Positions 1-64,000 of a stretch of 64,000 nt of DNA are shown piece after piece. Origin of the DNA: Halomarina oriensis. GTDB lineage: Archaea; Halobacteriota; Halobacteria; Halobacteriales; Haloarculaceae. Location: assembly GCF_009791395.1 (NCBI RefSeq), contig NZ_WSZK01000014.1:1-64000 (forward strand), read 5' to 3'. How positions within the stretch are numbered: position 1 is the first letter of the stretch; each line of letters opens with the position of its first letter. A model generated the notes under the pieces. The model worked only from the letters and a program-made list of their open reading frames with translations, was not told the DNA's origin and did no database searches. A program made the position numbers and the translations under genes.

Positions 1-695
1 CCCCCCGTGGTCAGGACTCGCTCGCGCGTCGTGTCGTACTCCCGTTCCGAGTCGTCGTGGCGCGTTGCGACGCCGACGGCGACGTACCCCGACCACGCGG
101 CGGCGACGACGCTGGCGACGAGGAGCAGCGTCGACTCGGTGCCGAACGTCAGTCGTAGGGCCTCGCTCGCCGCCCCGTCGAGGCTGGACGGCCGGCCGAG
201 TCCGTCGACGCGTGCCGGAACGACGACCAGGCGAGCGGCCGCCACCAGCGAGAGCGGAACGACCGCCCACGCGGTGTCGAGGAGCGTCTCGACGTAGCCG
301 TCTCGGCCCGGCGCGACGACGAGGTGGACGAGCCACGCCAGCATCGGCCACCCACAGAGGACACCCAGCAGTGCCGTCGGCCAGTAGCCGCTCACGGTCG
401 ACGCGGCGTGTTCGCCGAGGTCACGTTCGACCCGTTCCGGCTCCGAACAGCCCCGGCCGACGGTGTCGTCGAACACGCCGGTCGTGTCGTCGCACACCCA
501 GTCGGCCGGCCGGTTCGGGTTGTCGACGCTGACCGTCCCGGGGACGTCGAGGAACGCGTCCGCGGCGACGACGACGCTGGCGGCGTGCAGGAGGGCGACG
601 GCGAGGACGACGGCGGCGGCCACGCGGGGCGACGTCGCCTCCTCGAACACACGGGTCGGTCTGAGCAGTCGTTCGAGCGGTGTGGGGAGGGCCAT
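1..695 (-). CDS. Yip1-like multi-pass membrane protein (partial, runs off the window)
   Basis: The minus-strand frame opens with ATG at 695 and stays open to the window edge, giving about 231 codons with no stop. It begins MALPTPLERLLRPTRVF, followed by a long hydrophobic segment (about residues 27-50), a Cys-containing loop with an NRPADWVCDD stretch, and at least two more hydrophobic segments (GYWPTALLGVLCGWPMLAWL and a later Val/Ala-rich one). An N-terminal RP-x-RVFEE stretch followed by several membrane spans is typical of haloarchaeal Yip1-family proteins, whose role is unknown. A TATA-like box lies 27 nt upstream. The gene is divergent from arcS. The family name is an inference; membrane location is clear. 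Confidence 0.7.
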   Translation of the reverse strand, partial: MALPTPLERLLRPTRVFEEATSPRVAAAVVLAVALLHAASVVVAADAFLDVPGTVSVDNPNRPADWVCDDTTGVFDDTVGRGCSEPERVERDLGEHAASTVSGYWPTALLGVLCGWPMLAWLVHLVVAPGRDGYVETLLDTAWAVVPLSLVAAARLVVVPARVDGLGRPSSLDGAASEALRLTFGTESTLLLVASVVAAAWSGYVAVGVATRHDDSEREYDTTRERVLTTG

Positions 696-717
696 AGCGT
701 TCGTGACGGACAGTGGA

Positions 718-726
718 GTAAATATC
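718..726 (-). promoter_or_regulatory. TATA-like box of the Yip1-like gene
   Basis: The minus strand reads GATATTTA here, centred about 27 nt before the ATG at 695. That spacing fits a leaderless haloarchaeal transcript. It is about 60 nt from the divergent arcS start, so it more likely serves the leftward gene. Confidence 0.5.
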
Positions 727-783
727 TCGTGGTCGCGCCGCTACATCGAAAGGCCCTGTACCCCCGACCACCGACCGTCGGCA

Positions 784-2571
784 ATGACCGACTACTTCGA
801 GGTCCACGAGCGCGACGGCCCCGCCCGACTGGGCGAGGTCCGCCTCTCGGACCCACTGCGGACGCCGGGACTGGTCGACGAGGTGCTCGACGACTCCGGG
901 AGCGTGTGGCCCGAGGAACGCGAGCAGTTGGCGGGCAGTGACGACCGACTCACCGTCCTCCCCCACCGCGCGTTCCCGGCGGGCACCGACGAGCGTGTCG
1001 CCGACGCCTTCGCCACCGACTACCCCGACGTCGACTTCCCGAGCGTCGCCGTCGTCTCGGGCGACACCGCCGCCGACTACGGCGCGGACGCCTACGCGCT
1101 CTCGGAGGCGGCGGGCATCGCGGGCCACGCCGCGGCCTTCGTCGAGACGGTCCTCGACGTGCGCGAGGAGATTCCACCGGACACCGCCCTCTACTGTTCG
1201 GGCCTCGCCACGCCAGCCAACGTCGCCACGCTCGCGTACGCCGGTGTCGACCTGTTCGACACCGACAAGGCGTACGTCCGCGGACTGGAGGGGTTCTACT
1301 GCTCGACGGACGGCGAGGCGTTCCTCGAAGACCTCGACGAACTGCCGTGTGCCTGTGAGGCGTGTCGAACGCCGCGCGAGGCGTTCGACCACGAGGACTG
1401 TGCCGAGCACAACGTGAACGCCCTCCGGGCCGAACTCGCCCGCGTCCGCCAGCGCATCCGGTCGGGTCGACTCCGAGACTACGTCGAGGGGCAGGCCCGC
1501 CACGAGGCGTGGCTGACCGCGCTGTTCCGGCGACTCGACCAGCAGTACGGCTACGTCGAGGAACGCACGCCCATCTCCCGGCGCGACGAACTGCTCGCCG
1601 CGAGCGACGACTCGCTCAAGCGCGTCGAGATTCAGCGCTTCGCCGACCGGGTGACGAGTCGCTACCACAACCGGTTCGACGGACCGCTCGTGCTCGTGCC
1701 GTGTTCGGCGCGCAAGCCCTACGGCGACTCCCAGAGCCACGCGCAGTTCCACAAGACCATCGACTACCGCGCGCACAAGGTGTCGATGACCTCGCCCATC
1801 GGCGTTGTTCCCCAGGAGTTGGAACTCACCTACCCCGCCCAGCACTACGACTCCGTTGTCACGGGCGAGTGGAGCGAGTCCGAAATCGAGTTCGTCGCCG
1901 AGGTGCTCGCACGCTACCTCGATTCGACCGACTACCCGCGCCACGTCGCGCACGTCCCGCCCGGTGGCTACACCGACATCGTGGAGCGAGCGACCGAGAA
2001 GGCCGACGCGGACGTGACCTTCGAGTTCACCGTCGCCGACCACCCGACGACCGACGAGTCGCTCGCGGCGCTCGGAGAGACACTGGAGGGCGAAGCGCGC
2101 TACCTGAAGCGCGAACGCGAGCACAACACCGTCCGGGCCATCGCGGACTACCAGTTCGGCGGTGGGTCGAGTGACGTCTCGACCGGGTCGGTCGAGAACG
2201 CCGGCGACGAACTGTTCGACCACATCTCGACGGGCGGGCGCTACCCCTCCCTGCGCGTCACGAGCGAGGGTGAACAGTGGGCGACGCTCGTCCCGCAGTA
2301 CGGGACGCTCTCGCTCACGATGGCGGGGGCGAGACGCTGGGTCGAGAGCGACGTACCGACGAAGACGGTCGAAATCGACGGGTTCGTCCCGCAGGGCAGT
2401 GTCCTCGCGCCGGGCATCCTCGACGCGGACGGCGACATTCGGGTCGGCGACGAGGTGGTCGTCGAGGGGCCACGCGCGTTCGCCGTCGGCAAGGCGTCGA
2501 TGTCCGGCGACGAGATGGTGCGCTCGACGCGCGGCATCGGCGTCGACGTGCGCCACGTCGAGGAACGGTAG
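784..2571 (+). CDS. arcS: Archaeosine synthase ArcS (TgtA2)
   Basis: 595 aa. ArcS attaches lysine to preQ0 at position 15 of archaeal tRNA; RaSEA then releases archaeosine. A TGT-like N-terminal half carries a cysteine/histidine cluster (C189, C191, C194, H203, H209) resembling the zinc site of tRNA-guanine transglycosylases. The central half holds the ArcS signature PCSARKPYGDSQSH (from about P306). The last hundred residues form a PUA RNA-binding domain (TMAGARRW, then GDEVVV). The ATG at 784 is preferred because translation upstream is unlike the family. The gene is monocistronic. Its partner RaSEA is encoded at 41.7 kb instead of next door. Confidence 0.93.
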   Translation: MTDYFEVHERDGPARLGEVRLSDPLRTPGLVDEVLDDSGSVWPEEREQLAGSDDRLTVLPHRAFPAGTDERVADAFATDYPDVDFPSVAVVSGDTAADYGADAYALSEAAGIAGHAAAFVETVLDVREEIPPDTALYCSGLATPANVATLAYAGVDLFDTDKAYVRGLEGFYCSTDGEAFLEDLDELPCACEACRTPREAFDHEDCAEHNVNALRAELARVRQRIRSGRLRDYVEGQARHEAWLTALFRRLDQQYGYVEERTPISRRDELLAASDDSLKRVEIQRFADRVTSRYHNRFDGPLVLVPCSARKPYGDSQSHAQFHKTIDYRAHKVSMTSPIGVVPQELELTYPAQHYDSVVTGEWSESEIEFVAEVLARYLDSTDYPRHVAHVPPGGYTDIVERATEKADADVTFEFTVADHPTTDESLAALGETLEGEARYLKREREHNTVRAIADYQFGGGSSDVSTGSVENAGDELFDHISTGGRYPSLRVTSEGEQWATLVPQYGTLSLTMAGARRWVESDVPTKTVEIDGFVPQGSVLAPGILDADGDIRVGDEVVVEGPRAFAVGKASMSGDEMVRSTRGIGVDVRHVEER

Positions 2572-2677
2572 TCGGCCGCACGGGACCCGTTCTCGGGTGC
2601 CGCCAAAGTCAGTCTTTAGTGGCGGCTAATCGTACGACGGGACGGATGTGTCGAGCGACCGCCTCGGGTGAGACGCG

Positions 2678-3457
2678 GTGACCGTCGGTCTCCTGCTCCA
2701 GTCGTCGGAGCTCCAGTCGTTCATCCGCGAGTACGCCGACTACGGCCCGCTCCTCGCCTCCTTCCTCGTCAACATGCTCGGGACGTTCGGCGACAAGGGC
2801 CAACTGGTCGTCGTCACGCTCGCCTCGCGGTACGACGCCAAGCGGGTGTTCCTCGGCGCGATGGGGGCGTTCTGTGCGTGGAGCGCGCTCGAAGTCGTCT
2901 TCGGACAGGCGCTCTTGAGCGCGGTTCCCCCCGGCGTGATGGGGCCGCTCACCGGCCTGCTGTTCGTCGTCTTCGGTGTCTGGACCGCCAAGAGCGCGGC
3001 AGACCGCGTTCGGGTCGACCGGCGCACGAAGCCCTCGCGGACCGACGGCGGCGTCGAGAGCGGTCTCTCGGGCCGACTGCTCCCCGACCCGGTGCTCGCT
3101 CGGGTCGGTGCGTACGGCGGCGTGTTGGCGAGTTTCGTCCTCGTCGGCGTCGCGGAGTTCGGCGACAAGACCCAACTGTTGACGGTGAACCTCGCCGTCG
3201 TCTTCCCCGACGCACCCCTGTCGGTGTTCGTCGGCGTCGTCGCCGCACTCGGCCTCAGAACGGGCGTCGACGCCGTCGTCGGCGAGCGCGTCGAGGCGTA
3301 CCTCCCGACGGCGGCCATCGAGGCGGGCGCGGCCGCCGTCTTCGTCGCGTTCGGCCTGTTCGCCCTCGGCTTCCTCCCCGAGAGCGGCCTGTTCGCCGTC
3401 CTCGTGGCCGTCGTCGTCGGCGTCGTCGCGTGGGGCCTCCGCTCGCGGCGAGCGTGA
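2678..3457 (+). CDS. TMEM165/GDT1 (UPF0016) family cation transporter
   Basis: 259 aa, GTG start. Two homologous halves of about three membrane segments each carry the family E/T-x-G-D-K motif: TFGDKGQL near residue 37 and EFGDKTQL near residue 162. Characterised UPF0016 proteins export Mn2+ or Ca2+ in exchange for protons, and the acidic residues of these motifs line the ion path. In the first repeat the usual Glu is replaced by Thr, while the second is canonical. A polar linker (about residues 108-135) joins the halves. Residues after the GTG fit a membrane-protein N-terminus. The metal transported here cannot be told from sequence. Confidence 0.85.
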   Translation: MTVGLLLQSSELQSFIREYADYGPLLASFLVNMLGTFGDKGQLVVVTLASRYDAKRVFLGAMGAFCAWSALEVVFGQALLSAVPPGVMGPLTGLLFVVFGVWTAKSAADRVRVDRRTKPSRTDGGVESGLSGRLLPDPVLARVGAYGGVLASFVLVGVAEFGDKTQLLTVNLAVVFPDAPLSVFVGVVAALGLRTGVDAVVGERVEAYLPTAAIEAGAAAVFVAFGLFALGFLPESGLFAVLVAVVVGVVAWGLRSRRA

Positions 3458-3508
3458 GCAGGAGTCGACACACCGAACGTTCTTGGTTCGTGACGCGAAC
3501 GAACGCGC

Positions 3509-3994
3509 ATGGACCGGTCCCTGCTCCTCGCGGCGACGTTCCTCCTCACCGTCGTCACCTCGACGGTCGGTACCGCCAGTGGAGCGCTCCCGTTGGTGCT
3601 CGGCCCCGGCCTCCTCTCGACCGCTCTCTCATAGGTCACCAGCGTCGGCGTGTTCCTCGGCGTGCTCCTCGGTGGCTGCCTCGTCGGCTACCGGACGAGT
3701 GACGCGTCCGACCCCTACCTGTCGTTCGTGGTGCCCGCGTTCGTCGCCGGCGGGGCGGGTGCGGCGCTCGGGTCGGTCCTCGGTCTCCTCTCGTACCAGG
3801 TCCTGGTTCCGCAGTTCGGCGCGTTCGTCGGGACGCCGGTCGGACCGGTCGGCGGGCCCTCCGGTGGCGTCCCGTTTCTCGGAGTCCTCGTGGCGGCCCT
3901 CACCACCGCCCTCACGCGTGGGACCGTCGTCGCGGGGGCCGCCATCGCCCACGACGAGTCACCGGGAGCGACGCCGCTGAGCGAGTACCTCTGA
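3509..3994 (+). pseudogene. Small multi-pass membrane protein interrupted by an in-frame TAG
   Basis: From ATG 3509 the frame encodes a hydrophobic N-terminal helix (LLLAATFLLTVVTSTVG) and a second hydrophobic stretch, then meets TAG at 3632-3634 after 41 codons. The same frame continues open to TGA at 3992-3994 with three more hydrophobic segments and strong haloarchaeal codon bias, so both pieces look like one 161-residue protein. Either this is a recent nonsense mutation, a base error, or only the downstream part is made (GTG at 3650). It recalls small haloarchaeal four-helix membrane proteins of unknown function, but I do not recognise the family with certainty. Confidence 0.6.
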
Positions 3995-4053
3995 GAACGG
4001 CCGACGCTCGCCCGAAGCCAACCTTTTCACCCGATGGCGCGTCAGTCGTCACC

Positions 4054-4446
4054 ATGGAACCGGTCTCGCTGGGTGTTCCCCAGCCAATCGTCGACTCGCT
4101 CCCCGAGGACGGACAGGGCACCGCTCAGGACATGCAACGGGCGGTGCAGGGCCTCGAAGCCCGCATCAACCGCGAAATCGAGGAGTCCGAGGACGCCGAG
4201 GTGGTGGCGTTCGTCACGGACGTCGTTGAGCACCTCGAATCCCGCGCGGAGCGCTACGACGAGTTCGTCCCCGAACTGCGGGCGTGGGGCCAATCGCCCA
4301 TCTACGCCATCGCGTGGCGGAACCTCCAGGCGGACCTCATCGGCCAACTGTTCTCCCACGAGGAGTTGAGCCAGCGCATCGACCGCGAGCGCAACTACCG
4401 CATCGCCGAGGACGGCATCAGACTGAGCGACATGTTCAAGGACTGA
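4054..4446 (+). CDS. Conserved haloarchaeal protein of unknown function
   Basis: 130 aa, acidic, mostly helical, no membrane segment or signal peptide. A coiled-coil-prone stretch (AVQGLEARINREIEES) precedes a second helical region ending RLSDMFKD. Codon use is typical, and a T-rich box (ACCTTTTCACC, 4020-4030) sits about 29 nt before the ATG, which supports this start and a leaderless message. It is a stand-alone gene between the broken membrane protein and the AOR-like cassette. I do not recognise a characterised homologue. Confidence 0.75.
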   Translation: MEPVSLGVPQPIVDSLPEDGQGTAQDMQRAVQGLEARINREIEESEDAEVVAFVTDVVEHLESRAERYDEFVPELRAWGQSPIYAIAWRNLQADLIGQLFSHEELSQRIDRERNYRIAEDGIRLSDMFKD

Positions 4447-4538
4447 ACGCGGGCGGCGACCCGCTGTCGGACGGGCCGAAGGCACGAGTCGACCCGCCGG
4501 CCCTACGCTTAACCGCCCGACGTGCGTAGTGTCCCCCA

Positions 4539-6323
4539 GTGACTGGACGACAGCGCGACGCCGTCCTCCGGGTCGACCTCACCGCGGGGACGGTCGAGCG
4601 CACCCCGGTCCCCGAGCGGTGGCGACGGCGCTACCTCGGGGGGAAGGGTCTCGGGGCACGCTACCTCTACGACGAACTCGACGCCGGCACGGACCCGCTC
4701 GGCCCCGACAACCTCCTCGGACTGGTCTGGGGGCCGCTGTCGGGCTACCTGCCCGGCGAGTCCCGTCTCGCCGTCGTCACGAAGTCGCCGCTGACCGGCG
4801 GGTTCCTCGACTCGTACGTCGGCGGGGCGGTTCCGGACGCGCTCGCCGGTGCCCTCCCGGACTGTCTGGGCGTGTTCGTCACCGGCCGGGCGAGCGACCC
4901 GACGACGCTCGTCGTCGAGGCCGACGGGAGCGCCCACCTCGACCGGGCCGACTGCTGGGGGGCGACGACCGACGAGACCGACGCCGCCTACGACGGCGCG
5001 GTAGCGTGTATCGGCCCTGCCGGCGAGCACCGGGTTCGCTACGCGACGGTGGCGACCGACGGCGGCGACCACCACGCGGGCCGGGGCGGTGTCGGGGCCG
5101 TCTTCGGCGCGAAACGGCTGAAGGCCGTCGTCGCGCGTGGCGACCCGCCGACGCTCCCCGACCCGCTCGTCGACCTCCAGAAGACGGCCGAGCGACGGTA
5201 CGACGAGAGCGACGTCGGCCGGTGGCAGGCCGTCAGCGGGACGCTCGAGAGCGTCGACTTCGCCGACGCGGCGGGCGTCCTCGCCACCCGTGGCTGGCGG
5301 GAGTCGCGCTTCGAGGGGAGCGAGGGTATCGGCGTCGCGGCGGCCCGCGACGCGGCGACCGAGCGTGAGGGCGACGAGACGGGCGGGTTCCGTGTCGAGA
5401 CGAGCGACGGCGACGCCGTTCCGCGCGGGGCCGCCTCGATGAGTCTCGGTGCCGGCCTCGGCATCGACGACTTCGACGCCGTCGCCACGCTCGGCGCGAC
5501 CTGCGACCGACTCGGTATCGACGTCATCGACGCCGGAAGCGCCGTCGCGTGGGCCGTCCGCGCCGGGGAGTCGGGACTGCTCGACCGCTCGCTCTCCTTC
5601 GGCGACCCGGCGGCGGCCCGCGAACTGGTCGTGGCCATCGCCCACCGCGAGGGGACGCTGGCGGACACGCTGGCCGACGGCCTCGACGCGGCGGCCGCCC
5701 GTTACGGCGGCGCGGCCCTCGTCCCCTCGGTCAAGTCGATGGCGCTGCCCGCGTACGACCCGCGCTCCGCGCCCGCGATGGCGCTGGCGTACGCGACGAG
5801 CGACCGGGGGGCGTGTCACCGACGTGCCCGCCCCATCGAGACCGAGGCGTTCGACGGCGAGCGCTGGACCGACCGCGAGCGCGTCGAGCGAGTCGTCGGT
5901 GCCCAGACCGCGCGGTCGGCCCTGTGGAGTCTCGTCGCGGACGACTTCGTCGGCGCGACGCTCGAGGACCTCGGCGCACCGTGGCTCCGGGCGCTCGGGG
6001 GCGACCACGACGCCCGGACGCTGACGACGCTCGGCGAACGCGTCTGGACGCTCACCCGTCTGTTCAACGTCCGCGAGGGGTTCGACCGCCGAGACGACGC
6101 GCTCCCCGGTGCGCTCACCCGAACGCCCGCGGACGGCGACCGGGCGCTCTCCGGTACGGACTTCGAGCGCCTGCTGTCGACGTACTACGCCGTCCGTGGC
6201 TGGGGGCCGGAGGGGCGGCCGACCGCGGCGACGCTGGAGCGGCTCGACCTCACGGGAGTCGCGGACGCCTCGACGCCGCTCGACGACCACGCCGTCACGC
6301 TGGAGCGACCGGCCGACGACTGA
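4539..6323 (+). CDS. Aldehyde ferredoxin oxidoreductase homologue lacking the iron-sulfur cysteines
   Basis: 594 aa, GTG start. It aligns along the whole AOR family: N-terminal pterin-binding domain with GGKGLGARYLYDEL, GPLSG, TKSPLTGG and GRGGVGAVFGAKRLKAV, then the helical domains with LGIDDFDAV, YATSDRGACH and a YYAVRGWGPEG end. The segment that should carry C-x2-C-x3-C (about residues 262-285, FEGSEGIG to FRVETSDG) has no cysteine, and the fourth ligand position (ALWSLVADDF, 461-470) also lacks one. The only cysteines are isolated (109, 139, 157, 322, 426). The pterin site therefore seems kept while the [4Fe-4S] cluster is lost. Next come samp3 and two small genes on the same strand. The substrate is unknown. 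Confidence 0.85.
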   Translation: MTGRQRDAVLRVDLTAGTVERTPVPERWRRRYLGGKGLGARYLYDELDAGTDPLGPDNLLGLVWGPLSGYLPGESRLAVVTKSPLTGGFLDSYVGGAVPDALAGALPDCLGVFVTGRASDPTTLVVEADGSAHLDRADCWGATTDETDAAYDGAVACIGPAGEHRVRYATVATDGGDHHAGRGGVGAVFGAKRLKAVVARGDPPTLPDPLVDLQKTAERRYDESDVGRWQAVSGTLESVDFADAAGVLATRGWRESRFEGSEGIGVAAARDAATEREGDETGGFRVETSDGDAVPRGAASMSLGAGLGIDDFDAVATLGATCDRLGIDVIDAGSAVAWAVRAGESGLLDRSLSFGDPAAARELVVAIAHREGTLADTLADGLDAAAARYGGAALVPSVKSMALPAYDPRSAPAMALAYATSDRGACHRRARPIETEAFDGERWTDRERVERVVGAQTARSALWSLVADDFVGATLEDLGAPWLRALGGDHDARTLTTLGERVWTLTRLFNVREGFDRRDDALPGALTRTPADGDRALSGTDFERLLSTYYAVRGWGPEGRPTAATLERLDLTGVADASTPLDDHAVTLERPADD

Positions 6324-6428
6324 CGGGCCGTGTTCGCCTCCACACGCTCGACGGCGAGCGACACCGCCGTCGGTGCACGGAGCGTGTCGAGGTCGGAGGT
6401 GCGTGCTCCGACGCGCCGGCGAACGGGA

Positions 6429-6434
6429 TTTATG
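6429..6434 (+). promoter_or_regulatory. TATA-like box of the samp3 operon
   Basis: TTTATG, 26 nt upstream of the samp3 ATG at 6458, inside a 134-bp gap after the AOR-like gene. Spacing fits a leaderless transcript, so samp3 and the two genes after it may have their own promoter. Confidence 0.5.
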
Positions 6435-6457
6435 CGTTTCGGCGTCCTGCGACAGGT

Positions 6458-6739
6458 ATGGAACTCCAGTTGCGGTTCTTTGCGAACTTTCGTGAGGCCG
6501 TCGGGCAGAAGACCGTCGCCCGGCAGTACGACCAGGGGACGACCGTCGGAGAGGTGCTGGCCGCCCTCGAAGCCGAGTTCGACGGCCTCGAAGGGGAGTT
6601 GCTGGACGACGCGGGCGACATCCGCCCGCAACTGAGCGTGCTGAAGAACGGCCGCGAAGTGCTCCACATCGACGGCACCGCGACGGACCTCGACGAGGGC
6701 GACACCGTCTCCGTCTTCCCGCCGGTGGCGGGTGGATAG
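6458..6739 (+). CDS. samp3: SAMP3-like ubiquitin-like small archaeal modifier / MoaD-family protein
   Basis: 93 aa beta-grasp protein: RFFANFREAVGQK at the start, TVGEVLAALEAEF in the helix, LSVLKNGREV in the middle, and the diagnostic FPPVAGG C-terminus. The terminal Gly-Gly is what an E1-like enzyme (UbaA) adenylates in archaea, either for protein conjugation or for sulfur transfer in molybdopterin and tRNA thiolation. The sequence, notably the RFF-FRE-VGQK start and the KNGREV-H-DG core, resembles Haloferax SAMP3 more than SAMP1 as I remember them. It directly follows a pterin-binding AOR homologue and abuts the next gene (TAG then ATG with no gap), which favours a molybdenum/tungsten cofactor link. 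Confidence 0.82.
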   Translation: MELQLRFFANFREAVGQKTVARQYDQGTTVGEVLAALEAEFDGLEGELLDDAGDIRPQLSVLKNGREVLHIDGTATDLDEGDTVSVFPPVAGG

Positions 6740-7015
6740 ATGCGCGTCGAGAAGTCCTTCCGCGGTATCTCGAAACGACTCGCCACACACTACCTCGGGA
6801 ACCTCGGCGGCGAGCGTATCGAGGGTGACCCCGAAGGCGAGGGGCCGGTCACCGTCGAGGGGAGCGACTGGACGGCGACGCTCACCGCCGAGAAGGTGGA
6901 CGTCGCCGCCTCGATTCGGCTGACGGAGGTCACCGTCGTCTTCGAGGGCGAGGAGGAGACGCTGCCGGAACTGGTCGACGACTTCTCGCAGAAGGCGATG
7001 CGCGCGGGGGGATGA
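6740..7015 (+). CDS. Small protein resembling the C-terminal domain of MoaD-related proteins
   Basis: 91 aa. ATG follows the samp3 stop with no spacer. The sequence starts VEKSFRGISKRLATHYL, has a Gly-rich NLGGERIEGD turn, a strand RLTEVTVVFEG, and ends QKAMRAGG. This pattern resembles the domain fused behind MoaD in some bacterial and archaeal proteins (MoaD_arch/DUF1952 type), and here it is a separate gene directly after a MoaD-like gene. It too ends in Gly-Gly. I rely on memory of the family, so a domain search is needed to confirm. Translational coupling with both neighbours is likely. Confidence 0.7.
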   Translation: MRVEKSFRGISKRLATHYLGNLGGERIEGDPEGEGPVTVEGSDWTATLTAEKVDVAASIRLTEVTVVFEGEEETLPELVDDFSQKAMRAGG

Positions 7016-7377
7016 ACGGCGACCCCATCGACGGCCCCGCCCTGTTGCTCGCGGCCGCGAAGGCGAGCGTCGGGCCACAGCTCCTCCCGGACCTGGTCGA
7101 CCACGTGCAGGCCCACCTCGGGCCGCGACTCGACGAGTACCGTCGGCGCTACGAACTGGTCCACGAGAGCGACGACGCCTGTCTCTTCCTCGTCGAGGCC
7201 GACCATTGGGAGACCATCGACGAGCACGTCGAACTCGAACGCCGCGAGCGTGACGCGGTCGAACGGGCCCACGAGGAACACCTCCGTCGACTGGGGGACA
7301 GTCTCGGCCGGAGCGAGGAGTTCGAGACCGCCCTGGAGATTCGGACCTGCGTCGTCGTCGGGAAGAACGTCGAGTGA
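7012..7377 (+). CDS. Unknown protein, last gene of the AOR-like/samp3 cassette
   Basis: 121 aa. Its ATG overlaps the preceding stop by four bases (ATGA), so it is translationally coupled. No membrane segment or known motif. The N-terminal third is helical and hydrophobic (ALLLAAAKASVGPQLLPDLV), the centre is rich in charged residues (ELERRERDAVERAHEEH), and the end is a short strand (ETALEIRTCVVVG). I do not recognise the family. Its position suggests a job linked to the SAMP3/MoaD-like protein or to maturation of the AOR homologue. Confidence 0.75.
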   Translation: MNGDPIDGPALLLAAAKASVGPQLLPDLVDHVQAHLGPRLDEYRRRYELVHESDDACLFLVEADHWETIDEHVELERRERDAVERAHEEHLRRLGDSLGRSEEFETALEIRTCVVVGKNVE

Positions 7378-7419
7378 CGGCGAGCGAACACTTGTGTCCC
7401 TGCCTGGCGAACCGTGGGT

Positions 7420-8061
7420 ATGCGCGAGACGGACACCATCAGCGTCACCGGCAGCGGCACCGACCGGCGGAAGCCCGACCGGGCACAGGTCGAGTTCCAG
7501 GTGAACGAGCACGCCGCCGACCGAGCGACCGCACGGGCGGCGACCGACCGTCGGTCGGCGGCGCTGTTCGAGACGTTCGCGGACCACGGCGTCGCCGAGG
7601 AGGCGTTCCACTCGGCGGCCTACACCGTCAATCGACAGCGTCCTGGCCCGAACGACACGCACGACGAGCGGTTCACCGTCACCCACGTCGTTCGCGTCGA
7701 GACGAGCGACCTCGACGGCCTCGGCGACCTGTTGACGGCGGCCGTCGACCGGGCCGACGCCGGTGTCTCCTCGGTCCGACACACGCTCGACGACGCTACC
7801 AGGGACGACGCCCGTGACGACGCGCTGACGCGGGCGGCCGCCGACGCGGAACGACAGGCCGAGACGCTCGCCGCCGCGACGGACCGGTCGCTCGGCGCGG
7901 TCGAGTCGATGACGACGCAGTCGGGACCCAGCCCCCGCGGTGAAGCGCTCGGCGCGTCGTTCGACACCGGCGGTGGGTCGGGGAGTCGGCCGGCGGCCGA
8001 CCCTCGCCCCGGACCGGTCGAGACGAACGCTCAGGTGACGGTCACCTACGCGCTGGAGTGA
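7420..8061 (+). CDS. SIMPL-domain (DUF541) protein
   Basis: 213 aa. The ISVTGSG start, the repeated strand-helix pattern (RAQVEFQVNEHA, FTVTHVVRVETSDLDGLGDLL), the ARDDALTRAAADAERQAETLA helix and the final AQVTVTYALE are typical of SIMPL/DUF541 proteins (bacterial relatives include YggE). ATG 7420 is chosen over the GTG two codons upstream. There is no signal peptide or lipobox, unlike many bacterial members, so a cytoplasmic location is likely. A Gly/Ser/Pro-rich loop lies at about residues 165-200. Function within the family is poorly defined; links to oxidative stress or membrane integrity are reported. Confidence 0.8.
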   Translation: MRETDTISVTGSGTDRRKPDRAQVEFQVNEHAADRATARAATDRRSAALFETFADHGVAEEAFHSAAYTVNRQRPGPNDTHDERFTVTHVVRVETSDLDGLGDLLTAAVDRADAGVSSVRHTLDDATRDDARDDALTRAAADAERQAETLAAATDRSLGAVESMTTQSGPSPRGEALGASFDTGGGSGSRPAADPRPGPVETNAQVTVTYALE

Positions 8062-8067
8062 CCCCGC

Positions 8068-8394
8068 TCACTCCGGCGAGGCGTCCTGAACCTCGAAGAC
8101 GACGGCCTGTTCGACGTACTCCTCGTCGCCCTCGGTTCGGAGTTGGACGGTCGCGCCGGGCAGGTCGCCCGACTCGGTGTAGTCCTGTGGGACCGAAATC
8201 GCCACCACGTCGTCGTAGCTTACGACCTTCCGGAGGACCGACCGGCCGTCGTAGTCGACGCGCTCCCAGGAGTCGGTCTCCAGGTCGTCGACGTCGAAGT
8301 AGCTCTCCGAGTCCTGTGGGGGGTCGTCGACGCTGTGGTCCCCGGCCGCCTCTTCGGCGTCGGCCTCCCGGTACTGATGCAAGTAGACCAGCAT
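8068..8394 (-). CDS. Small acidic haloarchaeal protein of unknown function
   Basis: 108 aa, very acidic. N-terminal MLVYLHQYREADAEEAAGDH is followed by an Asp/Glu-rich linker and a beta-strand half (SWERVDYDGRSVLRKVVSY, GATVQLRTEGDEEY). Its stop is only 7 bp from the stop of the convergent SIMPL gene. No catalytic motif is visible. I do not recognise a characterised family. Confidence 0.7.
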   Translation of the reverse strand: MLVYLHQYREADAEEAAGDHSVDDPPQDSESYFDVDDLETDSWERVDYDGRSVLRKVVSYDDVVAISVPQDYTESGDLPGATVQLRTEGDEEYVEQAVVFEVQDASPE

Positions 8395-8451
8395 AGCCCG
8401 ACCACTCGCGCGGGGGTGGTAGCAGTTGACGTGGCAGGGGCAGGCCGGCGC

Positions 8452-9099
8452 TCACTCGCCCACGACGGTCGGCCCGGCGACGAGACTCGTGAACACTCCC
8501 GCGACGTGGCACTCCGCTCGGCGAATCTCCAGACCCGCCTCGCGGACGACGCCCTCCGGGTCCTGGTTCCACCGACAGCCCATGTCCTCGAAGTGCCACG
8601 GCGCGAGACGGTCCTGTCCCCACGCGACCGGGCCGAGACTGGACCGTCCGTGCTCGAACAGGAGGATGCGACCGGCGGGCGCACAGACACGAGCCATCTC
8701 CCGGAGCGCGGCGACGGGGTCGGGGAACGTACACGTCGAGAGCGCGGAGACGACGGTGTCGAACGCGTCGTCGGCGAAGGGGAGGCGCTGGGCGTCGGCG
8801 TGGGCGAGCGTCACCTCCCGGCCGAGCGAGGCGGCCTCGCGGCGCGCCCCCTCCAGCATCGGCGTCGAGAGGTCCACCCCGACGACCGAACAGCCCTCGG
8901 GGAGGTGCTGGAGGTTCGACCCCGTCCCACAGGCCACGTCGAGCACGTGGCCCTGCGCGCGGGCGAACAGGCGCTCGCGGTAGCGCCCGAGCAGTCGCTC
9001 GTTGAGCGCGGCGAACCGCTCGAACGTCTCGGCGGCGTCAGCGTAGATGAACTGGAGTTCGTCCGGCGACTTCGCCGGGCGGTCGGTCTGGTGGCTCAT
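8452..9099 (-). CDS. Class I SAM-dependent methyltransferase (UbiE-like)
   Basis: 215 aa. Motif I VLDVACGTGSNL (about residues 52-63), acidic motif II VVGVDLSTPML, motif post-II HADAQRLPFADDAFD and motif IV VVSALSTCTFPDP are complete. The overall plan matches small-molecule methyltransferases of the UbiE/phosphatidylethanolamine-methyltransferase type found across haloarchaea. The substrate cannot be deduced. The C-terminal third carries GCRWNQDPE and a Cys/His pair (AECHVAGVF). It is monocistronic with the same orientation as the small gene 58 bp downstream. Confidence 0.85.
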   Translation of the reverse strand: MSHQTDRPAKSPDELQFIYADAAETFERFAALNERLLGRYRERLFARAQGHVLDVACGTGSNLQHLPEGCSVVGVDLSTPMLEGARREAASLGREVTLAHADAQRLPFADDAFDTVVSALSTCTFPDPVAALREMARVCAPAGRILLFEHGRSSLGPVAWGQDRLAPWHFEDMGCRWNQDPEGVVREAGLEIRRAECHVAGVFTSLVAGPTVVGE

Positions 9100-9193
9100 G
9101 AGTGTGGGTTAGTGTGGAGGGAGAAAGCGGTTGGCTCGGACGTGGCGTGGGGACGTATCTCGCCGGTACTGTCAGACGTGTGCCGCGAGTGTA

Positions 9194-9307
9194 TCACAGG
9201 CCGAAGAACAACAGGAGTAGAACGTTCATGACAAAGATCACGCCGAGAATCAGTGCGACAGTCCACGCGACGTAGACGAGAACCTCCCTGCTGACAATCA
9301 CGCTCAT
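9194..9307 (-). CDS. 37-residue single-span membrane protein
   Basis: ATG at 9307 gives a 37-residue protein that is mostly one hydrophobic helix (VAWTVALILGVIFVMNVLLLLFFGL) after a short VIVSREVL start. A TATA-like TGTTTATTGC on the minus strand lies 29 nt upstream, as for other leaderless genes here, which supports a real gene and rejects the longer upstream reading. No family recognised; it could be a small subunit or regulator of a membrane complex. Confidence 0.6.
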   Translation of the reverse strand: MSVIVSREVLVYVAWTVALILGVIFVMNVLLLLFFGL

Positions 9308-9330
9308 AAACGGTCCGTTATCAGCTACTC

Positions 9331-9340
9331 GCAATAAACA
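9331..9340 (-). promoter_or_regulatory. TATA-like box of the 37-residue membrane protein
   Basis: TGTTTATTGC on the minus strand, centred 29 nt before the ATG at 9307, the spacing expected for a leaderless transcript. Confidence 0.5.
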
Positions 9341-9414
9341 GTCGTACTGTGATAGCCCCACGCTCTCTGCCCAACAGTTGTTGCTGACCAAACCGGGACG
9401 ACGATATCTCTCGT

Positions 9415-10455
9415 TCACTCACCGGCGACCAGTTCCTCGTACTGTGCGCCGGTCTGTTTCAGCGTCGCCGTCGAGTAGAGACGTTCGTGCTCGAACGGCA
9501 GGTACTCGGCCGCCAGTTCGTCTATCTTCTCGTCGACGGCCCCCTGTTCGCGGCCGTGAATCATGGTGAACAGGTTGTACTCCCAGTCCTGGTCGGGGCG
9601 GCGCGGGCGGTGATAGCAGAGCGTGACGTACGGGAGACTGCCGACCCGTTCGCCGCGGGCGTCGAGTTCGTCGTCGGGGACGTTCCAGACGACCATGCAG
9701 TTGGCGTCGAAGCCGGTGACGACGTGGTTGACGACACAGCCGATGCGTTTGATACAGCCGTTCTCGCGGAGTCGCTCGATGGCGTCGACCACCTCGTCGG
9801 TGGTGGCGTCGACGGCCGCGGCGACGTCGGCGTAGGGCGTGAGGGTGAGCGGGAGGCCGTCCTGCACCTCCAGCAGGAGGCGTCGGTCGAGGTCGGTCAG
9901 GTCCGCCGTCGCGGACTCGGAGATACGGGTCGCCGTCACCTCGGTCTCGGTGAGGGACTCCCGTGCGAACCGGTCGGCGTTGACCACCGGGAACTCCAGG
10001 TCGATGTAGTAGTCGGTGAGCATCGGGAGGTTCAACACGTCGAGACCGGTCCGTTCCTCGATGTCCGCGAGGATGGCGTCGCGGGTCTCGCGGGCGGCGG
10101 CGGTGACGACGAACCACATGTTCCACTCGTGGTCGCGCCGGTAGTTGTGGTTCACCTGCCGGTAGCCGTTGATGACCTCGGCGACCGCCTCGAAGCGGTC
10201 GTCGGGGGCGCTGACGGCCGCGAGCGTCGAACTGCCGATGACGGGCGGGTTGAGCACCGCGCCGAACCGCCGGAACACTCCCGCCTCCCGGAGTCGCTGG
10301 ACCCGTTCGAGCGCCGCTTCCTCGGTGACACCGAGGTCCGCACCGACCGCCCGGAACGGGTGCGGTTCGACCGGGAACCCGCTCTGGTAGCCGTCGACGA
10401 GCGTGGCGTCGACCTCGTCGAGGGCAGCACGCCAGTCACCACGGGGAGCCTTCAT
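9415..10455 (-). CDS. ahbAB: Siroheme decarboxylase, AhbA-AhbB fusion
   Basis: 346 aa. Two tandem Lrp/AsnC-like modules. The first (residues 1-165) has a winged helix and the HNYRRDHEWNMWFVV signature; the second (about 180-346) has a winged helix (DRRLLLEVQDGLPL) and CYHRPRRPDQDWEYNLFTMIHG near its end. These HNYxR and YHRP motifs mark the NirD/L/G/H and AhbA/B family, which decarboxylates siroheme to didecarboxysiroheme in the archaeal heme (and d1 heme) pathway. AhbA and AhbB are separate proteins in many organisms but are joined here. It looks like a regulator by fold, yet the active-site motifs point to the enzyme. No other heme gene is adjacent. Confidence 0.85.
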   Translation of the reverse strand: MKAPRGDWRAALDEVDATLVDGYQSGFPVEPHPFRAVGADLGVTEEAALERVQRLREAGVFRRFGAVLNPPVIGSSTLAAVSAPDDRFEAVAEVINGYRQVNHNYRRDHEWNMWFVVTAAARETRDAILADIEERTGLDVLNLPMLTDYYIDLEFPVVNADRFARESLTETEVTATRISESATADLTDLDRRLLLEVQDGLPLTLTPYADVAAAVDATTDEVVDAIERLRENGCIKRIGCVVNHVVTGFDANCMVVWNVPDDELDARGERVGSLPYVTLCYHRPRRPDQDWEYNLFTMIHGREQGAVDEKIDELAAEYLPFEHERLYSTATLKQTGAQYEELVAGE

Positions 10456-10586
10456 CGTCGTCGCTACGCGTCTGGGGAAAGTGGGGGTTTCGGTCCGAGA
10501 CGGTGGTCGTCGCGTGGTCGCTCCCCGACGGTCGGACCTGTGCTGTCACGAGCTAGCTCTTTCCCGACCGGTCGCGTGGAGTGGGT

Positions 10587-11462
10587 ATGGAGTGGAAGAC
10601 GCTGGACGGTGCCGTCGTCGTGTTGACGGGTGGCACCAGTGGCATCGGTCGCGTCGCCGCCGAGCGGTTCGGCGAGTTGGGCGCGGAGGTGGTGCTGGTC
10701 GGTCGTGACCGGAACCGTGGTGTAGCGACGCTCGAAGCGGTCCGCGAGAAGGGCGGTGACGGTCTCTTCGTCCGGGCGGACCTCGGTCGTCTCGACGCCG
10801 TGCGCGGCGTCGCCGAGGCGGTCGAGGAGCGCTACGACGGGGTGGACGTGCTGGCGCTCAACGCCGCGCTGTCACTGCCCGAACGGGAGGTGACCGAGGT
10901 CCCCGGTGGCCGGGTCGAACGCGTGTTGCTCGTCAACCACCTCGCGCCGTACCTGCTGACCCACGAACTGGTCGGTCACCTGGAGTCGACACCGCCGTCG
11001 CGGGTCGTCGTGACCGCCTCGGGTGTCCACACCCGTGGCGAGTTACGACTGGACGACCCCACGTACACCGAAGAGTACGACGCGCTCGGGGCCTACGCCC
11101 GCTCGAAACTCGCCAACGTGCTGTTCAGCACGGAACTCGCCGAGCGTCTCCCCGCGGGAGTGGACGCGCTGGCCTACCACCCGGGGTTCGTGCCGGGAAC
11201 GAGCCTCTACCGCGAGACCGGCGGCGCGTTCGGTCTCGCCGTCCGAGTCGCCTCACTGCTCGGTGTCGGTCGCTCGGTCGAGCAGGCGGGACTGGACCTC
11301 GTCTACGCCGCCGGTGCTCCCGAGTTGGCGGACGCGTCGGGCGGCTATCTCGTGGGGCGGGACCTCGAAGCGCCCGACTCGCGGGTCGGTAACGACACGC
11401 TCCGGGAGCGACTGTGGGACGAGAGCGCGCGCCTGCTCGACCTCGACCCCGACTGGCTCTGA
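10587..11462 (+). CDS. Short-chain dehydrogenase/reductase
   Basis: 291 aa. Cofactor-binding TGGTSGIG (residues 13-20), NAALS corresponding to the NNAG motif, catalytic Ser in VVVTASGVHT and the YARSK (Y-x3-K) pair are all present. The long C-terminal part with AYHPGFVPGTSLYRET follows the retinol-dehydrogenase/WWOX-like SDR pattern. The N-terminal Rossmann turn has GRDRNRG after the second strand, which favours NADP(H). ATG 10587 is preferred to a GTG two codons earlier. Substrate unknown; monocistronic. Confidence 0.85.
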   Translation: MEWKTLDGAVVVLTGGTSGIGRVAAERFGELGAEVVLVGRDRNRGVATLEAVREKGGDGLFVRADLGRLDAVRGVAEAVEERYDGVDVLALNAALSLPEREVTEVPGGRVERVLLVNHLAPYLLTHELVGHLESTPPSRVVVTASGVHTRGELRLDDPTYTEEYDALGAYARSKLANVLFSTELAERLPAGVDALAYHPGFVPGTSLYRETGGAFGLAVRVASLLGVGRSVEQAGLDLVYAAGAPELADASGGYLVGRDLEAPDSRVGNDTLRERLWDESARLLDLDPDWL

Positions 11463-11535
11463 GCCCACTCGACGGCGCGTGTCACGCTCCCGTCGCCTGG
11501 AAAGACCCTTACCGTGGGCCGACTTACCACGCCGT

Positions 11536-12024
11536 ATGTCCGTTCCAGAGTGGGTCACGCTCGGCGAGGGAGAGGAGGTCGTCTGGTCGGGGACGCCCAG
11601 TCTCCTCGTCGCGGTCCGGTCGCTGCTCGTCGGGGCCCTCCTCGTCGTCGCCGGCATCGTCGTCTACGGCTTCCTGCTCACGCCGGAGTTCGAGTTCCGC
11701 TGGGTCGCGTGGCTGCTGATACCGCTCGGGATGCTCGTCGTGGCCGTCGCGTACGTCCACCATCGGTCGACACGCTACGTCATCACGACCAACGAGGTGT
11801 ACCGCAAGGAGGGCCTGCTCTCCCGGCAGGTGACGAGCCTCCGACTCGACCGCATCCAGAACACCTCCTTCGAGCAGTCGCTGCTGGAACGACTCCTGTC
11901 GTTCGGCGACGTGCGCGTCGACACCGCCGGCACTGGCGGCACCGAAATCACGTTCGAGGCGGTGTCGGACCCACAGGAGGTCAGCGGCCTGCTCACCGAG
12001 CAGTTGGACCGGCCCCCACGGTGA
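11536..12024 (+). CDS. PH-domain (bPH2/DUF304) membrane protein
   Basis: 162 aa. EEVVWSGTPSLL at the start, two membrane helices (about residues 27-48 and 56-77), then the bacterial PH domain with RYVITTNEVYRKEGLLSRQV and RLDRIQNTSFEQSLLERLLSFGDV, the usual signature. Proteins of this type sit in the membrane with the PH domain in the cytoplasm; their role is generally unknown. TATA-like CTTACC lies 26 nt before the start. The gene is single and convergent with the frameshifted acetyltransferase. Confidence 0.88.
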   Translation: MSVPEWVTLGEGEEVVWSGTPSLLVAVRSLLVGALLVVAGIVVYGFLLTPEFEFRWVAWLLIPLGMLVVAVAYVHHRSTRYVITTNEVYRKEGLLSRQVTSLRLDRIQNTSFEQSLLERLLSFGDVRVDTAGTGGTEITFEAVSDPQEVSGLLTEQLDRPPR

Positions 12025-12043
12025 GACGGCCGTTCGCGCTCGC

Positions 12044-12617
12044 TCAGTCGGTCTCGTGTCTCGGCGAGCGGTCGTCGCGCCCGCCGAGCGTCCCCGCCGC
12101 ACCACCGTCGCCGCCGTGTTCGGCACCCAGTCCGCGGCCGTAGACCACCATCGGTTCGCCGCCCTCGGGGTCGAACGGTTGGTAGAGTGCCTCCCACCCG
12201 CGGTCCTCGTAGAACGCTCTGGCGGTGGCGTTGTCGACGCCGGTCGTGAGCACGCTCGTCGCGTGCGTACGGCCCGCGAGGAGGGCGTCGTGGAGTCGCC
12301 CACCGACGCCCCGGCCACGCGCTCGCTCGACGACGCCCAACTCGACGAACTCGAAACAGTCGTCGAACCAGCGAGCGTAGACGGCCGGCGGGACCACGCT
12401 CCGAAGTGCTTCGTGGTAGTACTGGCCCGGACTGCTCGTGTAGCCGTACGCGTAGCCCACGACCCCCCCCGTCCTCGACGGCGGCCACGCCACGGTAGCC
12501 CGGGAACTCGGCGTGCTTGCGGAACGCGACGCGTCCCTCGCGCCCCCAGATGCGACGGTAGCACTCGACGGCACCGTCGAACGCCGGGGTGTCGGGAGCC
12601 AGAGTCACGAGGTCCAT
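12044..12617 (-). pseudogene. GNAT acetyltransferase, frameshifted at a run of eight C/G
   Basis: ATG 12617 encodes LVTLAPDTPAFDG... up to VAAVEDGG, then the frame is lost at the eight-base C run at 12463-12470. The acetyltransferase continues in another frame as VVGYAYGYTSS, with the acetyl-CoA loop ARGRGVGGRLHDALL, the VDNATARAFYEDRGW motif, and a stop at 12044. Removing one base from the run joins both parts into a complete protein of about 190 residues. Codon bias is normal on both sides, so decay is not advanced: a base-count error, a very recent mutation or slippage variation are all possible. Confidence 0.8.
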
Positions 12618-12759
12618 ACTGCGGTGATGCAGGGCGGCGGGTTACCTCTGTCCCCGACGACCGGTCGTGTGCCCCCGGCGAGCGTCACGGCGACCCCCCG
12701 CTCGCCGGGCGGCCACGCGAACGGTAACGCTTTCGACGCCAGCGACCCGAGACGCGACC

Positions 12760-13824
12760 ATGGCGACAGCGACATCCGAGTTCGGCGAGTGGCCGCTGAA
12801 ACGGCTGATGACCGAGGTCGTCGGGACCGGACACAAGTCCGCCGACGACATGACCCGCGAGCAGGCCCGCGAGGCGTTCTCGCGCATCCTCGCCGGCGAA
12901 CCCGACCCCACCACGCTCGGCGCGTTCTGGCTGGCCAATCGCTGGAAGCGCAACACGCCCGCGGAACTCGCGGCGTACGTCGACGTGATGGCCGAGGAGT
13001 CCGTCTCGTTCGCCGCCCCCGACTGTGACCCGGTCGACTGCGGCGCGAACTACGACGGGAAGGGCCGGACCGCGATTCTGGGCGTCGGCGCGGGTCTCGT
13101 CGCCGCCGCCGCGGGCACGCCCGTCGTCGCCCACTCGGGGGACCGCGTCCCGACGCAGAAGCAAGACGCGTACAAGCACGTGCTGGACGAACTGGGCGTC
13201 CGGACCGACCTCTCCCCACGGCAGTCCGCCGACATGACCGACGAGGTGGGCTTTGGCTTCTACTACCAGCCGAACTGCAACGCGGCCGTCGCGACCCTCG
13301 CCGACCGCCGCGACCAGATGGGCGTCCGCACGTTCGTCAACACCATCGAGACGCTGGCGAACCCCGCCGAGGCGGACGTCCACCTCGGCAGTTTCTACCA
13401 CCTCCCCTACGCCAAGCGCATCATCGACACGTTCGAGGCGAGCGAGCGCTACGACGTCGGCCGTGTCGTCATGTTCCAGGGGATGGAGGGGTACGACGAC
13501 ATCCGCCCCGGGTCGACGACCGTCGCGGTCGGCGAAGACGGCGAGATGGACGACTTCACCATCGAGACGCCCGACTACGGGATGGACTTCGAGAGCGAGG
13601 ACCTCGCCGTCGAGGACGTCGCCCGCGATTCGGCGACCGTCACCGAGGCCGTCCTGGCCGGCGAGCGTGACGACCAGTTCGCCGACGCCATCGCGCTCAA
13701 CGGCGCGTTCCGTATCTACGCCCGCGGCGACTGCGAGGCCCTCGACGAGGGGTTGGCGACGGCCCGCGAGGTCATCGACTCCGGCGCGGCCGCCGAGACG
13801 CTCGACGCGCTCCGCGGGTTCTGA
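12760..13824 (+). CDS. TrpD-like phosphoribosyltransferase-fold protein with divergent active site
   Basis: 354 aa. The fold is that of anthranilate phosphoribosyltransferase/TrpD2: N-terminal helical domain (SADDMTREQAREAFSRIL), then the PRPP-binding core. However GTGGD is replaced by CGANYDG, KHGNR by AHSGDR, and the later region reads GFGFYYQPNCNAAV in place of the HPAMK stretch, while TFVNTIETLANPAEAD keeps the N-x-LGPL-x-NP position in altered form. It is therefore unlikely to be the tryptophan enzyme; a related transferase or nucleic-acid-binding protein is more likely. Start ATG has a TATA-like CGCTTTCG 29 nt upstream. No trp genes nearby. Confidence 0.78.
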   Translation: MATATSEFGEWPLKRLMTEVVGTGHKSADDMTREQAREAFSRILAGEPDPTTLGAFWLANRWKRNTPAELAAYVDVMAEESVSFAAPDCDPVDCGANYDGKGRTAILGVGAGLVAAAAGTPVVAHSGDRVPTQKQDAYKHVLDELGVRTDLSPRQSADMTDEVGFGFYYQPNCNAAVATLADRRDQMGVRTFVNTIETLANPAEADVHLGSFYHLPYAKRIIDTFEASERYDVGRVVMFQGMEGYDDIRPGSTTVAVGEDGEMDDFTIETPDYGMDFESEDLAVEDVARDSATVTEAVLAGERDDQFADAIALNGAFRIYARGDCEALDEGLATAREVIDSGAAAETLDALRGF

Positions 13825-13883
13825 GTCGGTCGTCGTGACTCGGGGAGTCGACCGGTCGCCGTCCGTTCCGCTGGGGTGCTCGC

Positions 13884-14861
13884 TCAGTTGGTCCGTTCCG
13901 AACCTCCCTCCTCTCTGACCAGCGCGACGTTGCCGAGGGACTGCCCTGCCGTCACCGTCGCCTCGCGGGTCAGCGCGTAGAGGACGCCGTCGTCACCGAC
14001 CGTCGCCTCCTGCAACACCGCGTAGTTCGCGGGGTCGTAGAGCGTGCCGAGCGGGTCGCCCGCCTCGACGGTCTGTCCCACCGCCCGGTTCGGGTGCGGG
14101 CGGAACAGCCCCGAGTCGGCCGCCTCGACGCTCCCGAGGTGGTTGCGTGCGAGCGTCTGGTCCGTCGCCGTCGGCCGGCCGTCGAGCATCCCCAGCGAGC
14201 GACAGACGTCGAACAGGCCCTCGACCCCCGTCTCGATGGCGGGTTCGACCAGCTGTTTGTTGTGCGCCAGTTCCGGGGTGATGGCGGGGATGCCGGCCTC
14301 GCTCGCGGCGACGCGGAACTTCCCGTCGAAGTCACGCTCGCTCCACTCGGTTCGCTCGTCGTCGTCGGCCGGTTCGCCCAGCAGGAGGCCGGTCCCGAAC
14401 GCCTCGGCGAGGGCACGCGCACCCGCGTCGCCCTCCTTGAAGACGACGTGAGTGAGCATGTCCGGGCCGCCGGTGTGGAGGTCCACGATGGCGTCGGCCT
14501 CGCTCGCGTACGCCCAGAGCGTGGCGGCCATCCGTTCGTGGAGCGTCCCCGACTCGTCGCCCGGCCAGACGCGGTTCATGTTCGCGTTGACCGAGTCGAG
14601 GCGCTCGGGCGTCGTGTACGACACCCGGTCGAACGTCAGCGGGTTGGCGACGGGAACGGCGACCACTCGCCCCCGGAGTGCCCCGGTGTCGACCCGTTCG
14701 TGGAACCGTCTGAGCACCTCCGCTCCGTTCACCTCGCGGCCGTGCTGGGCGGCCTGTACGTACAGCGTCGGGCCGTCGTCGGTGCCGTAGCTGTGGACGG
14801 TCGTCTCGATGCGGACGCCGGAGGGGAGACGCGCCAGCGTGACGCGCTCGCTCTCGTGCAT
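13884..14861 (-). CDS. Succinylglutamate desuccinylase/aspartoacylase-family deacylase
   Basis: 325 aa zinc carboxypeptidase-like fold. Zinc ligands are seen in QHGREVNGAE (H-x2-E) and in AIVDLHTG; an ANPLTFD segment and NMNRVWPG follow the family order, and PAITPELAHNK supplies the later catalytic Glu. The C-terminal domain (about residues 235-325) is a barrel with VEAGDPLGTLYDP. The family removes acyl groups from amino acids or peptides; the exact substrate here is unknown. The gene stands alone, convergent with the TrpD-like gene. Confidence 0.85.
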   Translation of the reverse strand: MHESERVTLARLPSGVRIETTVHSYGTDDGPTLYVQAAQHGREVNGAEVLRRFHERVDTGALRGRVVAVPVANPLTFDRVSYTTPERLDSVNANMNRVWPGDESGTLHERMAATLWAYASEADAIVDLHTGGPDMLTHVVFKEGDAGARALAEAFGTGLLLGEPADDDERTEWSERDFDGKFRVAASEAGIPAITPELAHNKQLVEPAIETGVEGLFDVCRSLGMLDGRPTATDQTLARNHLGSVEAADSGLFRPHPNRAVGQTVEAGDPLGTLYDPANYAVLQEATVGDDGVLYALTREATVTAGQSLGNVALVREEGGSERTN

Positions 14862-14983
14862 GGTCGGAGGGTCGGCCGCGCCGTGCTTGTACCTGCGGGC
14901 GGCGACCGCCCGCGAAACCGGACCGAAACGTGCGAGGCTGCAAGCGGCGAGTACTAATGTCCCGCTGGCGTGTCGTCACGTCC

Positions 14984-15355
14984 ATGGAGCTCACACTACT
15001 CCAAGCAGAAGGTGCCGTCGGGTCGATTATCGGGTTCGTCGTCAGCCTCCTCATCGGTGGCCTGGGCATCTACGTCGGTGCGCGGGTCATCGCGGGCGTC
15101 GACGACTACTCGAAGGCGGTCATCACGGCGCTCATCGGGGCCATCGCCTGGGCGGTCGGGTCGCTGATTCCGCTCGTCGGCTTCCTCGTGGCGCTGGTCG
15201 CCTACCTCGCCGTCGTCAACTGGCAGTATCCGGGAGGTTGGCTGCGAGCGGCGGGTATCTCGTTCGTCGCCTGGCTGGCCTCGCTCCTCGTCCTGTTCGT
15301 CCTCGCCCTGCTGAACGTCGTGGCGTTCGAGGCGCTCGGCGTTCCCGGCGTCTGA
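14984..15355 (+). CDS. Multi-pass membrane protein of unknown function
   Basis: 123 aa with four hydrophobic segments ([77 protein letters not shown]). ATG 14984 is chosen over upstream starts because the earlier residues (RGCKRRVLMSRW) are unlike a membrane-protein N-terminus. Haloarchaea carry many such proteins; no functional residue stands out. Confidence 0.8.
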
Positions 15356-15425
15356 GCCGCCACGGACCCGGCGTTCCGTCGGAAGCACCGGCACGCTTTT
15401 CCGCGCCCCCTCCGTCGCGTCGGCC

Positions 15426-15944
15426 ATGGCTGACGACAACCCCCACGCTATCCTGAAGACCAACAAGGGCGACATCGAACTCGAACTCTACGAGGAGCGT
15501 GCGCCCCGAACCGTCGAGAACTTCGTCGGACTGGCGACCGGCGCACAGGAGTGGGAGGACCCACAGAGCGGCGAGACACGCAACGACTCGCTGTACGAGG
15601 GGACCGTCTTCCACCGCGTCATCGAGGGGTTCATGATCCAGGGCGGCGACCCGACGGGCACCGGTCGCGGCGGCCCCGGCTACCAGTTCGACGACGAGTT
15701 CCACGACGACCTGACCCACGACAGCGAGGGCACCCTGTCGATGGCCAACGCCGGCCCGAACACCAACGGGTCGCAGTTCTTCATCACGCTCGACGCGACG
15801 CCCCACCTCGACGGCCGACACTCCGTGTTCGGCGAGGTCGTCGACGGGATGGAGGTCGTCAACGAGATCGGCTCGATGGACACCGACGCCAACGACAAGC
15901 CCGCCGAGGACGTCGTCGTCGAGTCCGTCCAGATTCGCCGGTAA
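15426..15944 (+). CDS. Cyclophilin-type peptidyl-prolyl cis-trans isomerase
   Basis: 172 aa, single cyclophilin domain. It shows [19 protein letters not shown], the active-site [22 protein letters not shown] (catalytic Arg in FHRV), the [14 protein letters not shown] segment and [15 protein letters not shown]. It speeds proline isomerisation during protein folding in the cytoplasm; no signal peptide. Acidic surface residues fit a high-salt cytoplasm. Length is normal for the family. Confidence 0.96.
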
Positions 15945-16054
15945 GTCCTCCCGGTCTATCCTCGCGTTCTCCCGGTCCCACGAGTGCAGCGTCCGGTCGC
16001 CGACCGGCCCCCCTCACCGACAGTCCCAACCCGCCCCCGGGCGAACGGTCGGCC

Positions 16055-16441
16055 ATGAGTACCGAGTCGGACGCCGACGACCGGAACGTGCTGGGCGAAC
16101 CGCTCGAACCCTGCAGCGGGGCCCCCGAGACGGGCTACCTCCGCGACGGGCACTGTCGGGCGCTTCGCCGCGACCCGGGTCGCCACGAGGTGTGTGCCGA
16201 ACTCACCGAGGCGTTCCTGACGTTCACCGCCACACGGGGTAACGACCTCACGACGCCCCGTCCGGAGTACGGGTTTCCGGGGCTGGAACCGGGCGACCGC
16301 TGGTGTCTCTGTCTGCCGCGGTGGGTCGAGGCGTACGAGGCCGGCCGCGCACCGCCGGTCGTGCTGGCGGCGACCAACGAGGCGGTGCTGGAGGAACTCG
16401 ACACCGAGACGCTGTGCGCGAACGCGGTCGACGACGAGTGA
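16055..16441 (+). CDS. DUF2237 family protein
   Basis: 128 aa. Highly conserved family blocks are all present: NVLGEPLEPCS near the start, GYLRDGHCRA, HEVCAELTEAFLTF, RGNDLTTPRPEYGFPGL, GDRWCLCLPRW and APPVVLAATNE. Function of DUF2237 is unknown; the conserved cysteines (PCS, GHC, HEVC, WCLC) may bind metal. Orientation matches the cyclophilin gene 110 bp upstream and the ferredoxin gene 52 bp downstream, but each may be transcribed alone. Confidence 0.9.
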   Translation: MSTESDADDRNVLGEPLEPCSGAPETGYLRDGHCRALRRDPGRHEVCAELTEAFLTFTATRGNDLTTPRPEYGFPGLEPGDRWCLCLPRWVEAYEAGRAPPVVLAATNEAVLEELDTETLCANAVDDE

Positions 16442-16493
16442 GCGTCCACCGACAACCGACAGCGACTAACCGGGTTGTGGCGAACGAACGGGC

Positions 16494-16844
16494 ATGAGCG
16501 CCGAGGAGGACGCCGACGCCCCTATCGACCCGAGTACCATCGGCGAGCGTGACGCTCCCCCCGTCGAGGAGAAGCCCTACAAGATCATCTTCGAGGCCAA
16601 CAAGTGCATCGCCGCCGGGAAGTGCGCCGAAGTCTCGGCGAACTGGGAGATGGACCTCTCGACGGGCATCGCGCGGCCGGCGACGTACTTCTTCGACGAA
16701 TCGGAACTGGAACACAACGTCCGCGCCGCCGAGGTCTGCCCAGCGAAGAAGGACCGTGGCGTCATCCACGTCGTCGACCGACGGACGAACGAGGAGGTCG
16801 CCCCCGACCCACACGGTGACGGGACGCTCAGCGTCGACTGGTAA
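16494..16844 (+). CDS. Single-cluster ferredoxin, probably [3Fe-4S]
   Basis: 116 aa. An acidic N-terminal extension (about 28 residues) precedes YKIIFEANKCIAAGKCAEVS and, later, AAEVCPAKKD. Only three cysteines are placed to bind the cluster (C38, C44, C82); the fourth position of a [4Fe-4S] ferredoxin is Ala (AAGKC), which is the usual [3Fe-4S] pattern. Such ferredoxins donate electrons, for example to P450s, in the cytoplasm. The TATA-like GACTAACC sits 27 nt before the ATG. The partner enzyme is not nearby. Confidence 0.85.
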   Translation: MSAEEDADAPIDPSTIGERDAPPVEEKPYKIIFEANKCIAAGKCAEVSANWEMDLSTGIARPATYFFDESELEHNVRAAEVCPAKKDRGVIHVVDRRTNEEVAPDPHGDGTLSVDW

Positions 16845-16852
16845 TCGCAACG

Positions 16853-16861
16853 GCCTTTTCG
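16853..16861 (+). promoter_or_regulatory. Likely TATA box of the tRNA-Leu gene
   Basis: CCTTTTCGC, centred about 28 nt upstream of the first base of the tRNA. It is the only T-rich stretch in the 40-bp gap. Confidence 0.4.
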
Positions 16862-16884
16862 CTCGCTCCCACAGGTCGGGGTAC

Positions 16885-16969
16885 GCGGGAGTGGCCGAGT
16901 CTGGCCAAAGGCGGCGGACTTAAGATCCGCTCTCTCAGGAGTTCGTGGGTTCGAATCCTACCTCCCGCA
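16885..16969 (+). tRNA. tRNA-Leu (anticodon UAA)
   Basis: 85 nt type II tRNA. The acceptor stem pairs GCGGGAG (16885-16891) with CTCCCGC (16962-16968), with discriminator A at 16969. The anticodon stem GCGGA/TCCGC encloses loop CTTAAGA, so the anticodon is TAA (16921-16923). A long variable arm follows, then T-stem GTGGG/CCTAC with loop TTCGAAT. CCA is not encoded. No intron. As in other archaea, G15 in the D-loop would be a site for archaeosine, made by the ArcS/RaSEA enzymes of this window. Confidence 0.95.
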
Positions 16970-17222
16970 TTCTTCCGCACGAACGGCCGTGAGTGCGGGC
17001 AATCGGGAGCGTAGGATCCGAAGTAGGGGGTTCGAGCCATCGCTCCGGCCGCGACACGAGCTCTTGCCACGCCACCGTCCACCACCGACTCGGGGACGGC
17101 ACGGACGGCGAGGGGACCGGTGTCACCGACCGCCGACGTAGTCGGTGTTCGACGAACGCGGCGTCGGAAAAGGTGGTCTCGGCCCCCCGACGGTCACGAG
17201 GCCGCCGCGGGGTCGGTCGTGA
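16970..17222. other. Gene-poor stretch after tRNA-Leu
   Basis: No convincing gene. It contains a 6-bp inverted repeat, GGAGCG at 17006-17011 and CGCTCC at 17041-17046, with a TψC-like GGTTCGAGCC inside. This could be a worn tRNA relic or chance. Reading frames here lack family features. Confidence 0.4.
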
Positions 17223-17333
17223 CTACGACGACCGTCGGAGTCGTCGGACTCCCTTTCGGAGCAGTCTGAGGACGGTGAGGATGCTCGACGCGTAGTACGC
17301 GAGTCTGAACAGTTTGCCGATTCGTGACGCCAT
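17223..17333 (-). CDS. Possible 36-residue basic protein
   Basis: ATG at 17333 opens a 36-codon frame: MASRIGKLFRLAYYASSILT followed by a Leu/Arg-rich tail (VLRLLRKGVRRLRRSS). It is one amphipathic or membrane-associated helix with strongly basic end, unusual among the acidic proteins of this genome. Support is limited to composition and codon use; no homologue recognised. Confidence 0.4.
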   Translation of the reverse strand: MASRIGKLFRLAYYASSILTVLRLLRKGVRRLRRSS

Positions 17334-17431
17334 GGCTCCTCGTTGTGTGGCCGCCGGCAACAGTCTGTGGCTTTCGTGGTGAGCGACCGGTCGCGCTGAC
17401 CTTTTCCGTCACAGCGGCCTACCCGGTGGTG

Positions 17432-17941
17432 ATGAGTGACCTCCCGGAGCAGGCGCGGCGGGCGTTCGACGGCCACGACGCGTTCAGCGAGGCCGACGAG
17501 GGGTACGAACTACAGACGACGGCGTTCGGGGGACGCGTCACCGCCGAGGAGACGGAGGGGTGGGCGCTCCGGTACGCGCTCACCGTCGGCGTCCCGACAC
17601 TCGACGCGGCCGTCGAGGAGGACGTCGGCGAGCATCTGGAGGAGGGCTGGTTCGAGACGTACGAACTCAGACTCGAAGACGCGCCGGGAGCGGTCCGGGA
17701 CTCGGTGGACCTGGAGGGAATCGACGTCCGGACCGAGGACGGGGACGCCGTCGCCACGTTCACCTTCACGTTCGGGAACGCCGACCGAGCGCCGGACGTG
17801 GCCAAGGCCATCGCGGAGTACGTCGAAGGGACGTACATGGAGGGCATCGTGCCGGGGTTCACTTACCGGCCGCCCGTCGCGGGGCTGCTCTCGAAGGCCC
17901 GGCAGGGCGAGGACGGCGGGAGCGGACCGATGCCGCTCTGA
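17432..17941 (+). CDS. Haloarchaeal protein of unknown function (DUF5813-like)
   Basis: 169 aa. Starts SDLPEQARRAFDGHDAF; the centre has RYALTVGVPTLDAAVEED and LEEGWFETYELRLEDAP, followed by a strand-rich stretch (AVATFTFTFG) and GIVPGFTYRPPVAGLL. This matches my memory of the haloarchaea-specific DUF5813 family, with no assigned function. No membrane segment. The upstream in-frame extension is rejected because a normal ATG follows it and the extension lacks similarity. Confidence 0.75.
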   Translation: MSDLPEQARRAFDGHDAFSEADEGYELQTTAFGGRVTAEETEGWALRYALTVGVPTLDAAVEEDVGEHLEEGWFETYELRLEDAPGAVRDSVDLEGIDVRTEDGDAVATFTFTFGNADRAPDVAKAIAEYVEGTYMEGIVPGFTYRPPVAGLLSKARQGEDGGSGPMPL

Positions 17942-17974
17942 GGGCGTCTGTTCGGCGAGGAGGGCGACGGTCGG

Positions 17975-18652
17975 TCAGGCCGTCGCGGCGGTCGCGCTCT
18001 GCCCGACGATAATCTGACGGACGTCCGAGAGCGCCTCGAAGTCGGCGATGACGACGACTCGGTCGCCCAGTTCGAGGGAGGCGTCGGAGTCGGGGAGTCC
18101 GACCGACTGGCCCCGCTTGCCGAAGCCGAGCAGTTTCGAGTCCGCCGGCAGTTCGAGTTCCGAGAGCGTGTAGCCACGCATCGGGGACTCCTCGGTGACC
18201 GTGAGTTCGACGAGTTGGATGTTCTGAGCGACGTCGGCGATGGCACGGACCGTCCCGCCCATCAGCGCGTTCTTCGCCGCTATCGCGCCGAGTCGTTCGG
18301 GGTAGATGACCTCGTCGACGTCGCTGGCGTACTTGCTGAGGATGTACTCGCGGTAGTCGTTGTCCACCCGGAGGACCGTGCGACAGCCGTAGGCCTTCCC
18401 GACCATGCACGCGACGAGGTTGACCGTCACGTCACCGGAGAGTGCCGCGAGGCCGTCGGCTTCCTCGATACCGACCGCGACGAGGTCGCTCTCGCTCGAC
18501 CCGTCACCCTCGACGATCTCGAACTCCTCGTCGGGCGACCGCTCGGCACGGCCGCTGTCGTACTCGACGACGGTGACGTCGTGGCCCTCCTGCGTCAACA
18601 CGCGCGCCGTCCGACGGCCGACACGCCCAGCACCCACGATAACAAATCGCAT
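17975..18652 (-). CDS. trkA: TrkA-type potassium channel/transporter regulatory subunit
   Basis: 225 aa. N-terminal RCK/TrkA_N Rossmann domain: VIVGAGRVGRRTARVL (G-x-G-x2-G), the acidic end of strand two in VVEYDSG, and VEGDGSSESDL, so it should bind NAD(H) or ATP. The C-terminal TrkA_C domain runs from about residue 145 (VELTVTEESPMRGYTL to GDRVVVIADFEAL). These cytoplasmic subunits gate K+ uptake, central to osmotic balance in haloarchaea. The membrane subunit (TrkH) is not adjacent. Confidence 0.9.
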   Translation of the reverse strand: MRFVIVGAGRVGRRTARVLTQEGHDVTVVEYDSGRAERSPDEEFEIVEGDGSSESDLVAVGIEEADGLAALSGDVTVNLVACMVGKAYGCRTVLRVDNDYREYILSKYASDVDEVIYPERLGAIAAKNALMGGTVRAIADVAQNIQLVELTVTEESPMRGYTLSELELPADSKLLGFGKRGQSVGLPDSDASLELGDRVVVIADFEALSDVRQIIVGQSATAATA

Positions 18653-18675
18653 GATTGTTCATCCGGGCCATCCCG

Positions 18676-18707
18676 TATAACTGTATCCCCGGCGGCGAAA
18701 TTTTACC
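18676..18707. promoter_or_regulatory. Divergent promoters of trkA and the 18730 gene
   Basis: On the minus strand GTTATACGGG (18676-18685) is about 29 nt before the trkA ATG. On the plus strand GAAATTTTACC (18697-18707) is about 28 nt before the ATG at 18730. Both spacings indicate leaderless transcripts leaving a 77-bp gap in opposite directions. Confidence 0.6.
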
Positions 18708-18729
18708 CTCCGTCGCACTACGGCGGGGT

Positions 18730-19035
18730 ATGGACGAGTCGAGTGAAACCCACGACGGTACGACCGAGGAGACGGTTCGAGTGTGGCTGGTCGAGCGAAC
18801 GTACTCCGACGACGAACAGAACCTCATCGTCCTCACCTACGCGACGCCGGACGGACGGCGCGACTTCCGCAAGGAGCGTGCCCTGACGAGTTTCAGCGAC
18901 GACCGGCCGACGACGGCCGCCCTCGACGTGTCGCCGACCGACCTCGGGACCGTCTCGGACGAGGAGACGCGAGAGCAGTACGCCGCGGAAATCGAGCGTC
19001 TCCGCGAGCAGTACGGCCCGGACGACGCCATCTGA
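18730..19035 (+). CDS. Small acidic haloarchaeal protein of unknown function
   Basis: 101 aa. After a disordered acidic start comes VRVWLVERTYSDDEQNLIVL, TYATPDGRRDFRKERALTSF and an acidic C-terminal helix (REQYAAEIERLREQYG). No membrane segment or metal motif. The strand-rich centre could be a small binding domain, but I recognise no characterised family. The leaderless promoter supports the start. Confidence 0.75.
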   Translation: MDESSETHDGTTEETVRVWLVERTYSDDEQNLIVLTYATPDGRRDFRKERALTSFSDDRPTTAALDVSPTDLGTVSDEETREQYAAEIERLREQYGPDDAI

Positions 19036-19062
19036 GCGACGGTGGGCGGCGAGTGCGCGCGG

Positions 19063-20082
19063 TCAGTGCCGCGAGCGGACGAACTCGCGCTGTTCGCGGA
19101 CACGTGGCGGGAGGTCCTCGTAGAGGTGGTCGAACACGTCGTCGGGGTCGGCGGTCTCGGTCTCCTCGACGTGGTCGACGGCGTCGGCGACCTCTTCGGT
19201 CGCCGCCTCGCGCAACTCCTCGACGGTGTCTTCGTCGACGACGCCCGACTCGGTGAGGTACTCGACGTAGCGTTCGACGGGGTCGCGGGTCCGCCACTCG
19301 GGGAGGTCGGGGTCGTCGTCGCGGTACTTCGAGGGGTCGTCGCTCGTCGTGTGTGGGCCCTGCCGGTAGGTGAGGCTCTCGACGAGGACGGGCGTCCCGT
19401 CGCGGGCGACGTCCATCGCCGCCGAGACGACCTTGCGGACCGCGAGCGGGTCCATCCCGTCGACCTGCACGCCCTCGATGCCGTAGGCGTCGGCTTTCAC
19501 CGCGATGGAGTCGCTGGCGGTCTGTCTGTTCTGCGGGGTGGAGATGGCCCAGTGGTTGTTCTCACAGAAGAAGACGACCGGCGCGTCGAAGACGCCCGCG
19601 AAGTTGACGCCCTCGTGGAAGTCGCCCTCGCTGGTCGCGCCGTCGCCGAAGTAACAGAGCGTGGCGCTCTCGTCGTCCTCGCGGTAGTTCTGTGCCATCC
19701 CGATACCGGCGGCGTGGGGAATCTGGGAGGCGATAGGGACGGCCTGCGGGAGGACGTTCAGGTCGTGGTCCGAAGCGTACTCGGCGTGGCCACGGCGGAA
19801 GGCGAGGATATCGCTCATCGGCACGCCACGGGCCAGTTGCATCGCGTTCGAGCGGTACGTCGGCACCAGCCAGTCGCCCTCGCGCATGGCGTGGGCGGCC
19901 CCGACCTGCGAGGCCTCCTGGCCCTGGAACGGTGGGTAGCCGGACATCCAGCCACGCCGCTGGAGGGCGAGCGCTCGTTCGTCGAACCGTCGGGCACGGA
20001 CCACGTCGCGGAGCAGGTCGAGCGCCGCCGCCTCCTCGAACCCCGTCTCGGAGAACGGACGCTCTGCGATGACCTGATGCAT
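19063..20082 (-). CDS. 2-oxoacid dehydrogenase E1 component, alpha subunit (orphan)
   Basis: 339 aa. Thiamine diphosphate motif GDGATSEGDFHEG...ENN (about residues 160-185) is complete, with SAAMDVARDGTPVLVE and YRQGPHTTSDDPSKYR, the region phosphorylated in mitochondrial homologues. The alpha subunit works only with a beta subunit (and E2/E3) to oxidise pyruvate or branched-chain 2-oxoacids. None of these is next to it: the upstream neighbour is divergent and the downstream one convergent. ATG 20082 (HQVIAERPFSE) is preferred over an upstream in-frame start with unlike sequence. Confidence 0.87.
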   Translation of the reverse strand: MHQVIAERPFSETGFEEAAALDLLRDVVRARRFDERALALQRRGWMSGYPPFQGQEASQVGAAHAMREGDWLVPTYRSNAMQLARGVPMSDILAFRRGHAEYASDHDLNVLPQAVPIASQIPHAAGIGMAQNYREDDESATLCYFGDGATSEGDFHEGVNFAGVFDAPVVFFCENNHWAISTPQNRQTASDSIAVKADAYGIEGVQVDGMDPLAVRKVVSAAMDVARDGTPVLVESLTYRQGPHTTSDDPSKYRDDDPDLPEWRTRDPVERYVEYLTESGVVDEDTVEELREAATEEVADAVDHVEETETADPDDVFDHLYEDLPPRVREQREFVRSRH

Positions 20083-20165
20083 ACGCCGACGGTGACGGGA
20101 GGAGACGAAAGTGGTTGCGGTGTGACTCCCCGAAGACACTTATCAGCCGAGTTGAACGTAGGGGT

Positions 20166-20765
20166 ATGTCGCCCTCCCGTCGCGCCGTCGTTCGGCACGC
20201 TGTCGGCGTCCTCTCGCTCGCCACGCTCGCCGGGTGTACGAACGACGACACGCCCGCCACCCGGTCGTCGAGTGGCCCCCCGACGAGCGCAGTACCGACC
20301 GACACCGAGACGACACGGCCACCGACGACGGTGCTGACCGAGACACCCGTCGTCGCGTACGACGACCTCACGGCCAGTGAACGGTCGACGTTCGACCGGG
20401 CGCTCGCCGCCGGTGGTCGCGTCGAATCGTACCACCCGGTCGGTCGGTTCGACGAGCGAACGCTGGTTCGCCACGAGGGCACCGTCTCCGTTGCCGTGTC
20501 GAGGGACAGTGGCCGAAACGAGGCGGAGTATCGACTCACGGCCGCTCCGTCGTCGTCGACGCCCGACGACGAACCGGTGCCGTTCGAGGACCTCTCGGCG
20601 GAGGCACGGACGGCCGTCGAGGCGGCCATCGACGACGAGTACGTCACGGAGACGATGCCGAACGTATCGAGTGACCTCGTGGTCTACGAGAGTGAGACGT
20701 ACACGCTGTCCGTGACCGTCGCCGACCGTCGACTCTGGGTGCTCACCGTGAGGCCCGTCGAGTGA
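20166..20765 (+). CDS. Exported lipoprotein with YD-L...FD-AL motif
   Basis: 199 aa. N-terminus SRRAVVRHAVGVLSLATLAGC carries a twin-Arg and a lipobox (LAGC), so Tat export and lipid anchoring are likely. A Thr/Pro/Ser-rich linker follows. Then comes VVAYDDLTASERSTFDRALAAGG, a motif shared with the proteins at 21851 and 22364, and a repeat of the same idea (VPFEDLSAEARTAVEAAID). Role unknown; presumably an extracellular binding module. Start ATG 20166 gives the proper signal sequence. Confidence 0.75.
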   Translation: MSPSRRAVVRHAVGVLSLATLAGCTNDDTPATRSSSGPPTSAVPTDTETTRPPTTVLTETPVVAYDDLTASERSTFDRALAAGGRVESYHPVGRFDERTLVRHEGTVSVAVSRDSGRNEAEYRLTAAPSSSTPDDEPVPFEDLSAEARTAVEAAIDDEYVTETMPNVSSDLVVYESETYTLSVTVADRRLWVLTVRPVE

Positions 20766-20819
20766 CCGTGCGACGGCGAGAGTCGATACCCCGAAGTGTC
20801 CGCCGCTCGTAGTTCGGAT

Positions 20820-21155
20820 ATGGTCTCGCTCGCCGGCGTCGTCGGAACGCTGGTCCTCGTCGGTCTCAACACCGCCATCGCCGCCTTGCTGACACGGTTC
20901 TTCCGGGTCCGTCTCGACACCCGCTGGGGGCCGGTGGTGTTCACGCTGTTCATCACCCCCGTCGTCCTCATCGCCCCGACGCTCCTGCTCGGGTCGGTGG
21001 TCCCGCCCGTCTTCGAGAGTCCGGCGGCACTCATCGCTATCGCGCTCCTCCTCCCACTGACGATGGGCGTCGCGTTCGACTACCTCTGGATGCCCAGTCC
21101 CGACGAGGTGGACCTGCCGACCGACTACCGCCAGGAGAACTCGCCGCGGCGCTGA
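20820..21155 (+). CDS. Small multi-pass membrane protein
   Basis: 111 aa with three clear hydrophobic segments (LAGVVGTLVLVGLNTAIAAL, VVFTLFITPVVLIAPTLLLG, ALIAIALLLPLTMGVAFDYL) and a polar tail (DEVDLPTDYRQEN). No motif that reveals function. It is convergent with the dTMP kinase gene, 16 bp apart. Confidence 0.75.
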   Translation: MVSLAGVVGTLVLVGLNTAIAALLTRFFRVRLDTRWGPVVFTLFITPVVLIAPTLLLGSVVPPVFESPAALIAIALLLPLTMGVAFDYLWMPSPDEVDLPTDYRQENSPRR

Positions 21156-21171
21156 CGTCCGTTCGCGGTCG

Positions 21172-21762
21172 CTACCGCACGCCGTCCAGAATCCGCTCGA
21201 ACGCCTCTTCGACGTCCGCTACGACCGCTTCGGGCGACTGCTCGGCGTCGACCCGGACGAACCGTTCGGGCTGGTAGTCGATGAGCGTCTCGTAGTTGCT
21301 CTGGACGGCCCCGAGGTAGCCCGCCGTCTCGAACTTGTCCGTCGCGCCCGCACGCTCCGCGCCCACCTGCGGGTCGACGTCGAAGTACACCGTCGCGTCC
21401 GGCGGTCGGGTGAACGGCTGGTGAATCCCACGGACGTACTCCATCGGGCGCTTGAGTTCGCCCGCGAGGCTCGCGCCCTGGTAGGCGTACCGCGAGTCGG
21501 AGTAGCGGTCCGAAATGACGAGTTCGTCGTCGTCGAGCGCGGGTTCGACGACCCGCGAGAGGTGGTCGGCGTGGTCGGCGGTGTAGAGGAACAGTTCGGC
21601 AATGGGGTCGGCGTCGTCCGTGTCGAGCGACCGCCGGACGGCCTCCCCGTACCAGGAGTCGGTCGGTTCGTGGGTGAACACCGCGTCGGGGTAGACGTCG
21701 TGGAGCGCCTCCCACGCGGTGGTCTTGCCGGAGCCGTCGATGCCCTCCAGCGTGATGAGCAT
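21172..21762 (-). CDS. tmk: Thymidylate kinase
   Basis: 196 aa. Starts [15 protein letters not shown] (P-loop, residues 7-14), has the DR-Y motif ([15 protein letters not shown]) and a [11 protein letters not shown] strand; lid region around [10 protein letters not shown]. It phosphorylates dTMP to dTDP for DNA synthesis. ATG 21762 is chosen because the P-loop must lie close to the N-terminus; the longer in-frame extension is rejected. Length is slightly short of bacterial Tmk, as in other haloarchaea. Confidence 0.9.
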
Positions 21763-21850
21763 AGGTGGCGTTCCCCGGCGGCCGACGTAAACACGGTGAT
21801 TGGTCCCCGCTCTCCAGAAAGGACTTATCGAGCGGTCGACCAGTTCGGCT

Positions 21851-22309
21851 ATGTCCACCACCGCTCGGTTCCTCCGACTCCTCGGGAGCGCGATACTCGT
21901 CTGTGGACTCCTCAGCGCCGCCGGCGGTGTCGTCCTCGCCGAGACGGACGACTGCGAACCACTGTCGGGGGTCGACGTCGTTCGGCTGGGTCCCGACGAG
22001 GACGGTCGAACGACCGAAATGCACCAGTACGACGAGTTGAGCGAGCGGGAGCGACGGACGTTCGACGAGGCACTCGCCGACCTGCGTGCCAGCGGTGACG
22101 GCTCCGGTTCGATCTACGGAGCGGACGTCTACACCGGGGACCTCGGTGGCACCGTCGTTCACGAGGGAGTTCGGTACGAGGTCGTTCGGGTCGCTGGTGA
22201 CTGCCCGGACGTCGGTGTCCTCCCGATGCTCGGCGGTGCGGTCGGCTCCGTCCTCGGTCTCCTCGTCCTCGCGGTGAGCCTGCTGTGGAACCGGTGGGAC
22301 CGTCGGTGA
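21851..22309 (+). CDS. Two-span membrane protein with external domain, YD-L...FD-AL motif
   Basis: 152 aa. An N-terminal hydrophobic segment ([24 protein letters not shown]), an external domain with [19 protein letters not shown] and [19 protein letters not shown], and a C-terminal membrane span ([19 protein letters not shown]). Two cysteines (DDC near residue 35, DC near 118) could form a disulfide outside. It is a clear paralogue of the next gene and shares its motif with the lipoprotein at 20166. Function unknown. Confidence 0.78.
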
Positions 22310-22363
22310 CTGTCGTTCGACGCCCTCCAGAACCTACTTCTCAATCGAGACGACGGTTCGTCC

Positions 22364-22807
22364 ATGGGTCTCCTCGCTCGCGTCGGCCTCCTCGTCGGTC
22401 TGGTCGTCCTCCTCTGCGGTGTCGTCGTCGCCGGAACCGGCTACGCCGCCCACTCGAACGACTGTGACACCATGCTGCGCGTCACGATTCAGCCGTTCGA
22501 CTCGAACGTGACCGTCGACGGCCCGACGCGGCAGTACGACGGATTGAGCGTGGCCCAGCAGCACGCCTTCGACGACGCGCACCGACGGCTCGACGCTGGC
22601 GAGGCCGCCACCGCGACGAGCGGGTCCTACGACGTCGCGTCGATGGCGGGTGTCGTCGTCCACGAGGGGACGCGCTACGCGGTGACGGAGTCCGTCGAGC
22701 AGTGTGGCACCTCCGGCGTGTTCGGGCTGGTCGTCGGTGGGGTCGGGTCGCTCGTCGGCGTCGTGACGTTCGTCGTGAGCTACGTCGCGGGTCGGTACGG
22801 CGGCTGA
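22364..22807 (+). CDS. Paralogue of the preceding membrane protein
   Basis: 147 aa with the same plan: N-terminal span (VGLLVGLVVLLCGVVVAGTGYA), SNDC cysteine, QYDGLSVAQQHAFDDAHRRL motif, AGVVVHEGTRYAVTESVEQC, and a C-terminal span (GLVVGGVGSLVGVVTFVVSYVAG). The two paired cysteines are kept at the same places. The 54-bp spacing and shared order suggest a tandem duplication that has since diverged. Confidence 0.78.
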   Translation: MGLLARVGLLVGLVVLLCGVVVAGTGYAAHSNDCDTMLRVTIQPFDSNVTVDGPTRQYDGLSVAQQHAFDDAHRRLDAGEAATATSGSYDVASMAGVVVHEGTRYAVTESVEQCGTSGVFGLVVGGVGSLVGVVTFVVSYVAGRYGG

Positions 22808-22878
22808 GTCGGCCCGTTCGTGTCGCGTGAGAGTCGGGTGGCCGGAAGCGATTTACTCGCGTCTCACCCTGTGGACGT

Positions 22879-23082
22879 ATGCCCTCGCTCGAACGACTGT
22901 TTCGCACGGTGGGCGGTGTCGGCCTCGTTGCCGGTGTCGTCGTGACCATCTACGGGTTCACCGCCAGCGTGGACGTCGTCGCCATGCTCGCGGGCGTCTT
23001 CGTCGCGTTCGTCGGTCTCTCGTTGCTGGTCGCCGGCGTCCTCTGGCCGCGGTTCGAGGGACCGGACGGTCCCGGCGCGTGA
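22879..23082 (+). CDS. 67-residue two-span membrane protein
   Basis: Two hydrophobic segments (GGVGLVAGVVVTIYGFTASV and VAMLAGVFVAFVGLSLLVAGVLW) joined by a short loop, then FEGPDGPGA. Same strand as the two membrane paralogues just upstream, perhaps one transcription unit. No family recognised. Confidence 0.65.
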   Translation: MPSLERLFRTVGGVGLVAGVVVTIYGFTASVDVVAMLAGVFVAFVGLSLLVAGVLWPRFEGPDGPGA

Positions 23083-23172
23083 CGACGACCGGCGACGGCC
23101 GGTCGGTCGCCGGTCGTCGTCTATCCTGCCGCCCGAGCTAGGTTTACAGTGCCGGCGAGCGATAGTGACGGT

Positions 23173-24108
23173 ATGCGAGTTCTCGTAGTCGGCGGGACGG
23201 GCTTCGTCGGAACGGCACTCTGTCGAGAGTTGAACGACCGTGGCCACACCGTCACGGCGCTGTCGCGGTCACCGGACGACGACGACCTCCCGACGGAGGT
23301 CGAGACGGTGATGGGCGACGTCACCGCCTACGACTCCATCGAGGGGGCGTTCGAGGGCCAGGACGTCGTGGTGAACCTCGTCGCACTCTCGCCGCTGTTC
23401 CGGCCCGACGGCGGCTACGACAAGCACTTCGAGGTCCACCTCGGTGGCACCGAGAACGTCGTGGCGGCCGCCGAGGAACACGGCGTCCCGAAACTCGTCC
23501 AGCAGAGCGCGCTCGGTGCGGACCCCGACGGCGACACCGCCTACATCGCCTCGAAGGGTCAGGCCGAACAGGTGGTCCGCGACTCGGACCTGGCCACCGT
23601 CGTCATGCGGCCGTCGGTCATCTTCGGCGAGGGTGGCGAGTTCGTCTCGTTCACGAAGAAACTCGCCGTTCGGCCGGCAGCGCCGCTGCCGGGCGGTGGC
23701 GACACGCGCTTCCAACCCATCTGGCTCGGCGACTTCACGCCGATGCTCGCCGACTGCGTTGAAGGAACTTCAACGGGCAACCGGAACTCGGGGAGGTCCG
23801 GTGACTGCGTCGAGGACGACGAACACGTCGGCCACGAGTACGACGTCGGCGGCCCCGAGGTGCTCACGCTCGCGGACGTGGCGAAGATGGCCCACCGCGC
23901 CGACGGCAACTCCTTCACGCCGCTACCGCTCCCGATGGCACTCGCCGACATTGGTCTCGGGGTGCTCGGGGCCGTCGGCGGGCCGATGGGTCGAGACCAG
24001 GCGCGTTCGCTGCGCATGGACAACACCGTCGCGGACAACGACGTCACGGCGTTCGGCTACGACGAGGCCGACCTCAAGACGCTCGGGGAGTACCTCGGCC
24101 TGTCCTGA
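23173..24108 (+). CDS. NDUFA9-like NAD(P)-binding atypical SDR, with a 17-residue insertion
   Basis: 311 aa. Rossmann start MRVLVVGGTGFVGTALCREL, the ALSRSP end of strand two, VVNLVALSPLF and the YIASKGQAEQVV active-site-like stretch place it with the extended/atypical SDRs related to complex I subunit NDUFA9. An insertion duplicates DCVE: LADCVE, then GTSTGNRNSGRSG, then DCVEDDEHVG. It is encoded by 51 bp bounded by direct repeats and containing two hairpins, and it keeps the frame. The enzyme is probably still made, as the insert lies in a surface loop before YDVGGPEVLTL. Confidence 0.85.
   Translation: MRVLVVGGTGFVGTALCRELNDRGHTVTALSRSPDDDDLPTEVETVMGDVTAYDSIEGAFEGQDVVVNLVALSPLFRPDGGYDKHFEVHLGGTENVVAAAEEHGVPKLVQQSALGADPDGDTAYIASKGQAEQVVRDSDLATVVMRPSVIFGEGGEFVSFTKKLAVRPAAPLPGGGDTRFQPIWLGDFTPMLADCVEGTSTGNRNSGRSGDCVEDDEHVGHEYDVGGPEVLTLADVAKMAHRADGNSFTPLPLPMALADIGLGVLGAVGGPMGRDQARSLRMDNTVADNDVTAFGYDEADLKTLGEYLGLS
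23752..23813. repeat. 51-bp in-frame insertion with direct repeats and two hairpins
   Basis: GACTGCGTTGA (23752-23762) recurs as GACTGCGTCGA (23803-23813), exactly 51 bp apart. Between them are two inverted repeats: arms CGTTGAAG and CTTCAACG around GAA (23757-23775), and ACCGGA and TCCGGT around 11 bases (23780-23802). The structure resembles a tiny mobile element with an 11-bp target duplication (one mismatch), or a slipped duplication. Confidence 0.7.
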
Positions 24109-24110
24109 AG

Positions 24111-24140
24111 CGCCGACCCGCGCCGACCCGCGCCGACCCG
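24111..24140. repeat. Three tandem copies of a 10-bp unit
   Basis: CGCCGACCCG occurs three times in direct succession just after the stop of the NDUFA9-like gene; a fourth copy is begun and degenerates. Not coding. Confidence 0.8.
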
Positions 24141-24258
24141 CGTCGTCTCGACGTGAGCCCCGCCTGTCGGCCGCCCTGCGGCGGCTACGGTCCCCTCGTG
24201 TGTCGGTGGGAGGACCGGCCAGCGACGAAACCAGGTCGCTGACAGGTTTGCTCACGCT

Positions 24259-24283
24259 ACTATTCTAGTAACAAGAGTTAACC
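24259..24283 (+). promoter_or_regulatory. AT-rich promoter region of cetZ
   Basis: The most AT-rich stretch nearby (ACTATTCTAGTA, then GAGTTAAC) ends about 27-31 nt before the cetZ ATG at 24310, suited to a TATA box and short or no leader. Confidence 0.5.
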
Positions 24284-24309
24284 CACGTTGCCCAAACCGT
24301 GGAGCAAGG

Positions 24310-25491
24310 ATGAAGCTGGCAATGATAGGGTACGGGCAAGCTGGTGGGAAGATACTCGACGAGTTCCTCGAGTACGACCAGCGAACCGGCTCGAACATCG
24401 TGCGGGCGGCACTGGCGGTCAACACCGCGAAGGCCGACCTGATGGGCCTCGAACACGTCCCCGAGGACCGGCGCGTCCTCGTCGGACAGTCGCGGGTGAA
24501 AGGTCACGGCGTCGGCGCGGACAACGAACTCGGCGCGGAGGTCGCCGAGGAGGACATCGACGAGGTCATGAGTGCGATGGACCAGATTCCGGCCCACGAG
24601 GTCGACGCGTTCCTCATCATCGCCGGGATGGGCGGTGGCTCCGGGTCCGGCGGTGGGCCGGTCGTCGCCCGTCACCTCAAGCGCATCTACACCGAACCCG
24701 TCTACGCGCTGGGCGTCCTGCCCAGCAGCGACGAGGGTGGCATCTACACGCTCAACGCCGCGCGTTCGTTCCAGACGTTCGTCCGCGAGACGGACAACCT
24801 GCTCGTCTTCGACAACGACAACTGGCGTAACGCCGGCGAGTCGATGCAGAGCGGCTACGACGCCATCAACCGCGAGATCGTCGAGCGGTTCGGCCTGCTG
24901 TTCGGTGCCGGCGAGGTCGAACACGGCGGCGAAGTCGCCGAGAGCGTCGTCGACTCCTCGGAGATCATCAACACGCTCGCCGGCGGCGGTGTCTCTACGG
25001 TCGGCTACGCGAGCGAGACCATCGAACGCGAGGACACCGGACTGCTCTCGCGGTTCCGGGGCAACGGCAGCGGTGGCGACGACAGCCTCGACGCCGCCCA
25101 GACGACCAACCGCATCACCTCGCTCGTCCGCAAAGCCGCGCTCGGCCGTCTGACCCTGCCCTGTGAGGTCGACGGTGTCGAACGGGCGCTGCTCGTCATG
25201 GCCGGCCCCTCGAAGTACCTCAACCGCAAGGGCATAGAGCGCGGGCGGAAGTGGCTCGAGGAGCAGACCGGGAGCATGGAGGTCCGTGGCGGGGACTACC
25301 CGCTTCGTGGCGGCGACTTCGTCGCCAGCGTCGTCCTGCTGTCGGGCGTGACGAACGTCCCGCGCATCAAAGAACTCCAGCAGGTCGCCATCGAGGCACA
25401 GGACAACATCGACGACATCCGCGACGAGAGCGAGCGGAACCTCGACAGCCTCGTCAACGACGGTCAGGACGAACTCGAACCACTGTTCTGA
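24310..25491 (+). CDS. cetZ: CetZ tubulin-superfamily cytoskeletal GTPase
   Basis: 393 aa. N-terminal MKLAMIGYGQAGGKILDEF, ALAVNTAKADL, KGHGVGADNELG and the tubulin signature loop GMGGGSGSGGGPV (about residues 108-120) bind GTP; the SAMQSGYD/INREIVERFGLLFG region and STVGYASE follow, with TTNRITSLVRKAALGRLTLP and a conserved tail TNVPRIKELQQVAIEAQDNI. The sequence is close to CetZ1-type proteins, which control cell shape and motility in Haloferax. The C-terminal DELEPLF ending is also typical. Monocistronic with its own AT-rich promoter. Confidence 0.95.
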   Translation: MKLAMIGYGQAGGKILDEFLEYDQRTGSNIVRAALAVNTAKADLMGLEHVPEDRRVLVGQSRVKGHGVGADNELGAEVAEEDIDEVMSAMDQIPAHEVDAFLIIAGMGGGSGSGGGPVVARHLKRIYTEPVYALGVLPSSDEGGIYTLNAARSFQTFVRETDNLLVFDNDNWRNAGESMQSGYDAINREIVERFGLLFGAGEVEHGGEVAESVVDSSEIINTLAGGGVSTVGYASETIEREDTGLLSRFRGNGSGGDDSLDAAQTTNRITSLVRKAALGRLTLPCEVDGVERALLVMAGPSKYLNRKGIERGRKWLEEQTGSMEVRGGDYPLRGGDFVASVVLLSGVTNVPRIKELQQVAIEAQDNIDDIRDESERNLDSLVNDGQDELEPLF

Positions 25492-25560
25492 GTGTCACGG
25501 GGGCCGACCCCCGCTCGAAAACCGCTGTTCTCATTTCGTTCGACGTCACAGTCCGAGTAG

Positions 25561-26199
25561 ATGCACGCCGTCGTCCCGTATCGCGTCGCCGACCCGAAGA
25601 CGCGACTCGCGCCCGTCCTCTCTCCAGCGGAGCGCGGGACGCTCTCGCGGGCGATGCTCGCGGACGTGCTGGACGCCGTCGCCGCGACGGGTCACGAGAC
25701 GACGGTGCTCGCCACCGAACCGCTGGCCGTACCGGGGGACACCACCCACACGGTGCGCGTCGACGACCGGCCGCTCACGCCGGCAGTCGACGCCGTCCTC
25801 GCCGAGCACGCCGGTCCCGACTCGCCCGTCGCCGTGGTGATGGCCGACCTCGCGCTGGCGACGCCGGACGCGCTCTCCGGACTGTTCGCGGCCGACGGGG
25901 AGGTGGTGTTCGCGCCCGGTCGCGGCGGTGGGACGAACGCGCTCGTCTCCCGTCGCCCCGACTTCCGGACGGACTACCACGGCGCGTCCTACCGGGACCA
26001 CCGCCGGGGCTGTGAGCGACTCGGCGTCTCCCCGACGACCGTCGACTCCTACCGCCTCGGCACGGACGTCGACGACCCGGCGGACCTCGTCGAGGTGCTG
26101 TTGCACGCCCCGACCGACGGTCGAACCCGACAGTTCCTCGCCGAGCGGTTCACGCTGGCGACCGGCGAGGGACGGGTGAGCGTCGACCGCCGCGAGTGA
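25561..26199 (+). CDS. cofC: 2-phospho-L-lactate guanylyltransferase CofC
   Basis: 212 aa. Nucleotidyltransferase fold: VVPYRVADPKTRLAPVLSP (the K-x-R-L-x-P substrate motif), MLADVLDAVAATG, VAVVMADLALATP and VFAPGRGGGTNAL. CofC makes the GDP- or PP-activated lactate/PEP used to form the side chain of coenzyme F420. Start ATG 25561 gives full length for archaeal CofC. It is followed 66 bp later by cofG in the same direction, and cofH is 2.6 kb further. Confidence 0.92.
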   Translation: MHAVVPYRVADPKTRLAPVLSPAERGTLSRAMLADVLDAVAATGHETTVLATEPLAVPGDTTHTVRVDDRPLTPAVDAVLAEHAGPDSPVAVVMADLALATPDALSGLFAADGEVVFAPGRGGGTNALVSRRPDFRTDYHGASYRDHRRGCERLGVSPTTVDSYRLGTDVDDPADLVEVLLHAPTDGRTRQFLAERFTLATGEGRVSVDRRE

Positions 26200-26231
26200 G
26201 TCACGGGCCGGAGACGACGGCGGACAGCAGA

Positions 26232-26241
26232 CAGCTTTTTG
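26232..26241 (+). promoter_or_regulatory. TATA-like box of cofG
   Basis: AGCTTTTTGC centred about 29 nt before GTG 26266. The spacing indicates a leaderless message and decides between GTG 26266 and the TTG at 26239, which would lie inside the box. Confidence 0.5.
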
Positions 26242-26265
26242 CTCGCCGCGAGACGAGCACGGACA

Positions 26266-27384
26266 GTGATTCCCGGCGCGGACGAGTACGACGTGGACCT
26301 CGCTATCGCCGACGAGGACGTGGAGCGCCTGCTGGACGTGACACCCGACGACGTGGGGCCGGCCCCCCCGTTGACGTTCGCCCGGAACGTCTTCGTCCCG
26401 CTGACGACGGCGTGTCGCTACACCTGCACGTACTGTACGTACTACGACGTGCCGGGGCAGGCGTCGCTCCTGACGCCCGAGGAGGTCCGGGACATCTGCC
26501 GACGCGGTGCCGACGCCGGGTGTACCGAGGCGCTGTTCACGTTCGGTGACGACCCCGACGAGCGCTACACGGCCGTCCACGAGCAGTTGGCCGAGTGGGG
26601 CCACGACTCCATCCACGAGTACCTCCGGGAGGCGTGTGAGATTGCGCTGGACGAGGGCCTCCTCCCGCACTCGAACCCCGGCGACCAGACCCGCGAGCAG
26701 ATGGCCCACGTCGCGGACCTGAACGCCTCGATGGGCGTCATGCTGGAGACGACGGCGGACGTGCAGGCCCACGGCGGGCCGCGAGCGAAGTCACCGGGCC
26801 AGCGTCTCGCCACCATCCGAACGGCGGGCGAACTCGGCGTCCCGTTCACCACCGGCATCCTCCTCGGCATCGGCGAGACGTGGCGTGACCGGGCGGAGTC
26901 GCTGCTCGCCGTCCGCGAACTGCACGAACGTTACGACCACGTCCAGGAGGTCATCGTCCAACCGGTCGCCAGTAACGAACGCTGGCGCGGCGAGACACCG
27001 GGCGTGGAGACGCTCCGCCGAGCAGTGGCGATGGCTCGCGTCGCCCTGCCCGAGGCCGTGAGCGTGCAGGTGCCGCCGAACCTCGCGCCCGTTCGGGGGG
27101 TGCTCGACTGCGGTGTCGACGACCTGGGGGGTGTCTCGCCGGTCACCGACGACCACATCAACCCCGACTACGCGTGGCCCGCGTTGCGTGAACTGGAGCG
27201 CATCGCCGAGGCGGCTGGCGTTCCGCTCCACGAGCGACTGCCGGTCCACGAGCGCTTTCTGGACGGGGCGGACGGGGACGGCCGACCGTGGCTCTCGGCG
27301 CGTATCCGGGCGGAACTCGACACGGCGTCGGACGCCGGCGAGCGCTACCGTGCCGTGCTGGCCGACCTGCCCCCCCGACAGTGA
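26266..27384 (+). CDS. cofG: 7,8-didemethyl-8-hydroxy-5-deazariboflavin synthase subunit CofG
   Basis: 372 aa radical SAM enzyme. The cluster motif C-x3-C-x2-C is CRYTCTYC (about residues 49-56), followed by TYYDVPGQASLLTPEEV, TFGDDPDERY, HSNPGDQT, GVMLETTADVQ and TTGILLGIGET. With CofH it builds the F0 chromophore from tyrosine and a flavin precursor. GTG 26266 is preferred. The intervening genes before cofH are not F420 enzymes. Confidence 0.93.
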   Translation: MIPGADEYDVDLAIADEDVERLLDVTPDDVGPAPPLTFARNVFVPLTTACRYTCTYCTYYDVPGQASLLTPEEVRDICRRGADAGCTEALFTFGDDPDERYTAVHEQLAEWGHDSIHEYLREACEIALDEGLLPHSNPGDQTREQMAHVADLNASMGVMLETTADVQAHGGPRAKSPGQRLATIRTAGELGVPFTTGILLGIGETWRDRAESLLAVRELHERYDHVQEVIVQPVASNERWRGETPGVETLRRAVAMARVALPEAVSVQVPPNLAPVRGVLDCGVDDLGGVSPVTDDHINPDYAWPALRELERIAEAAGVPLHERLPVHERFLDGADGDGRPWLSARIRAELDTASDAGERYRAVLADLPPRQ

Positions 27385-27448
27385 CGCTCTCCGGCAGGCT
27401 GCGTGTCGTTCGGCCGACGAGAACTGTGGAGAGCGTACCGGAGGCACC

Positions 27449-27458
27449 AGTTTTTTGC
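27449..27458 (+). promoter_or_regulatory. TATA-like box of the CNNM-family gene
   Basis: AGTTTTTTGC, centred 29 nt before ATG 27483; leaderless spacing. It separates this gene from the cofG transcript. Confidence 0.45.
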
Positions 27459-27482
27459 GGTCAGTACGAGTAGCGCTGCGGG

Positions 27483-28583
27483 ATGACTGCCGTCCAAGCT
27501 CTACAAGCCTCCGGGGCCGAAGTCACCCTCCGCCTGATAGCGGGGCTCCTTCTCATCCTCGCCAACGGCTTCTTCGTCGCCATCGAGTTCGCACTGACCC
27601 GTGCCCGTCAGTTCACCGAAGAGGAGTTCATCGGTGGGAACCCCAAACTCGAACGCGCCTGGGAGATGACCAACGAACTCGAAATCTACCTGACGACGTG
27701 TCAGGTCGGCATCACCGCGTCGAGCATCGCGGTCGGTATCGTCGCCGAACCCGCCCTCGCCGCGCTCTTCGAACCGCTGTTCGAGGGGAGCGCGCTCGCC
27801 TCCATCGGGGCGGGGTCGCTCATCGCGTTCGGTATCATCAACCTGCTCCACCTCACCCACGGCGAGCAGACGCCGACGTACCTCGGCGTCGAGCGCTCGC
27901 GGCAGGTCTGTCGCTACGGTGCGACGCCGCTGTACTGGTTCCACTACATCATCTCGCCGCTCATCACGCTCGGTGACTACGTCGCAAAGGGGACGCTCAA
28001 ACTGATGGGCGTCGAGATGACCGGTGCGTGGCTCGAAGCCGAGACGGACGTCATCGAGTCGCGGGCGGAACTCCGGCAGAACCTCGACGACATGCTCGAC
28101 GACGTCGACATGCCCGAGGAGCGCCAGGAGGAGATTCAGGCCGCCCTCGACATCGACCGTCTCACGGTCCGCACCGAGATGGTCCCGCGCGACGCCATCG
28201 CGGCGCTCTCGACGACGAAGGACGTCGAGACGAACCTCGACATCCTCGAGGACAACCCCCACACGCGGTTCCCGCTCGTCGGGGACTCTCTGGAGGAGTT
28301 CGAGGGTATCGTCTACATCCCGGTGGTGACCCGCCACTTCGACGAACTCCGCGACGGCGAGCGGACGTTCGCCGACCTCGCGGCCCCGCCGCTGACGTTC
28401 GACCCCGACACCACCATCAGCGAGGCGCTCGACGTCTTCCAGGACGAGAACCAGGAACTCGCGCTCGTCGTCGAGAACGACGAGGTGGTCGGCCTGCTGA
28501 CCGCGACGGACGCGATGGAGGCGGTCACCGGCGAACTGGCCGACCCGACGGACCCCGTCGAGGAGCGACAGACGCCCTCCTGA
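27483..28583 (+). CDS. CNNM/CorC-family transporter (DUF21 + CBS pair)
   Basis: 366 aa. N-terminal DUF21 membrane domain with three to four spans (LIAGLLLILANGFFVAIEFAL, QVGITASSIAVGIVAEPAL, GSLIAFGIINLLHLTHGEQTP) holding the conserved Asn/Glu-rich stretches, then an acidic linker helix and a CBS pair (about residues 215-350: RTEMVPRDAIAALS, DNPHTRFPLVGDS, then DVFQDENQELALVVENDEVVGLLTATD). The family moves Mg2+ (with Na+) and the CBS pair senses nucleotides. The typical C-terminal CorC/HlyC domain is missing here, so this is the short form. Confidence 0.9.
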   Translation: MTAVQALQASGAEVTLRLIAGLLLILANGFFVAIEFALTRARQFTEEEFIGGNPKLERAWEMTNELEIYLTTCQVGITASSIAVGIVAEPALAALFEPLFEGSALASIGAGSLIAFGIINLLHLTHGEQTPTYLGVERSRQVCRYGATPLYWFHYIISPLITLGDYVAKGTLKLMGVEMTGAWLEAETDVIESRAELRQNLDDMLDDVDMPEERQEEIQAALDIDRLTVRTEMVPRDAIAALSTTKDVETNLDILEDNPHTRFPLVGDSLEEFEGIVYIPVVTRHFDELRDGERTFADLAAPPLTFDPDTTISEALDVFQDENQELALVVENDEVVGLLTATDAMEAVTGELADPTDPVEERQTPS

Positions 28584-28776
28584 GTCGGCGGCCTCCCGCG
28601 ACCCGCTCCGACCTACTCGTCACTCGTCGTCCCGCCGTCGCCGTGGCGAGAGACCGAACCGACACGTAGCGACCGCTTGGGTCCGGTTCCCGAGTCGCTG
28701 TCGACACGAACGTTCGTCACCGAACGGGTCGTCGTGGTCCTCGTCGTCCGTCGCCGAACGCCCGGACAGGTCAGGG

Positions 28777-28815
28777 GTATAATTTTTCTACCGATAGAAT
28801 CTGTAACTTACCAAT
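28777..28815 (+). promoter_or_regulatory. AT-rich promoter region of the Tat-exported propeller gene
   Basis: GTATAATTTTT (28777-28787) and CTTACCAAT (28807-28815) are the only AT-rich words in a 263-bp gap. The first is 60 nt and the second about 36 nt before the ATG, so this message may carry a short leader, unlike most genes here. Confidence 0.45.
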
Positions 28816-28846
28816 AGCCGGAGCGCGAAGGGTCGAGTGACACAGT

Positions 28847-29911
28847 ATGACTGGAGCGAACACCGGCCGACGGGGGTTCCTCGAACTGACCGGCGCGACG
28901 GCCGCGGGGGTCGTCGGACTACCGAGTATCGCCGCACGGGACAGCACGGGTGACTGGGTCGAAGCCCGGAGTCCGACGACGAAGGTGCTCAACGACGCGG
29001 TCGATACGGTCGAGGGACCGGTCGCCGTCGGCGGCGGTGGCGACGTCCTCGTCCGCCGGGCTGGCGGGTGGGAGAAGATCGTCGAGTACGGACCACAGGC
29101 ACGCAGCCGGCCGCTGACGGGCGTCGACGCCACCGACGACGGGAAGGCGGTCTGGTTCGTCGGCGGGTCCGGCGTCATCGGCGAGTACCGCGTCGACACC
29201 GAGACGCTGACGAACTACTCCGCGCCGAAGGGCAAGACGTCGACGTGGGAGGACTGCGCCGTCGTCGGCACCGCCGGCGAGGACGAACGCCTCTACTTCG
29301 TCAACGGGTCCGGTGAGTTGCTCGTGGGCGTCCGCCAGTCCAGCGGCGCGGTGAAGTACGAGGACGTCGTCAAACCCGGCGGCGGGTCGACGATTCCGGG
29401 TATCGACTTCCACGCCCGACAGAAGGGTCACGTCGCCTCGACGAGTCAACTCGTCTCCGAGACGACCGACGGCGGGTCGACGTGGAACCGCGTCGGCATC
29501 GACTTCGCGGGCACCGCGTTCTACGACGTCGCCAGCGTCGGCCCGAAGGACGTCACCGTCGCCGGCGGTAACGGTATCGTCTACCGCTACGACGGCTTTC
29601 GCTGGACGCCCCACGTCGTCGACGACGCCCGACAGGCCGTCCGGGCGCTCGACCGTGGCCCGGAGTACGGTCTCGCGGCGGGTAACGGCGGGAAGATGTA
29701 CGACAGGGTCTCGGCCGGTCAGTGGGAGACGACCCAGGCGCCCGTCGAAGCCAACCTGCTCGGTACCGCACGCGGCGACAGCTACGACGTGGCCGTCGGT
29801 GCGAACGGCACCATCGTCGAACGCGAGTCCTCGACGGACACCACCTCGTCGCTCTCGGACGCGAGTCTCGGTGTCGAGGAGTTCGCCGAGGGCGTCGTCG
29901 AGTTCGCCTGA
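28847..29911 (+). CDS. Tat-exported beta-propeller protein (Ycf48/BNR-like)
   Basis: 354 aa. The Tat signal GRRGFLELTGATAAGVVGL lies at residues 7-25, with no lipobox. The mature part is repeated propeller blades with GG(V/T)-G motifs: GPVAVGGGGDVLVRRAGGW, GKAVWFVGGSGVIGEY, ETTDGGSTWNRVGI, VTVAGGNGIVYRYDG, YGLAAGNGGKMYD and YDVAVGANGTIVE. The DGGSTW turn is the BNR/Ycf48 type. It should fold in the cytoplasm and be exported by Tat. Role unknown; it sits between a CNNM transporter and cofH. Confidence 0.82.
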   Translation: MTGANTGRRGFLELTGATAAGVVGLPSIAARDSTGDWVEARSPTTKVLNDAVDTVEGPVAVGGGGDVLVRRAGGWEKIVEYGPQARSRPLTGVDATDDGKAVWFVGGSGVIGEYRVDTETLTNYSAPKGKTSTWEDCAVVGTAGEDERLYFVNGSGELLVGVRQSSGAVKYEDVVKPGGGSTIPGIDFHARQKGHVASTSQLVSETTDGGSTWNRVGIDFAGTAFYDVASVGPKDVTVAGGNGIVYRYDGFRWTPHVVDDARQAVRALDRGPEYGLAAGNGGKMYDRVSAGQWETTQAPVEANLLGTARGDSYDVAVGANGTIVERESSTDTTSSLSDASLGVEEFAEGVVEFA

Positions 29912-29958
29912 ACGCGACGACCGACCACCGTGATTCCCCTCGCCACGACTCCGTTTCG

Positions 29959-31341
29959 TCAGTCGTCGGCCAGCGCCGCCGACCGGTCGACGAGTGGCGT
30001 CCCGTCGGCGAACGGGCCGAGCGTCGGCCCGAACGGTCCCTCGTCCGGGTCGACGACCCGTCGCTGGCGGTAGTCCGTCGAGCGTTCCGCGGGCACACGC
30101 CCGACGGCGGTTATCATCTCGACGTACTCGGCGACCGAGCGGAACTCGCCGAACTCGCCGCCAGCGCGTTTGGTAATCTCCTCGGAGAGGATGGTCCCCA
30201 TGAAGTCGTTCGCGCCACACGAGAGTAGCTTGAGGCCGAGTTCGTCGCCGAACTTCACCCACGACGACTGGAGGTTCTCGACGTTGTCCAGATACAGGCG
30301 GGAGACGGCCATCAGCAGTTCGTCCTCGGCCTGCGTCGCGCCCGTCGACACCATCCCCTTCTCGACGAGCGGCGTGTCGTGGTGGACGAACGACAGCGGG
30401 ACGAACTCCGTTATCGCGCCGGTCCGGTCCTGCAGGTCACGAACGACGTCGAGATGCTGGACTCGGTGGGCCTCGTTCTCGACGTGACCGTACATGATGG
30501 TCGCCGTCATGTCCAGTCCCACCGAGGCGGCGGCCTCCATCGCCGCGACCCACTCGCCGGTGTCTATCTTCTGTGGGCAGATGACGTCCCGCACCTCGTC
30601 GACGAGTATCTCGGCGGCCGTGCCGGGGACCGAGTCCAGTCCCGCACGCTTCAGGCGACGGTACACCTGTTCGTAGGACTTCTCGGTCCCGCGGCGGGCG
30701 TGGGCGGCCTCCTCGGGCGTCATCGAGTGGAGGTGGACGCCGTCGACGGCCATCGCCGCCAGTTGCTCGACGTACGTTCCGGGGTCGGTGGCGTACATCG
30801 AGGCGGGCTTGTAGTTCGGCCCGCCCTGCGCGGCGAGCGCTTCGCGGTGGTCCGCGTCGAGCGCCAGCGCGGGATGCAGGCCCGACACCGACGTGACCTC
30901 GTAGATACCCCTGCGAACGGCGTCGCGGACGATACGCCGGGAGTCGGCGGGTGTCTTGGTGAACCCACGGTCGGTGTGGGCGACCCCACCGTCGGGCACC
31001 TGGTCGCTCTCGAACCCTCCGGCGGGGTCCTTGAAGTTGCAGAACAGACAGCCGGTGTTGCAGGCCGTCGTGACGTTGTTGTTGAGGTTGGCGACGAAGG
31101 TCACCGCCTCGCCGACTACCTCGGCGCGGCGCTGGTCGGCGGCTTCGAGGACCTGCTCCTTGCGTCGCGGGTCGATGCCGTCGAACGCCGTCCCCGTCGT
31201 CAGTAGCTCGATACCGTCGTCGACGGTGAGGCGGTCGCCCGCCCGTGCTTTCGCCAGCGCGTTCTCGAACGACTGATCGGTCTCCGGGCGGTGGGCGAAC
31301 TCGAAGCGGCCACGAGGGACGTTCGTCGGCAACCGTTCCAT
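29959..31341 (-). CDS. cofH: 5-amino-6-(D-ribitylamino)uracil-L-tyrosine transferase CofH
   Basis: 460 aa radical SAM enzyme. Cluster motif CNTGCLFC (about residues 99-106), then NFKDPAGGF, a basic [11 protein letters not shown] strand, [40 protein letters not shown] and [12 protein letters not shown], all typical of CofH. It joins tyrosine to the ribityl-uracil precursor, the first half of F0 synthesis; CofG does the second. ATG 31341 is chosen because the longer upstream frame is Arg-rich nonsense. It faces the opposite way to cofC and cofG. Confidence 0.93.
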
Positions 31342-31505
31342 CGGTCTCACTGGTCCGGCGACGGGTAAAACCCCACCGGCTACCGGTCGTCCTCGCCGGT
31401 GTCGACCTACCGGTCGGAGTCGGCGGCGTGGTCGCTCTCCCGACGCCCGTTCGTACACGACCCTGCATAGCAACCCCTTTGGTTCGGGCTGGTCCACGCA
31501 CGACC

Positions 31506-32531
31506 ATGACGAGTGTCAAGGAGTTCCGGGTCGAGGAGGCGGCGACCGGCGACGCCCTCGGCCGTGGCTCGTTCGTGTTCACCGACGCGTACTCGGTCTT
31601 CGACTGGGGACGGATGCCCGACGCGATTCCGGGGAAGGGCGCGGCGCTCTGTGCGATGGGGGCGAGGAACTTCGAGTTGCTCGACGCCGCCGGCGTCCCG
31701 ACCCACTACCGTGGCGTCGTCGCCGAGGGGGCCGACGACCCGGTCGACCTCGACGGGGTGACCGACCCGCCCACGGAGATGGCCATCGACCTGACGCGGG
31801 TTCCTGACCTGCCCCACGAGGGCCGCGACTACGACTACGAGACGTATCACGAGGCCGCGGGCGAGAACTACCTCGTCCCGCTCGAAATCGTCTTCCGCAA
31901 CAGCGTGCCCGAAGGCTCCAGCCTCCGCACGCGCTACACGCCAGAACAGGTCGGTCTGGAGGGACGGGAGTGGCCCGACGAGGCCGTCTCGCTCCCCGAA
32001 CCGCTCGTCGAGTTCTCGACGAAGTACGAGGAGTCCGACCGCTACCTCTCCCGCGAGGAGGCCGACGCCATCGCCGGACACGCGAGCGTCGCGGACCTCG
32101 AAACGGTCGCCCGGAGGGTGAACGACGTCGTCACCGAGCGTGCCGAGGAGCAGGGATTCGCCCACGAGGACGGGAAGATAGAGTGTCTGTTCTTCGATGG
32201 GGAGGTCCGTGTCGCCGACGTGGTCGGGACGTTCGACGAGAACCGCTTCGCCTTCGACGGGCAGGCGGTGTCGAAGGAGGTCGTCCGGCAGTACCACAAG
32301 CGCACGCAGTCGGCGTGGGTCACCGCCGTCCGGACGGCGAAACGCGACGCCAAGGAACGGGGGGTCGCCGACTGGCGCGACCTGTGTGAGCGCGACCCCG
32401 AACCGCTCGATTCGAGCGTCGTAGGGGTCGCCAGCGACCTGTATCGAGCCGGCGCGAACCGGTATCTCGACCGTGACCTGTTCGACGCCCCCGAGATGGA
32501 CGATGCGGTGAAGGCGGTCCGCGAACTGTAG
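31506..32531 (+). CDS. purC: SAICAR synthetase PurC (haloarchaeal type)
   Basis: 341 aa. It shows [34 protein letters not shown], the C-terminal [26 protein letters not shown] and [16 protein letters not shown]. These match the ATP-grasp-like SAICAR synthetase of the archaeal/long type, which condenses CAIR and aspartate in purine synthesis. It lies divergent from cofH, with convergent purU and then purS-purQ. Confidence 0.93.
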
Positions 32532-32555
32532 TCGGCGGCGTCCGTCGACCCGGTC

Positions 32556-33515
32556 TCAGTCGTCGGCTTCCGACGCGTCCGGAACGCCCTCGTCGACCGG
32601 TTCGGTCGGGTTCGCCGACTGCGCCTCGTCCGACAGTCCCAACTGGTACGCCTCGTCGTCGCTCTCCTCGCGGAGGTGGGTCCGGCCGTGGTAGACCGTC
32701 AGCGCGTCGTCGAGGTGGAGGCGGACGGCCTCGACGAGCGCCTCGGCTTCGAGCGGTTGGCCGCGTGCTTCGAGGTCCGCGACGCTCGCACCGTCGGGCA
32801 CGTCGAACGCACGCTGGGCGATGACCGGTCCCTGGTCGAGGTCGGTCGTCACGTAGTGGGCCGTCACGCCCGCGATGCGGACGCCGTCCTCGCGGGCCTG
32901 CCGGTACGCCTCCGCGCCGGGGAACGCCGGCAGCAGCGACGGGTGGACGTTGATGATACGGTCCTCGTAGCGGAAGACGACGTTCGGGCTGAGGATGCGC
33001 ATGTAGCGAGCCAGCACCACGAGGTCCACGTCGTGTTCGTCGAGGATGTCGAGCAGCCACGCCTCGTCCGGGCTTCCGGAGCCGTCGCCGATGTCGTAGA
33101 ACGGGATACCCGCGTCCTCCGCGACGGGCGCGAGGTGGTCGTGGTTCCCGACGACGACCGAGAGTTCGGCGTCGAGCGTCCCGGCCTCTCGGGCCTCGAC
33201 GAGCGCCTCCAGACAGTGGCTCTCCTTCGTGACGAGGACGGCGATACGGTCGGTGTCCCGGTCGCCGGGGAACCGGACCGAGATGTCCTGCCCGAGTTCG
33301 TCGCCCAACTCCGAGAGCGCCTCCCGGAGCGTCTCCTCCTTGACGACCATGTCGGTCGTGTCGACGTGGAGCGTCATCCGGAAGACGCCGTCCTGGACGG
33401 CCTGGTCGAGGTCCTCGACGTTGACCCCGCGCTCGAACAGCAGCGTCGTCACGCGGGCGATGATGCCCTTCTTGTCGTCGCCGACGACGGTGACCTGCGC
33501 GAGCTGGCGGGTCAT
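32556..33515 (-). CDS. purU: Formyltetrahydrofolate deformylase PurU (ACT + formyltransferase domains)
   Basis: 319 aa. N-terminal ACT-like domain (TVVGDDKKGIIARVTTLL), then the hydrolase half related to PurN: VVGNHDHLAPVAEDAGIPF, VVLARYMRILSP, INVHPSLLPAFPGAEAY and VTAHYVTTDLDQGP, with the catalytic Asn-His-Asp set of the family. It splits 10-formyl-THF to formate and THF, feeding formate to PurT-type purine enzymes and balancing one-carbon units. An acidic tail of about 35 residues is extra. ATG 33515 starts with MTRQLAQVTVVG, the expected N-terminus. Confidence 0.92.
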   Translation of the reverse strand: MTRQLAQVTVVGDDKKGIIARVTTLLFERGVNVEDLDQAVQDGVFRMTLHVDTTDMVVKEETLREALSELGDELGQDISVRFPGDRDTDRIAVLVTKESHCLEALVEAREAGTLDAELSVVVGNHDHLAPVAEDAGIPFYDIGDGSGSPDEAWLLDILDEHDVDLVVLARYMRILSPNVVFRYEDRIINVHPSLLPAFPGAEAYRQAREDGVRIAGVTAHYVTTDLDQGPVIAQRAFDVPDGASVADLEARGQPLEAEALVEAVRLHLDDALTVYHGRTHLREESDDEAYQLGLSDEAQSANPTEPVDEGVPDASEADD

Positions 33516-33670
33516 CGTCGCCTCCTGTCGCGGCGGTTCATGCCCCCCAGTCGCAATCGGCGAGTAAAAGGGCGACGTTCGACGCAACGACATCGTGACA
33601 CTCGTCCGTGTCGAACCCCCCGAGACACGACCGTAGGTCCACGAACGTGCATACCCGATAGAACCCACAA

Positions 33671-33680
33671 GCGTTTTCGT
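33671..33680 (+). promoter_or_regulatory. TATA-like box of purS-purQ
   Basis: GCGTTTTCGT centred 28 nt before ATG 33704, the usual spacing here for a leaderless transcript. Confidence 0.45.
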
Positions 33681-33703
33681 ACACGACCACGCCTACACGA
33701 CCG

Positions 33704-33955
33704 ATGACCGCGTACACGGCGACGGTGACGGTTCGACTCAAAGAGGGTGTCCTCGACCCGGAGGCCGAGACCACGAAGCGCGCGCTCGAACGCCTCGGGT
33801 TCGAACTCGACGGCCTGCGCTCGGCCGACCGGTTCGAGGTCGACGTCGACGCCGACTCCAGCGAGGCGGCCGCGGCCCGCGCCGACGAGATGGCCGAGCG
33901 CCTGCTCGCCAACCCGACCATCCACGACTACGACGTCGACGTCGTCGAACGATGA
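33704..33955 (+). CDS. purS: Phosphoribosylformylglycinamidine synthase subunit PurS
   Basis: 83 aa. YTATVTVRLKEGVLDPEAET, ALERLGFELDGLRSADRFEVD and MAERLLANPTIHDYDV form the typical PurS fold. PurS bridges PurQ (glutaminase) and PurL (synthetase) in FGAM synthase. Its stop overlaps the purQ start by four bases, so the two are coupled. PurL is not in the window. Confidence 0.95.
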   Translation: MTAYTATVTVRLKEGVLDPEAETTKRALERLGFELDGLRSADRFEVDVDADSSEAAAARADEMAERLLANPTIHDYDVDVVER

Positions 33956-34629
33956 TCTCGGTCCTCCAGTTCGGCGGGTCGAACTGCGACCGCGACGCCG
34001 TCCGTGCGCTCGCGCACCTCGGCGTCGACGCCGAACGTGTCTGGTTCGAGGACGGCCTCCCCGAGGAGACCGACGGCATCGTCCTGCCCGGCGGGTTCTC
34101 CTACGGCGACTACCTCCGGGCCGGCGCGATGGCCGCCCGCGCCCCCGTGATGCGGGAGGTCCGCGAACGAGCGGCGAACGGCACGCCCGTTCTCGGCATC
34201 TGTAACGGCGCACAGATCGGCTGTGAGGCGGGGCTGACCCCCGGCGCGTTCACGACGAACGCGAGCGCCCGGTTCCAGTGCGAGCACGTCCACCTCCGCG
34301 TCGAGAACGCCGACACGCCGTGGACCGCCGCCTACGACGAGGGCGACGTCGTGATGTTCCCCATCGCCCACGGCGAGGGCCGCTTCGAGGCGACCGACGA
34401 GGAACTGGCCCGTCTCGACGAGGAAGACCGTGTGCTGTTTCGCTACTGCGATTCGGCAGGCAACGTCACGGACGCCGCGAACCCCAACGGGTCGAAGGGG
34501 AACGTCGCCGGCGTCCTCGGCGAGCGTGACACCGTCGCCGTGCTGCTGCCCCACCCCGAGCGTGCCACGCTCCCTGACCTCCACGTCGGCACGGACGGGC
34601 AGGGTGTCCTGCGCGGGTTCAGCGCCTGA
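33952..34629 (+). CDS. purQ: Phosphoribosylformylglycinamidine synthase subunit PurQ
   Basis: 225 aa class I glutamine amidotransferase. QFGGSNCDRDAVRAL, the FSYGDYLRAGAM oxyanion region, catalytic Cys in GICNGAQIGCEAG, and the His-Glu pair near LPHPERA are all present. It provides ammonia for FGAM formation. Overlaps purS by the ATGA junction; its end overlaps the convergent antiporter gene by 11 bp. Confidence 0.95.
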   Translation: MISVLQFGGSNCDRDAVRALAHLGVDAERVWFEDGLPEETDGIVLPGGFSYGDYLRAGAMAARAPVMREVRERAANGTPVLGICNGAQIGCEAGLTPGAFTTNASARFQCEHVHLRVENADTPWTAAYDEGDVVMFPIAHGEGRFEATDEELARLDEEDRVLFRYCDSAGNVTDAANPNGSKGNVAGVLGERDTVAVLLPHPERATLPDLHVGTDGQGVLRGFSA

Positions 34630-35887
34630 GCACGCGACTCGCCGACCTCGTTCTCGCTGCCCTGTCGCCGTAGGCGTACCTGACCAGTGCCGGCGTCATC
34701 ACCGACGTCCCGATGGCGATGCAGACGACGATGGCGTAGGCGGCCTCGTTGAGCACGCCCAGACGCAGGCCGACGGTGGCGACGACGATCTCCATCGCCC
34801 CCCGAGCGTTGAGCGCCGCCCCCAGCGCGAACGACTCCCGACGCTCGATGCCCGCCAGCAGTGCCGCCCCGGTCGTTCCGACGACCTTCCCGACGACGGC
34901 GACGCCGAACGCGACGAGACCGACCGCGGCGACGGTCGGGTCGAGCAGCGCCCCGAGCTGGACCCGGAGGCCGGCGACGGCGAAGAAGACGGGGGCGAGC
35001 ATCGCCAGTGTCACCGATTCGAGGGCGTCGCGGGTCCGAGCGTCGAGCGTCCCCCGCTCGCGGGCGACCGCACCGACGAGGAACGCGCCCAGCACCGCCT
35101 CGACGCCGAGCGCCTGCGTCACCGCACCGGCCCCGAGCGCCAGCGCGACGACCATCGGGAGCGCGACGCTCCCCGAGACGTCGGCGAGTCGGTCGGCGAG
35201 CCACCGGCCCGCCGTGAGCGCCACGACGAGCACCGCACCGAGCGCGAGGAACGTGCCGGGGAGCGACGCCAGCGCGTCGCCCTCGCCGGTGGCGATGCCG
35301 GCGACGACGGCGAGCAGCAGCCAGCCGAGGGTGTCGTTGACCAGCGCGATAGCGACCGCCAACTGGCCGAATGGGGCGTCGAGCAGGCCCATGTCGAGCA
35401 GGATGCGGGCGACGACCGGAATCGCGGAGATGCTCATCGCCGTAGCGACGAACAGGACGAACGGGAGGCGCGCGTCCGGGTTCGCCACCACGGCGTCGGG
35501 CGCGACGAACGCGAGCGTGCCACCCAGAGCGAACGGGACCGCGACGCTTCCGGCCGCGACGAGCAGTGTCCGTCCGGGGTTGGCGCGAGCCACCGAGAGG
35601 TCCGTCTCGAAGCCGACGACGGTCATCAACACGACGAGACAGACCGACGAGACGCCGAGCAGGAGCGTCGTCGCGTCGTCCGGGAACAACTGCGCGTAGA
35701 CGCCCGGCGCGAGCAGGCCGAGGACGGAGGGACCGAGGACGACACCGGTCAGCAACTCGCCGACGACCGGCGGTGCGCCACCGCGGCGAGCGAGCGCCCC
35801 GAGGCCCGTCGCCAGCAGGAGGACGACGGCGAGTTGCGCGAACAGCACGACCAGCGCGTCGCTCGCCGCCGGGTCGGGGACCGTCAT
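34619..35887 (-). CDS. CPA2-family cation/proton antiporter
   Basis: 422 aa with about twelve membrane segments. The family features are GGAPPVVGELLTGVVLGPSVLG, the TSISAIPV/ND pair region (ATAMSISAIPVVARILLDMG and AVAIALVNDTLGW) and FLVGAVARERG, FFAVAGLRVQLGAL, ALNARGAMEIVVATVGLR. The NDTLG stretch holds the Asp of CPA2 exchangers. No RCK domain follows, so any gating subunit would be separate. Ion (Na+ or K+) not determined. Confidence 0.9.
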   Translation of the reverse strand: MTVPDPAASDALVVLFAQLAVVLLLATGLGALARRGGAPPVVGELLTGVVLGPSVLGLLAPGVYAQLFPDDATTLLLGVSSVCLVVLMTVVGFETDLSVARANPGRTLLVAAGSVAVPFALGGTLAFVAPDAVVANPDARLPFVLFVATAMSISAIPVVARILLDMGLLDAPFGQLAVAIALVNDTLGWLLLAVVAGIATGEGDALASLPGTFLALGAVLVVALTAGRWLADRLADVSGSVALPMVVALALGAGAVTQALGVEAVLGAFLVGAVARERGTLDARTRDALESVTLAMLAPVFFAVAGLRVQLGALLDPTVAAVGLVAFGVAVVGKVVGTTGAALLAGIERRESFALGAALNARGAMEIVVATVGLRLGVLNEAAYAIVVCIAIGTSVMTPALVRYAYGDRAARTRSASRVLRR

Positions 35888-35987
35888 GGCCCGAGCGACG
35901 CGAGCGGAGGACAAAAGTCCGCACCCCGACGCGAGGGGCCGTCTGGGGCAGGCAAGTCTTCTTGTCGCCGGCGCTCGCGCTTGGCCC

Positions 35988-36797
35988 ATGACCGACCGAG
36001 AGGTCGACGCCGACGGGCCGGACCTCGCCGACCCGACGGTCCCGTTCGACCACGAGACGGTCCGCTACGACCGCGAGGACGGCGTGGCCGTCGTCACTAT
36101 CGACCGACCGAACGCACGCAACGCTGTCGACAGTCGCACGGCGCTCGGCCTCCGCGACGCGTGGAAACGCTTCGACACGGACGAGGAGGCGCTCGTCGGT
36201 GTCTTCACGGGCGCTGGCGAGCACTTCTGTGCGGGTGCGGACCTGAAGCGGATGGACCTCGAGGACCGCGAGGAGGGGTGGCTCGGCTGTTCGAGGATGC
36301 GCGTCGAGAAACCCACGATAGCGGCCGTCGAGGGCCACGCCGTCGCCGGCGGCCTCGAACTCGCACTCTGGTGTGACCTCCGGGTCGCTGCCGAAGACGC
36401 CACGTTCGGCTGTTTCGAACGGCGGTTCGGCGTCCCGCTCGTCGACGGCGGCACCCAGCGCCTCCCGCGACTCGTCGGCCGTGGCCGTGCGCTGGACATG
36501 ATTCTGACCGGGCGGGCGGTCGAGGCCGCCGAAGCCCACGACTGGGGCCTCGCCGACCGGGTGGTCGAACCGGGCGAGACGCTGGCGGCCGCCCGCGAAC
36601 TCGCGGCGGGTATCGCCGAACACCCACAGACGACCGTCAGAACCGACCGCGCGGCGCTGTACGACGGCCTCGGCGAGTCCCTGGAGACCGGCCTGCAGAT
36701 CGAGGCGTGGCACGGCACGAAAGCACTCGGGACCGCGGCAGAGGGTGCAGCGCGATTCGCCGACGGTGAGGGCCGCGGTGGCGAGGGCGTCGAGTGA
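35988..36797 (+). CDS. Enoyl-CoA hydratase/isomerase family (crotonase)
   Basis: 269 aa. VVTIDRPNARNAVDSRTALGL and GAGEHFCAGADLKRM form the oxyanion hole and substrate pocket, IAAVEGHAVAGGLELALWCD is the second half, and FERRFGVPLVDGGTQRLPRLVG covers the catalytic region. It hydrates or isomerises enoyl-CoA; exact substrate unknown. The in-frame upstream extension is rejected; ATG 35988 is used. The position corresponding to one catalytic Glu reads Glu in CFERR, but the second (VDGGT) is not a Glu, so hydratase activity is not certain. Confidence 0.87.
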   Translation: MTDREVDADGPDLADPTVPFDHETVRYDREDGVAVVTIDRPNARNAVDSRTALGLRDAWKRFDTDEEALVGVFTGAGEHFCAGADLKRMDLEDREEGWLGCSRMRVEKPTIAAVEGHAVAGGLELALWCDLRVAAEDATFGCFERRFGVPLVDGGTQRLPRLVGRGRALDMILTGRAVEAAEAHDWGLADRVVEPGETLAAARELAAGIAEHPQTTVRTDRAALYDGLGESLETGLQIEAWHGTKALGTAAEGAARFADGEGRGGEGVE

Positions 36798-36838
36798 CGG
36801 GCGCGGGAGTTTACTGACTGCTCCGCGTCGCTCACGAC

Positions 36839-37519
36839 GTGCAGAGCCACCTCCACCTCACCCACGAGTTCGAGTTCTCCCTCCCCGAGCGGTTCGACGC
36901 CGACCCGCGGACCCCCGAGTCGTACGTCGAACACTTCCTCTCGGAGTTCACCGCCCCCGGCGACACCGTCCTCGACCCGTTCGCCGGGTTCGGGACGACG
37001 CTCCGGGTCGCCGAACGGATGGGCCGCGAGGCGTACGGTATCGAGTACGACGCCGACCACCTCGCGTTCGCCCGTGAGCAGGTCGAGCATCCCGAACGAA
37101 TCGTCCACGGCGACGCGCTCGACGCCGACAGCTACGTCGACCTACCGCCAACCGACTGCTGTCTCACCTCCCCACCCTACACGCTGGAGGTGGTCGAACG
37201 CGACCCGCTGACGAACTACACGGAACCGGGCGAGGACTACGAGGCGTACCTCGCGGACCTCGGGGACGTGTTCGAGCACGTCGAGAGCGTGCTTCGAGCG
37301 GACGGGCACCTCCTCGTCGACGTGGCGAACCTGCAGTTCGAAGGGGCGGTGACGACGCTCGCGTGGGACGTTGCGCGCGTCGTCGGCGAGCGGTTCTGGT
37401 TCGAGGGCGAAGTCGTCGTGACGTGGGAGGCCGGCGATTCGTCGGCCGAGCGTGGTGAGGGCGCGTACGGCTACGGCTACGACCACAGCTACTGTCTGGT
37501 GTTCGCACAGGAGGGGTGA
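36839..37519 (+). CDS. DNA methyltransferase of the N4/N6 amino type (orphan)
   Basis: 226 aa, GTG start. Motif I DPFAGFGTTLRVAERMGREAYGIEYD (residues 47-72) precedes motif IV TSPPY (about 117-121), as in gamma-type order; the Ser-Pro-Pro-Tyr form is common in N4-cytosine enzymes, while DPPY/NPPY favours N6-adenine. There is no specificity unit or nuclease gene nearby, so it looks like an orphan methylase. The second half has LLVDVANLQFEG and ends YGYGYDHSYCLVFAQEG. It might instead methylate RNA; the motif order makes DNA more likely. Confidence 0.75.
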   Translation: MQSHLHLTHEFEFSLPERFDADPRTPESYVEHFLSEFTAPGDTVLDPFAGFGTTLRVAERMGREAYGIEYDADHLAFAREQVEHPERIVHGDALDADSYVDLPPTDCCLTSPPYTLEVVERDPLTNYTEPGEDYEAYLADLGDVFEHVESVLRADGHLLVDVANLQFEGAVTTLAWDVARVVGERFWFEGEVVVTWEAGDSSAERGEGAYGYGYDHSYCLVFAQEG

Positions 37520-37593
37520 GTAATCCGGGAGACGTGTGCCGTGTGTCTACCAGAACAAATTTCTAACCTGTTCTGGATTGAACGTTCGTCTCC

Positions 37594-37794
37594 ATGGAAC
37601 TGACAGAGCTACTCCAGGCCCTCACACTCTGGTTCGTCGTAATCATCGCCTTGGATACGGTAGAACTGTCGGGAGGTGTCATGGGCGCTGTCGGACTCGT
37701 CGGACTCGCACTCCTCTACCTGCTTCCACTCTACATCATCGGAGGGACGATAGCGATGGTGGGGGAATCAGCAAGAGAGACGGCGAGAGACTGA
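37594..37794 (+). CDS. 66-residue two-span membrane protein
   Basis: ATG 37594 gives ELTELLQALTLWFVVIIALD, then a second hydrophobic segment (AVGLVGLALLYLLPLYIIGGTIAMV) and a short polar end. Codon use is less G+C-rich than its neighbours, and TTCTAACC (37561-37568) lies about 29 nt upstream. No family recognised. Confidence 0.6.
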   Translation: MELTELLQALTLWFVVIIALDTVELSGGVMGAVGLVGLALLYLLPLYIIGGTIAMVGESARETARD

Positions 37795-38094
37795 CCGAGA
37801 GACCCCACGCTCTCCGCCTAACTGTTCCAACGATGGATGGCGAGTCGGAAAGAGCAGTAAGATAGCGTCCGCGCGAGCCGTGCGGGACCGAAGGTCCCGG
37901 TGGAAACCGGCGGCGACGCCACCGGTGACGAAGCGAGCGCGGTTCACCGGGCGTTCCCTGCGGTCACGCCCGGCCTCTTTCGTCGACGTTCGTCAGAGCG
38001 TCGCGTCTCGTCCGCACACCAGAACGCTTCGCGTTCTGGGGACGTTTTTCGAGGAGTGGTCGCGCAGAGCGCGACCCGACGCCGAAAACGGTCG
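37795..38094. repeat. Hairpin-rich intergenic cluster between convergent genes
   Basis: At least five perfect inverted repeats lie within 37883-38076. They are CGGGACC/GGTCCCG around GAA (37883-37899), CCGGT/ACCGG (37897-37910), CCGGGCGT/ACGCCCGG (37947-37973), CCAGAACGC/GCGTTCTGG around TTC (38019-38039) and GGTCGCGC/GCGCGACC around AGA (38058-38076). Three have three-base loops. No frame here looks like a protein. The array sits between the stops of a rightward gene and the leftward AOR, so some may end transcription. Confidence 0.7.
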
Positions 38095-40032
38095 CTAGTC
38101 GTCGCTCGGAGCGGCCGTCGAGTCGCCCGAGGAGACGCCGGTGCCGGGACCGACGTCGATACCGAGTTCGTCGAGTTTCTCGTCCGGGACGACGCCGTCG
38201 ACCCAGCCACGGTGCTCGTAGTACTCGGCTTTCATCTCGTCGAGTTCGGCGAGCTGCCCTTCACTCGCGCCCTGCCCCGGAACGGCCTCCTCGTGGCCCT
38301 TCACGAAGCGGTTCGGGAGCGAGTCGTCGCTGCCGTCGAAGCCCGCGAGGTTGTTGTAGTAGCGTTCGAGCGTCCAGACGCGCTCGCCGGCCTGCATCAG
38401 TTCGTCCTCGGTCACGTCGAGGCCGGTCATGCCGTTGTACTGCATGACGTACTCCTCGATGCCCTCCGCGAACGCGTTGAACTTGCAGATGTCGAACGAG
38501 TCCGAGATGGCGTGGAGGTCCTGGAACGCGGCGGCGAGTGCGCCCTTGCCCTCCCACTCGTAGGGGTCGGACTTCTCGGGGATACCGAGGATCTCGGCGG
38601 CCGGCGTGTAGGCACGCAGGTGACACGCCCCACGGTTCGAGGTGGCGTAGGCGATGGCCATGCCCTTCATACAACGCGGGTCGTACGCCGCGATGGTCTG
38701 GCCCTTGACGGCCAGCGAGTTCGACTGTGCGTCGAACTCCTCGACGAGGTGGTTGGAGCCACCGCCGAGGTGGGTCGCCAGTTCGCCGTCCGCGTGGGCG
38801 ATCCCCTCGACGAGGTCGATCATGTGCTCGACGTCGCCCCAGTCGATCTGGTCGTCGAGGTCGTCGAGTTTGCCCTCCTCGGACATCTCCATCGCCATGG
38901 CGATCATGTTGCCCGTCTCGATGGTGTCCATGCCGTAGTTGTTACACTGGTCGATCATCACGGCGATGGCGTCCCGGTCGTCGTGCCCCGAGTTCGGGCC
39001 GAGCGCGTACGCCGACTCGTACTCGTAGGACTCCATCCGGACGTTCATGTCCTCGCCCTTGTGCGAGTGGGTGACCTCGACCTCCTTCTTGCAGGCGACC
39101 GGACAGGAGTGACAGGTCGGTTCGTCGACGAGGATGTTCTCGCGGACGTTCTCCCCCGAGACGCGTTCGGCGTCGATGTCGACGCCCTCGGACTCCGAGT
39201 ACGCCGTGGTCGAGGTGTACTTCCCGTTCTTCGTGGGAAGCCCGTCCATCTCGTTGGTCGGGTTCATGAGGACGTTCGTCCCGTAGAGCGAGAGGCCGCC
39301 CTCGTTGGGCGCGGTGACATCGGACTCGCGGATGACCTGCATCGCCTGCTGGTGGCCCTCCTTGAACGTGTCCGGGTTCTTCGGCTTGGGCATCTTCGTC
39401 GTCGACTTGATGAGGATGGCCTTCAGGTTCTTCTGGCCCATCACACAGCCGGTTCCTCCGCGGCCGGACGCCCGGTCGTCCTCGTTGACGATGCAGGCGT
39501 ACTTCACGCCGTTCTCGCCGCCGGGGCCGATAGCCATCAGCGAGAGGTTCTTGCCGTACGACCCCTCGTGGCGCTCTTCGAGTTCGTCACGAACCTCGTG
39601 GACGGTCTTCCCCCAGAGGTCCGAGGCGTCGTGCAGTTCGAGGTTCCCGTCCTCCACGACGGCGTAGACGGGGTCCTCGCTCTTCCCGTCGAACAGCAGA
39701 CCGTCGAAGCCGGCCCACTTGAGGCGCGCACCGGACCAGCCGCCGTGGTGGGAGTCGGTGACCGTGCCGGTGAGCGGGGACTTCGTACAGACCGCGATGC
39801 GACCGCTCATCACCGTCTGGGTCCCCGTGAGCGGCCCGTTCATGAACGTCAGCAGGTTCTCGGGACTCTCCGGGTCCACGTCGGGTCCCTGGTCGAAGAC
39901 GTACTTCACGCCGAGGCCACGCGCCCCGATGTACTTCTTCGCGTCCTCGTCGTCGATGCTCTCGTAGTTGACGTCCCCCGAACCGAGGTCGACACGGGCG
40001 ACGTTGTCCTGAAATCCGCCTAGTTCAGTCAT
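38095..40032 (-). CDS. aor: Aldehyde ferredoxin oxidoreductase (tungsten enzyme)
   Basis: 645 aa, complete. Pterin-binding domain: YIGARGLGVKYVFD, NGPLTGT, TKSPLTGTVTD, ASGRGGTGCVMGQKNLKAI. The [4Fe-4S] ligands are C307, C310 and C314 (CHSCPVAC) and C516 (DICKFNAF). ESYEYE and SNRGACHLRAY supply the Glu and His around the tungsten site. It oxidises aldehydes to acids with ferredoxin as acceptor, in the cytoplasm. The acidic Ser/Asp tail is a haloarchaeal addition. Contrast with the cysteine-less homologue at 4539. Confidence 0.95.
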   Translation of the reverse strand: MTELGGFQDNVARVDLGSGDVNYESIDDEDAKKYIGARGLGVKYVFDQGPDVDPESPENLLTFMNGPLTGTQTVMSGRIAVCTKSPLTGTVTDSHHGGWSGARLKWAGFDGLLFDGKSEDPVYAVVEDGNLELHDASDLWGKTVHEVRDELEERHEGSYGKNLSLMAIGPGGENGVKYACIVNEDDRASGRGGTGCVMGQKNLKAILIKSTTKMPKPKNPDTFKEGHQQAMQVIRESDVTAPNEGGLSLYGTNVLMNPTNEMDGLPTKNGKYTSTTAYSESEGVDIDAERVSGENVRENILVDEPTCHSCPVACKKEVEVTHSHKGEDMNVRMESYEYESAYALGPNSGHDDRDAIAVMIDQCNNYGMDTIETGNMIAMAMEMSEEGKLDDLDDQIDWGDVEHMIDLVEGIAHADGELATHLGGGSNHLVEEFDAQSNSLAVKGQTIAAYDPRCMKGMAIAYATSNRGACHLRAYTPAAEILGIPEKSDPYEWEGKGALAAAFQDLHAISDSFDICKFNAFAEGIEEYVMQYNGMTGLDVTEDELMQAGERVWTLERYYNNLAGFDGSDDSLPNRFVKGHEEAVPGQGASEGQLAELDEMKAEYYEHRGWVDGVVPDEKLDELGIDVGPGTGVSSGDSTAAPSDD

Positions 40033-40089
40033 GGCAATTGTTGACAGTTACTGTTGGCTCCCGACGCTGTTCAACCTTGACACGTGAGC

Positions 40090-40107
40090 GAAACCGGATT
40101 CGGTTTC
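40090..40107. repeat. Perfect 7-bp hairpin in the divergent gap upstream of AOR
   Basis: GAAACCG (40090-40096) and CGGTTTC (40101-40107) around GATT. It lies between the start of the leftward AOR gene and the rightward membrane gene, so an operator is possible; a terminator is less likely because both genes start here. Confidence 0.45.
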
Positions 40108-40198
40108 TTCGCCGAAATCACCTACCGGCACTCGAATTCTCCGGCTGGTACCACACGAGTGTACAGGTTCTTGTGTGAAGGGGCGAACAGCTCTCACG

Positions 40199-41122
40199 AT
40201 GGCACTGGGATTCGAACTGGTCGTCGGTGGGGTGGTGCTGTTGCACGTCCTCCTGCTGGGTGCGGTCGTCTACTACGACGCCGTCGCCAGCGCCGTCTTC
40301 CACCGTCGGTTCGGAACGACGCCGGGAGCGGTGGTCGCCGCCGGGAGCGTCGGGTCGGCGGCCGCTATCGGCCTCGCCGTCGCCGGCCGCCTCCCACCCT
40401 GGCTCGACGTCGGGTCACGGAGCGCCGCGTTCACCCTCGCGCTCCTCGCCGTCCCGCTCGTCGTCGGCTTCGTCGGGGCGGCCGTCACCTACGGCAACGG
40501 CCAGACGCTCCGCCGACTGGACGAGTCGGGTCCAACCACGACCCCGACCGACGGCGACCGGGTCGCGGTCACGGGCGTCGTGACCCCACAGGTGGCCGCC
40601 GGCACCACGCCGCTGTTCGGCCGACCGGCGGTCTGCTGGACGTGGCGGCTCGACGCGCGGAACTGGGGCGGGAGCACGGACGGACAGTACCACACCGTCC
40701 GTTCCGGACACGGCTCCGTCCCGTTCGTCCTCGACACCGAGGCGGGGCGACTCCGAATCGACCCGTCCGACGCCACGCTCGAACGCTCGGGCGAACGCGT
40801 CGAGGAGACGCCCGCCGAGACGTTCCCGGCGGGGGCCGACCCGAGCGCCGTCGACCACGACTGGTCGCTCCCGGGGGACCGCTGGCGACACCGCGAGCGT
40901 GTCCTCGACCCGGACGCGACCGTCTCCGTGCTCGGGACGGTCGAGGAGACGCCCGACGGGCCGACCGTCGCCGGTGGCGACCCGTTCGTCGTCACGACCG
41001 GCGGACTGGAGCGCTACCGGCGTCGCTGTCGGACCCGACTCCAGGCCGGTGCGCTCGTCGCCGTCGGCGGACTCGTCGGCGGGACGTGGCTGCTCGTCGA
41101 GACGTTCGCCGTCCCGCTGTGA
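40199..41122 (+). CDS. GIDE-domain-like membrane protein
   Basis: 307 aa. Two or three N-terminal spans (GFELVVGGVVLLHVLLLGAVV, TFTLALLAVPLVVGFVGAAV), then a large domain containing VAVTGVVTPQVAAGTTPLFG, PAVCWTWRLDARNWGG, VEETPAETFPAGAD and RERVLDPDATVSVLGTVEETPDG. It ends with one span (AGALVAVGGLVGGTWLLVETF). The order of a G-x-V-x-P strand, a Tyr/Trp-rich strand and an L-P/D-G-x-x-V-x-V-L-G strand resembles GIDE/BAM domains of mitochondrial E3 ligase MUL1 and archaeal homologues. There is no RING finger. Function unknown. Confidence 0.62.
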   Translation: MALGFELVVGGVVLLHVLLLGAVVYYDAVASAVFHRRFGTTPGAVVAAGSVGSAAAIGLAVAGRLPPWLDVGSRSAAFTLALLAVPLVVGFVGAAVTYGNGQTLRRLDESGPTTTPTDGDRVAVTGVVTPQVAAGTTPLFGRPAVCWTWRLDARNWGGSTDGQYHTVRSGHGSVPFVLDTEAGRLRIDPSDATLERSGERVEETPAETFPAGADPSAVDHDWSLPGDRWRHRERVLDPDATVSVLGTVEETPDGPTVAGGDPFVVTTGGLERYRRRCRTRLQAGALVAVGGLVGGTWLLVETFAVPL

Positions 41123-41215
41123 GCGGGTCGCGTCGTTCGACGAGGGGTCGTGACGTGGCGGTGACCACCGACCGTCGACCGGACGGCTTACGCCGGTCCG
41201 AGCGCTGGCGAGCGT

Positions 41216-41656
41216 ATGACCTCCATTCGGTCGCTCCTGTCGGACCCGCGGACCCGCGCCGTCGGCGTCGCCGTCGTCGCGGCCGGTATCCTCCTCGCGT
41301 CGGTGGTCGACCCCGGCAGTGCGGGCGAGGTAACCCGTGCGCTCGGTCCGCTCGGCGTGTTCGGCCTCGACAAGTGGGTTCACGCCGCGGCCTACGGTAC
41401 GCTCGCGGCCGTCACGACCTACGCGCTGGCCGCGAGGACCGACGTGAGACGACCGTCGACGCTCCTCGCCGTCGTCGCCGTCGTCGTCGCCTACGGCGTC
41501 GGTATCGAACTGGTCCAGTCGGCGGTGCCCGCCCGCTCGTTCGACGTCACCGACATGGCCGCCAACGGGACCGGTGCGCTCGTCGCCGTCGTCGCGTGGG
41601 TACTGGTCGGTCGCCGTGTCTCGGTCGTCCCGCTACGGCCCGCCACCGACGACTGA
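41216..41656 (+). CDS. VanZ-like membrane protein
   Basis: 146 aa with four spans. The diagnostic stretches are DKWVHAAAYGTLA (residues 52-64) and GIELVQSAVPARSFDVTDMAANGTGAL (near 100-126), with the conserved His and Glu/Asp-rich loop of VanZ-like proteins. The family is widespread with unknown cellular role outside teicoplanin resistance. Same orientation as the RaSEA gene 47 bp downstream. Confidence 0.82.
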   Translation: MTSIRSLLSDPRTRAVGVAVVAAGILLASVVDPGSAGEVTRALGPLGVFGLDKWVHAAAYGTLAAVTTYALAARTDVRRPSTLLAVVAVVVAYGVGIELVQSAVPARSFDVTDMAANGTGALVAVVAWVLVGRRVSVVPLRPATDD

Positions 41657-41703
41657 CCCCCGAGACGAAGGCGCTTTACCCGCCCGTCGGCTACGCCCGC
41701 CCA

Positions 41704-42780
41704 ATGAGTACGCCCGACCCCGAGGTCTACGAGGAGGGCCGCGGGATGGACGCCCACAACGCCGTGATGCGCGAGGTCCGCTCGCGCAACGACCGCAGCT
41801 ACGACCCCCGCGAACCCACCCGCGTCTGGCTGGACGAGGACAACACCCCCGGTGGAGTGCGCACCTCGCTGACCATCATCCTCAACACCGGTGGCTGTCG
41901 CTGGGCGCGTGCCGGTGGCTGTACGATGTGTGGCTACGTCGCCGAGAGCGTCGACGGCGGCACCGTCGCCCACGAGGACCTGATGGCACAGGTCCAGTAC
42001 TGTCTGGACCACGAAGCGGACCGCGCGGACGAACCGGCCGACCTCGTGAAGATATACACCTCCGGCAGTTTCCTCGACGAGCGCGAAGTGCCCGCCGAGA
42101 CGCGCGACGCCGTCGCCGAGACGTTCGCCGACCGCGAGCGGATGGTGCTCGAATCGCTCCCCGACTTCGTCGAACGCGAGCGCCTCGCGGACTTCACCGA
42201 CCGCGGTATCGAGACGGACGTCGCCATCGGTCTGGAGACGGCCACCGACCGCGTGCGCCACGACTGCGTGAACAAGTACTTCGACTTCGCGGACTTCGAA
42301 GACGCCTGTGCCGAAGCAGAAGCCGCAGACGCGGGCGTCAAGGCGTACCTGCTGTTGAAGCCGCCGTTCCTCACCGAGGCCGAGGCCGTCGAGGACATGA
42401 AGCGCTCGGTGCGACGCTGTGCGGCGGTCGACGGCTGTCACACCGTCTCGATGAACCCGACCAACGTCCAGTCGTACACGATGGTCGAGGAACTCCACCG
42501 CGCCGGGGGCTACCGCCCGCCGTGGCTCTGGTCGGTCCGTGCGGTCCTCGAAGACACCGCCGACGTCGACGCTCTCGTCGTCTCCGACCCCGTCGGCCAC
42601 GGCTCCGACCGCGGCCCGCACAACTGCGGCGACTGCGACGACCGGGTCCAGCGCGCCATCAAGGACTTCGACCTGCGGCAGGACCCGAGCGTCTTCGGGC
42701 AGGTGTCCTGTGACTGTGAGACGACGTGGGAAGCGGTCGTCGAGCGAGAGAAGAGCTTCGGGATGCCACTGACGCGCTAA
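41704..42780 (+). CDS. raSEA: Archaeosine-forming radical SAM protein RaSEA
   Basis: 358 aa. The start RVWLDEDNTPGGVRTSLTII and the motif GGCRWARAGGCTMCGY (a C-x7-C-x2-C cluster) are signatures of RaSEA, with KIYTSGSFLD, ESLPDFVERERL, AIGLETATDRVRH and AYLLLKPPFLTEAEA further along; the C-terminal Cys cluster (NCGDCDD and CDCETTW) may bind metal. RaSEA cuts the lysine side chain of the ArcS product to yield archaeosine at tRNA position 15. ATG 41704 is preferred; the same frame runs open far upstream but without sense. Confidence 0.9.
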   Translation: MSTPDPEVYEEGRGMDAHNAVMREVRSRNDRSYDPREPTRVWLDEDNTPGGVRTSLTIILNTGGCRWARAGGCTMCGYVAESVDGGTVAHEDLMAQVQYCLDHEADRADEPADLVKIYTSGSFLDEREVPAETRDAVAETFADRERMVLESLPDFVERERLADFTDRGIETDVAIGLETATDRVRHDCVNKYFDFADFEDACAEAEAADAGVKAYLLLKPPFLTEAEAVEDMKRSVRRCAAVDGCHTVSMNPTNVQSYTMVEELHRAGGYRPPWLWSVRAVLEDTADVDALVVSDPVGHGSDRGPHNCGDCDDRVQRAIKDFDLRQDPSVFGQVSCDCETTWEAVVEREKSFGMPLTR

Positions 42781-42891
42781 ATCTCCGCCCGCCGGTGGTC
42801 TCGGTTCGGTCCTCTCACGGGAGCGGTAGCCGATTCGGCCCGAAACGGGGAACGCGGGTCGACCGGTGGCTACGAGACGACGAGTGGCGTC

Positions 42892-43050
42892 TCAACTCCC
42901 CACCGAGTCCGGGTCGACGGCCACGAACGACTCGTTGCCACATCGACACCCCTTCGACGCCGTCGGAGGGTATATCGTTCCATTCGTCCGGACTCGGCCG
43001 GCGTAGACGGTCCCACAGTGAGTACAGCTGATGATGAGTCGGTTCTGCAT
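42892..43050 (-). CDS. 52-residue zinc-ribbon-like protein
   Basis: ATG 43050 gives MQNRLIISCTHCGTVYAGRV, then TNGTIYPPTASKGCRCGNESF. The two pairs of cysteines (C-x2-C and C-x-C) suggest one zinc site. Similar short haloarchaeal proteins exist in my memory with unknown role. A longer reading from 43107 is less likely because its added residues are not conserved-looking. Confidence 0.6.
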   Translation of the reverse strand: MQNRLIISCTHCGTVYAGRVRTNGTIYPPTASKGCRCGNESFVAVDPDSVGS

Positions 43051-43306
43051 GGAGGCCCCGGCCGAACCCGTCACGTCGAATCGATGCAACGCGAGTGGAC
43101 GAGTCACGGCAGGTAGGTCCGTCTCGAAGATAACCTTTCCCGTCGTGAACCGGGGTCACGCCCCGTGAGTGGCCTGATTTCGACGCACTCGTCCGGCCAG
43201 TTGTCCGAGCGTCTACGCAGCCTCCGTGGCCGACACTCTCGGTACCGAGCCGTTCACCTAACTGGTTTGGTAGACTCGATATGCCCGAACACATCCTCTC
43301 GTACAG

Positions 43307-43690
43307 ATGATGAGACACAGACCGCTGAACGTCTCCGATGCCAAAACGACCGACCTGCTCCGAACGGAACTTCGTCGACAGGTCGTCACGTTCCTGCTGG
43401 AGACCGAAGCGACGTACAGCCTCGACGAACTCGCGGGGCACCTCGTTCGACTCGACACCGCCGCGCCTCCCGAACACACCGACGAGAAGAGACACACCGA
43501 ACGGGTTGCGACGAGACTGTACCACAGCGCGATTCCGCGGCTCGCCGCCGCCGACGTCGTCGTGTTCGACGCCGACGAACGGACGGTCACACCGGGGCCT
43601 CAGCTCTCTACGCTCGGCTCGCACCTCGATTCGATGCTAGGCCTACAGAGCCCACTCGACGGGTCCGCCGCGTCGACCAGTCCGAGCTGA
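43307..43690 (+). CDS. Winged-helix transcriptional regulator (DUF7344-like)
   Basis: 127 aa. LLRTELRRQVVTFLLETEAT and YSLDELAGHLVRLD form the helix-turn-helix, KRHTERVATRLYHSAIPRLAAADVVVFDADERTVTPG the recognition helix and wing. This arrangement, with TRLYH-IPRLAAADVV, is the haloarchaeal DUF7344 type. Such genes are common near accessory regions. Target unknown; it is not clearly paired with a neighbour. Confidence 0.8.
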   Translation: MMRHRPLNVSDAKTTDLLRTELRRQVVTFLLETEATYSLDELAGHLVRLDTAAPPEHTDEKRHTERVATRLYHSAIPRLAAADVVVFDADERTVTPGPQLSTLGSHLDSMLGLQSPLDGSAASTSPS

Positions 43691-43936
43691 CTACGAGGTA
43701 GACTCGCGGGACGACGCCGACAGACGGGTCACCCTACCGACTCGAAACCGGCTTCGCAGCGTTTGCCGGTCTCGTCGGGCAGAGAGCGTGAGTCCATCAC
43801 TCCCCCTCGCGAGTAACGCCGGACCCGATAGGGCAGCGTTAGAAACGATGCCGACACCAAACAGCGCCACGAGTTCCAACGTCCCGCTATTAGCGTACTC
43901 TGTCGTTGTGTACCACGCTGTAATGCCGAGAACCAC
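43691..43936 (-). CDS. Small membrane protein, possibly truncated or frameshifted at the start
   Basis: 81 aa from GTG 43936: VLGITAWYTTTEYANSGTLE, a hydrophobic stretch (LVALFGVGIVSNAALSGPALL) and a basic tail with RRDRQTLRSRF. Hydrophobic codons continue in frame upstream (EDKIAITVVVLG) to a stop at about 43976 without a good start codon. A different frame has ATG at 43983, so a one-base shift may have separated the start. No family recognised. Confidence 0.45.
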   Translation of the reverse strand: MVLGITAWYTTTEYANSGTLELVALFGVGIVSNAALSGPALLARGSDGLTLSARRDRQTLRSRFRVGRVTRLSASSRESTS

Positions 43937-44068
43937 GACCGTAATCGCGATTTTGTCCTCGTGGGCAACGGATCACGAGCCATAGTTGTGGTTTCTGCTT
44001 TTCGACGACGGACTCCGACGCCGGCAGCCGGTACCAGTCCTTTTGCCCTGTAAGCGTCTTCGTACACT

Positions 44069-45937
44069 ATGTCCTCTTTTCTTGCTCCGTTGGCAGTCCA
44101 GGATCTGGCCTCGGCGGTGACGGTCGACATGCTCGTCGTCTTCGTCCTCGTTCTCGTCGCACTCGTGTTGTTCGCGACCGAGTGGTTCCCTATCGACGTC
44201 ACCGCCATCCTCGTGATGGTGCTGTTGATGCTGCTCGAACCGTGGACGCAGATCTCCGCCCAGGAGGGTATCTCGGGGTTCGCGAGCCCAGCGACCATCA
44301 CCGTGCTAGCGATGCTCATTCTGAGTACGGGCATCAACCGGACCGGCATCGTCCAACGACTCGGCAGGAAGATGGCCGCGTTCGCCGGCAGCAATCGGCA
44401 CAAGCAACTCGCAGCGACCATCGGTATCACCGGCCCCGTCTCGGGACTCATCAACAACACGCCGGTCGTCGCGATTCTCGTCCCGGTCATCAACGACCTG
44501 GCACACAACGGGAAGACCTCACCGTCGAAGCTGCTCATGCCGCTCTCGTTCGCCTCGATGCTCGGCGGGACGCTGACGCTCATCGGCACCTCGACGAACA
44601 TCCTCGCGAGCGATATCGCAGCCCAGCTCGGAGCGGAGTCACCGGATCTCGACCTCCAGGCGTTCGGCATGTTCGAGTTCACCCAACTCGGTGTCGTCGT
44701 CTTCGCGGTGGGGAGCCTCTATCTGATGACGATCGGCGTTCGACTCCTCCCCAGACGGATCGCCGCCGACGAGGACCTCGTCGAGGAGTACGCGCTTCAA
44801 GAGTACCTCGCTGACGTCAGCGTCCCCGCGAACTCGTCGCTCATCGGACAGACCGTCGGAGAGGCACTCGGCGACGACGACCTCGACATCGACGTGTTAC
44901 AGCTGATTCGCTACGGTGAGCGCTTCTCGGACCCACTCGCACGCAAGGAGATCCGCGAGAGCGACACGCTCCGACTCAGGACGAACCGGGAGACACTCGA
45001 GCGAATCATCGACGCCGAGGGGCTCAGCCTGTCGGGCAGCCCCCGGTCCGAAGACGACCTCCATCCGGGCGAAGAGGAGCCGGTCCTCGTCGAGGTCGTC
45101 ATCCCCTCGGGGTCGTTCCTGGTCGGCGAGACCCTCACGAGCTCGACGTTCCGGCAGCGCTACGACGCGAACGTTCTCGCCTTCCGGACCCGCGGGGACG
45201 TCGTCCGGGACCGATTCGAGGACATCCGTATCCGGGTCGGTGACACACTCCTGGTGCAGGCCCCACCCGACAGTCTCACCCGACTCGTCGAGAACGAGGA
45301 CTTCATCGTCGCTCACGAGTTCGACGAGGTGACATACCGGGACGAGAAGATCCCGTTCGCAGTGGCGATCATCGTCGGCGTCGTCGCACTCCCGGCGCTG
45401 AACATCCTGCCGATCGTCGTCTCCGCACTGGCAGGGGTCGTTGCGATGGTCTTCACCGGTGTCCTGAAACCGACCGAACTCTACTCGTCGGTCGAGTGGA
45501 ACGTCATCTTCCTCCTCGCTGGCGTCATCCCGCTCGGAATCGCGCTCCAGCAGACGGGCGCTGCGGCACTGCTCGGGGATGCCGTCGCCTCGACAGCGGC
45601 GTTCTTACCAGTGATCGGCGTCCTCTGGGTGTTCTATCTCGCGACAGGGCTGTTGACGAGCGTCATCAGTAACAACGCGAGCGTCGTGTTGATGATTCCC
45701 GTCGCGGCGAGTGCCGCCCAGTCCATCGATGCGAGCGCGTTCGCGTTCGTCCTCGCCGTGACGTTCGCCGCCTCAACGGCGTTCATGACGCCCGTCGGCT
45801 ATCAGACGAACCTGTTCGTCTACGGCCCTGGTGGCTATCGGTTCTCGGATTTCCTCCGTGTCGGTGCCCCCTTACAGTTCCTGCTGTCGATCGTCACGGT
45901 CCTCGGCATCGCGTTCTTCTGGGGTCTCGGCGCGTGA
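44069..45937 (+). CDS. SLC13 (DASS)-family permease with two TrkA_C domains
   Basis: 622 aa. The N-terminal half has six or so spans with STGINRTGIVQRLGRKM, GLINNTPVVAILVPVI and TLIGTSTNILAS, the last two being DASS signature stretches. A soluble centre holds two RCK_C/TrkA_C domains (about residues 230-320 and 335-425: VPANSSLIGQTVGEALGDDD and IPSGSFLVGETLTSSTF). The C-terminal half repeats the permease (TGLLTSVISNNASVVLM, ASTAFMTPVGYQTNLFVYGP). Substrate could be a dicarboxylate, sulfate or other anion. Codon bias is weaker than in the flanking core genes. Confidence 0.9.
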   Translation: MSSFLAPLAVQDLASAVTVDMLVVFVLVLVALVLFATEWFPIDVTAILVMVLLMLLEPWTQISAQEGISGFASPATITVLAMLILSTGINRTGIVQRLGRKMAAFAGSNRHKQLAATIGITGPVSGLINNTPVVAILVPVINDLAHNGKTSPSKLLMPLSFASMLGGTLTLIGTSTNILASDIAAQLGAESPDLDLQAFGMFEFTQLGVVVFAVGSLYLMTIGVRLLPRRIAADEDLVEEYALQEYLADVSVPANSSLIGQTVGEALGDDDLDIDVLQLIRYGERFSDPLARKEIRESDTLRLRTNRETLERIIDAEGLSLSGSPRSEDDLHPGEEEPVLVEVVIPSGSFLVGETLTSSTFRQRYDANVLAFRTRGDVVRDRFEDIRIRVGDTLLVQAPPDSLTRLVENEDFIVAHEFDEVTYRDEKIPFAVAIIVGVVALPALNILPIVVSALAGVVAMVFTGVLKPTELYSSVEWNVIFLLAGVIPLGIALQQTGAAALLGDAVASTAAFLPVIGVLWVFYLATGLLTSVISNNASVVLMIPVAASAAQSIDASAFAFVLAVTFAASTAFMTPVGYQTNLFVYGPGGYRFSDFLRVGAPLQFLLSIVTVLGIAFFWGLGA

Positions 45938-46470
45938 GGCAGGAGTCAGAGCTCGGTCACCGTGACAGCCCAGAGACAACGCTGCGTCAGGGCGGTTCCG
46001 TCTGACACGTCCGAAGTCGTCTCGAGTATGAACGCACTGTGTTCTCGTCGTCCGTTTCATCGCTCCAGTACGAACTGCGGGTCGTTCCATCGTCACCAGA
46101 TGCACTCGCTCTCTCGGGACGTACGTGTACTCGTCGCCGCCGTGTGGACCCTGCCAGTGGCTTTCTCGATAGTCCAGTTGGTCGTCGACCTCCTCGGAGA
46201 CCGTGCCGTCCACGTCCTAGTAGACGATTGTTGCCATACTGAGCGGTGGGTGCCCGACGTGTATGATCGAGAGGTCGACGTTGGAGCGTTAGTGAACGGG
46301 GGCGTTCTACACGCCGAACGAGGTCTCTTGGCACTCTCGGTGTCCTGTGCAATCGCTCGTTCTGTCGACTGGGGCCGAACAGTCGGGAGGAGTGATGGAA
46401 CTGCCGTCGTTGCAGTCCTCGTCCCGATTACCGTACGAACGTTGATTGACCTACGCAGCGTTCTGGCACT
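45938..46470. other. 533-bp gap with no convincing gene
   Basis: Open frames on both strands lack family features, have weak third-position G/C and conflict with each other. The plus strand holds one hydrophobic stretch (LVAAVWTLPVAFSIVQLVVDLL, about 46125-46190) within a frame that runs into the next gene out of register; this may be gene debris. No repeat or RNA structure stands out. Confidence 0.5.
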
Positions 46471-46899
46471 ATGGCAGAGTTTCCAGACGAGCGCCAACTC
46501 GTCCTCCGTGCGCGGTCCCAGTTGGCCCAGTGGACGAGAAACGCTCGGAGCGAGGCATACACAGAACTGTTCGAAGGTGACCACCCGATTCTCACCGATG
46601 GGGAACGCCGACTACTCGACGCGGTCGACTCCGAACTGGAGCGTAACGGCGGTGATGGTGTCTGGGGGACTGATCAGTACGGAATCCACACGGCTGGTAC
46701 CTCGAGTTCGGATACCGCTCTCGGGGTGGTCTGTGTCTACCACCCACAGATCACCGAAGACTCTGTCCTCCGCGGACGGGAGGGACTCGACGACGAGACC
46801 GAAGAGCGACTCAACGAAGCGCTCTGGCGATACAGCGAACGGGTTGCGACACTCGTCGAAGCGGACCTCGACGAGTTCGTCCGCCAAGCACGTCGCTAA
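46471..46899 (+). CDS. Haloarchaeal protein of unknown function
   Basis: 142 aa. EFPDERQLVLRARSQLAQWT, EGDHPILTDGERRLLDAVDSEL, GGDGVWGTDQYGIHTAGTSS, LGVVCVYHPQITEDSVLRGRE and LNEALWRYSERVATLV form a helical protein with one central strand. It looks conserved and soluble; I do not recall a characterised member. ATG 46471 gives a sensible N-terminus. Confidence 0.72.
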   Translation: MAEFPDERQLVLRARSQLAQWTRNARSEAYTELFEGDHPILTDGERRLLDAVDSELERNGGDGVWGTDQYGIHTAGTSSSDTALGVVCVYHPQITEDSVLRGREGLDDETEERLNEALWRYSERVATLVEADLDEFVRQARR

Positions 46900-47112
46900 C
46901 CGACTCGCTCGTCGATCGTGCTCGGGCCGCGCTGGACGACCATCGGGACGGTGACAGTTCACCGGTTCGCTCGTCGGCTGCACCGCGAACGAGCGTAGCG
47001 AGTGAGCGGGGTGTTCACGAAACACGGCGCATCCCGTGAGGTAACCAGAACGGCTCCGCCGACGCGCGCAGCGACCCCGGCGCGTGCGTAAAAGGTCGAA
47101 CGGTCGTAGCCC

Positions 47113-47373
47113 CTACTCACCGACGACGATGAGCATCGGGCCGACGAAGATGAGCGCGATGCCGAGGAACCGCCAGATGAACTCGCTGGCCATCAGCGAG
47201 AGCGGTGTCAGGACGAACAGCAGGCCGAACGTGATGATGTGGAGTCCGGTGACGAGTTTGCTCTTCAGCGGCAGCGTCCCGAGGAGTCCCACGACGAACA
47301 GTGCGAGGAAGACCTGCCCCATGTGGTACTGCTGCAGGAATGAGTCGATGACCTGGAGCGGGAGCGCGAACAT
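47113..47373 (-). CDS. 86-residue three-span membrane protein
   Basis: Hydrophobic segments are MGQVFLALFVVGLLGTLPL, LVTGLHIITFGLLFVLTPLSL and IWRFLGIALIFVGPMLIVVG, with few charged residues. ATG at 47373. Its start lies 30 bp after the end of another small membrane gene in the same direction, so they may be one operon. Confidence 0.75.
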   Translation of the reverse strand: MFALPLQVIDSFLQQYHMGQVFLALFVVGLLGTLPLKSKLVTGLHIITFGLLFVLTPLSLMASEFIWRFLGIALIFVGPMLIVVGE

Positions 47374-47403
47374 CGTTACTCCTTCATCGGACGACTCTGA
47401 CTT

Positions 47404-47661
47404 TCAACCTTCCGTCTCTGCTCCGATGTCGAGCGGTCGGAGTACCACGTACCACAGTGCGACGACGGCCGACCCGAAACCGACGGTCCAGACGATGACG
47501 CCGAGCCCCGGTGCACCCGCACGAGTGAGGAAGAAATCCAGCACGCCGGGGACGACGACGCCGAACGCGGCGAGTGCGAGGCCCACCTTCGCCCGCTCGG
47601 AGAGCCCACTCGACTCCGCGTCGCCGTCCGTGGCGTCGTGTGCGCCGTGCCGTTCGGTCAT
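47404..47661 (-). CDS. 85-residue two-span membrane protein
   Basis: ATG 47661: an acidic start (TERHGAHDATDGDAESSGLS) and two hydrophobic segments (VGLALAAFGVVVPGVLDFFL and GLGVIVWTVGFGSAVVALWYVVL). The upstream in-frame extension is Arg-rich and rejected. Likely co-transcribed with the next small membrane gene. Function unknown. Confidence 0.7.
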   Translation of the reverse strand: MTERHGAHDATDGDAESSGLSERAKVGLALAAFGVVVPGVLDFFLTRAGAPGLGVIVWTVGFGSAVVALWYVVLRPLDIGAETEG

Positions 47662-47804
47662 GGTCGGTGTACGGAACGGACCGTCCTGAACCCCACGGTT
47701 CGGGCGCGACCGGTCGGTCACCCGTCGTCGCTCGCGCGGCGACACCGACTGCCGGTCGGCGGGCGAACCGACCCACCTATCCGCACGCGCCGCCGGGTTC
47801 GACC

Positions 47805-48671
47805 GTGAACGTCGGACTGCTCGCGGCGCTCGCCGCCGCGCTTCTCTACGGCTGCTATCTCGCCGGCTACAAGCACTTCTTCGGCGACTACCCGGCGATG
47901 GCGTACCTGCTGGTCGTCGAGGTGGGAGCCGTCGTCTGGTACTTCCCGGTGGCCGCCCCCCACCTGCAGGACCTGAGGACGGTACCGGTCACCTCGCTCG
48001 CGGCGCTGCTGGCCGTCGCCGCGCTCACGGGGCTGGCCGTCGCGGCCATCCTCGAAGCGTTGCGCCGTGGCGACGTCTCGTACGTGACGCCCCTCGGGAA
48101 ACTCGTCCCGCTGTTCGTCCTTCCGCTGGAACTGCTCTACTTCGAGGCGGCCGGCGTGTCGGCGCTCCAGGCCGGTGGCGTCGTGCTGGCGACGGTGGGC
48201 GTCTACGCCGCGAACTACGAGTCCGGGAGCCTCATCGACCCGTTCCGCCGGGCGCTCTCGTACCGGCCCGCACAGTTGGCGCTGGCGAGCGCGGCCGCCT
48301 TCGCGCTCGTCGACGCCGGCAAGCGTCTGCTCCTCCAGGAACTCTCGCTGGCTCCCGAACTCGTCGTCTGGGTGTCGCTCGTCGGTGTCGCACTCGTCGC
48401 TGCCCCGCTCGGTGTTCGCCAGTACGGCCAACTGCCACGCCGCACGCGACCGGTGTTGTTCCTCGTCGGTGCGGTCGTCGCGCTCGGCGACCACCTGATG
48501 GCACTCGGGTTCGCAGAACTGCCCGCGAGCGTCGCCTCCTCCATCGTCAACGCGCAGGCCGTCGTCGCCGTCCTGCTCGGTGGTCTCGTCCTGAACGAGG
48601 GGTCGTTCGCCCAGCGCCTCGGCGCGGGCGTGCTCACCGTCGTCGGCGTGGCGTTCGTCGCACTGGGGTAG
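47805..48671 (+). CDS. EamA/DMT-superfamily transporter
   Basis: 288 aa, GTG start, ten spans in two EamA halves. The N-terminus NVGLLAALAAALLYGCYLAG, the GDVSYVTPLGKLVPLFVLPLELLYFEA end of the first half, and ASVASSIVNAQAVVAVLLGGLVLNEGS of the second half are the typical EamA segments. These transporters export or import small metabolites; no substrate clue. GTG is chosen because the upstream frame is rich in Arg/Pro and unlike a membrane protein. Confidence 0.87.
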   Translation: MNVGLLAALAAALLYGCYLAGYKHFFGDYPAMAYLLVVEVGAVVWYFPVAAPHLQDLRTVPVTSLAALLAVAALTGLAVAAILEALRRGDVSYVTPLGKLVPLFVLPLELLYFEAAGVSALQAGGVVLATVGVYAANYESGSLIDPFRRALSYRPAQLALASAAAFALVDAGKRLLLQELSLAPELVVWVSLVGVALVAAPLGVRQYGQLPRRTRPVLFLVGAVVALGDHLMALGFAELPASVASSIVNAQAVVAVLLGGLVLNEGSFAQRLGAGVLTVVGVAFVALG

Positions 48672-48680
48672 GCGGCTGAC

Positions 48681-49772
48681 TCAGAGCGGCACGTCGCCGT
48701 CGGCGATGGCGCTCGCCAGCAGGCCCACGTACTCGACCATCGGCTCGAAGTCCGACGCCGCCCCTGTCTCGACACGGAACCGGTGCAGGTCGGCCCACAC
48801 GACGCCCATCACGAACGCGGCGAGTGCCCGGTAGAACCGTTCGTGGTCGAACGTTCGCCCCGTCAGTGACTCGTAGTGAGCGACCACTTCTCGCCGGGTC
48901 GGACTGCCGGGGTCGGTGGTGAAGGGACTCAACCCGTGGTCGTTCATCTCGTGGACGACCGTCAGGTCCGCGTCGGGATAGCGCGCTTCTAGGTCCCCGA
49001 GCGGGAGTCGTGGGTCCTCGCCGTCCCGCCAGTCGAGCAGCAGGTAGCCCAGTTCTGTCAGCGGGTCGCCGAGCATCGCCGTCTCCCAGTCGACGACGCC
49101 CGTCACGGTCGGGCGGTCGTCCCCCGAGAACAGGACGTTGCCCGGCCGGAAGTCGCCGTGGACGAGCGTCGTCTCCGAGTGGGCGGGCGCGTGTTCGTCG
49201 AGCCATCCGGCCACCTCGCGGAGCGTCGGGAACTCGCGGTCGGTCACGTCGCGCACCGCGTCGAGGCGGTCGACGGCGTGTGCGACCTGACGCGACGCGG
49301 ACTGACGGTCACAGACCGACTCGAACGGGCCGGTGTCGACCGCGTGAATCGCCGCGAGCGTCTCCACGAGTCCGTCGGCGAGCGCCTCGCGGCCTGCCGC
49401 GGTCCGGAACCGCTCGGGGAGGGGGTCGCCTCGCTGGACCGTCTCGCCGTCGAGGTACGTCGTCACGACGAACGCGTCGCCGAGCATCGACTCGTCGTCA
49501 CGGAACAGGACCGGTTCCGGGGCGGGTATCGCGGTCGGTTCGAGTCGGTCGAGGACCGCGTACTCCGTCCGAAGGTCGGTGAACAGCGCGGTGTGGCGCA
49601 GCTTGTTCGGTCGTCTGAGGACGTACCGTGGGCGCTCACCGACGGTCGTGACCGCGACGACGAGGTTGAGGCCGTCGCCGAGGATCGCCGTGTCGGTGAC
49701 CGGTTCGCCGAGCGCGTCGGAGAGAGTGGTACGGAGGGCGTCGGCGTCGACGGAGGGACTGGACCAGGTCAT
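48681..49772 (-). CDS. APH/ACAD10-like phosphotransferase
   Basis: 363 aa. N-terminal lobe ILGDGLNLVVAVTT and RYVLRRP; catalytic loop TLVHGDFRPGNVLFS (about residues 217-231), metal-binding VVDWETAMLGDPLTELGYLL. This matches the aminoglycoside phosphotransferase/ACAD10-ACAD11 kinase group, which includes kinases acting on 4-hydroxyacyl-CoAs as well as antibiotics. No resistance context is visible. Convergent with the EamA gene. Confidence 0.87.
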   Translation of the reverse strand: MTWSSPSVDADALRTTLSDALGEPVTDTAILGDGLNLVVAVTTVGERPRYVLRRPNKLRHTALFTDLRTEYAVLDRLEPTAIPAPEPVLFRDDESMLGDAFVVTTYLDGETVQRGDPLPERFRTAAGREALADGLVETLAAIHAVDTGPFESVCDRQSASRQVAHAVDRLDAVRDVTDREFPTLREVAGWLDEHAPAHSETTLVHGDFRPGNVLFSGDDRPTVTGVVDWETAMLGDPLTELGYLLLDWRDGEDPRLPLGDLEARYPDADLTVVHEMNDHGLSPFTTDPGSPTRREVVAHYESLTGRTFDHERFYRALAAFVMGVVWADLHRFRVETGAASDFEPMVEYVGLLASAIADGDVPL

Positions 49773-49838
49773 AGCTCCGCAGAGCGAGCGCGCCCTGAAA
49801 AGTGCCCGTGGTGGACCGTGAGGGCGACACACACCGAG

Positions 49839-52175
49839 TCAGCCGTCGGCGGCGTCGGTGACGTCCCCGGTCACCGCGCCGTCGTCTTCGACCCCGCCCA
49901 GCACCGTCCCGAGCAGGTCGACCGCGCCGTCGGTGTGGAGCGGGCTGTTGCCCGACCCACACTGCGAGTCCATCACACAGCCCGGACAGCCCTCGGTGCC
50001 GTCACAGCCACACGCGTCGACGACGGTTCGCGTGTTCGCCGCCACGCGCTCGAAGCAGTCGTAGAGCTTCCGCGAGAAGCCCAGTCCGCCCTCGACGCCG
50101 TCGTAGACGAAGATTCCCGGCGAGTCGAGTTCGGGGTGGGAGAGCGCGGAGAGCCCTCCGAGGTTCGACTTGTCGAGCGTACATTCGAGGGGGGCGAGCG
50201 TTATCATCCCGTGTTCGGCGGCGTGCTGGGCACCCTGAAACGCGACGTCGGGAGAGTCGACGCCGTGACGCTGGCCGAGGCGGGCGCGTTCGGACTCGGG
50301 GACGGCCAGCCAGAGCGCCTGGGTCCGCATCGACAGCGGCGAGAGCCCCGTCGGCTGCGGTGCGCCGAGACTCTCGCCCGTCGAGACGGACTTGCGTGTG
50401 TAGGTGTCGTAGTGGACCGTCACGTCCGCCGTCCCCCAGTGGAGCGTGTAGTCGCCGAACGCGCGGGAGCGTTCGCTGTCGAGGGTCCCGATGCGCGTCG
50501 CGTGGTTCGTCTGGGTGTAGTAGTCCACGTCGACCGGTTCGAGGTCGATTCTGGGCTGATGGTCCTCCTCCTCGAAGCCGACCACCTCGAACTGCTGGCC
50601 GCGATGCAGCGTCACCGCACCGGGGTGGAACTCGCGGTACGCGCGCGCCCTGCCGACGGGTTCGAGTTCCGCCTCGACGTCGTCGGGCGTCCGAATCACG
50701 AACTCGTCGCCGCCGCTGGCGTACATCGACACCTGGCTCTGTGGCCGGTCTCTGCGGTCGTAGACGACGCCGGCGTCGAGGGTTCCCGTCAGGTAGCCAG
50801 CCTTCCGCCACATCTCCACCGCGGGAGCCAGACGCTCGCCGAACCAGCGCTCGTCGTCGTGGGTCAGAGGTAGCTCGTGGGCCGCACAGAGCAGGTGACG
50901 CGCGAAGACGGCGTTGTTCGAGCGGTCAACGACGGCGTCCTCGATGACCTCGTCACCCAGCACGTAGCCCGGATTGGCGAAGACGTAGCTGTCGATGGCG
51001 TCACGCCGCCCGACGAGCACCGAGAGGGCGTCGCCCGTGCCGCGTCCCGACCGGCCGAGCTGTTGCCAGAACGACTGCCTGCTCCCCGGATAGCCCGTCA
51101 ACAGCGTCGCCTCGATGCCACCCACGTCGATGCCGAGTTCGAGCGCCGACGTGCTGACCACCGCGTCGAGCGACCCGTCTTCGAGGCCCTGCTCGGTCGC
51201 TCTGCGGTCGCGTTTCGTGTGGCCAGCGTTGTACGACTCGACGCGTAGCCGGCCCATGTTGTGTCGTGTCGCGGCCTCCTTCGCTCGCTCGCGGTTCAAC
51301 TCCGTCATCCGGCGGGACCCGACGAACGCGAGCGTCTGCGCCCCACCGGTGCCGAGGTGTGCCAGCAGGTCGGCGGCCTCCGCGCTCGCCGACCGGCGGG
51401 CCTCGCCCTCGCCCGGGGGCCGCCAGAACGCGATTTCGCGTCTCCCCCGAGGAGCGCCGTCGTCGTCCACGACGGTCACGTCGGTGTCGACGAGGTTCCG
51501 CGCGTGTTCGGCGGGGTTGCCGATGGTCGCCGAGGTGAGCACGAGACGCGGGTCGGCGTCGTAGTGGGCGAGCACCCGTCGCAGACGGCGCAGGACCCAC
51601 GCGACGTGCATGCCGTGGACGCCGGAGTAGGCGTGGGCCTCGTCGACGGCGAGCGTCGCACAGTTCCCGAACAGGCGTGCCCACTGGCTGTGCTGGGGCA
51701 GGTAGGCGTTGCCCCCCGAGAAGTTCGTGACGACCACGTCCGCCGTCCGGCGGATGTCGCGTTTCGCCTCGCTCGTGGTGTCGCCGTCGTAGACCCGTAC
51801 CGAGAGGTCCAGTCCCAGCGTGTCGTAGAGCTCCGTCAGCGCACGCTGCTGGTCGCGGGAGAGCGCCTTCGTCGGGCACAACAGGAGTGCGGTCGACTCG
51901 GGGTTCCGGAGGTGCTGGCGCGCGACTTCGAGCGCGTAGACGAGCGTCTTCCCGCTGGCGGTGCTCGTCGTCACGCAGACGTCCTCGCCGCGAGCGAGCG
52001 CGTCAAGCGCCGTCGCCTGATGGCTGTAGAGGTCGTGTGGGAGGTGTTCGGCGAGTCCCGGCGGGAGGACGTCGCCCGCGGGGACGGTCACCGCCTCGCG
52101 GGCCGCCTCGACGAACACGTCGTGCAGTTGGCCGGCGTAGTCGGGGAACGTGGCACGCAGTCGGTCGGCGTTCAT
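49839..52175 (-). CDS. mrfA: MrfA/YprA-like superfamily 2 DEAH helicase with DUF1998 domain
   Basis: 778 aa. Q-like region HDLYSHQATALDAL, Walker A TSTASGKT (residues 70-77), Walker B DEAH (178-181), TSATIGNP motif III, then helicase C with ALELGIDVGGIEATLLTGYPG and QQLGRSGRG. The DUF1998 (MZB) end carries CGCDGTEGCPGCVMDSQCGSGN, a four-cysteine metal site. This is the MrfA/Hrq1 layout: 3'-5' DNA helicases, MrfA acting in mitomycin crosslink repair in Bacillus. The upstream co-oriented gene, 19 bp before, encodes the matching exonuclease. Confidence 0.9.
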   Translation of the reverse strand: MNADRLRATFPDYAGQLHDVFVEAAREAVTVPAGDVLPPGLAEHLPHDLYSHQATALDALARGEDVCVTTSTASGKTLVYALEVARQHLRNPESTALLLCPTKALSRDQQRALTELYDTLGLDLSVRVYDGDTTSEAKRDIRRTADVVVTNFSGGNAYLPQHSQWARLFGNCATLAVDEAHAYSGVHGMHVAWVLRRLRRVLAHYDADPRLVLTSATIGNPAEHARNLVDTDVTVVDDDGAPRGRREIAFWRPPGEGEARRSASAEAADLLAHLGTGGAQTLAFVGSRRMTELNRERAKEAATRHNMGRLRVESYNAGHTKRDRRATEQGLEDGSLDAVVSTSALELGIDVGGIEATLLTGYPGSRQSFWQQLGRSGRGTGDALSVLVGRRDAIDSYVFANPGYVLGDEVIEDAVVDRSNNAVFARHLLCAAHELPLTHDDERWFGERLAPAVEMWRKAGYLTGTLDAGVVYDRRDRPQSQVSMYASGGDEFVIRTPDDVEAELEPVGRARAYREFHPGAVTLHRGQQFEVVGFEEEDHQPRIDLEPVDVDYYTQTNHATRIGTLDSERSRAFGDYTLHWGTADVTVHYDTYTRKSVSTGESLGAPQPTGLSPLSMRTQALWLAVPESERARLGQRHGVDSPDVAFQGAQHAAEHGMITLAPLECTLDKSNLGGLSALSHPELDSPGIFVYDGVEGGLGFSRKLYDCFERVAANTRTVVDACGCDGTEGCPGCVMDSQCGSGNSPLHTDGAVDLLGTVLGGVEDDGAVTGDVTDAADG

Positions 52176-52194
52176 CGTGGTTCCTGCATGGGTC

Positions 52195-53544
52195 TCAGAA
52201 CTCCGAGAGCGACCCCTGGCGGGTGTCGCCCGAGTCGTCGCTCGTTCGTTCGGCGATGCTCGTCTCCACGCGGTCGGTGGCGGCGACGGCCTCGAAGACG
52301 TCTGCGAGCATCCGCACGTCGTCCTCGCAGTACGCGCGGTGACGCTCCCAGTCCGGTTCGGGACCGCCGTCCATCCACGCGCGGTACCGGCGGGCCGTCT
52401 CCGCGCCGGTGAGACCGGTGTCGTGGCCCTCGTAACCCAGCGCCCCCGCGACCGCTTCGAGTTCGTTGGTCCGACCCGGTAACACGGCGTTGCCCTCGTC
52501 GCGTGCCCACTGGAGCAGGTCACACTTCGACTGGCGTCGCCAGACGTCACCGCGGGCCGACCGGTGCTGGCTCACGTGCTCGTCGAGCACGGGGAAGTCG
52601 AACCCCCACCCGTTCCACGCGACGAGCGTCCCCTCGCTACCCGAGAGCCAATCGAGGAACGCACCGAGCATCGCGGGGGCGTCGTCGGGATTACGGGCGA
52701 GAAACGACCGGTACTCCCCTCGATGGAGGACGCCGACCTGCCAGACGACGCTCGGTCGCAGGCCGTCGGTCTCGATGTCGAGGAAGACGGGGTCGGCCGG
52801 GAGCGGTGCGTCGCCGGTCCGCAACACCGTACCGGCTTCGAGCGCTCTGGCGGACCGAACGGCCGTCCGTGCGCTCGACCGGCCGAACCCCTCCAGCGTG
52901 GCGAGTTCGTGAGCCGGCGTCTCGGCGAGTGTCGCCCGGTCGTAGCCCGCGCGGGCCAGCGTCGTCGCGCGGCGCTCACCGACGCCCGAGAGCGCACGCA
53001 GGCCCAGCCTGTCGGTCCTGACTGCCTCGACGGCGACGGTGCCGTCGTCGTGGAGCGAGAGGACGGGCACGGCCGGCGCGCCCTGCGTCTCGACGGGCGC
53101 GACGCCCTGCACGTCGAGGCCGCTCCACGCTCGTCGGTAGTCGGCGGGGACGCCCGTTGCGAGGTGGACGAGGCCCTCCCGCTCGCCCAGCGCTTCGCGG
53201 TACGCCGCCGCCCCCGCGAGTCGCGTATCGAGTGCCATCGGGTCCGTCTCGACGGTCAGCAGGTTCGACGCCAGATACGTCGCGTCGTCCCGGTCGAGTG
53301 TGTGGACGTGCTCCAGCGAGTCACAGACGGCGAGACCGATGCCGCCGAGGTCGGTCACGTCGCCCTCCGGCGTGAGAATCGGCACGTCGCTCTCGGGCGG
53401 TCGGAACCGGCCCGGCGCGTACACCTGCTGTGGGACGAGTACCGCGTCGGGGGCGGCGTGCGCGTGGAGGTCCGCGAGTTCGGGGGGTGCGAGTCGACCC
53501 GCGAGTCCCGAGGGCAACACCAGCACGGTCGCCGAGCGAGGCAT
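52195..53544 (-). CDS. mrfB: MrfB/YprB-like DEDD exonuclease with helix-hairpin-helix
   Basis: 449 aa. A poorly conserved N-terminal half is followed by a helix-hairpin-helix region (residues 180-235: LGLRALSGVGERRATTLARA, LEGFGRSSARTAV) and a RNase H-like exonuclease domain. The DEDD residues are D256 and E258 (FLDIETDG), D316 (GWGFDFPVLDEH) and D408 or D409 (YCEDDVRMLADVF). Bacterial YprB/MrfB has the same exonuclease; it digests DNA that MrfA unwinds. It is the first gene of the pair, directly before the mrfA-like gene. Confidence 0.87.
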   Translation of the reverse strand: MPRSATVLVLPSGLAGRLAPPELADLHAHAAPDAVLVPQQVYAPGRFRPPESDVPILTPEGDVTDLGGIGLAVCDSLEHVHTLDRDDATYLASNLLTVETDPMALDTRLAGAAAYREALGEREGLVHLATGVPADYRRAWSGLDVQGVAPVETQGAPAVPVLSLHDDGTVAVEAVRTDRLGLRALSGVGERRATTLARAGYDRATLAETPAHELATLEGFGRSSARTAVRSARALEAGTVLRTGDAPLPADPVFLDIETDGLRPSVVWQVGVLHRGEYRSFLARNPDDAPAMLGAFLDWLSGSEGTLVAWNGWGFDFPVLDEHVSQHRSARGDVWRRQSKCDLLQWARDEGNAVLPGRTNELEAVAGALGYEGHDTGLTGAETARRYRAWMDGGPEPDWERHRAYCEDDVRMLADVFEAVAATDRVETSIAERTSDDSGDTRQGSLSEF

Positions 53545-53624
53545 CTACCGTGTCGAGGCGTCGAACGCACAAGAAACGCGCGACCGGTGGGAGTCTCCGG
53601 GTCGTGGTTCTTCCGTGACTCGTC

Positions 53625-54425
53625 TCAGGCCGTCGCCCGCTCGTTCGCCTCGCCGAGCCACGACGGCTCGTCGACGCTCGTCCCGTTCAGCCCCGTGGTG
53701 CGGAGCCGAACCGTCTCCGTCATCGTCGCGTCGGTGGCGTCCCAGGGCGTGTAGCGGTAGGTGTAGAGCAGTTCGCGGATGACGCCCTCGCCGGTCACCA
53801 GCAGCGTCGCCTCGTAGGCGTGGAGGTGGTCGCGGCCGTCGGTGACGTTGGCCGTCGAGCGGTCGAGACGGTCGGTCCCGCTGGCGGTGTAGCGGGTGAG
53901 CGACTCGCCGTCCCGCGTCACGACGCCGTCGAACGTCCAGTCGGTCGCCGCCACCGGCGAGAACTCGGGTTGCTCGGACACCGCGTGGACCGTCTCGAAC
54001 CGCGCCGGGAGATACCGTTCGGCCTCGACCCCACCGACGTACACCGTCTCGCGGGAGGTGTCGTAGCGACCCACGGTCCGGTCGGCGGTGCGGTACGCCT
54101 GCTGTGTCGTCGCGGCGTCCCGGCCGGAGTCGGTGTATCGCGCCTCGAACCACGACTCGTCGGTCCGGTCGTCGCGCTCGAACCGGACCGTCGTCGTTCG
54201 CGTGCGGTCGACCGGACCGACGACGACGGTGTACTCGTGGGTCGCGGCGAACGTCGACGAGTCGGCCGCCTCGACGCGTTCGGTGTGGTCGGTCAGCAGC
54301 GCCACCGTGTCGAGCGACTCGTTCGGCCCGGTGTACGGGTCGGCGGCCGGCGCGTCGTCGGGCAGGGCAGCGCACCCCGCGAGGACGACGAGGAGCCCAC
54401 AGACGAGCATCGTTATCCGTGACAT
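53625..54425 (-). CDS. Secreted lipoprotein, DUF7537-like
   Basis: 266 aa. The signal peptide ends in a lipobox (VLAGCAALP), so it is a lipid-anchored protein facing outside. The mature part starts with YTGPNESLDTVALLTDHTERV, has strand-rich repeats (TVVVGPVDRTRTTTVRFERD), YVGGVEAERYLP and a conserved GLNGTSVDEPSWLGEA end. It resembles haloarchaeal DUF7537 lipoproteins of unknown role (possibly LolA/LppX-like folds). Paralogue of the next gene. Confidence 0.8.
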   Translation of the reverse strand: MSRITMLVCGLLVVLAGCAALPDDAPAADPYTGPNESLDTVALLTDHTERVEAADSSTFAATHEYTVVVGPVDRTRTTTVRFERDDRTDESWFEARYTDSGRDAATTQQAYRTADRTVGRYDTSRETVYVGGVEAERYLPARFETVHAVSEQPEFSPVAATDWTFDGVVTRDGESLTRYTASGTDRLDRSTANVTDGRDHLHAYEATLLVTGEGVIRELLYTYRYTPWDATDATMTETVRLRTTGLNGTSVDEPSWLGEANERATA

Positions 54426-54478
54426 TCCGAGCTACGTGTTAGAAGCGTCCTGTAAAACGGTTTCGAGGTGCGGCCGGT

Positions 54479-55276
54479 TCAGTCGGTCGTCGACCCGTTC
54501 CGTGCGGCGTCGAGCCACGACGGCTCCTCGACGCTCGTCCCGTTCAGGTCGGAGACGTCCGCCGTCACCCGTGCGGTCTGCGTTCGCCCGTCGAGGTCGA
54601 TGGTGTAGCGGTAGGTCACCGACCGGACCGTCCCGCCGCTCGTGACGAGCATCGTCGCCTCGAACGACGTCACGGCGTCGGCGGCGGCCCCACCCTGCTG
54701 TCCGCCGAACGCCGAGCGGTCGAGACGCTCGCTACCGTTGGCGGTGTAGCGCGTCAGCGTCTCGCCGTCTCCGTCCACGGTGCCGTTCTGCGTCCAGTTC
54801 ACGCCCGAGAGGAACGTCCACTGGTCGTCGAGCGTCGCCGTCCGGACGACGCTGGTCGTGTCGTTGGCCTCGGCCGTCCGGTAGCGGGTCTCGTCGCCCG
54901 CCGACTGCCGGAGGTACGCCGTCCCGTCGACGACGTAGACCGAAGCGTTCGTCGTCTGCGCCGTGCCGAGGAACGACCCGTCGGTCCGGACGTCGTACCG
55001 TGCGACGTCCTCGGCGACGTCGACACGAGCGTCGAGTACGGTCGCACTCCGGAAACTCTCGTTTCCGTCGGCACTGACGGTGGTCGTCGCGTTCAGCGCG
55101 TAGGTCAGCGAGTCCGCAGCCTCGACGTTCGCGGTGTGGTCTGCCTGCAGTTGGGTCGTGTTGAGCGGTTCGTCGGGTGCGGTGTACGGCTCTCCCCCGC
55201 CGACGCCGGGGACGGCCGAACAGCCGGCGAGGACGACGAGACACAGCAGCACCGCTCCGATGGAGGACGTTCTCAT
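54479..55276 (-). CDS. Secreted lipoprotein, DUF7537-like (paralogue)
   Basis: 265 aa. Signal peptide and lipobox (VLAGCSAVP), then YTAPDEPLNTTQLQADHTANVE, DGTAYLRQSAGDETRYR, LTRYTANGSERLDRS and DLNGTSVEEPSWLDAA. The same blocks occur at the same places in the neighbour, clearly by tandem duplication; their N-terminal and C-terminal motifs are the best kept. Function unknown. Genes are 53 bp apart, perhaps one operon. Confidence 0.8.
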   Translation of the reverse strand: MRTSSIGAVLLCLVVLAGCSAVPGVGGGEPYTAPDEPLNTTQLQADHTANVEAADSLTYALNATTTVSADGNESFRSATVLDARVDVAEDVARYDVRTDGSFLGTAQTTNASVYVVDGTAYLRQSAGDETRYRTAEANDTTSVVRTATLDDQWTFLSGVNWTQNGTVDGDGETLTRYTANGSERLDRSAFGGQQGGAAADAVTSFEATMLVTSGGTVRSVTYRYTIDLDGRTQTARVTADVSDLNGTSVEEPSWLDAARNGSTTD

Positions 55277-55336
55277 CTACTCGTCGGTCGACCGCTCACG
55301 TCGAAAACGGTTCCGGTCCGTGGCCGGTCGTGCGGT

Positions 55337-56894
55337 TCAGAACCGTCGCCGGAGCTTCACGACGGCCGAGAGTGCGGTCGTGTACCACTCGCCGGGGAGC
55401 CACGACGGGGGGGGCGATGGGGCCGAGACGCGAGACGGCGACGGTCTGGGCGTCGGTGAACTTCCGGACACCTTCGGGGCCGTGACGACGGCCCAGTCCG
55501 GACTGCTTCCTCCCGCCCATCGGGGCATCGGTCGCTCCGAGCGTTGCGATGTACGGGTCGTTGACGCTGACCGTGCCGGCCTCGATCTGCTCGGCCACCC
55601 GCCGCCCGCGCTCGTGGTTCCGCGTGAAGACGCAGGCGTTGAGGCCGTACTCCGTATCGTTGGCTCGCTCGATGGCTTCGCGCTCGGAGCCGACGGGATA
55701 GACGGCGACGACCGGCCCGAACGTCTCCTCGCGGAAGCAGTCCATCCCGTCGGTCACGTCGGTCAGGACGGTCGGCTCGAACACATACGGGCCGACGTCG
55801 GGGCGGTGCTCGCCGCCGGTCTGGACGGTCGCGCCCTGCTCGCGAGCGTCCTCGACGTGCGCCCGCACACGGTCGAGCTGTTCGGCCGAGGCGAGCGACC
55901 CGACGTCCGTATCGAGGTCCGCGTCGGTGCCGAGCACGAGCGCCTCGGTGGCGACGACGAGTCGCTCGACGAACTCGTCGTACAGCGAGTCGTGAACGTA
56001 GATGCGCTCGGGGGCGACACAGAGCTGGCCGGCGTTGGCGAAACAGCCGGCGAGCGCTCCCGTCACCGCCACGCCGAGGTCGGCATCGTCGAGGACGAGC
56101 ATCGGGTTCTTCCCGCCGAGTTCGAGCGAACACGGGACGAGGTTCCGACCGGCCTGCTCGGCGACGACTCTCCCCGTCTCGTGGCCGCCGGTGAAGCCCA
56201 CGTAGTCGCTGCCGGCGACGAGCGGTTCTCCGACGGTCGACCCCTCGCCGGTGACGACCTGGCAGACGTCGGCCGGGAGGCCCGCCTCGTGGAGCAGTTC
56301 GACGACCCGCAGCGCGACGAACGGCGTGTGCTCGTCGGGTTTCAGGACGACGCTGTTGCCCGCCAGCAGCGCGGGGATGGCGTCCGACACCGAGAGCGTC
56401 AGCGGGTAGTTCCACGGCGAGACGATGCCGACGACGCCCCGCGGGTGGTAGTTCACCTGCGTCGGCGAGAGCAGGCCGAGCGCCCCCTCCCGACGCTCGG
56501 CGGCGAGCATCGACTCGGCGTCGCCGTAGTACTCGCAGTGGGAGACGACGTCGAGCAGTTCCTCGACGCCGGTACGACGGGCCTTTCCGCCTTCGAGTTG
56601 GAGCAGGTCGAGCAGTTCCTCGCGGTGGTCCCAGACGAGGCCGCCGAACCGTTCGACGATGGCGGCCCGTTCCTCGAACGACCGGTCGTTCCACTCTCGC
56701 TGTGCGACCCGTGCGCGACGGAGGGCGAGGTCCACGTCGTCGGGGGTACACGCCGGGACGGTCCCGAGCGGTTCGGCGGTGAACGGTGCTTCGACGACGA
56801 GGCTGTCCCGCTCGCCGTCGTCGGTGGTGACGAGCGTCGTGAGACGGTCGAGTTCGGTCGACGTACCACGAAGGGTGCTGTCGAGGTCGGCCAT
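55337..56894 (-). pseudogene. Aldehyde dehydrogenase (succinate-semialdehyde type), frameshifted near the C-terminus
   Basis: The main frame from ATG 56894 shows GVVGIVSPWNYPLTLS, NSVVLKPDEHTP, LELGGKNPMLVLDDAD, catalytic Cys in FANAGQLCVAPE, and PMGGRKQSGLGRRHG, then reaches a run of eight C/G at 55407-55414. In this frame the end becomes Arg-rich (APRRVVHDRTLG), whereas the other frame reads SWLPGEWYTTALSAVVKLRR before a stop at 55337, the normal ending of these proteins. A run of seven would join IAPP to SWLPGEW. The catalytic core is intact, so a base-count error or slippage variant is as likely as decay. About 518 aa if restored. Confidence 0.85.
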
Positions 56895-57067
56895 GCACAC
56901 AGTGGGGCCGCGACCCGCATACCGTTGCCGCCGGAGGGATGCTTATTTGTCGCTGGACAGTCATTGGGAGACCAGTGTCGAGCGACGACGCGTCGGTCGG
57001 GAGGCAGTGACGACGTCCCGCTCGGTGGGGCTCTCGCCGACCGCCCCGTCGACTCCCCTCCACCCTC

Positions 57068-57682
57068 ATGACCCTTCACGACCTCTCACACCCCATCGAA
57101 CCGGGCATGCCGACGTATCCGGGTGACCCGGTCGTCGAGACGTATCCGAACGCGACCCACGAAGAGGAGGGGTTCAGCCTCACCGCGTTCGGCCTCAGCA
57201 CCCACTCCGGGACGCACGTCGACGCCCCGGTCCACGTCGAACCGGACGGGAAGTCCCTCGACGCGTTCCCCGTCGAACGGTTCCGCTACGACGCCCGACT
57301 CGTCCGCTGTGACGTCGAGTCCGAGGAGGCGATCGGTCCCGACGCGCTCCCGCCGCGAGACGACGCCGAACTCTACGTCTTCGACACCGGGTGGAGCCAA
57401 CACTGGGGCGACATCTCCTACTTCGAACACCCGTATCTCTCCCCGGAGTGTGCGAGCGTCTGCGCCGACCGTGGTGTCGACGTCGCCGTCGACGGCCCCA
57501 GCGTCGACCCGGTGGGTGGCGACCTGATGGCCCACCACGAACTGTTCCGCGAGGACTGCCTCGTCATCGAGAACGTCCGTGGCCTCGCCGAACTGCCCGA
57601 CCGGTTCACGGTCCACGCCTACCCGCTCCCGCTCGGCGACGCCGACGGTGCGCCCGCCCGCGTCGTCGCCGAAGTCGAGTGA
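57068..57682 (+). CDS. Cyclase family protein (kynurenine formamidase-like)
   Basis: 204 aa. LHDLSHPIEPGMPTYPGDP at the start and the metal motif STHSGTHVDAPVHVEPDGK (H-x-GTH-x-DAPxH) place it in the KynB/cyclase fold; later FDTGWSQHW, then PYLSPECASVCADRGVDVAVDGPSVDP. The metal is usually zinc or manganese. The reaction here is not certain: kynurenine formamidase activity would need other pathway genes, which I do not see nearby. Confidence 0.88.
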   Translation: MTLHDLSHPIEPGMPTYPGDPVVETYPNATHEEEGFSLTAFGLSTHSGTHVDAPVHVEPDGKSLDAFPVERFRYDARLVRCDVESEEAIGPDALPPRDDAELYVFDTGWSQHWGDISYFEHPYLSPECASVCADRGVDVAVDGPSVDPVGGDLMAHHELFREDCLVIENVRGLAELPDRFTVHAYPLPLGDADGAPARVVAEVE

Positions 57683-57700
57683 GTCGCCAGTCGCCAGCGC

Positions 57701-58144
57701 TCAGACCTGCAGTGGCAACTCGACGTCGAGCTGTCGGAGCAGTTCGCCCATCTCGACCATCGACACCGCCTCCACTATCTCCCCGTCGCGCACCCGTCGC
57801 TGGTGGAACATGTCGACGCTGATGCGGTTGCCGGTCGGGTCGATGCCCCGGAACTCGCCCTCGTGAGTGCCGTACAGCGTGACGTGGGCGACGACGGTGT
57901 CGTCCTCTATCACCTCGCTGTTGATGTCGACGTTGAGGTCGGGGAACGCCTCGTGCCACTCCCCGAACAGCGCTCTGATGTCCCGCCGACTGGCGATCGG
58001 TTCGTCCGACCCCGTCCGGCGGATACCGACTCGGACGCCGTCGGCGTAGAGTTCGTCGACCACGTCGACGTTCCCACGCTCGAACAGTTCGGTAATCTCG
58101 TAGCGAACCAGCTCCTTGACGGTGAAATCCTCTATCTGTGGCAT
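57701..58144 (-). CDS. SnoaL-like polyketide cyclase/ester cyclase family protein
   Basis: 147 aa. NTF2-like fold with VRYEITELFERGNVDVVDELYADGV, ALFGEWHEAFPDLNVDINSEVI, DDTVVAHVTLYGTHEGEFRGI and FHQRRVRDGEIVEAVSMVEM. ATG 58144 gives the usual length; the longer frame is rejected. SnoaL-like proteins include cyclases and many of unknown role. Convergent with the cyclase gene at 57068, 18 bp apart. Confidence 0.83.
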   Translation of the reverse strand: MPQIEDFTVKELVRYEITELFERGNVDVVDELYADGVRVGIRRTGSDEPIASRRDIRALFGEWHEAFPDLNVDINSEVIEDDTVVAHVTLYGTHEGEFRGIDPTGNRISVDMFHQRRVRDGEIVEAVSMVEMGELLRQLDVELPLQV

Positions 58145-58266
58145 TGGCAGGTCCTCCCGACAGCCTGTCCTTGGGCCGGGGACGAAATAGCTCCTCGGGC
58201 GGTCGCGGGCGACGGCCACCGCCCCGGTTCCGACGCTTTATCACCGAGGAGGGGCCACTCCCCGAC

Positions 58267-60837
58267 GTGACCGACTCCCCCCGAACCGTCGCCCGTGACT
58301 CGCTCGACGCGAGGTGGGCCGACTGGTTCCCGTTCGACCCGTATCCTCAGCAAGCGGACGGTGTCGAGCGTGCGCTGGACGCGATGCGCGACGGGGGCTT
58401 TCTCGCACTCGAAGGGGCCTGTGGCACCGGCAAGACGCTCATCGCGCTGGCCGCGGGCCTCCAGGCTATCGAGGAGGACGTCGGCGAACGGGTGTTCGCC
58501 GTCACGCCCGTCAAACAGCAACTCAAGCAGTTCCTCGCCGAGGTCCGGGCCATCAACGCCGGGCGCTCCGGCGAGGACGCCGCCCCCGTCGACGGCCTCG
58601 TCGTCGTCGGCAAACGCGACCTGCTCCCCTACGCCCGGACCGACGCACTGCCCGGCGAGCAGGGGACCCACGACGCCGCGAGCGACCTCAGAGAGACGAC
58701 GGTGAGTCTCGTCCACCGCGAGTCGACGCAGGCGCTCGACGTCTCGCCCGGCGCGCTCGACGGCCGCATCGACGTCTGTGCCGCGAGCGACTGCGACACG
58801 CTGTCGTACGCCGAGACGCGCTGTCCCGACCACCGCGAGGAACGCGACGAAGAGGCCCCGTGGTACGACCCCGTGCGCGCCGAGGCGCTCTGCTCGCTCG
58901 TCGAGTCGATGGGCGGCGACCCGCTGGAGACCGCCGGTGTGACCGCGCCGTACCCCGCCGAACCGCCCCACTCGCGGGACGTGCTGGACATCTACGAGGC
59001 CGAGGAACTGCCGGCGGGGGAGGCGGGCTACTTCGACCCCTTCTTCGCACGGTTCCTCGCCGACGAGGGCTGGCCCGGCGTCGACTTCTCGGCCGGCGAG
59101 CACAACGTGCTGGACCCCGAGGCGCTCGTGGCGGCCGCGGTCCGTCGCGGGACCTGCCCCCACGAGTGTCTCGCGGCGTTGATGCCCGAAGCCGACGTGC
59201 TCGTCGGCAACTACAACCACGCGTTCGACCCTATCACGCGCCAACTCACCGCCGAGAAGGCCGGCGTACTCGACGGCGACACCCTCCTCGTCGTCGACGA
59301 GGCCCACATGCTCGAAGAGCGCGTCCGTGACCTGCTCTCCGAGACCTGTTCGCTCCACGCGCTCCGGACCGCCCACCGCGATTTGGCGCTCGCTCGGGAG
59401 TACCTCTCGGGCAACGGTGGCGAACCGGGGGCGGACTCGGGTGCCCACCAGCGCCACGCTCGCCAGACGCTCGCGGAGTTCGACAGCGTCGACGAACGCG
59501 AGTTAGCGTTCACCCAGTCGGTGCTGGAGTGGGCGGCCGCCACCGTCGACGACGAGGTGAGCGCGTTCCTCGACGAGGAGTTCGGCGACTGGTCCCGGCA
59601 GTTCGCCGAAGGGTCGCTCCCCGAGGCCGACCACGAGATACCGCTCAGAGACCCCGAGTCGGTCGAGACCGACCGCTTCACCGACCGTGCGCTCTCGGAG
59701 TTCCCCGACGACGTCTGGACCCGCGTCCGCGACGCCTGCTACGTCGCCGGACAGGTCCACGAGAACGACGGGCAGACCGAGCGGACGCCGACGGCCCCGA
59801 CCGTCGGCCGGTTCGTCCACCAGTGGGGCATCCTCGACCACGGCACCTACTTCCGCGAACTCGAACTGGAGTACTCCGAGAAGGCCGTCACCGACACCAC
59901 CCTCCCGGAGTGGGCGGGGGCGTTCAACGCCTCGCTCGTGCTGTTCAACTGCATCCCGCGGGACCCCCTCGCTCGCGTCCTCGACGACCTGGCGGGGGGC
60001 GTCCTGATGAGCGCGACGCTCGAACCGTTCGACGTCTTCGAGCGGGTCAGCGGCCTCGAACTGCTCGGCGAGGGGAGCGAGGCCGAAGAGCGCCAGCCGC
60101 GACGGGTCGAGGACGCCACCTACGGCCTCGGGTTCCCGCCCGAGAACCGCGCGTCGTGGGTGCTCGACCTCCCGGCGTTCACCTACCGGAATCGCGGCCC
60201 GCCGGTGACGGAGTACGAGGAGATGACCCGAACGCGACAGGGGTACGCCAGTGCGCTCGTCACCGCCGCCCGCTCGCACGGCAACGTGCTGGTCTGCATG
60301 CCCTCCTACCGCGAGGCGGAGTGGGCGGTCGAGTACCTCCGCGAGCGCATCGAGAAACCGGTCCTCAGGGACCGCTCGACGGAGTCCTCGGAGACCGACG
60401 CGATGCTCGGCCGGTTCTTCCAGGACGACGACAGCCATCGGGTGCTCGTGACGAGCGCTCGCGGGACCGTCACCGAGGGCGTCGACTACCACGGCGAACG
60501 CCTGCACTGCGTCGTCGTGGTGGGCGTCCCCTACGCCAACACGTCCACGCCGAGGATGGGCGCGGTGATGAACGCCTACGACCGCGAGTTCGAGCAGGGG
60601 AGCGGCTTCGACACCGCCGTGCAGGTGCCCGCCGTCCGGAAGTCCCGACAGGCGTTCGGGCGCGTGATTCGTGGCCCCGACGAGGTAGGGGTCCGCCTCC
60701 TGTTCGACCGCCGGTATCTCCGGGACGCGCCGCGGTCGGTCCACCACGTACTCGGCGAGACCGAACGCGAGGAGTTCAGCGCCGTCAGTCCCGACATGTT
60801 GGACCTGGCGCTCGAACAGTTCTGGACGAGCAGGTAG
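58267..60837 (+). CDS. XPD/DinG-family superfamily 2 DNA helicase
   Basis: 856 aa, GTG start. Walker A GACGTGKT (about residues 50-57), DEAH at 344-347 (VVDEAHMLEERVRD), SATLEPFD motif III, PSYREAEWAVEYL, and TSARGTVTEGVDYHGERL plus RKSRQAFGRVIRGPDEVG motif VI. Cysteines at 171, 176 and 186 and the CPHEC stretch near residue 300 fit an iron-sulfur cluster of XPD/DinG helicases (5'-3' unwinding). It is close to haloarchaeal XPD-like proteins involved in repair. Confidence 0.9.
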   Translation: MTDSPRTVARDSLDARWADWFPFDPYPQQADGVERALDAMRDGGFLALEGACGTGKTLIALAAGLQAIEEDVGERVFAVTPVKQQLKQFLAEVRAINAGRSGEDAAPVDGLVVVGKRDLLPYARTDALPGEQGTHDAASDLRETTVSLVHRESTQALDVSPGALDGRIDVCAASDCDTLSYAETRCPDHREERDEEAPWYDPVRAEALCSLVESMGGDPLETAGVTAPYPAEPPHSRDVLDIYEAEELPAGEAGYFDPFFARFLADEGWPGVDFSAGEHNVLDPEALVAAAVRRGTCPHECLAALMPEADVLVGNYNHAFDPITRQLTAEKAGVLDGDTLLVVDEAHMLEERVRDLLSETCSLHALRTAHRDLALAREYLSGNGGEPGADSGAHQRHARQTLAEFDSVDERELAFTQSVLEWAAATVDDEVSAFLDEEFGDWSRQFAEGSLPEADHEIPLRDPESVETDRFTDRALSEFPDDVWTRVRDACYVAGQVHENDGQTERTPTAPTVGRFVHQWGILDHGTYFRELELEYSEKAVTDTTLPEWAGAFNASLVLFNCIPRDPLARVLDDLAGGVLMSATLEPFDVFERVSGLELLGEGSEAEERQPRRVEDATYGLGFPPENRASWVLDLPAFTYRNRGPPVTEYEEMTRTRQGYASALVTAARSHGNVLVCMPSYREAEWAVEYLRERIEKPVLRDRSTESSETDAMLGRFFQDDDSHRVLVTSARGTVTEGVDYHGERLHCVVVVGVPYANTSTPRMGAVMNAYDREFEQGSGFDTAVQVPAVRKSRQAFGRVIRGPDEVGVRLLFDRRYLRDAPRSVHHVLGETEREEFSAVSPDMLDLALEQFWTSR

Positions 60838-60858
60838 CGAGGAGCGCGACGAGACCGC

Positions 60859-61263
60859 TCAGTTCCCGTCCTCGAACGACTCGATGGCCTCGCGCCACGA
60901 CTCGGGGAGGGCCCGAGCGCCGCCGTCCTCGCCGATGGCGACGATGACGCAGGTCGCCTCCGCCGCCACCGCGCCGTCGGCCACGATGCGCTGGTCCATC
61001 GTCAGACTCGACCCGCCCAACTCGACGATGCTCGTCCCGACGCTCACCTCGCGGTCCTCCATCTCGACGGGTGCACGGTAGTCGATTTCGAGGCGAGCGA
61101 TGACCATCTCGCCACCGCCGATGTCCAGGTCGGCGACGGCCTCGAAGTACTCCGAGCGGGCCTGTTCGAGGTACGACGCGTAGACGGCGTTGTTGACGTG
61201 CGAGAGCGTGTCGAGGTCACGATACCGGACCTGGATGCCCGTCTCGTGTGCGAAGTCGTCCAT
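60859..61263 (-). CDS. Hot-dog-fold acyl-CoA thioesterase (4HBT-like)
   Basis: 134 aa. HETGIQVRYRDLDTLSHVNNAVYASYLEQARSEY carries the catalytic Asp and conserved DTxGHVNN-type helix start (here DTLSHVNNAVY), followed by MVIARLEIDYRAPVEMEDR. It hydrolyses acyl-CoA thioesters; the acyl group is unknown. ATG 61263 is used because it precedes the conserved strand directly. Convergent with the helicase gene. Confidence 0.87.
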   Translation of the reverse strand: MDDFAHETGIQVRYRDLDTLSHVNNAVYASYLEQARSEYFEAVADLDIGGGEMVIARLEIDYRAPVEMEDREVSVGTSIVELGGSSLTMDQRIVADGAVAAEATCVIVAIGEDGGARALPESWREAIESFEDGN

Positions 61264-61377
61264 TCGCTCGGAGTGGTGCGGGCGACGGGCAAGGCGGTTG
61301 TGGTCTGCCGTCGACGACGGGTCTGACCGTCGTGTCGGCGGTCCTGCGTGTTCGAACCGAGAGAACACTCGTGCAGT

Positions 61378-61386
61378 ATTTTATAC
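61378..61386 (+). promoter_or_regulatory. TATA-like box of the ABC operon
   Basis: TATTTTATA, centred 26 nt before GTG 61408. The spacing supports that GTG as a leaderless start over in-frame codons that lie within or upstream of the box. Confidence 0.55.
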
Positions 61387-61407
61387 GTGGACACGCAGAC
61401 TCCACTC

Positions 61408-62184
61408 GTGTCATCCCCGTTCGCTATCGAATCGACCGATCTCTCGAAACGCTACGGCAGCGAGGTGGCCGTCGAGCGTCTCGACCTCGCGGTCCGTCAG
61501 GGCTCCGTCTACGGCTTTCTGGGGCCGAACGGGGCCGGAAAGACGACGACCATCCGAATGCTGGCGACCCTCCTGCGACCCTCCGGCGGCGAAGCGGCCA
61601 TCGACGGCGTCCCCATCACCGACCGCGACACGGTGCGCGAGCGCATCGGCTACCTCCCCGAGACGCCGCCGCTGTACCCCGAACTCACCGGGCGGGAGCA
61701 GTTGCAGTACGTCGCCGGTCTGCGTGACCTCCCGGACGACGAGGCGACCCGGCGCATCGACGACCTGCTCGCCCGGTTCGACCTCGACGAGGACGCCGAC
61801 AAGCGCGTCTCGACGTACTCGAAGGGCATGAAGCAGAAGGCGGGCATCATCCAGGCCATCCTCCACCGGCCACGCGTGGTCTTCCTCGACGAACCGACCT
61901 CGGGGCTGGACCCACGGGCGGCCCGGACCGTCCGCGAGGTCATCTCGGACCTCGCCGCGGAGGAGACGACCGTCTTCCTCTCGACGCACATCCTCCCGGT
62001 CGTCGACGAACTCGCCGACACCGTCGGCGTGCTGTTCAACGGTGACCTCGTCGCGGAGGGACCGCCACAGAAGCTGAAACAGCGTGCGGAGACGGGCGAC
62101 GAGCGGTCGCTGGAGGACGTGTTCCTCGAAGTGACACAGGAGGCCGACCTCCCGGAGCAGGCGGCACACACCGAGTCCCGATGA
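61408..62184 (+). CDS. ABC transporter ATP-binding protein
   Basis: 258 aa. Walker A GPNGAGKTTT, Q-loop region YLPETPPLYPELTGREQ, signature YSKGMKQKAG, Walker B VVFLDEPTSGLDP, and the His switch STHILP are all complete. It belongs to the drug/polymer-export type paired with integral membrane subunits. The start GTG follows a TATATA-like box by leaderless distance. The stop overlaps the permease start by four bases (ATGA), so the two are coupled. Confidence 0.92.
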   Translation: MSSPFAIESTDLSKRYGSEVAVERLDLAVRQGSVYGFLGPNGAGKTTTIRMLATLLRPSGGEAAIDGVPITDRDTVRERIGYLPETPPLYPELTGREQLQYVAGLRDLPDDEATRRIDDLLARFDLDEDADKRVSTYSKGMKQKAGIIQAILHRPRVVFLDEPTSGLDPRAARTVREVISDLAAEETTVFLSTHILPVVDELADTVGVLFNGDLVAEGPPQKLKQRAETGDERSLEDVFLEVTQEADLPEQAAHTESR

Positions 62185-63776
62185 GCGTCGGGCACGCGGT
62201 CCTCGTCGCACGGATGGAGTTGACCCACCGGGTCCGCAAGACGACCGACCGGCCGACCCAGATCGTCGCGCTGGCCGTCGCCGCCCTGTTCGGCGCGATT
62301 CCACTGCTCGGAAGCATCGCGGTCGCGTTCGTCGTCGGTCAGGGCATCGCCAGCGGGACCATCACCGACCCCATCTCGACGGCCCGCCTCGCGGCCGCCG
62401 TGGTCCCGCTGTTCGTCACGCTCGTCGTCACCCTGCGCGTCGTCCAGACGTCGGGGTCGTTGACCATCGCCGACGGGTTGCTCACGACCGTCTCTCACCG
62501 TGAGGCCGTCGGTGGCATCCTCCTCTCGGAACTGGCCATCGTCGCCGTCCTCGTCGGTGTCCCGTCGGTGGGCGTCCCCGTCGCGTTCGCCGTCGGGTCC
62601 GGCCAGCCTGCCGCGTTCCCGCTGGTGTTCGTGGCGCTCGTCGTCCTCTCGGTGCTCGGCACGCTGCTCGGGTTCGTCGTCGGACTCGGTCTCCGGAACC
62701 TCGTCGCCCGGTCGGAGTTCCTCGCCCGCTACAAGACGGCCATCGGCATCCTGCTGTTCTTGCTCTACTTCGTCGGCATCAGCAGCCAACAGGCGGGGTC
62801 GGCCATCTTCCCGGTCGTCGACGCACTCGGGTCGTCGCCGCTCGGCTGGTTCGCCGACCTCGCGCTGTTCGGCCAGGGCGTCGGTGCCGACCCGCTGTCG
62901 GCGCTCGGTGCGGTCGTCGTGGGCGTCGTCGCACTCCCCGTCCTCGGTTGGCTGGCGAGTTGGCTGGCCGCGTTGCTGTGGTACACCTCGCCCGTCCAGC
63001 CCGAGGAGGAGGAGCGCGAACCGTCACAGATGGGGTCGCTCGCGGGGGTCTCCCGACCGATGGCGCGTATCGCTCGCAAGTCGTGGATTCGTGCCCGCCG
63101 CGGTCCGATCCGACTCGTCTACGTCGTCTACCCGCTGTTCCTCCTGTTCCCGTTCGTCCAGGGGGCGGTCGTCTCGGGCGAGGTTCCGACCGCACTCCCG
63201 CCGCTGCTGGCGTTCTACGGTGCCTGGGCGGCGGGCGCGGCGTTCTCGCTCAACCCCATCGGCGACGAGGGCCCGGTGTTGCCCGTCACCCTGACGACAC
63301 CCGTCGCCGGGTCGACGTTCGTCGGCGGACTCTGTCTCGCCGGCGTCGCCATCGGCGTCCCCATCACGCTCGTCCTCGCCGTCGTCACCGGGGTGCTCTC
63401 CGGCCTCGGGACGCTCGCGCTGGCGAGCGTCGCGTTGACCGCCGTCGTCCTCCCCGTCGCCGCGACGGGCATCGCCGTCGGCGCGGGCGTCCTGTTCCCG
63501 CGTATGGAGTCGGTGGAGGTGTTCCGCGGTGTCGAGACGACGGCCCCGAGTCTCTTCGCGTTCGCGCTCTACTCGCTCGTCCTCTCCATCTCGGGCGTCC
63601 CGGTCTCACTCGTCAGCACCCCGTTGACCCGTGGTATCGTCGTCGACGCGACGAACTACGGCGAGAGTGTGGTCGTCGCCGGCGGACTGGTGGCGACGGT
63701 AGTGCTCGCCGGTCTCGCGGCGACCGTGGGGTACGTCTTCGCCGTCCGGTCGTTCGACGACTACTACCTGGGGTGA
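62181..63776 (+). CDS. ABC transporter permease
   Basis: 531 aa with about ten to twelve spans. The first (QIVALAVAALFGAIPLLGSIAVAFVVG) starts after a short basic end; a central charged loop (PVQPEEEEREPSQ, about residues 270-285) divides two halves. The translational overlap with the ATPase gene and common direction show that they form one complex. Substrate unknown. A halved architecture like this occurs in several archaeal export permeases. Confidence 0.88.
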   Translation: MSVGHAVLVARMELTHRVRKTTDRPTQIVALAVAALFGAIPLLGSIAVAFVVGQGIASGTITDPISTARLAAAVVPLFVTLVVTLRVVQTSGSLTIADGLLTTVSHREAVGGILLSELAIVAVLVGVPSVGVPVAFAVGSGQPAAFPLVFVALVVLSVLGTLLGFVVGLGLRNLVARSEFLARYKTAIGILLFLLYFVGISSQQAGSAIFPVVDALGSSPLGWFADLALFGQGVGADPLSALGAVVVGVVALPVLGWLASWLAALLWYTSPVQPEEEEREPSQMGSLAGVSRPMARIARKSWIRARRGPIRLVYVVYPLFLLFPFVQGAVVSGEVPTALPPLLAFYGAWAAGAAFSLNPIGDEGPVLPVTLTTPVAGSTFVGGLCLAGVAIGVPITLVLAVVTGVLSGLGTLALASVALTAVVLPVAATGIAVGAGVLFPRMESVEVFRGVETTAPSLFAFALYSLVLSISGVPVSLVSTPLTRGIVVDATNYGESVVVAGGLVATVVLAGLAATVGYVFAVRSFDDYYLG

Positions 63777-63780
63777 GGGC

Positions 63781-63945
63781 TCACCAGTAGTTCCGGTAGT
63801 AGTACGCGAAGCCCACGACGACCAGCCCGGTGAACAGGAACAGTCCGGCGGTCGGTGCGCTGAAGAAGGCGACCAGCGCCAGCAGGAACGTCCCGACCGC
63901 TCCCCACCCGAGAATCCAGTACGCAGCGGCCCTCTCGACGGTCAT
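63781..63945 (-). CDS. 54-residue two-span membrane protein
   Basis: ATG 63945 opens TVERAAAYWILGWGAVGTFL, with two hydrophobic segments (LLALVAFFSAP and AGLFLFTGLVVVGFAYYY) and ends RNYW. It is too short for a standard gene scan but has typical codon bias and a normal start. Its stop is 5 bp from that of the convergent permease. No family recognised. Confidence 0.6.
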   Translation of the reverse strand: MTVERAAAYWILGWGAVGTFLLALVAFFSAPTAGLFLFTGLVVVGFAYYYRNYW

Positions 63946-64000
63946 CGTACGACGAACCGAGCCCGGAAAGAAAGCTGTTTCGACGGGTTCGCCCGCGGCT

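Follow-up and report, generated by a model that had tools for sequence, protein, structure and literature searches.

The AOR' locus and its neighbours

The window analysed here, a 64,000-nucleotide stretch of DNA from the haloarchaeon Halomarina oriensis, carries on its forward strand a 594-aa ORF with a GTG start (4539..6323), which encodes a cluster-less protein of the aldehyde oxidoreductase (AOR) fold, henceforth AOR'. In profile searches it matched only the AFOR_N and AFOR_C domains (PF02730, 199 bits; PF01314, 277 bits), spanning both AOR domains as the full-length homologue that an earlier note on this DNA had described. The AF2 model has a pLDDT of 94.7, and Foldseek aligned it to PfFOR (1b25) and PfAOR (1aor) with TM values of 0.92 and 0.90 respectively. 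A putative TATA-like promoter element recognized by eye (tacgcttaacc, 4504..4514, forward strand) lies about 29 bp 5' of the start codon, a spacing that would fit leaderless transcription. Upstream on the same strand is the gene for a 130-aa protein, U4054 (4054..4446), which according to tblastn neighbourhoods is elsewhere often found directly upstream of a SAMP1 gene; in the window AOR' sits between the two. A canonical AOR encoded outside this unit on the reverse strand (38095..40032) provides a contrast: it is a WOR83 orthologue with an intact CHSCPVAC motif and fourth cysteine, and its best PDB match is the Haloferax volcanii WOR83 structure (9q1t, 1152 bits).

Three further genes follow AOR' on the forward strand. 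The product of the first (6458..6739), previously taken for a SAMP3-like Gly-Gly protein, is a SAMP1-type ubiquitin-like/MoaD-ThiS protein, given that its best NCBIfam model is that of SAMP1, the H. volcanii ubiquitin-like modifier family (NF041918, 107.7 bits against a cut-off of 60), and that it ends in PPVAGG with the C-terminal Gly-Gly; the profile searches yielded no match to SAMP3. The second encodes P3 (6740..7015; 91 aa), the MoaD-tail-like protein of the earlier description, whose reported Gly-Gly end is borne out by a C-terminal AMRAGG that is invariant in 24 homologues; P3 has homologues in 113 of 145 genomes and is fused to a Ubl in some. The third encodes P4 (7012..7377; 121 aa), which matched no family model in profile searches and has homologues beside P3 in 102 of the 145 genomes. 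A second putative TATA-like element, likewise found by eye (ttatgcg, 6430..6436, forward strand), lies about 27 bp 5' of the SAMP1 start and suggests separate promoters for AOR' and SAMP1-P3-P4.

The earlier note had read AOR', the SAMP, the MoaD-tail protein and P4 as one cofactor or protein-modifier system. Consistent with this, the genes sit side by side on the same strand both in the window and in its genus (loci L034 and L035), have U4054 between them in L042 and L176 and lie 2 kb apart in L121; L095 and L110 have the SAMP1 unit in the vicinity of a WOR83 gene, and neighbourhoods combining AOR with MoaD/Ubl genes are known from archaea (PMC2948915; WorX in PMC13328260). However, SAMP1-P3-P4 forms a separate conserved operon that in most haloarchaea has no AOR' adjoining it and lies beside AOR' in only 3 of 59 sampled loci. 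Furthermore, many genomes that lack AOR' encode P3 and P4, and AOR' and SAMP1 are each preceded by a separate putative TATA-like element. The neighbourhood survey thus discards a functional unit of SAMP and AOR', a single system of all four genes is very improbable, and the SAMP1 operon beside AOR' is a coincidental local neighbour.

A haloarchaeal family that lost the cluster and the catalytic triplet

The search of haloarchaeal genomes for cysteine-less AOR homologues, which had been proposed as a check, recovered a conserved family present in 147 of 292 Halobacteria genomes. One outcome named beforehand as fatal to the idea, that most genomes would have close homologues with the cysteines intact, was checked and does not hold. 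Searches of the open-access literature turned up no account of a family of AORs that lack the cluster. The tree gives this haloarchaeal family a single origin from a conventional [4Fe-4S] aldehyde oxidoreductase: its members form a single clade (support 100/100), whose sister group is the haloarchaeal cluster-bearing AORs L081, L172 and L174. The latter are 41-43% identical to AOR' and share with it Y93, H182, H183 and other family residues (P. furiosus AOR numbering, used hereafter unless stated), but unlike AOR' they retain the four cysteines and E313.

Residues were mapped by aligning the window protein to P. furiosus AOR and counted in 114 AOR' sequences (one truncated row left out) and 28 cluster-bearing relatives. 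This comparison showed that: 1) the window protein has no cysteine at positions 288, 291, 295 or 494, and the C-x2-C-x3-C motif is absent from all 114 AOR' sequences, whereas all four cysteines are present in 28/28 relatives, ruling out a sequencing slip; C494 is an aspartate throughout AOR' (D468 in the window protein), so that the loss of motif and fourth cysteine first noticed in one protein extends to the whole family. 2) The catalytic triplet E311-Y312-E313, the loss of which adds to the earlier description, is replaced by R-G-(A/G/S), seen as R296-G297-A298 in the window protein; E313 is A, G or S in 114/114 AOR' but E in 28/28 relatives, and the second-shell catalytic set T243/E313/Y427/H448 is accordingly broken as a set. 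3) T243, D343 and H448 are kept in all 114 sequences, R76 and D338 in nearly all and Y427 in 109. 4) Of the two copies of the pterin motif, D-x2-G-L-(C/D), the first persists with D338 (or N) and D343, while the second reads W-x4-D, with tryptophan for D489 and aspartate for C494. The pterin site, described earlier as having its motifs intact, is thus retained in part, through R76, T243, D338/D343, Y427 and H448. 5) AOR' has gained arginines, invariant at positions 311 and 449 and present at 452 in 97/114. Loss of the second pterin motif can be discarded as an event specific to AOR', as cluster-bearing relatives show Trp (in some of them), Phe or Tyr at 489 and Tyr at 93. We also rejected an alternative metal site formed by new cysteines: the conserved C157, C322 and C426 (window numbering) are common to the cluster-bearing relatives and hence suggest no such site.

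AOR' is therefore like the tungsten AOR/WorL enzymes (1aor, 1b25, 9q1t) in its full-length two-domain match, its fold and the largely retained residues listed under 3, and differs from them in lacking the [4Fe-4S] ligands and the triplet, in the replacements at 489 and 494 and in its gene neighbourhood. With ligands and triplet gone, it should neither oxidise aldehydes nor pass on electrons in the manner of AORs. The C-x2-C-x3-C motif and fourth cysteine, both absent from AOR', are part of the definition of Class I WORs (PMC13328260), and recent surveys present the residues of the cluster and the tungsten site in the AOR/WOR large subunit as nearly invariant (PMC13328260, PMC12096430). AOR' represents a broad and conserved exception in which exactly those residues were lost, in one event as the tree reads. 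A decaying relic without present function might also lose its catalytic and cluster residues together, but the dN/dS values of the AOR' gene (0.07-0.43 in four pairs) point to purifying selection and hence to a gene that is not decaying, an alignment of 60 sequences has 117 near-invariant columns, and the reading frames are intact in many genera. The selection and conservation dispose of a pseudogene, and we assign a relic a negligible probability.

Linkage to formate dehydrogenase and molybdenum cofactor genes

Among the neighbours of the 59 AOR' loci we found FdhA (28 loci), YqeC (22), MobA (19), DUF7124 (17), HdrA-like (13) and TorD-like chaperone (11) genes. Leaving DUF7124 out of the count, at least one formate dehydrogenase (Fdh) or Moco gene lies near AOR' in 44/59 loci and 32/44 genera, as against none of 19 control loci drawn from those genomes; the flanks read for the cluster-bearing relatives contain no Fdh, MobA, YqeC or other such neighbour except one MobA 5.7 kb off. 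The other 15 AOR' loci are away from these genes, as is the window's locus, in whose genome YqeC, MobA, FdhA, NuoF and a formaldehyde dehydrogenase occur together on another contig. Pfam/NCBIfam scans of 97 other neighbours yielded mostly scattered functions. The other refuting outcome named beforehand, the lack of a conserved neighbourhood, thus applies to the SAMP genes, but AOR' does have a different conserved neighbourhood, one of formate dehydrogenase, MobA and YqeC.

The linked formate dehydrogenases represent two architectures at least, and probably three: a short FdhA (TIGR01591 above cut-off), FdhA with NuoF, and an Fdh-like enzyme that is exported by Tat and accompanied by TorD. The adjacency to FdhA in 28/59 loci, combined with a retained fold and lost catalytic residues, could indicate that AOR' is a regulatory or structural pseudoenzyme subunit of Fdh complexes that handles no cofactor. 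A dedicated subunit would, however, be expected to follow one architecture, and AOR' also occurs beside MobA/YqeC at loci without Fdh; this role is accordingly a distinctly unlikely one. A further alternative is that AOR' is an active Mo/W enzyme of altered chemistry, catalyzing a non-redox or directly coupled C1 (formaldehyde/formate) reaction in which the new arginines would line the binding pocket of an anionic substrate. The strong conservation of AOR', the gained arginines and a formaldehyde dehydrogenase in the vicinity of 6/59 and 5/56 loci are in keeping with this proposal. So is the retention of T243, Y427 and H448, which may reflect a reaction that was kept or changed and in that respect speaks against a carrier. 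On the other hand, no member retains the proton acceptor E313 or the E311/Y312 shell that figure in the proposed AOR mechanisms (PMC12096430), few loci have formaldehyde dehydrogenase as a neighbour, and linkage to MobA, YqeC and several Fdh architectures better fits a role in maturation. We consider an active enzyme rather unlikely.

Co-occurrence across genomes, taken as raw genome counts that ignore shared ancestry, points the same way as the neighbourhoods: Fdh-alpha is found in 140/147 AOR'-positive versus 55/129 AOR'-negative genomes, and YqeC in 147/147 versus 40/129. None of the 92 YqeC-negative genomes has AOR', which is thus limited to YqeC-positive genomes, and 7 AOR'-positive genomes have no Fdh above the model cut-off. 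AOR' is missing from 37 genomes with both Fdh and YqeC, and a further 18 have Fdh but neither AOR' nor YqeC; hence, some haloarchaeal formate dehydrogenases do without it.

Functional implications

As the AOR' genes travel with those for Fdh and its metal cofactor, the protein is more likely to act on this cofactor than to oxidise aldehydes. The usual factor for cofactor delivery to Fdh (and for its sulfuration) is FdhD, while MobA adds a guanine nucleotide to the pterin and YqeC is a proposed accessory factor for molybdoenzymes with labile selenium. We detected FdhD (PF02634) in 0/292 Halobacteria genomes, although the same search found it in 8 of 14 control genomes, 3 of them archaea; this excludes FdhD as a partner of AOR', which itself has no PF02634 match. 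The best explanation, which we hold tentatively and at slightly less than even confidence on these sequence comparisons, is that AOR' is a non-catalytic metallopterin-binding protein for the maturation of haloarchaeal formate dehydrogenases, possibly replacing FdhD. In its descent from an ordinary AOR it kept the predicted fold and some of the metallopterin pocket but lost the four cluster ligands and the acid/tyrosine triplet as a set. AOR' may then bind the Mo/W-pterin cofactor or a precursor and carry it or provide a platform for its processing, where the cofactor would be held or modified, possibly by sulfuration, before delivery to formate dehydrogenase. Of the functions proposed earlier, storage or insertion of the cofactor and a redox-silent scaffold thus remain the best kind of explanation, whereas the SAMP component falls away.

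A more specific and more doubtful version is that AOR', YqeC and MobA together do the job of FdhD in haloarchaea, delivering and perhaps sulfurating the Fdh cofactor; AOR' would be analogous to FdhD in serving several Fdh types as one factor, and it is found where FdhD is missing. These three proteins are now named, linked candidates for how haloarchaeal formate dehydrogenases obtain their cofactor without FdhD, and if AOR' indeed carries the cofactor it would be a case of an enzyme turned cofactor chaperone for another enzyme family. The part that YqeC might play is tentative, a Clostridioides difficile YqeC deletion having given no clear phenotype (PMC11448449). The YqeC-YqeB system for maturation of labile-selenium molybdenum hydroxylases resembles the AOR' neighbourhood in comprising YqeC and a MobA/MocA-like transferase. 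Nevertheless, YqeB is present in only 12 of 145 genomes and absent from the window's genome, making a selenium hydroxylase role of YqeC unlikely in most genomes and placing most haloarchaeal YqeC proteins outside that system.

A cluster-less branch of the AOR fold in haloarchaea

The gene at 4539-6323 (+) encodes a 594-aa protein that spans both AOR domains in full, and its alignment with P. furiosus AOR (1aor) revealed that C288, C291, C295 and C494 are all missing, bearing out the earlier note's description of a full-length AOR homologue without cluster cysteines. This is not an organism-wide property, as a second AOR in the window (38095-40032, -), orthologous to H. volcanii WOR83 (9q1t), has an intact CHSCPVAC motif and the genome carries a third AOR on contig C48. 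A genome search with the query protein P0001 recovered strong matches in 147 of 292 Halobacteria genomes; 16 further genomes with intermediate scores were excluded as partial matches or a related cluster-bearing type. We read 60 loci from many genera and 80 named loci, with some species represented in both sets. Three of these loci, L081 among the 60 and L172 and L174 in the named set, encode cluster-bearing AORs (41-43% identity), and the cluster motif is kept in all non-haloarchaeal matches; the remaining 114 sequences constitute the family termed here AOR'. Every AOR' match of the named set is haloarchaeal. In a tree, 30 sampled AOR' members formed a single clade (100/100), sister to L081/L172/L174 with equal support.

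A comparison of the 114 AOR' sequences with 28 cluster-bearing relatives (P. furiosus numbering) showed that: 1) the three motif cysteines are missing, and C494 is replaced by Asp, in 114/114. 2) E311-Y312-E313 has become R-G-(A/G/S) in 114/114. 3) I449 is replaced by Arg in 114/114 and Y452 by Arg in 97/114. 4) T243, D343 and H448 are retained in 114/114, Y427 in 109/114, R76 in 107/114 and D338, otherwise Asn, in 103/114. 5) D489 to Trp and N93 to Tyr, found in 114/114, are older changes, being shared with some cluster-bearing relatives. In known AORs the conserved second shell comprises T243, E313, Y427 and H448 (PMC12096430). Thus, AOR' appears to have lost the cluster and the catalytic acid together, while retaining much of the predicted pterin site. 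Four AOR' pairs gave dN/dS values of 0.25, 0.43, 0.07 and 0.18, and an AlphaFold model (pLDDT 94.7) matched PfFOR (TM 0.92) and PfAOR (TM 0.90) over its whole length.

The adjacent SAMP1 genes

The genes for Ubl, a ubiquitin-like protein (6458-6739), P3 (6740-7015) and P4 (7012-7377) lie downstream of AOR' as the earlier note described; Ubl, called SAMP3-like there, best fits NF041918, the SAMP1 model (107.7 bits; cut-off 60). P3 and P4 adjoin Ubl at almost every locus examined, and U4054 (4054-4446 in the window) frequently lies immediately upstream; in the window AOR' stands between U4054 and Ubl. AOR' adjoins SAMP1-P3-P4 in 3 of 59 loci (L034, L035, L042) and is near it in the named loci L121 and L176, and P3 and P4 occur in 113/145 and 102/145 genomes, many of them AOR'-free. 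TATA-like elements, read by eye ~29 bp upstream of the AOR' start and ~27 bp upstream of the Ubl start, suggest that the two are transcribed separately. On this evidence SAMP1-P3-P4 is a neighbour of AOR' and not a partner, and the rarity of adjacency and the many AOR'-free genomes with P3 and P4 speak against the single system previously proposed. MoaD/Ubl-AOR neighbourhoods are already known (PMC2948915, PMC13328260). SAMP1-AOR proximity also recurs with a canonical AOR enzyme, as in L095 and L110 the unit lies near a WOR83-type AOR (72-80% identity to the window WOR83). The C-terminus of P3, ...AMRAGG, is invariant in the 24 homologues read, P3 is fused behind Ubl in one protein in four loci (L095, L100, L109, L112), and several Ubl proteins extend 1-4 residues beyond their own Gly-Gly; together these hint at a processed or two-domain Ubl.

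Formate dehydrogenase and cofactor genes around AOR'

The recurrent neighbours of AOR' are different: across 59 loci we found formate dehydrogenase alpha (FdhA; TIGR01591 above cut-off) in 28, YqeC (TIGR03172 above cut-off) in 22, a MobA-like transferase in 19, DUF7124 in 17, an HdrA-like protein in 13, a TorD-like chaperone in 11 and NuoF in 9. At 44/59 loci, and in 32/44 genera, AOR' has at least one of FdhA, YqeC, MobA, HdrA, TorD and NuoF nearby, against 0/19 control loci of similar size from the same genomes; among 25 cluster-bearing relatives examined, the only such neighbour is one distant MobA. HdrA/TorD-type loci encode a 1060-aa molybdoenzyme, whose N-terminus resembles a Tat signal, with FeS and cytochrome b subunits; we cautiously call it "Fdh-like", as its scores do not reach the Fdh cut-offs. 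In the window genome YqeC, MobA, a 1134-aa FdhA, NuoF, a CobW-type GTPase and formaldehyde dehydrogenase cluster on another contig, without AOR'. In many loci (L036, L040 and others) DUF7124 lies directly downstream and starts inside the AOR' stop codon; its product, with a low-complexity N-terminus and a conserved C-terminal domain, is a candidate AOR' partner, and is followed by a small, membrane-like protein of ~88 aa.

Across genomes, in counts uncorrected for relatedness, Fdh-alpha is present in 140/147 AOR'-positive versus 55/129 AOR'-negative genomes, and YqeC in 147/147 versus 40/129; none of 92 YqeC-negative genomes has AOR'. A second YqeC occurs in genomes of the Haloarcula type. Only 12/145 genomes contain YqeB, with which YqeC is partnered in the selenium system (PMC2276186). 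FdhD, which in E. coli binds the cofactor of several Fdhs and sulfurates it (PMC10609526), was found in none of the 292 Halobacteria genomes (PF02634), whereas the same search was positive in 8/14 control genomes, including three archaea. An Fdh alpha subunit exceeds its cut-off in 208 of the 292 FdhD-free genomes, and some organisms with Fdh are known to be without FdhD (PMC10609526).

A possible role in cofactor maturation

Judged from its residue losses, AOR' would not be expected to function like an ordinary AOR. Its retained pocket and partner genes suggest a link to the pterin cofactor, and the diversity of the Fdhs linked to it favours a common maturation step over a role as a subunit. 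Hence, we propose that AOR' may be a carrier or processing platform for the pterin cofactor, which it would bind, perhaps sulfurate and deliver. Counting against this proposal, AOR' is not universal among Fdh-bearing genomes: 37 have Fdh and YqeC but no AOR', and a further 18 have Fdh but neither YqeC nor AOR'. Several AOR'-free Fdh genomes have a different Fdh subtype. Some of L228-L242 (e.g. L228, L229, L233, L236) carry a distinct Fdh-alpha subtype of ~757-776 aa that shares 55-60% identity with the NAD-type FdhA encoded in the window genome; it was seen in genomes without AOR', many of which lack YqeC too. A search of the open-access literature turned up no account of an AOR family that lacks the cluster. 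As AOR' is homologous to the AOR enzymes but fails two defining features of that family, we call it a new variant and not an AOR enzyme.

Elsewhere in the window, the single 346-aa ORF at 9415-10455 (-) matches both siroheme decarboxylase models, AhbA and AhbB, over cut-off and is thus a predicted AhbAB fusion.
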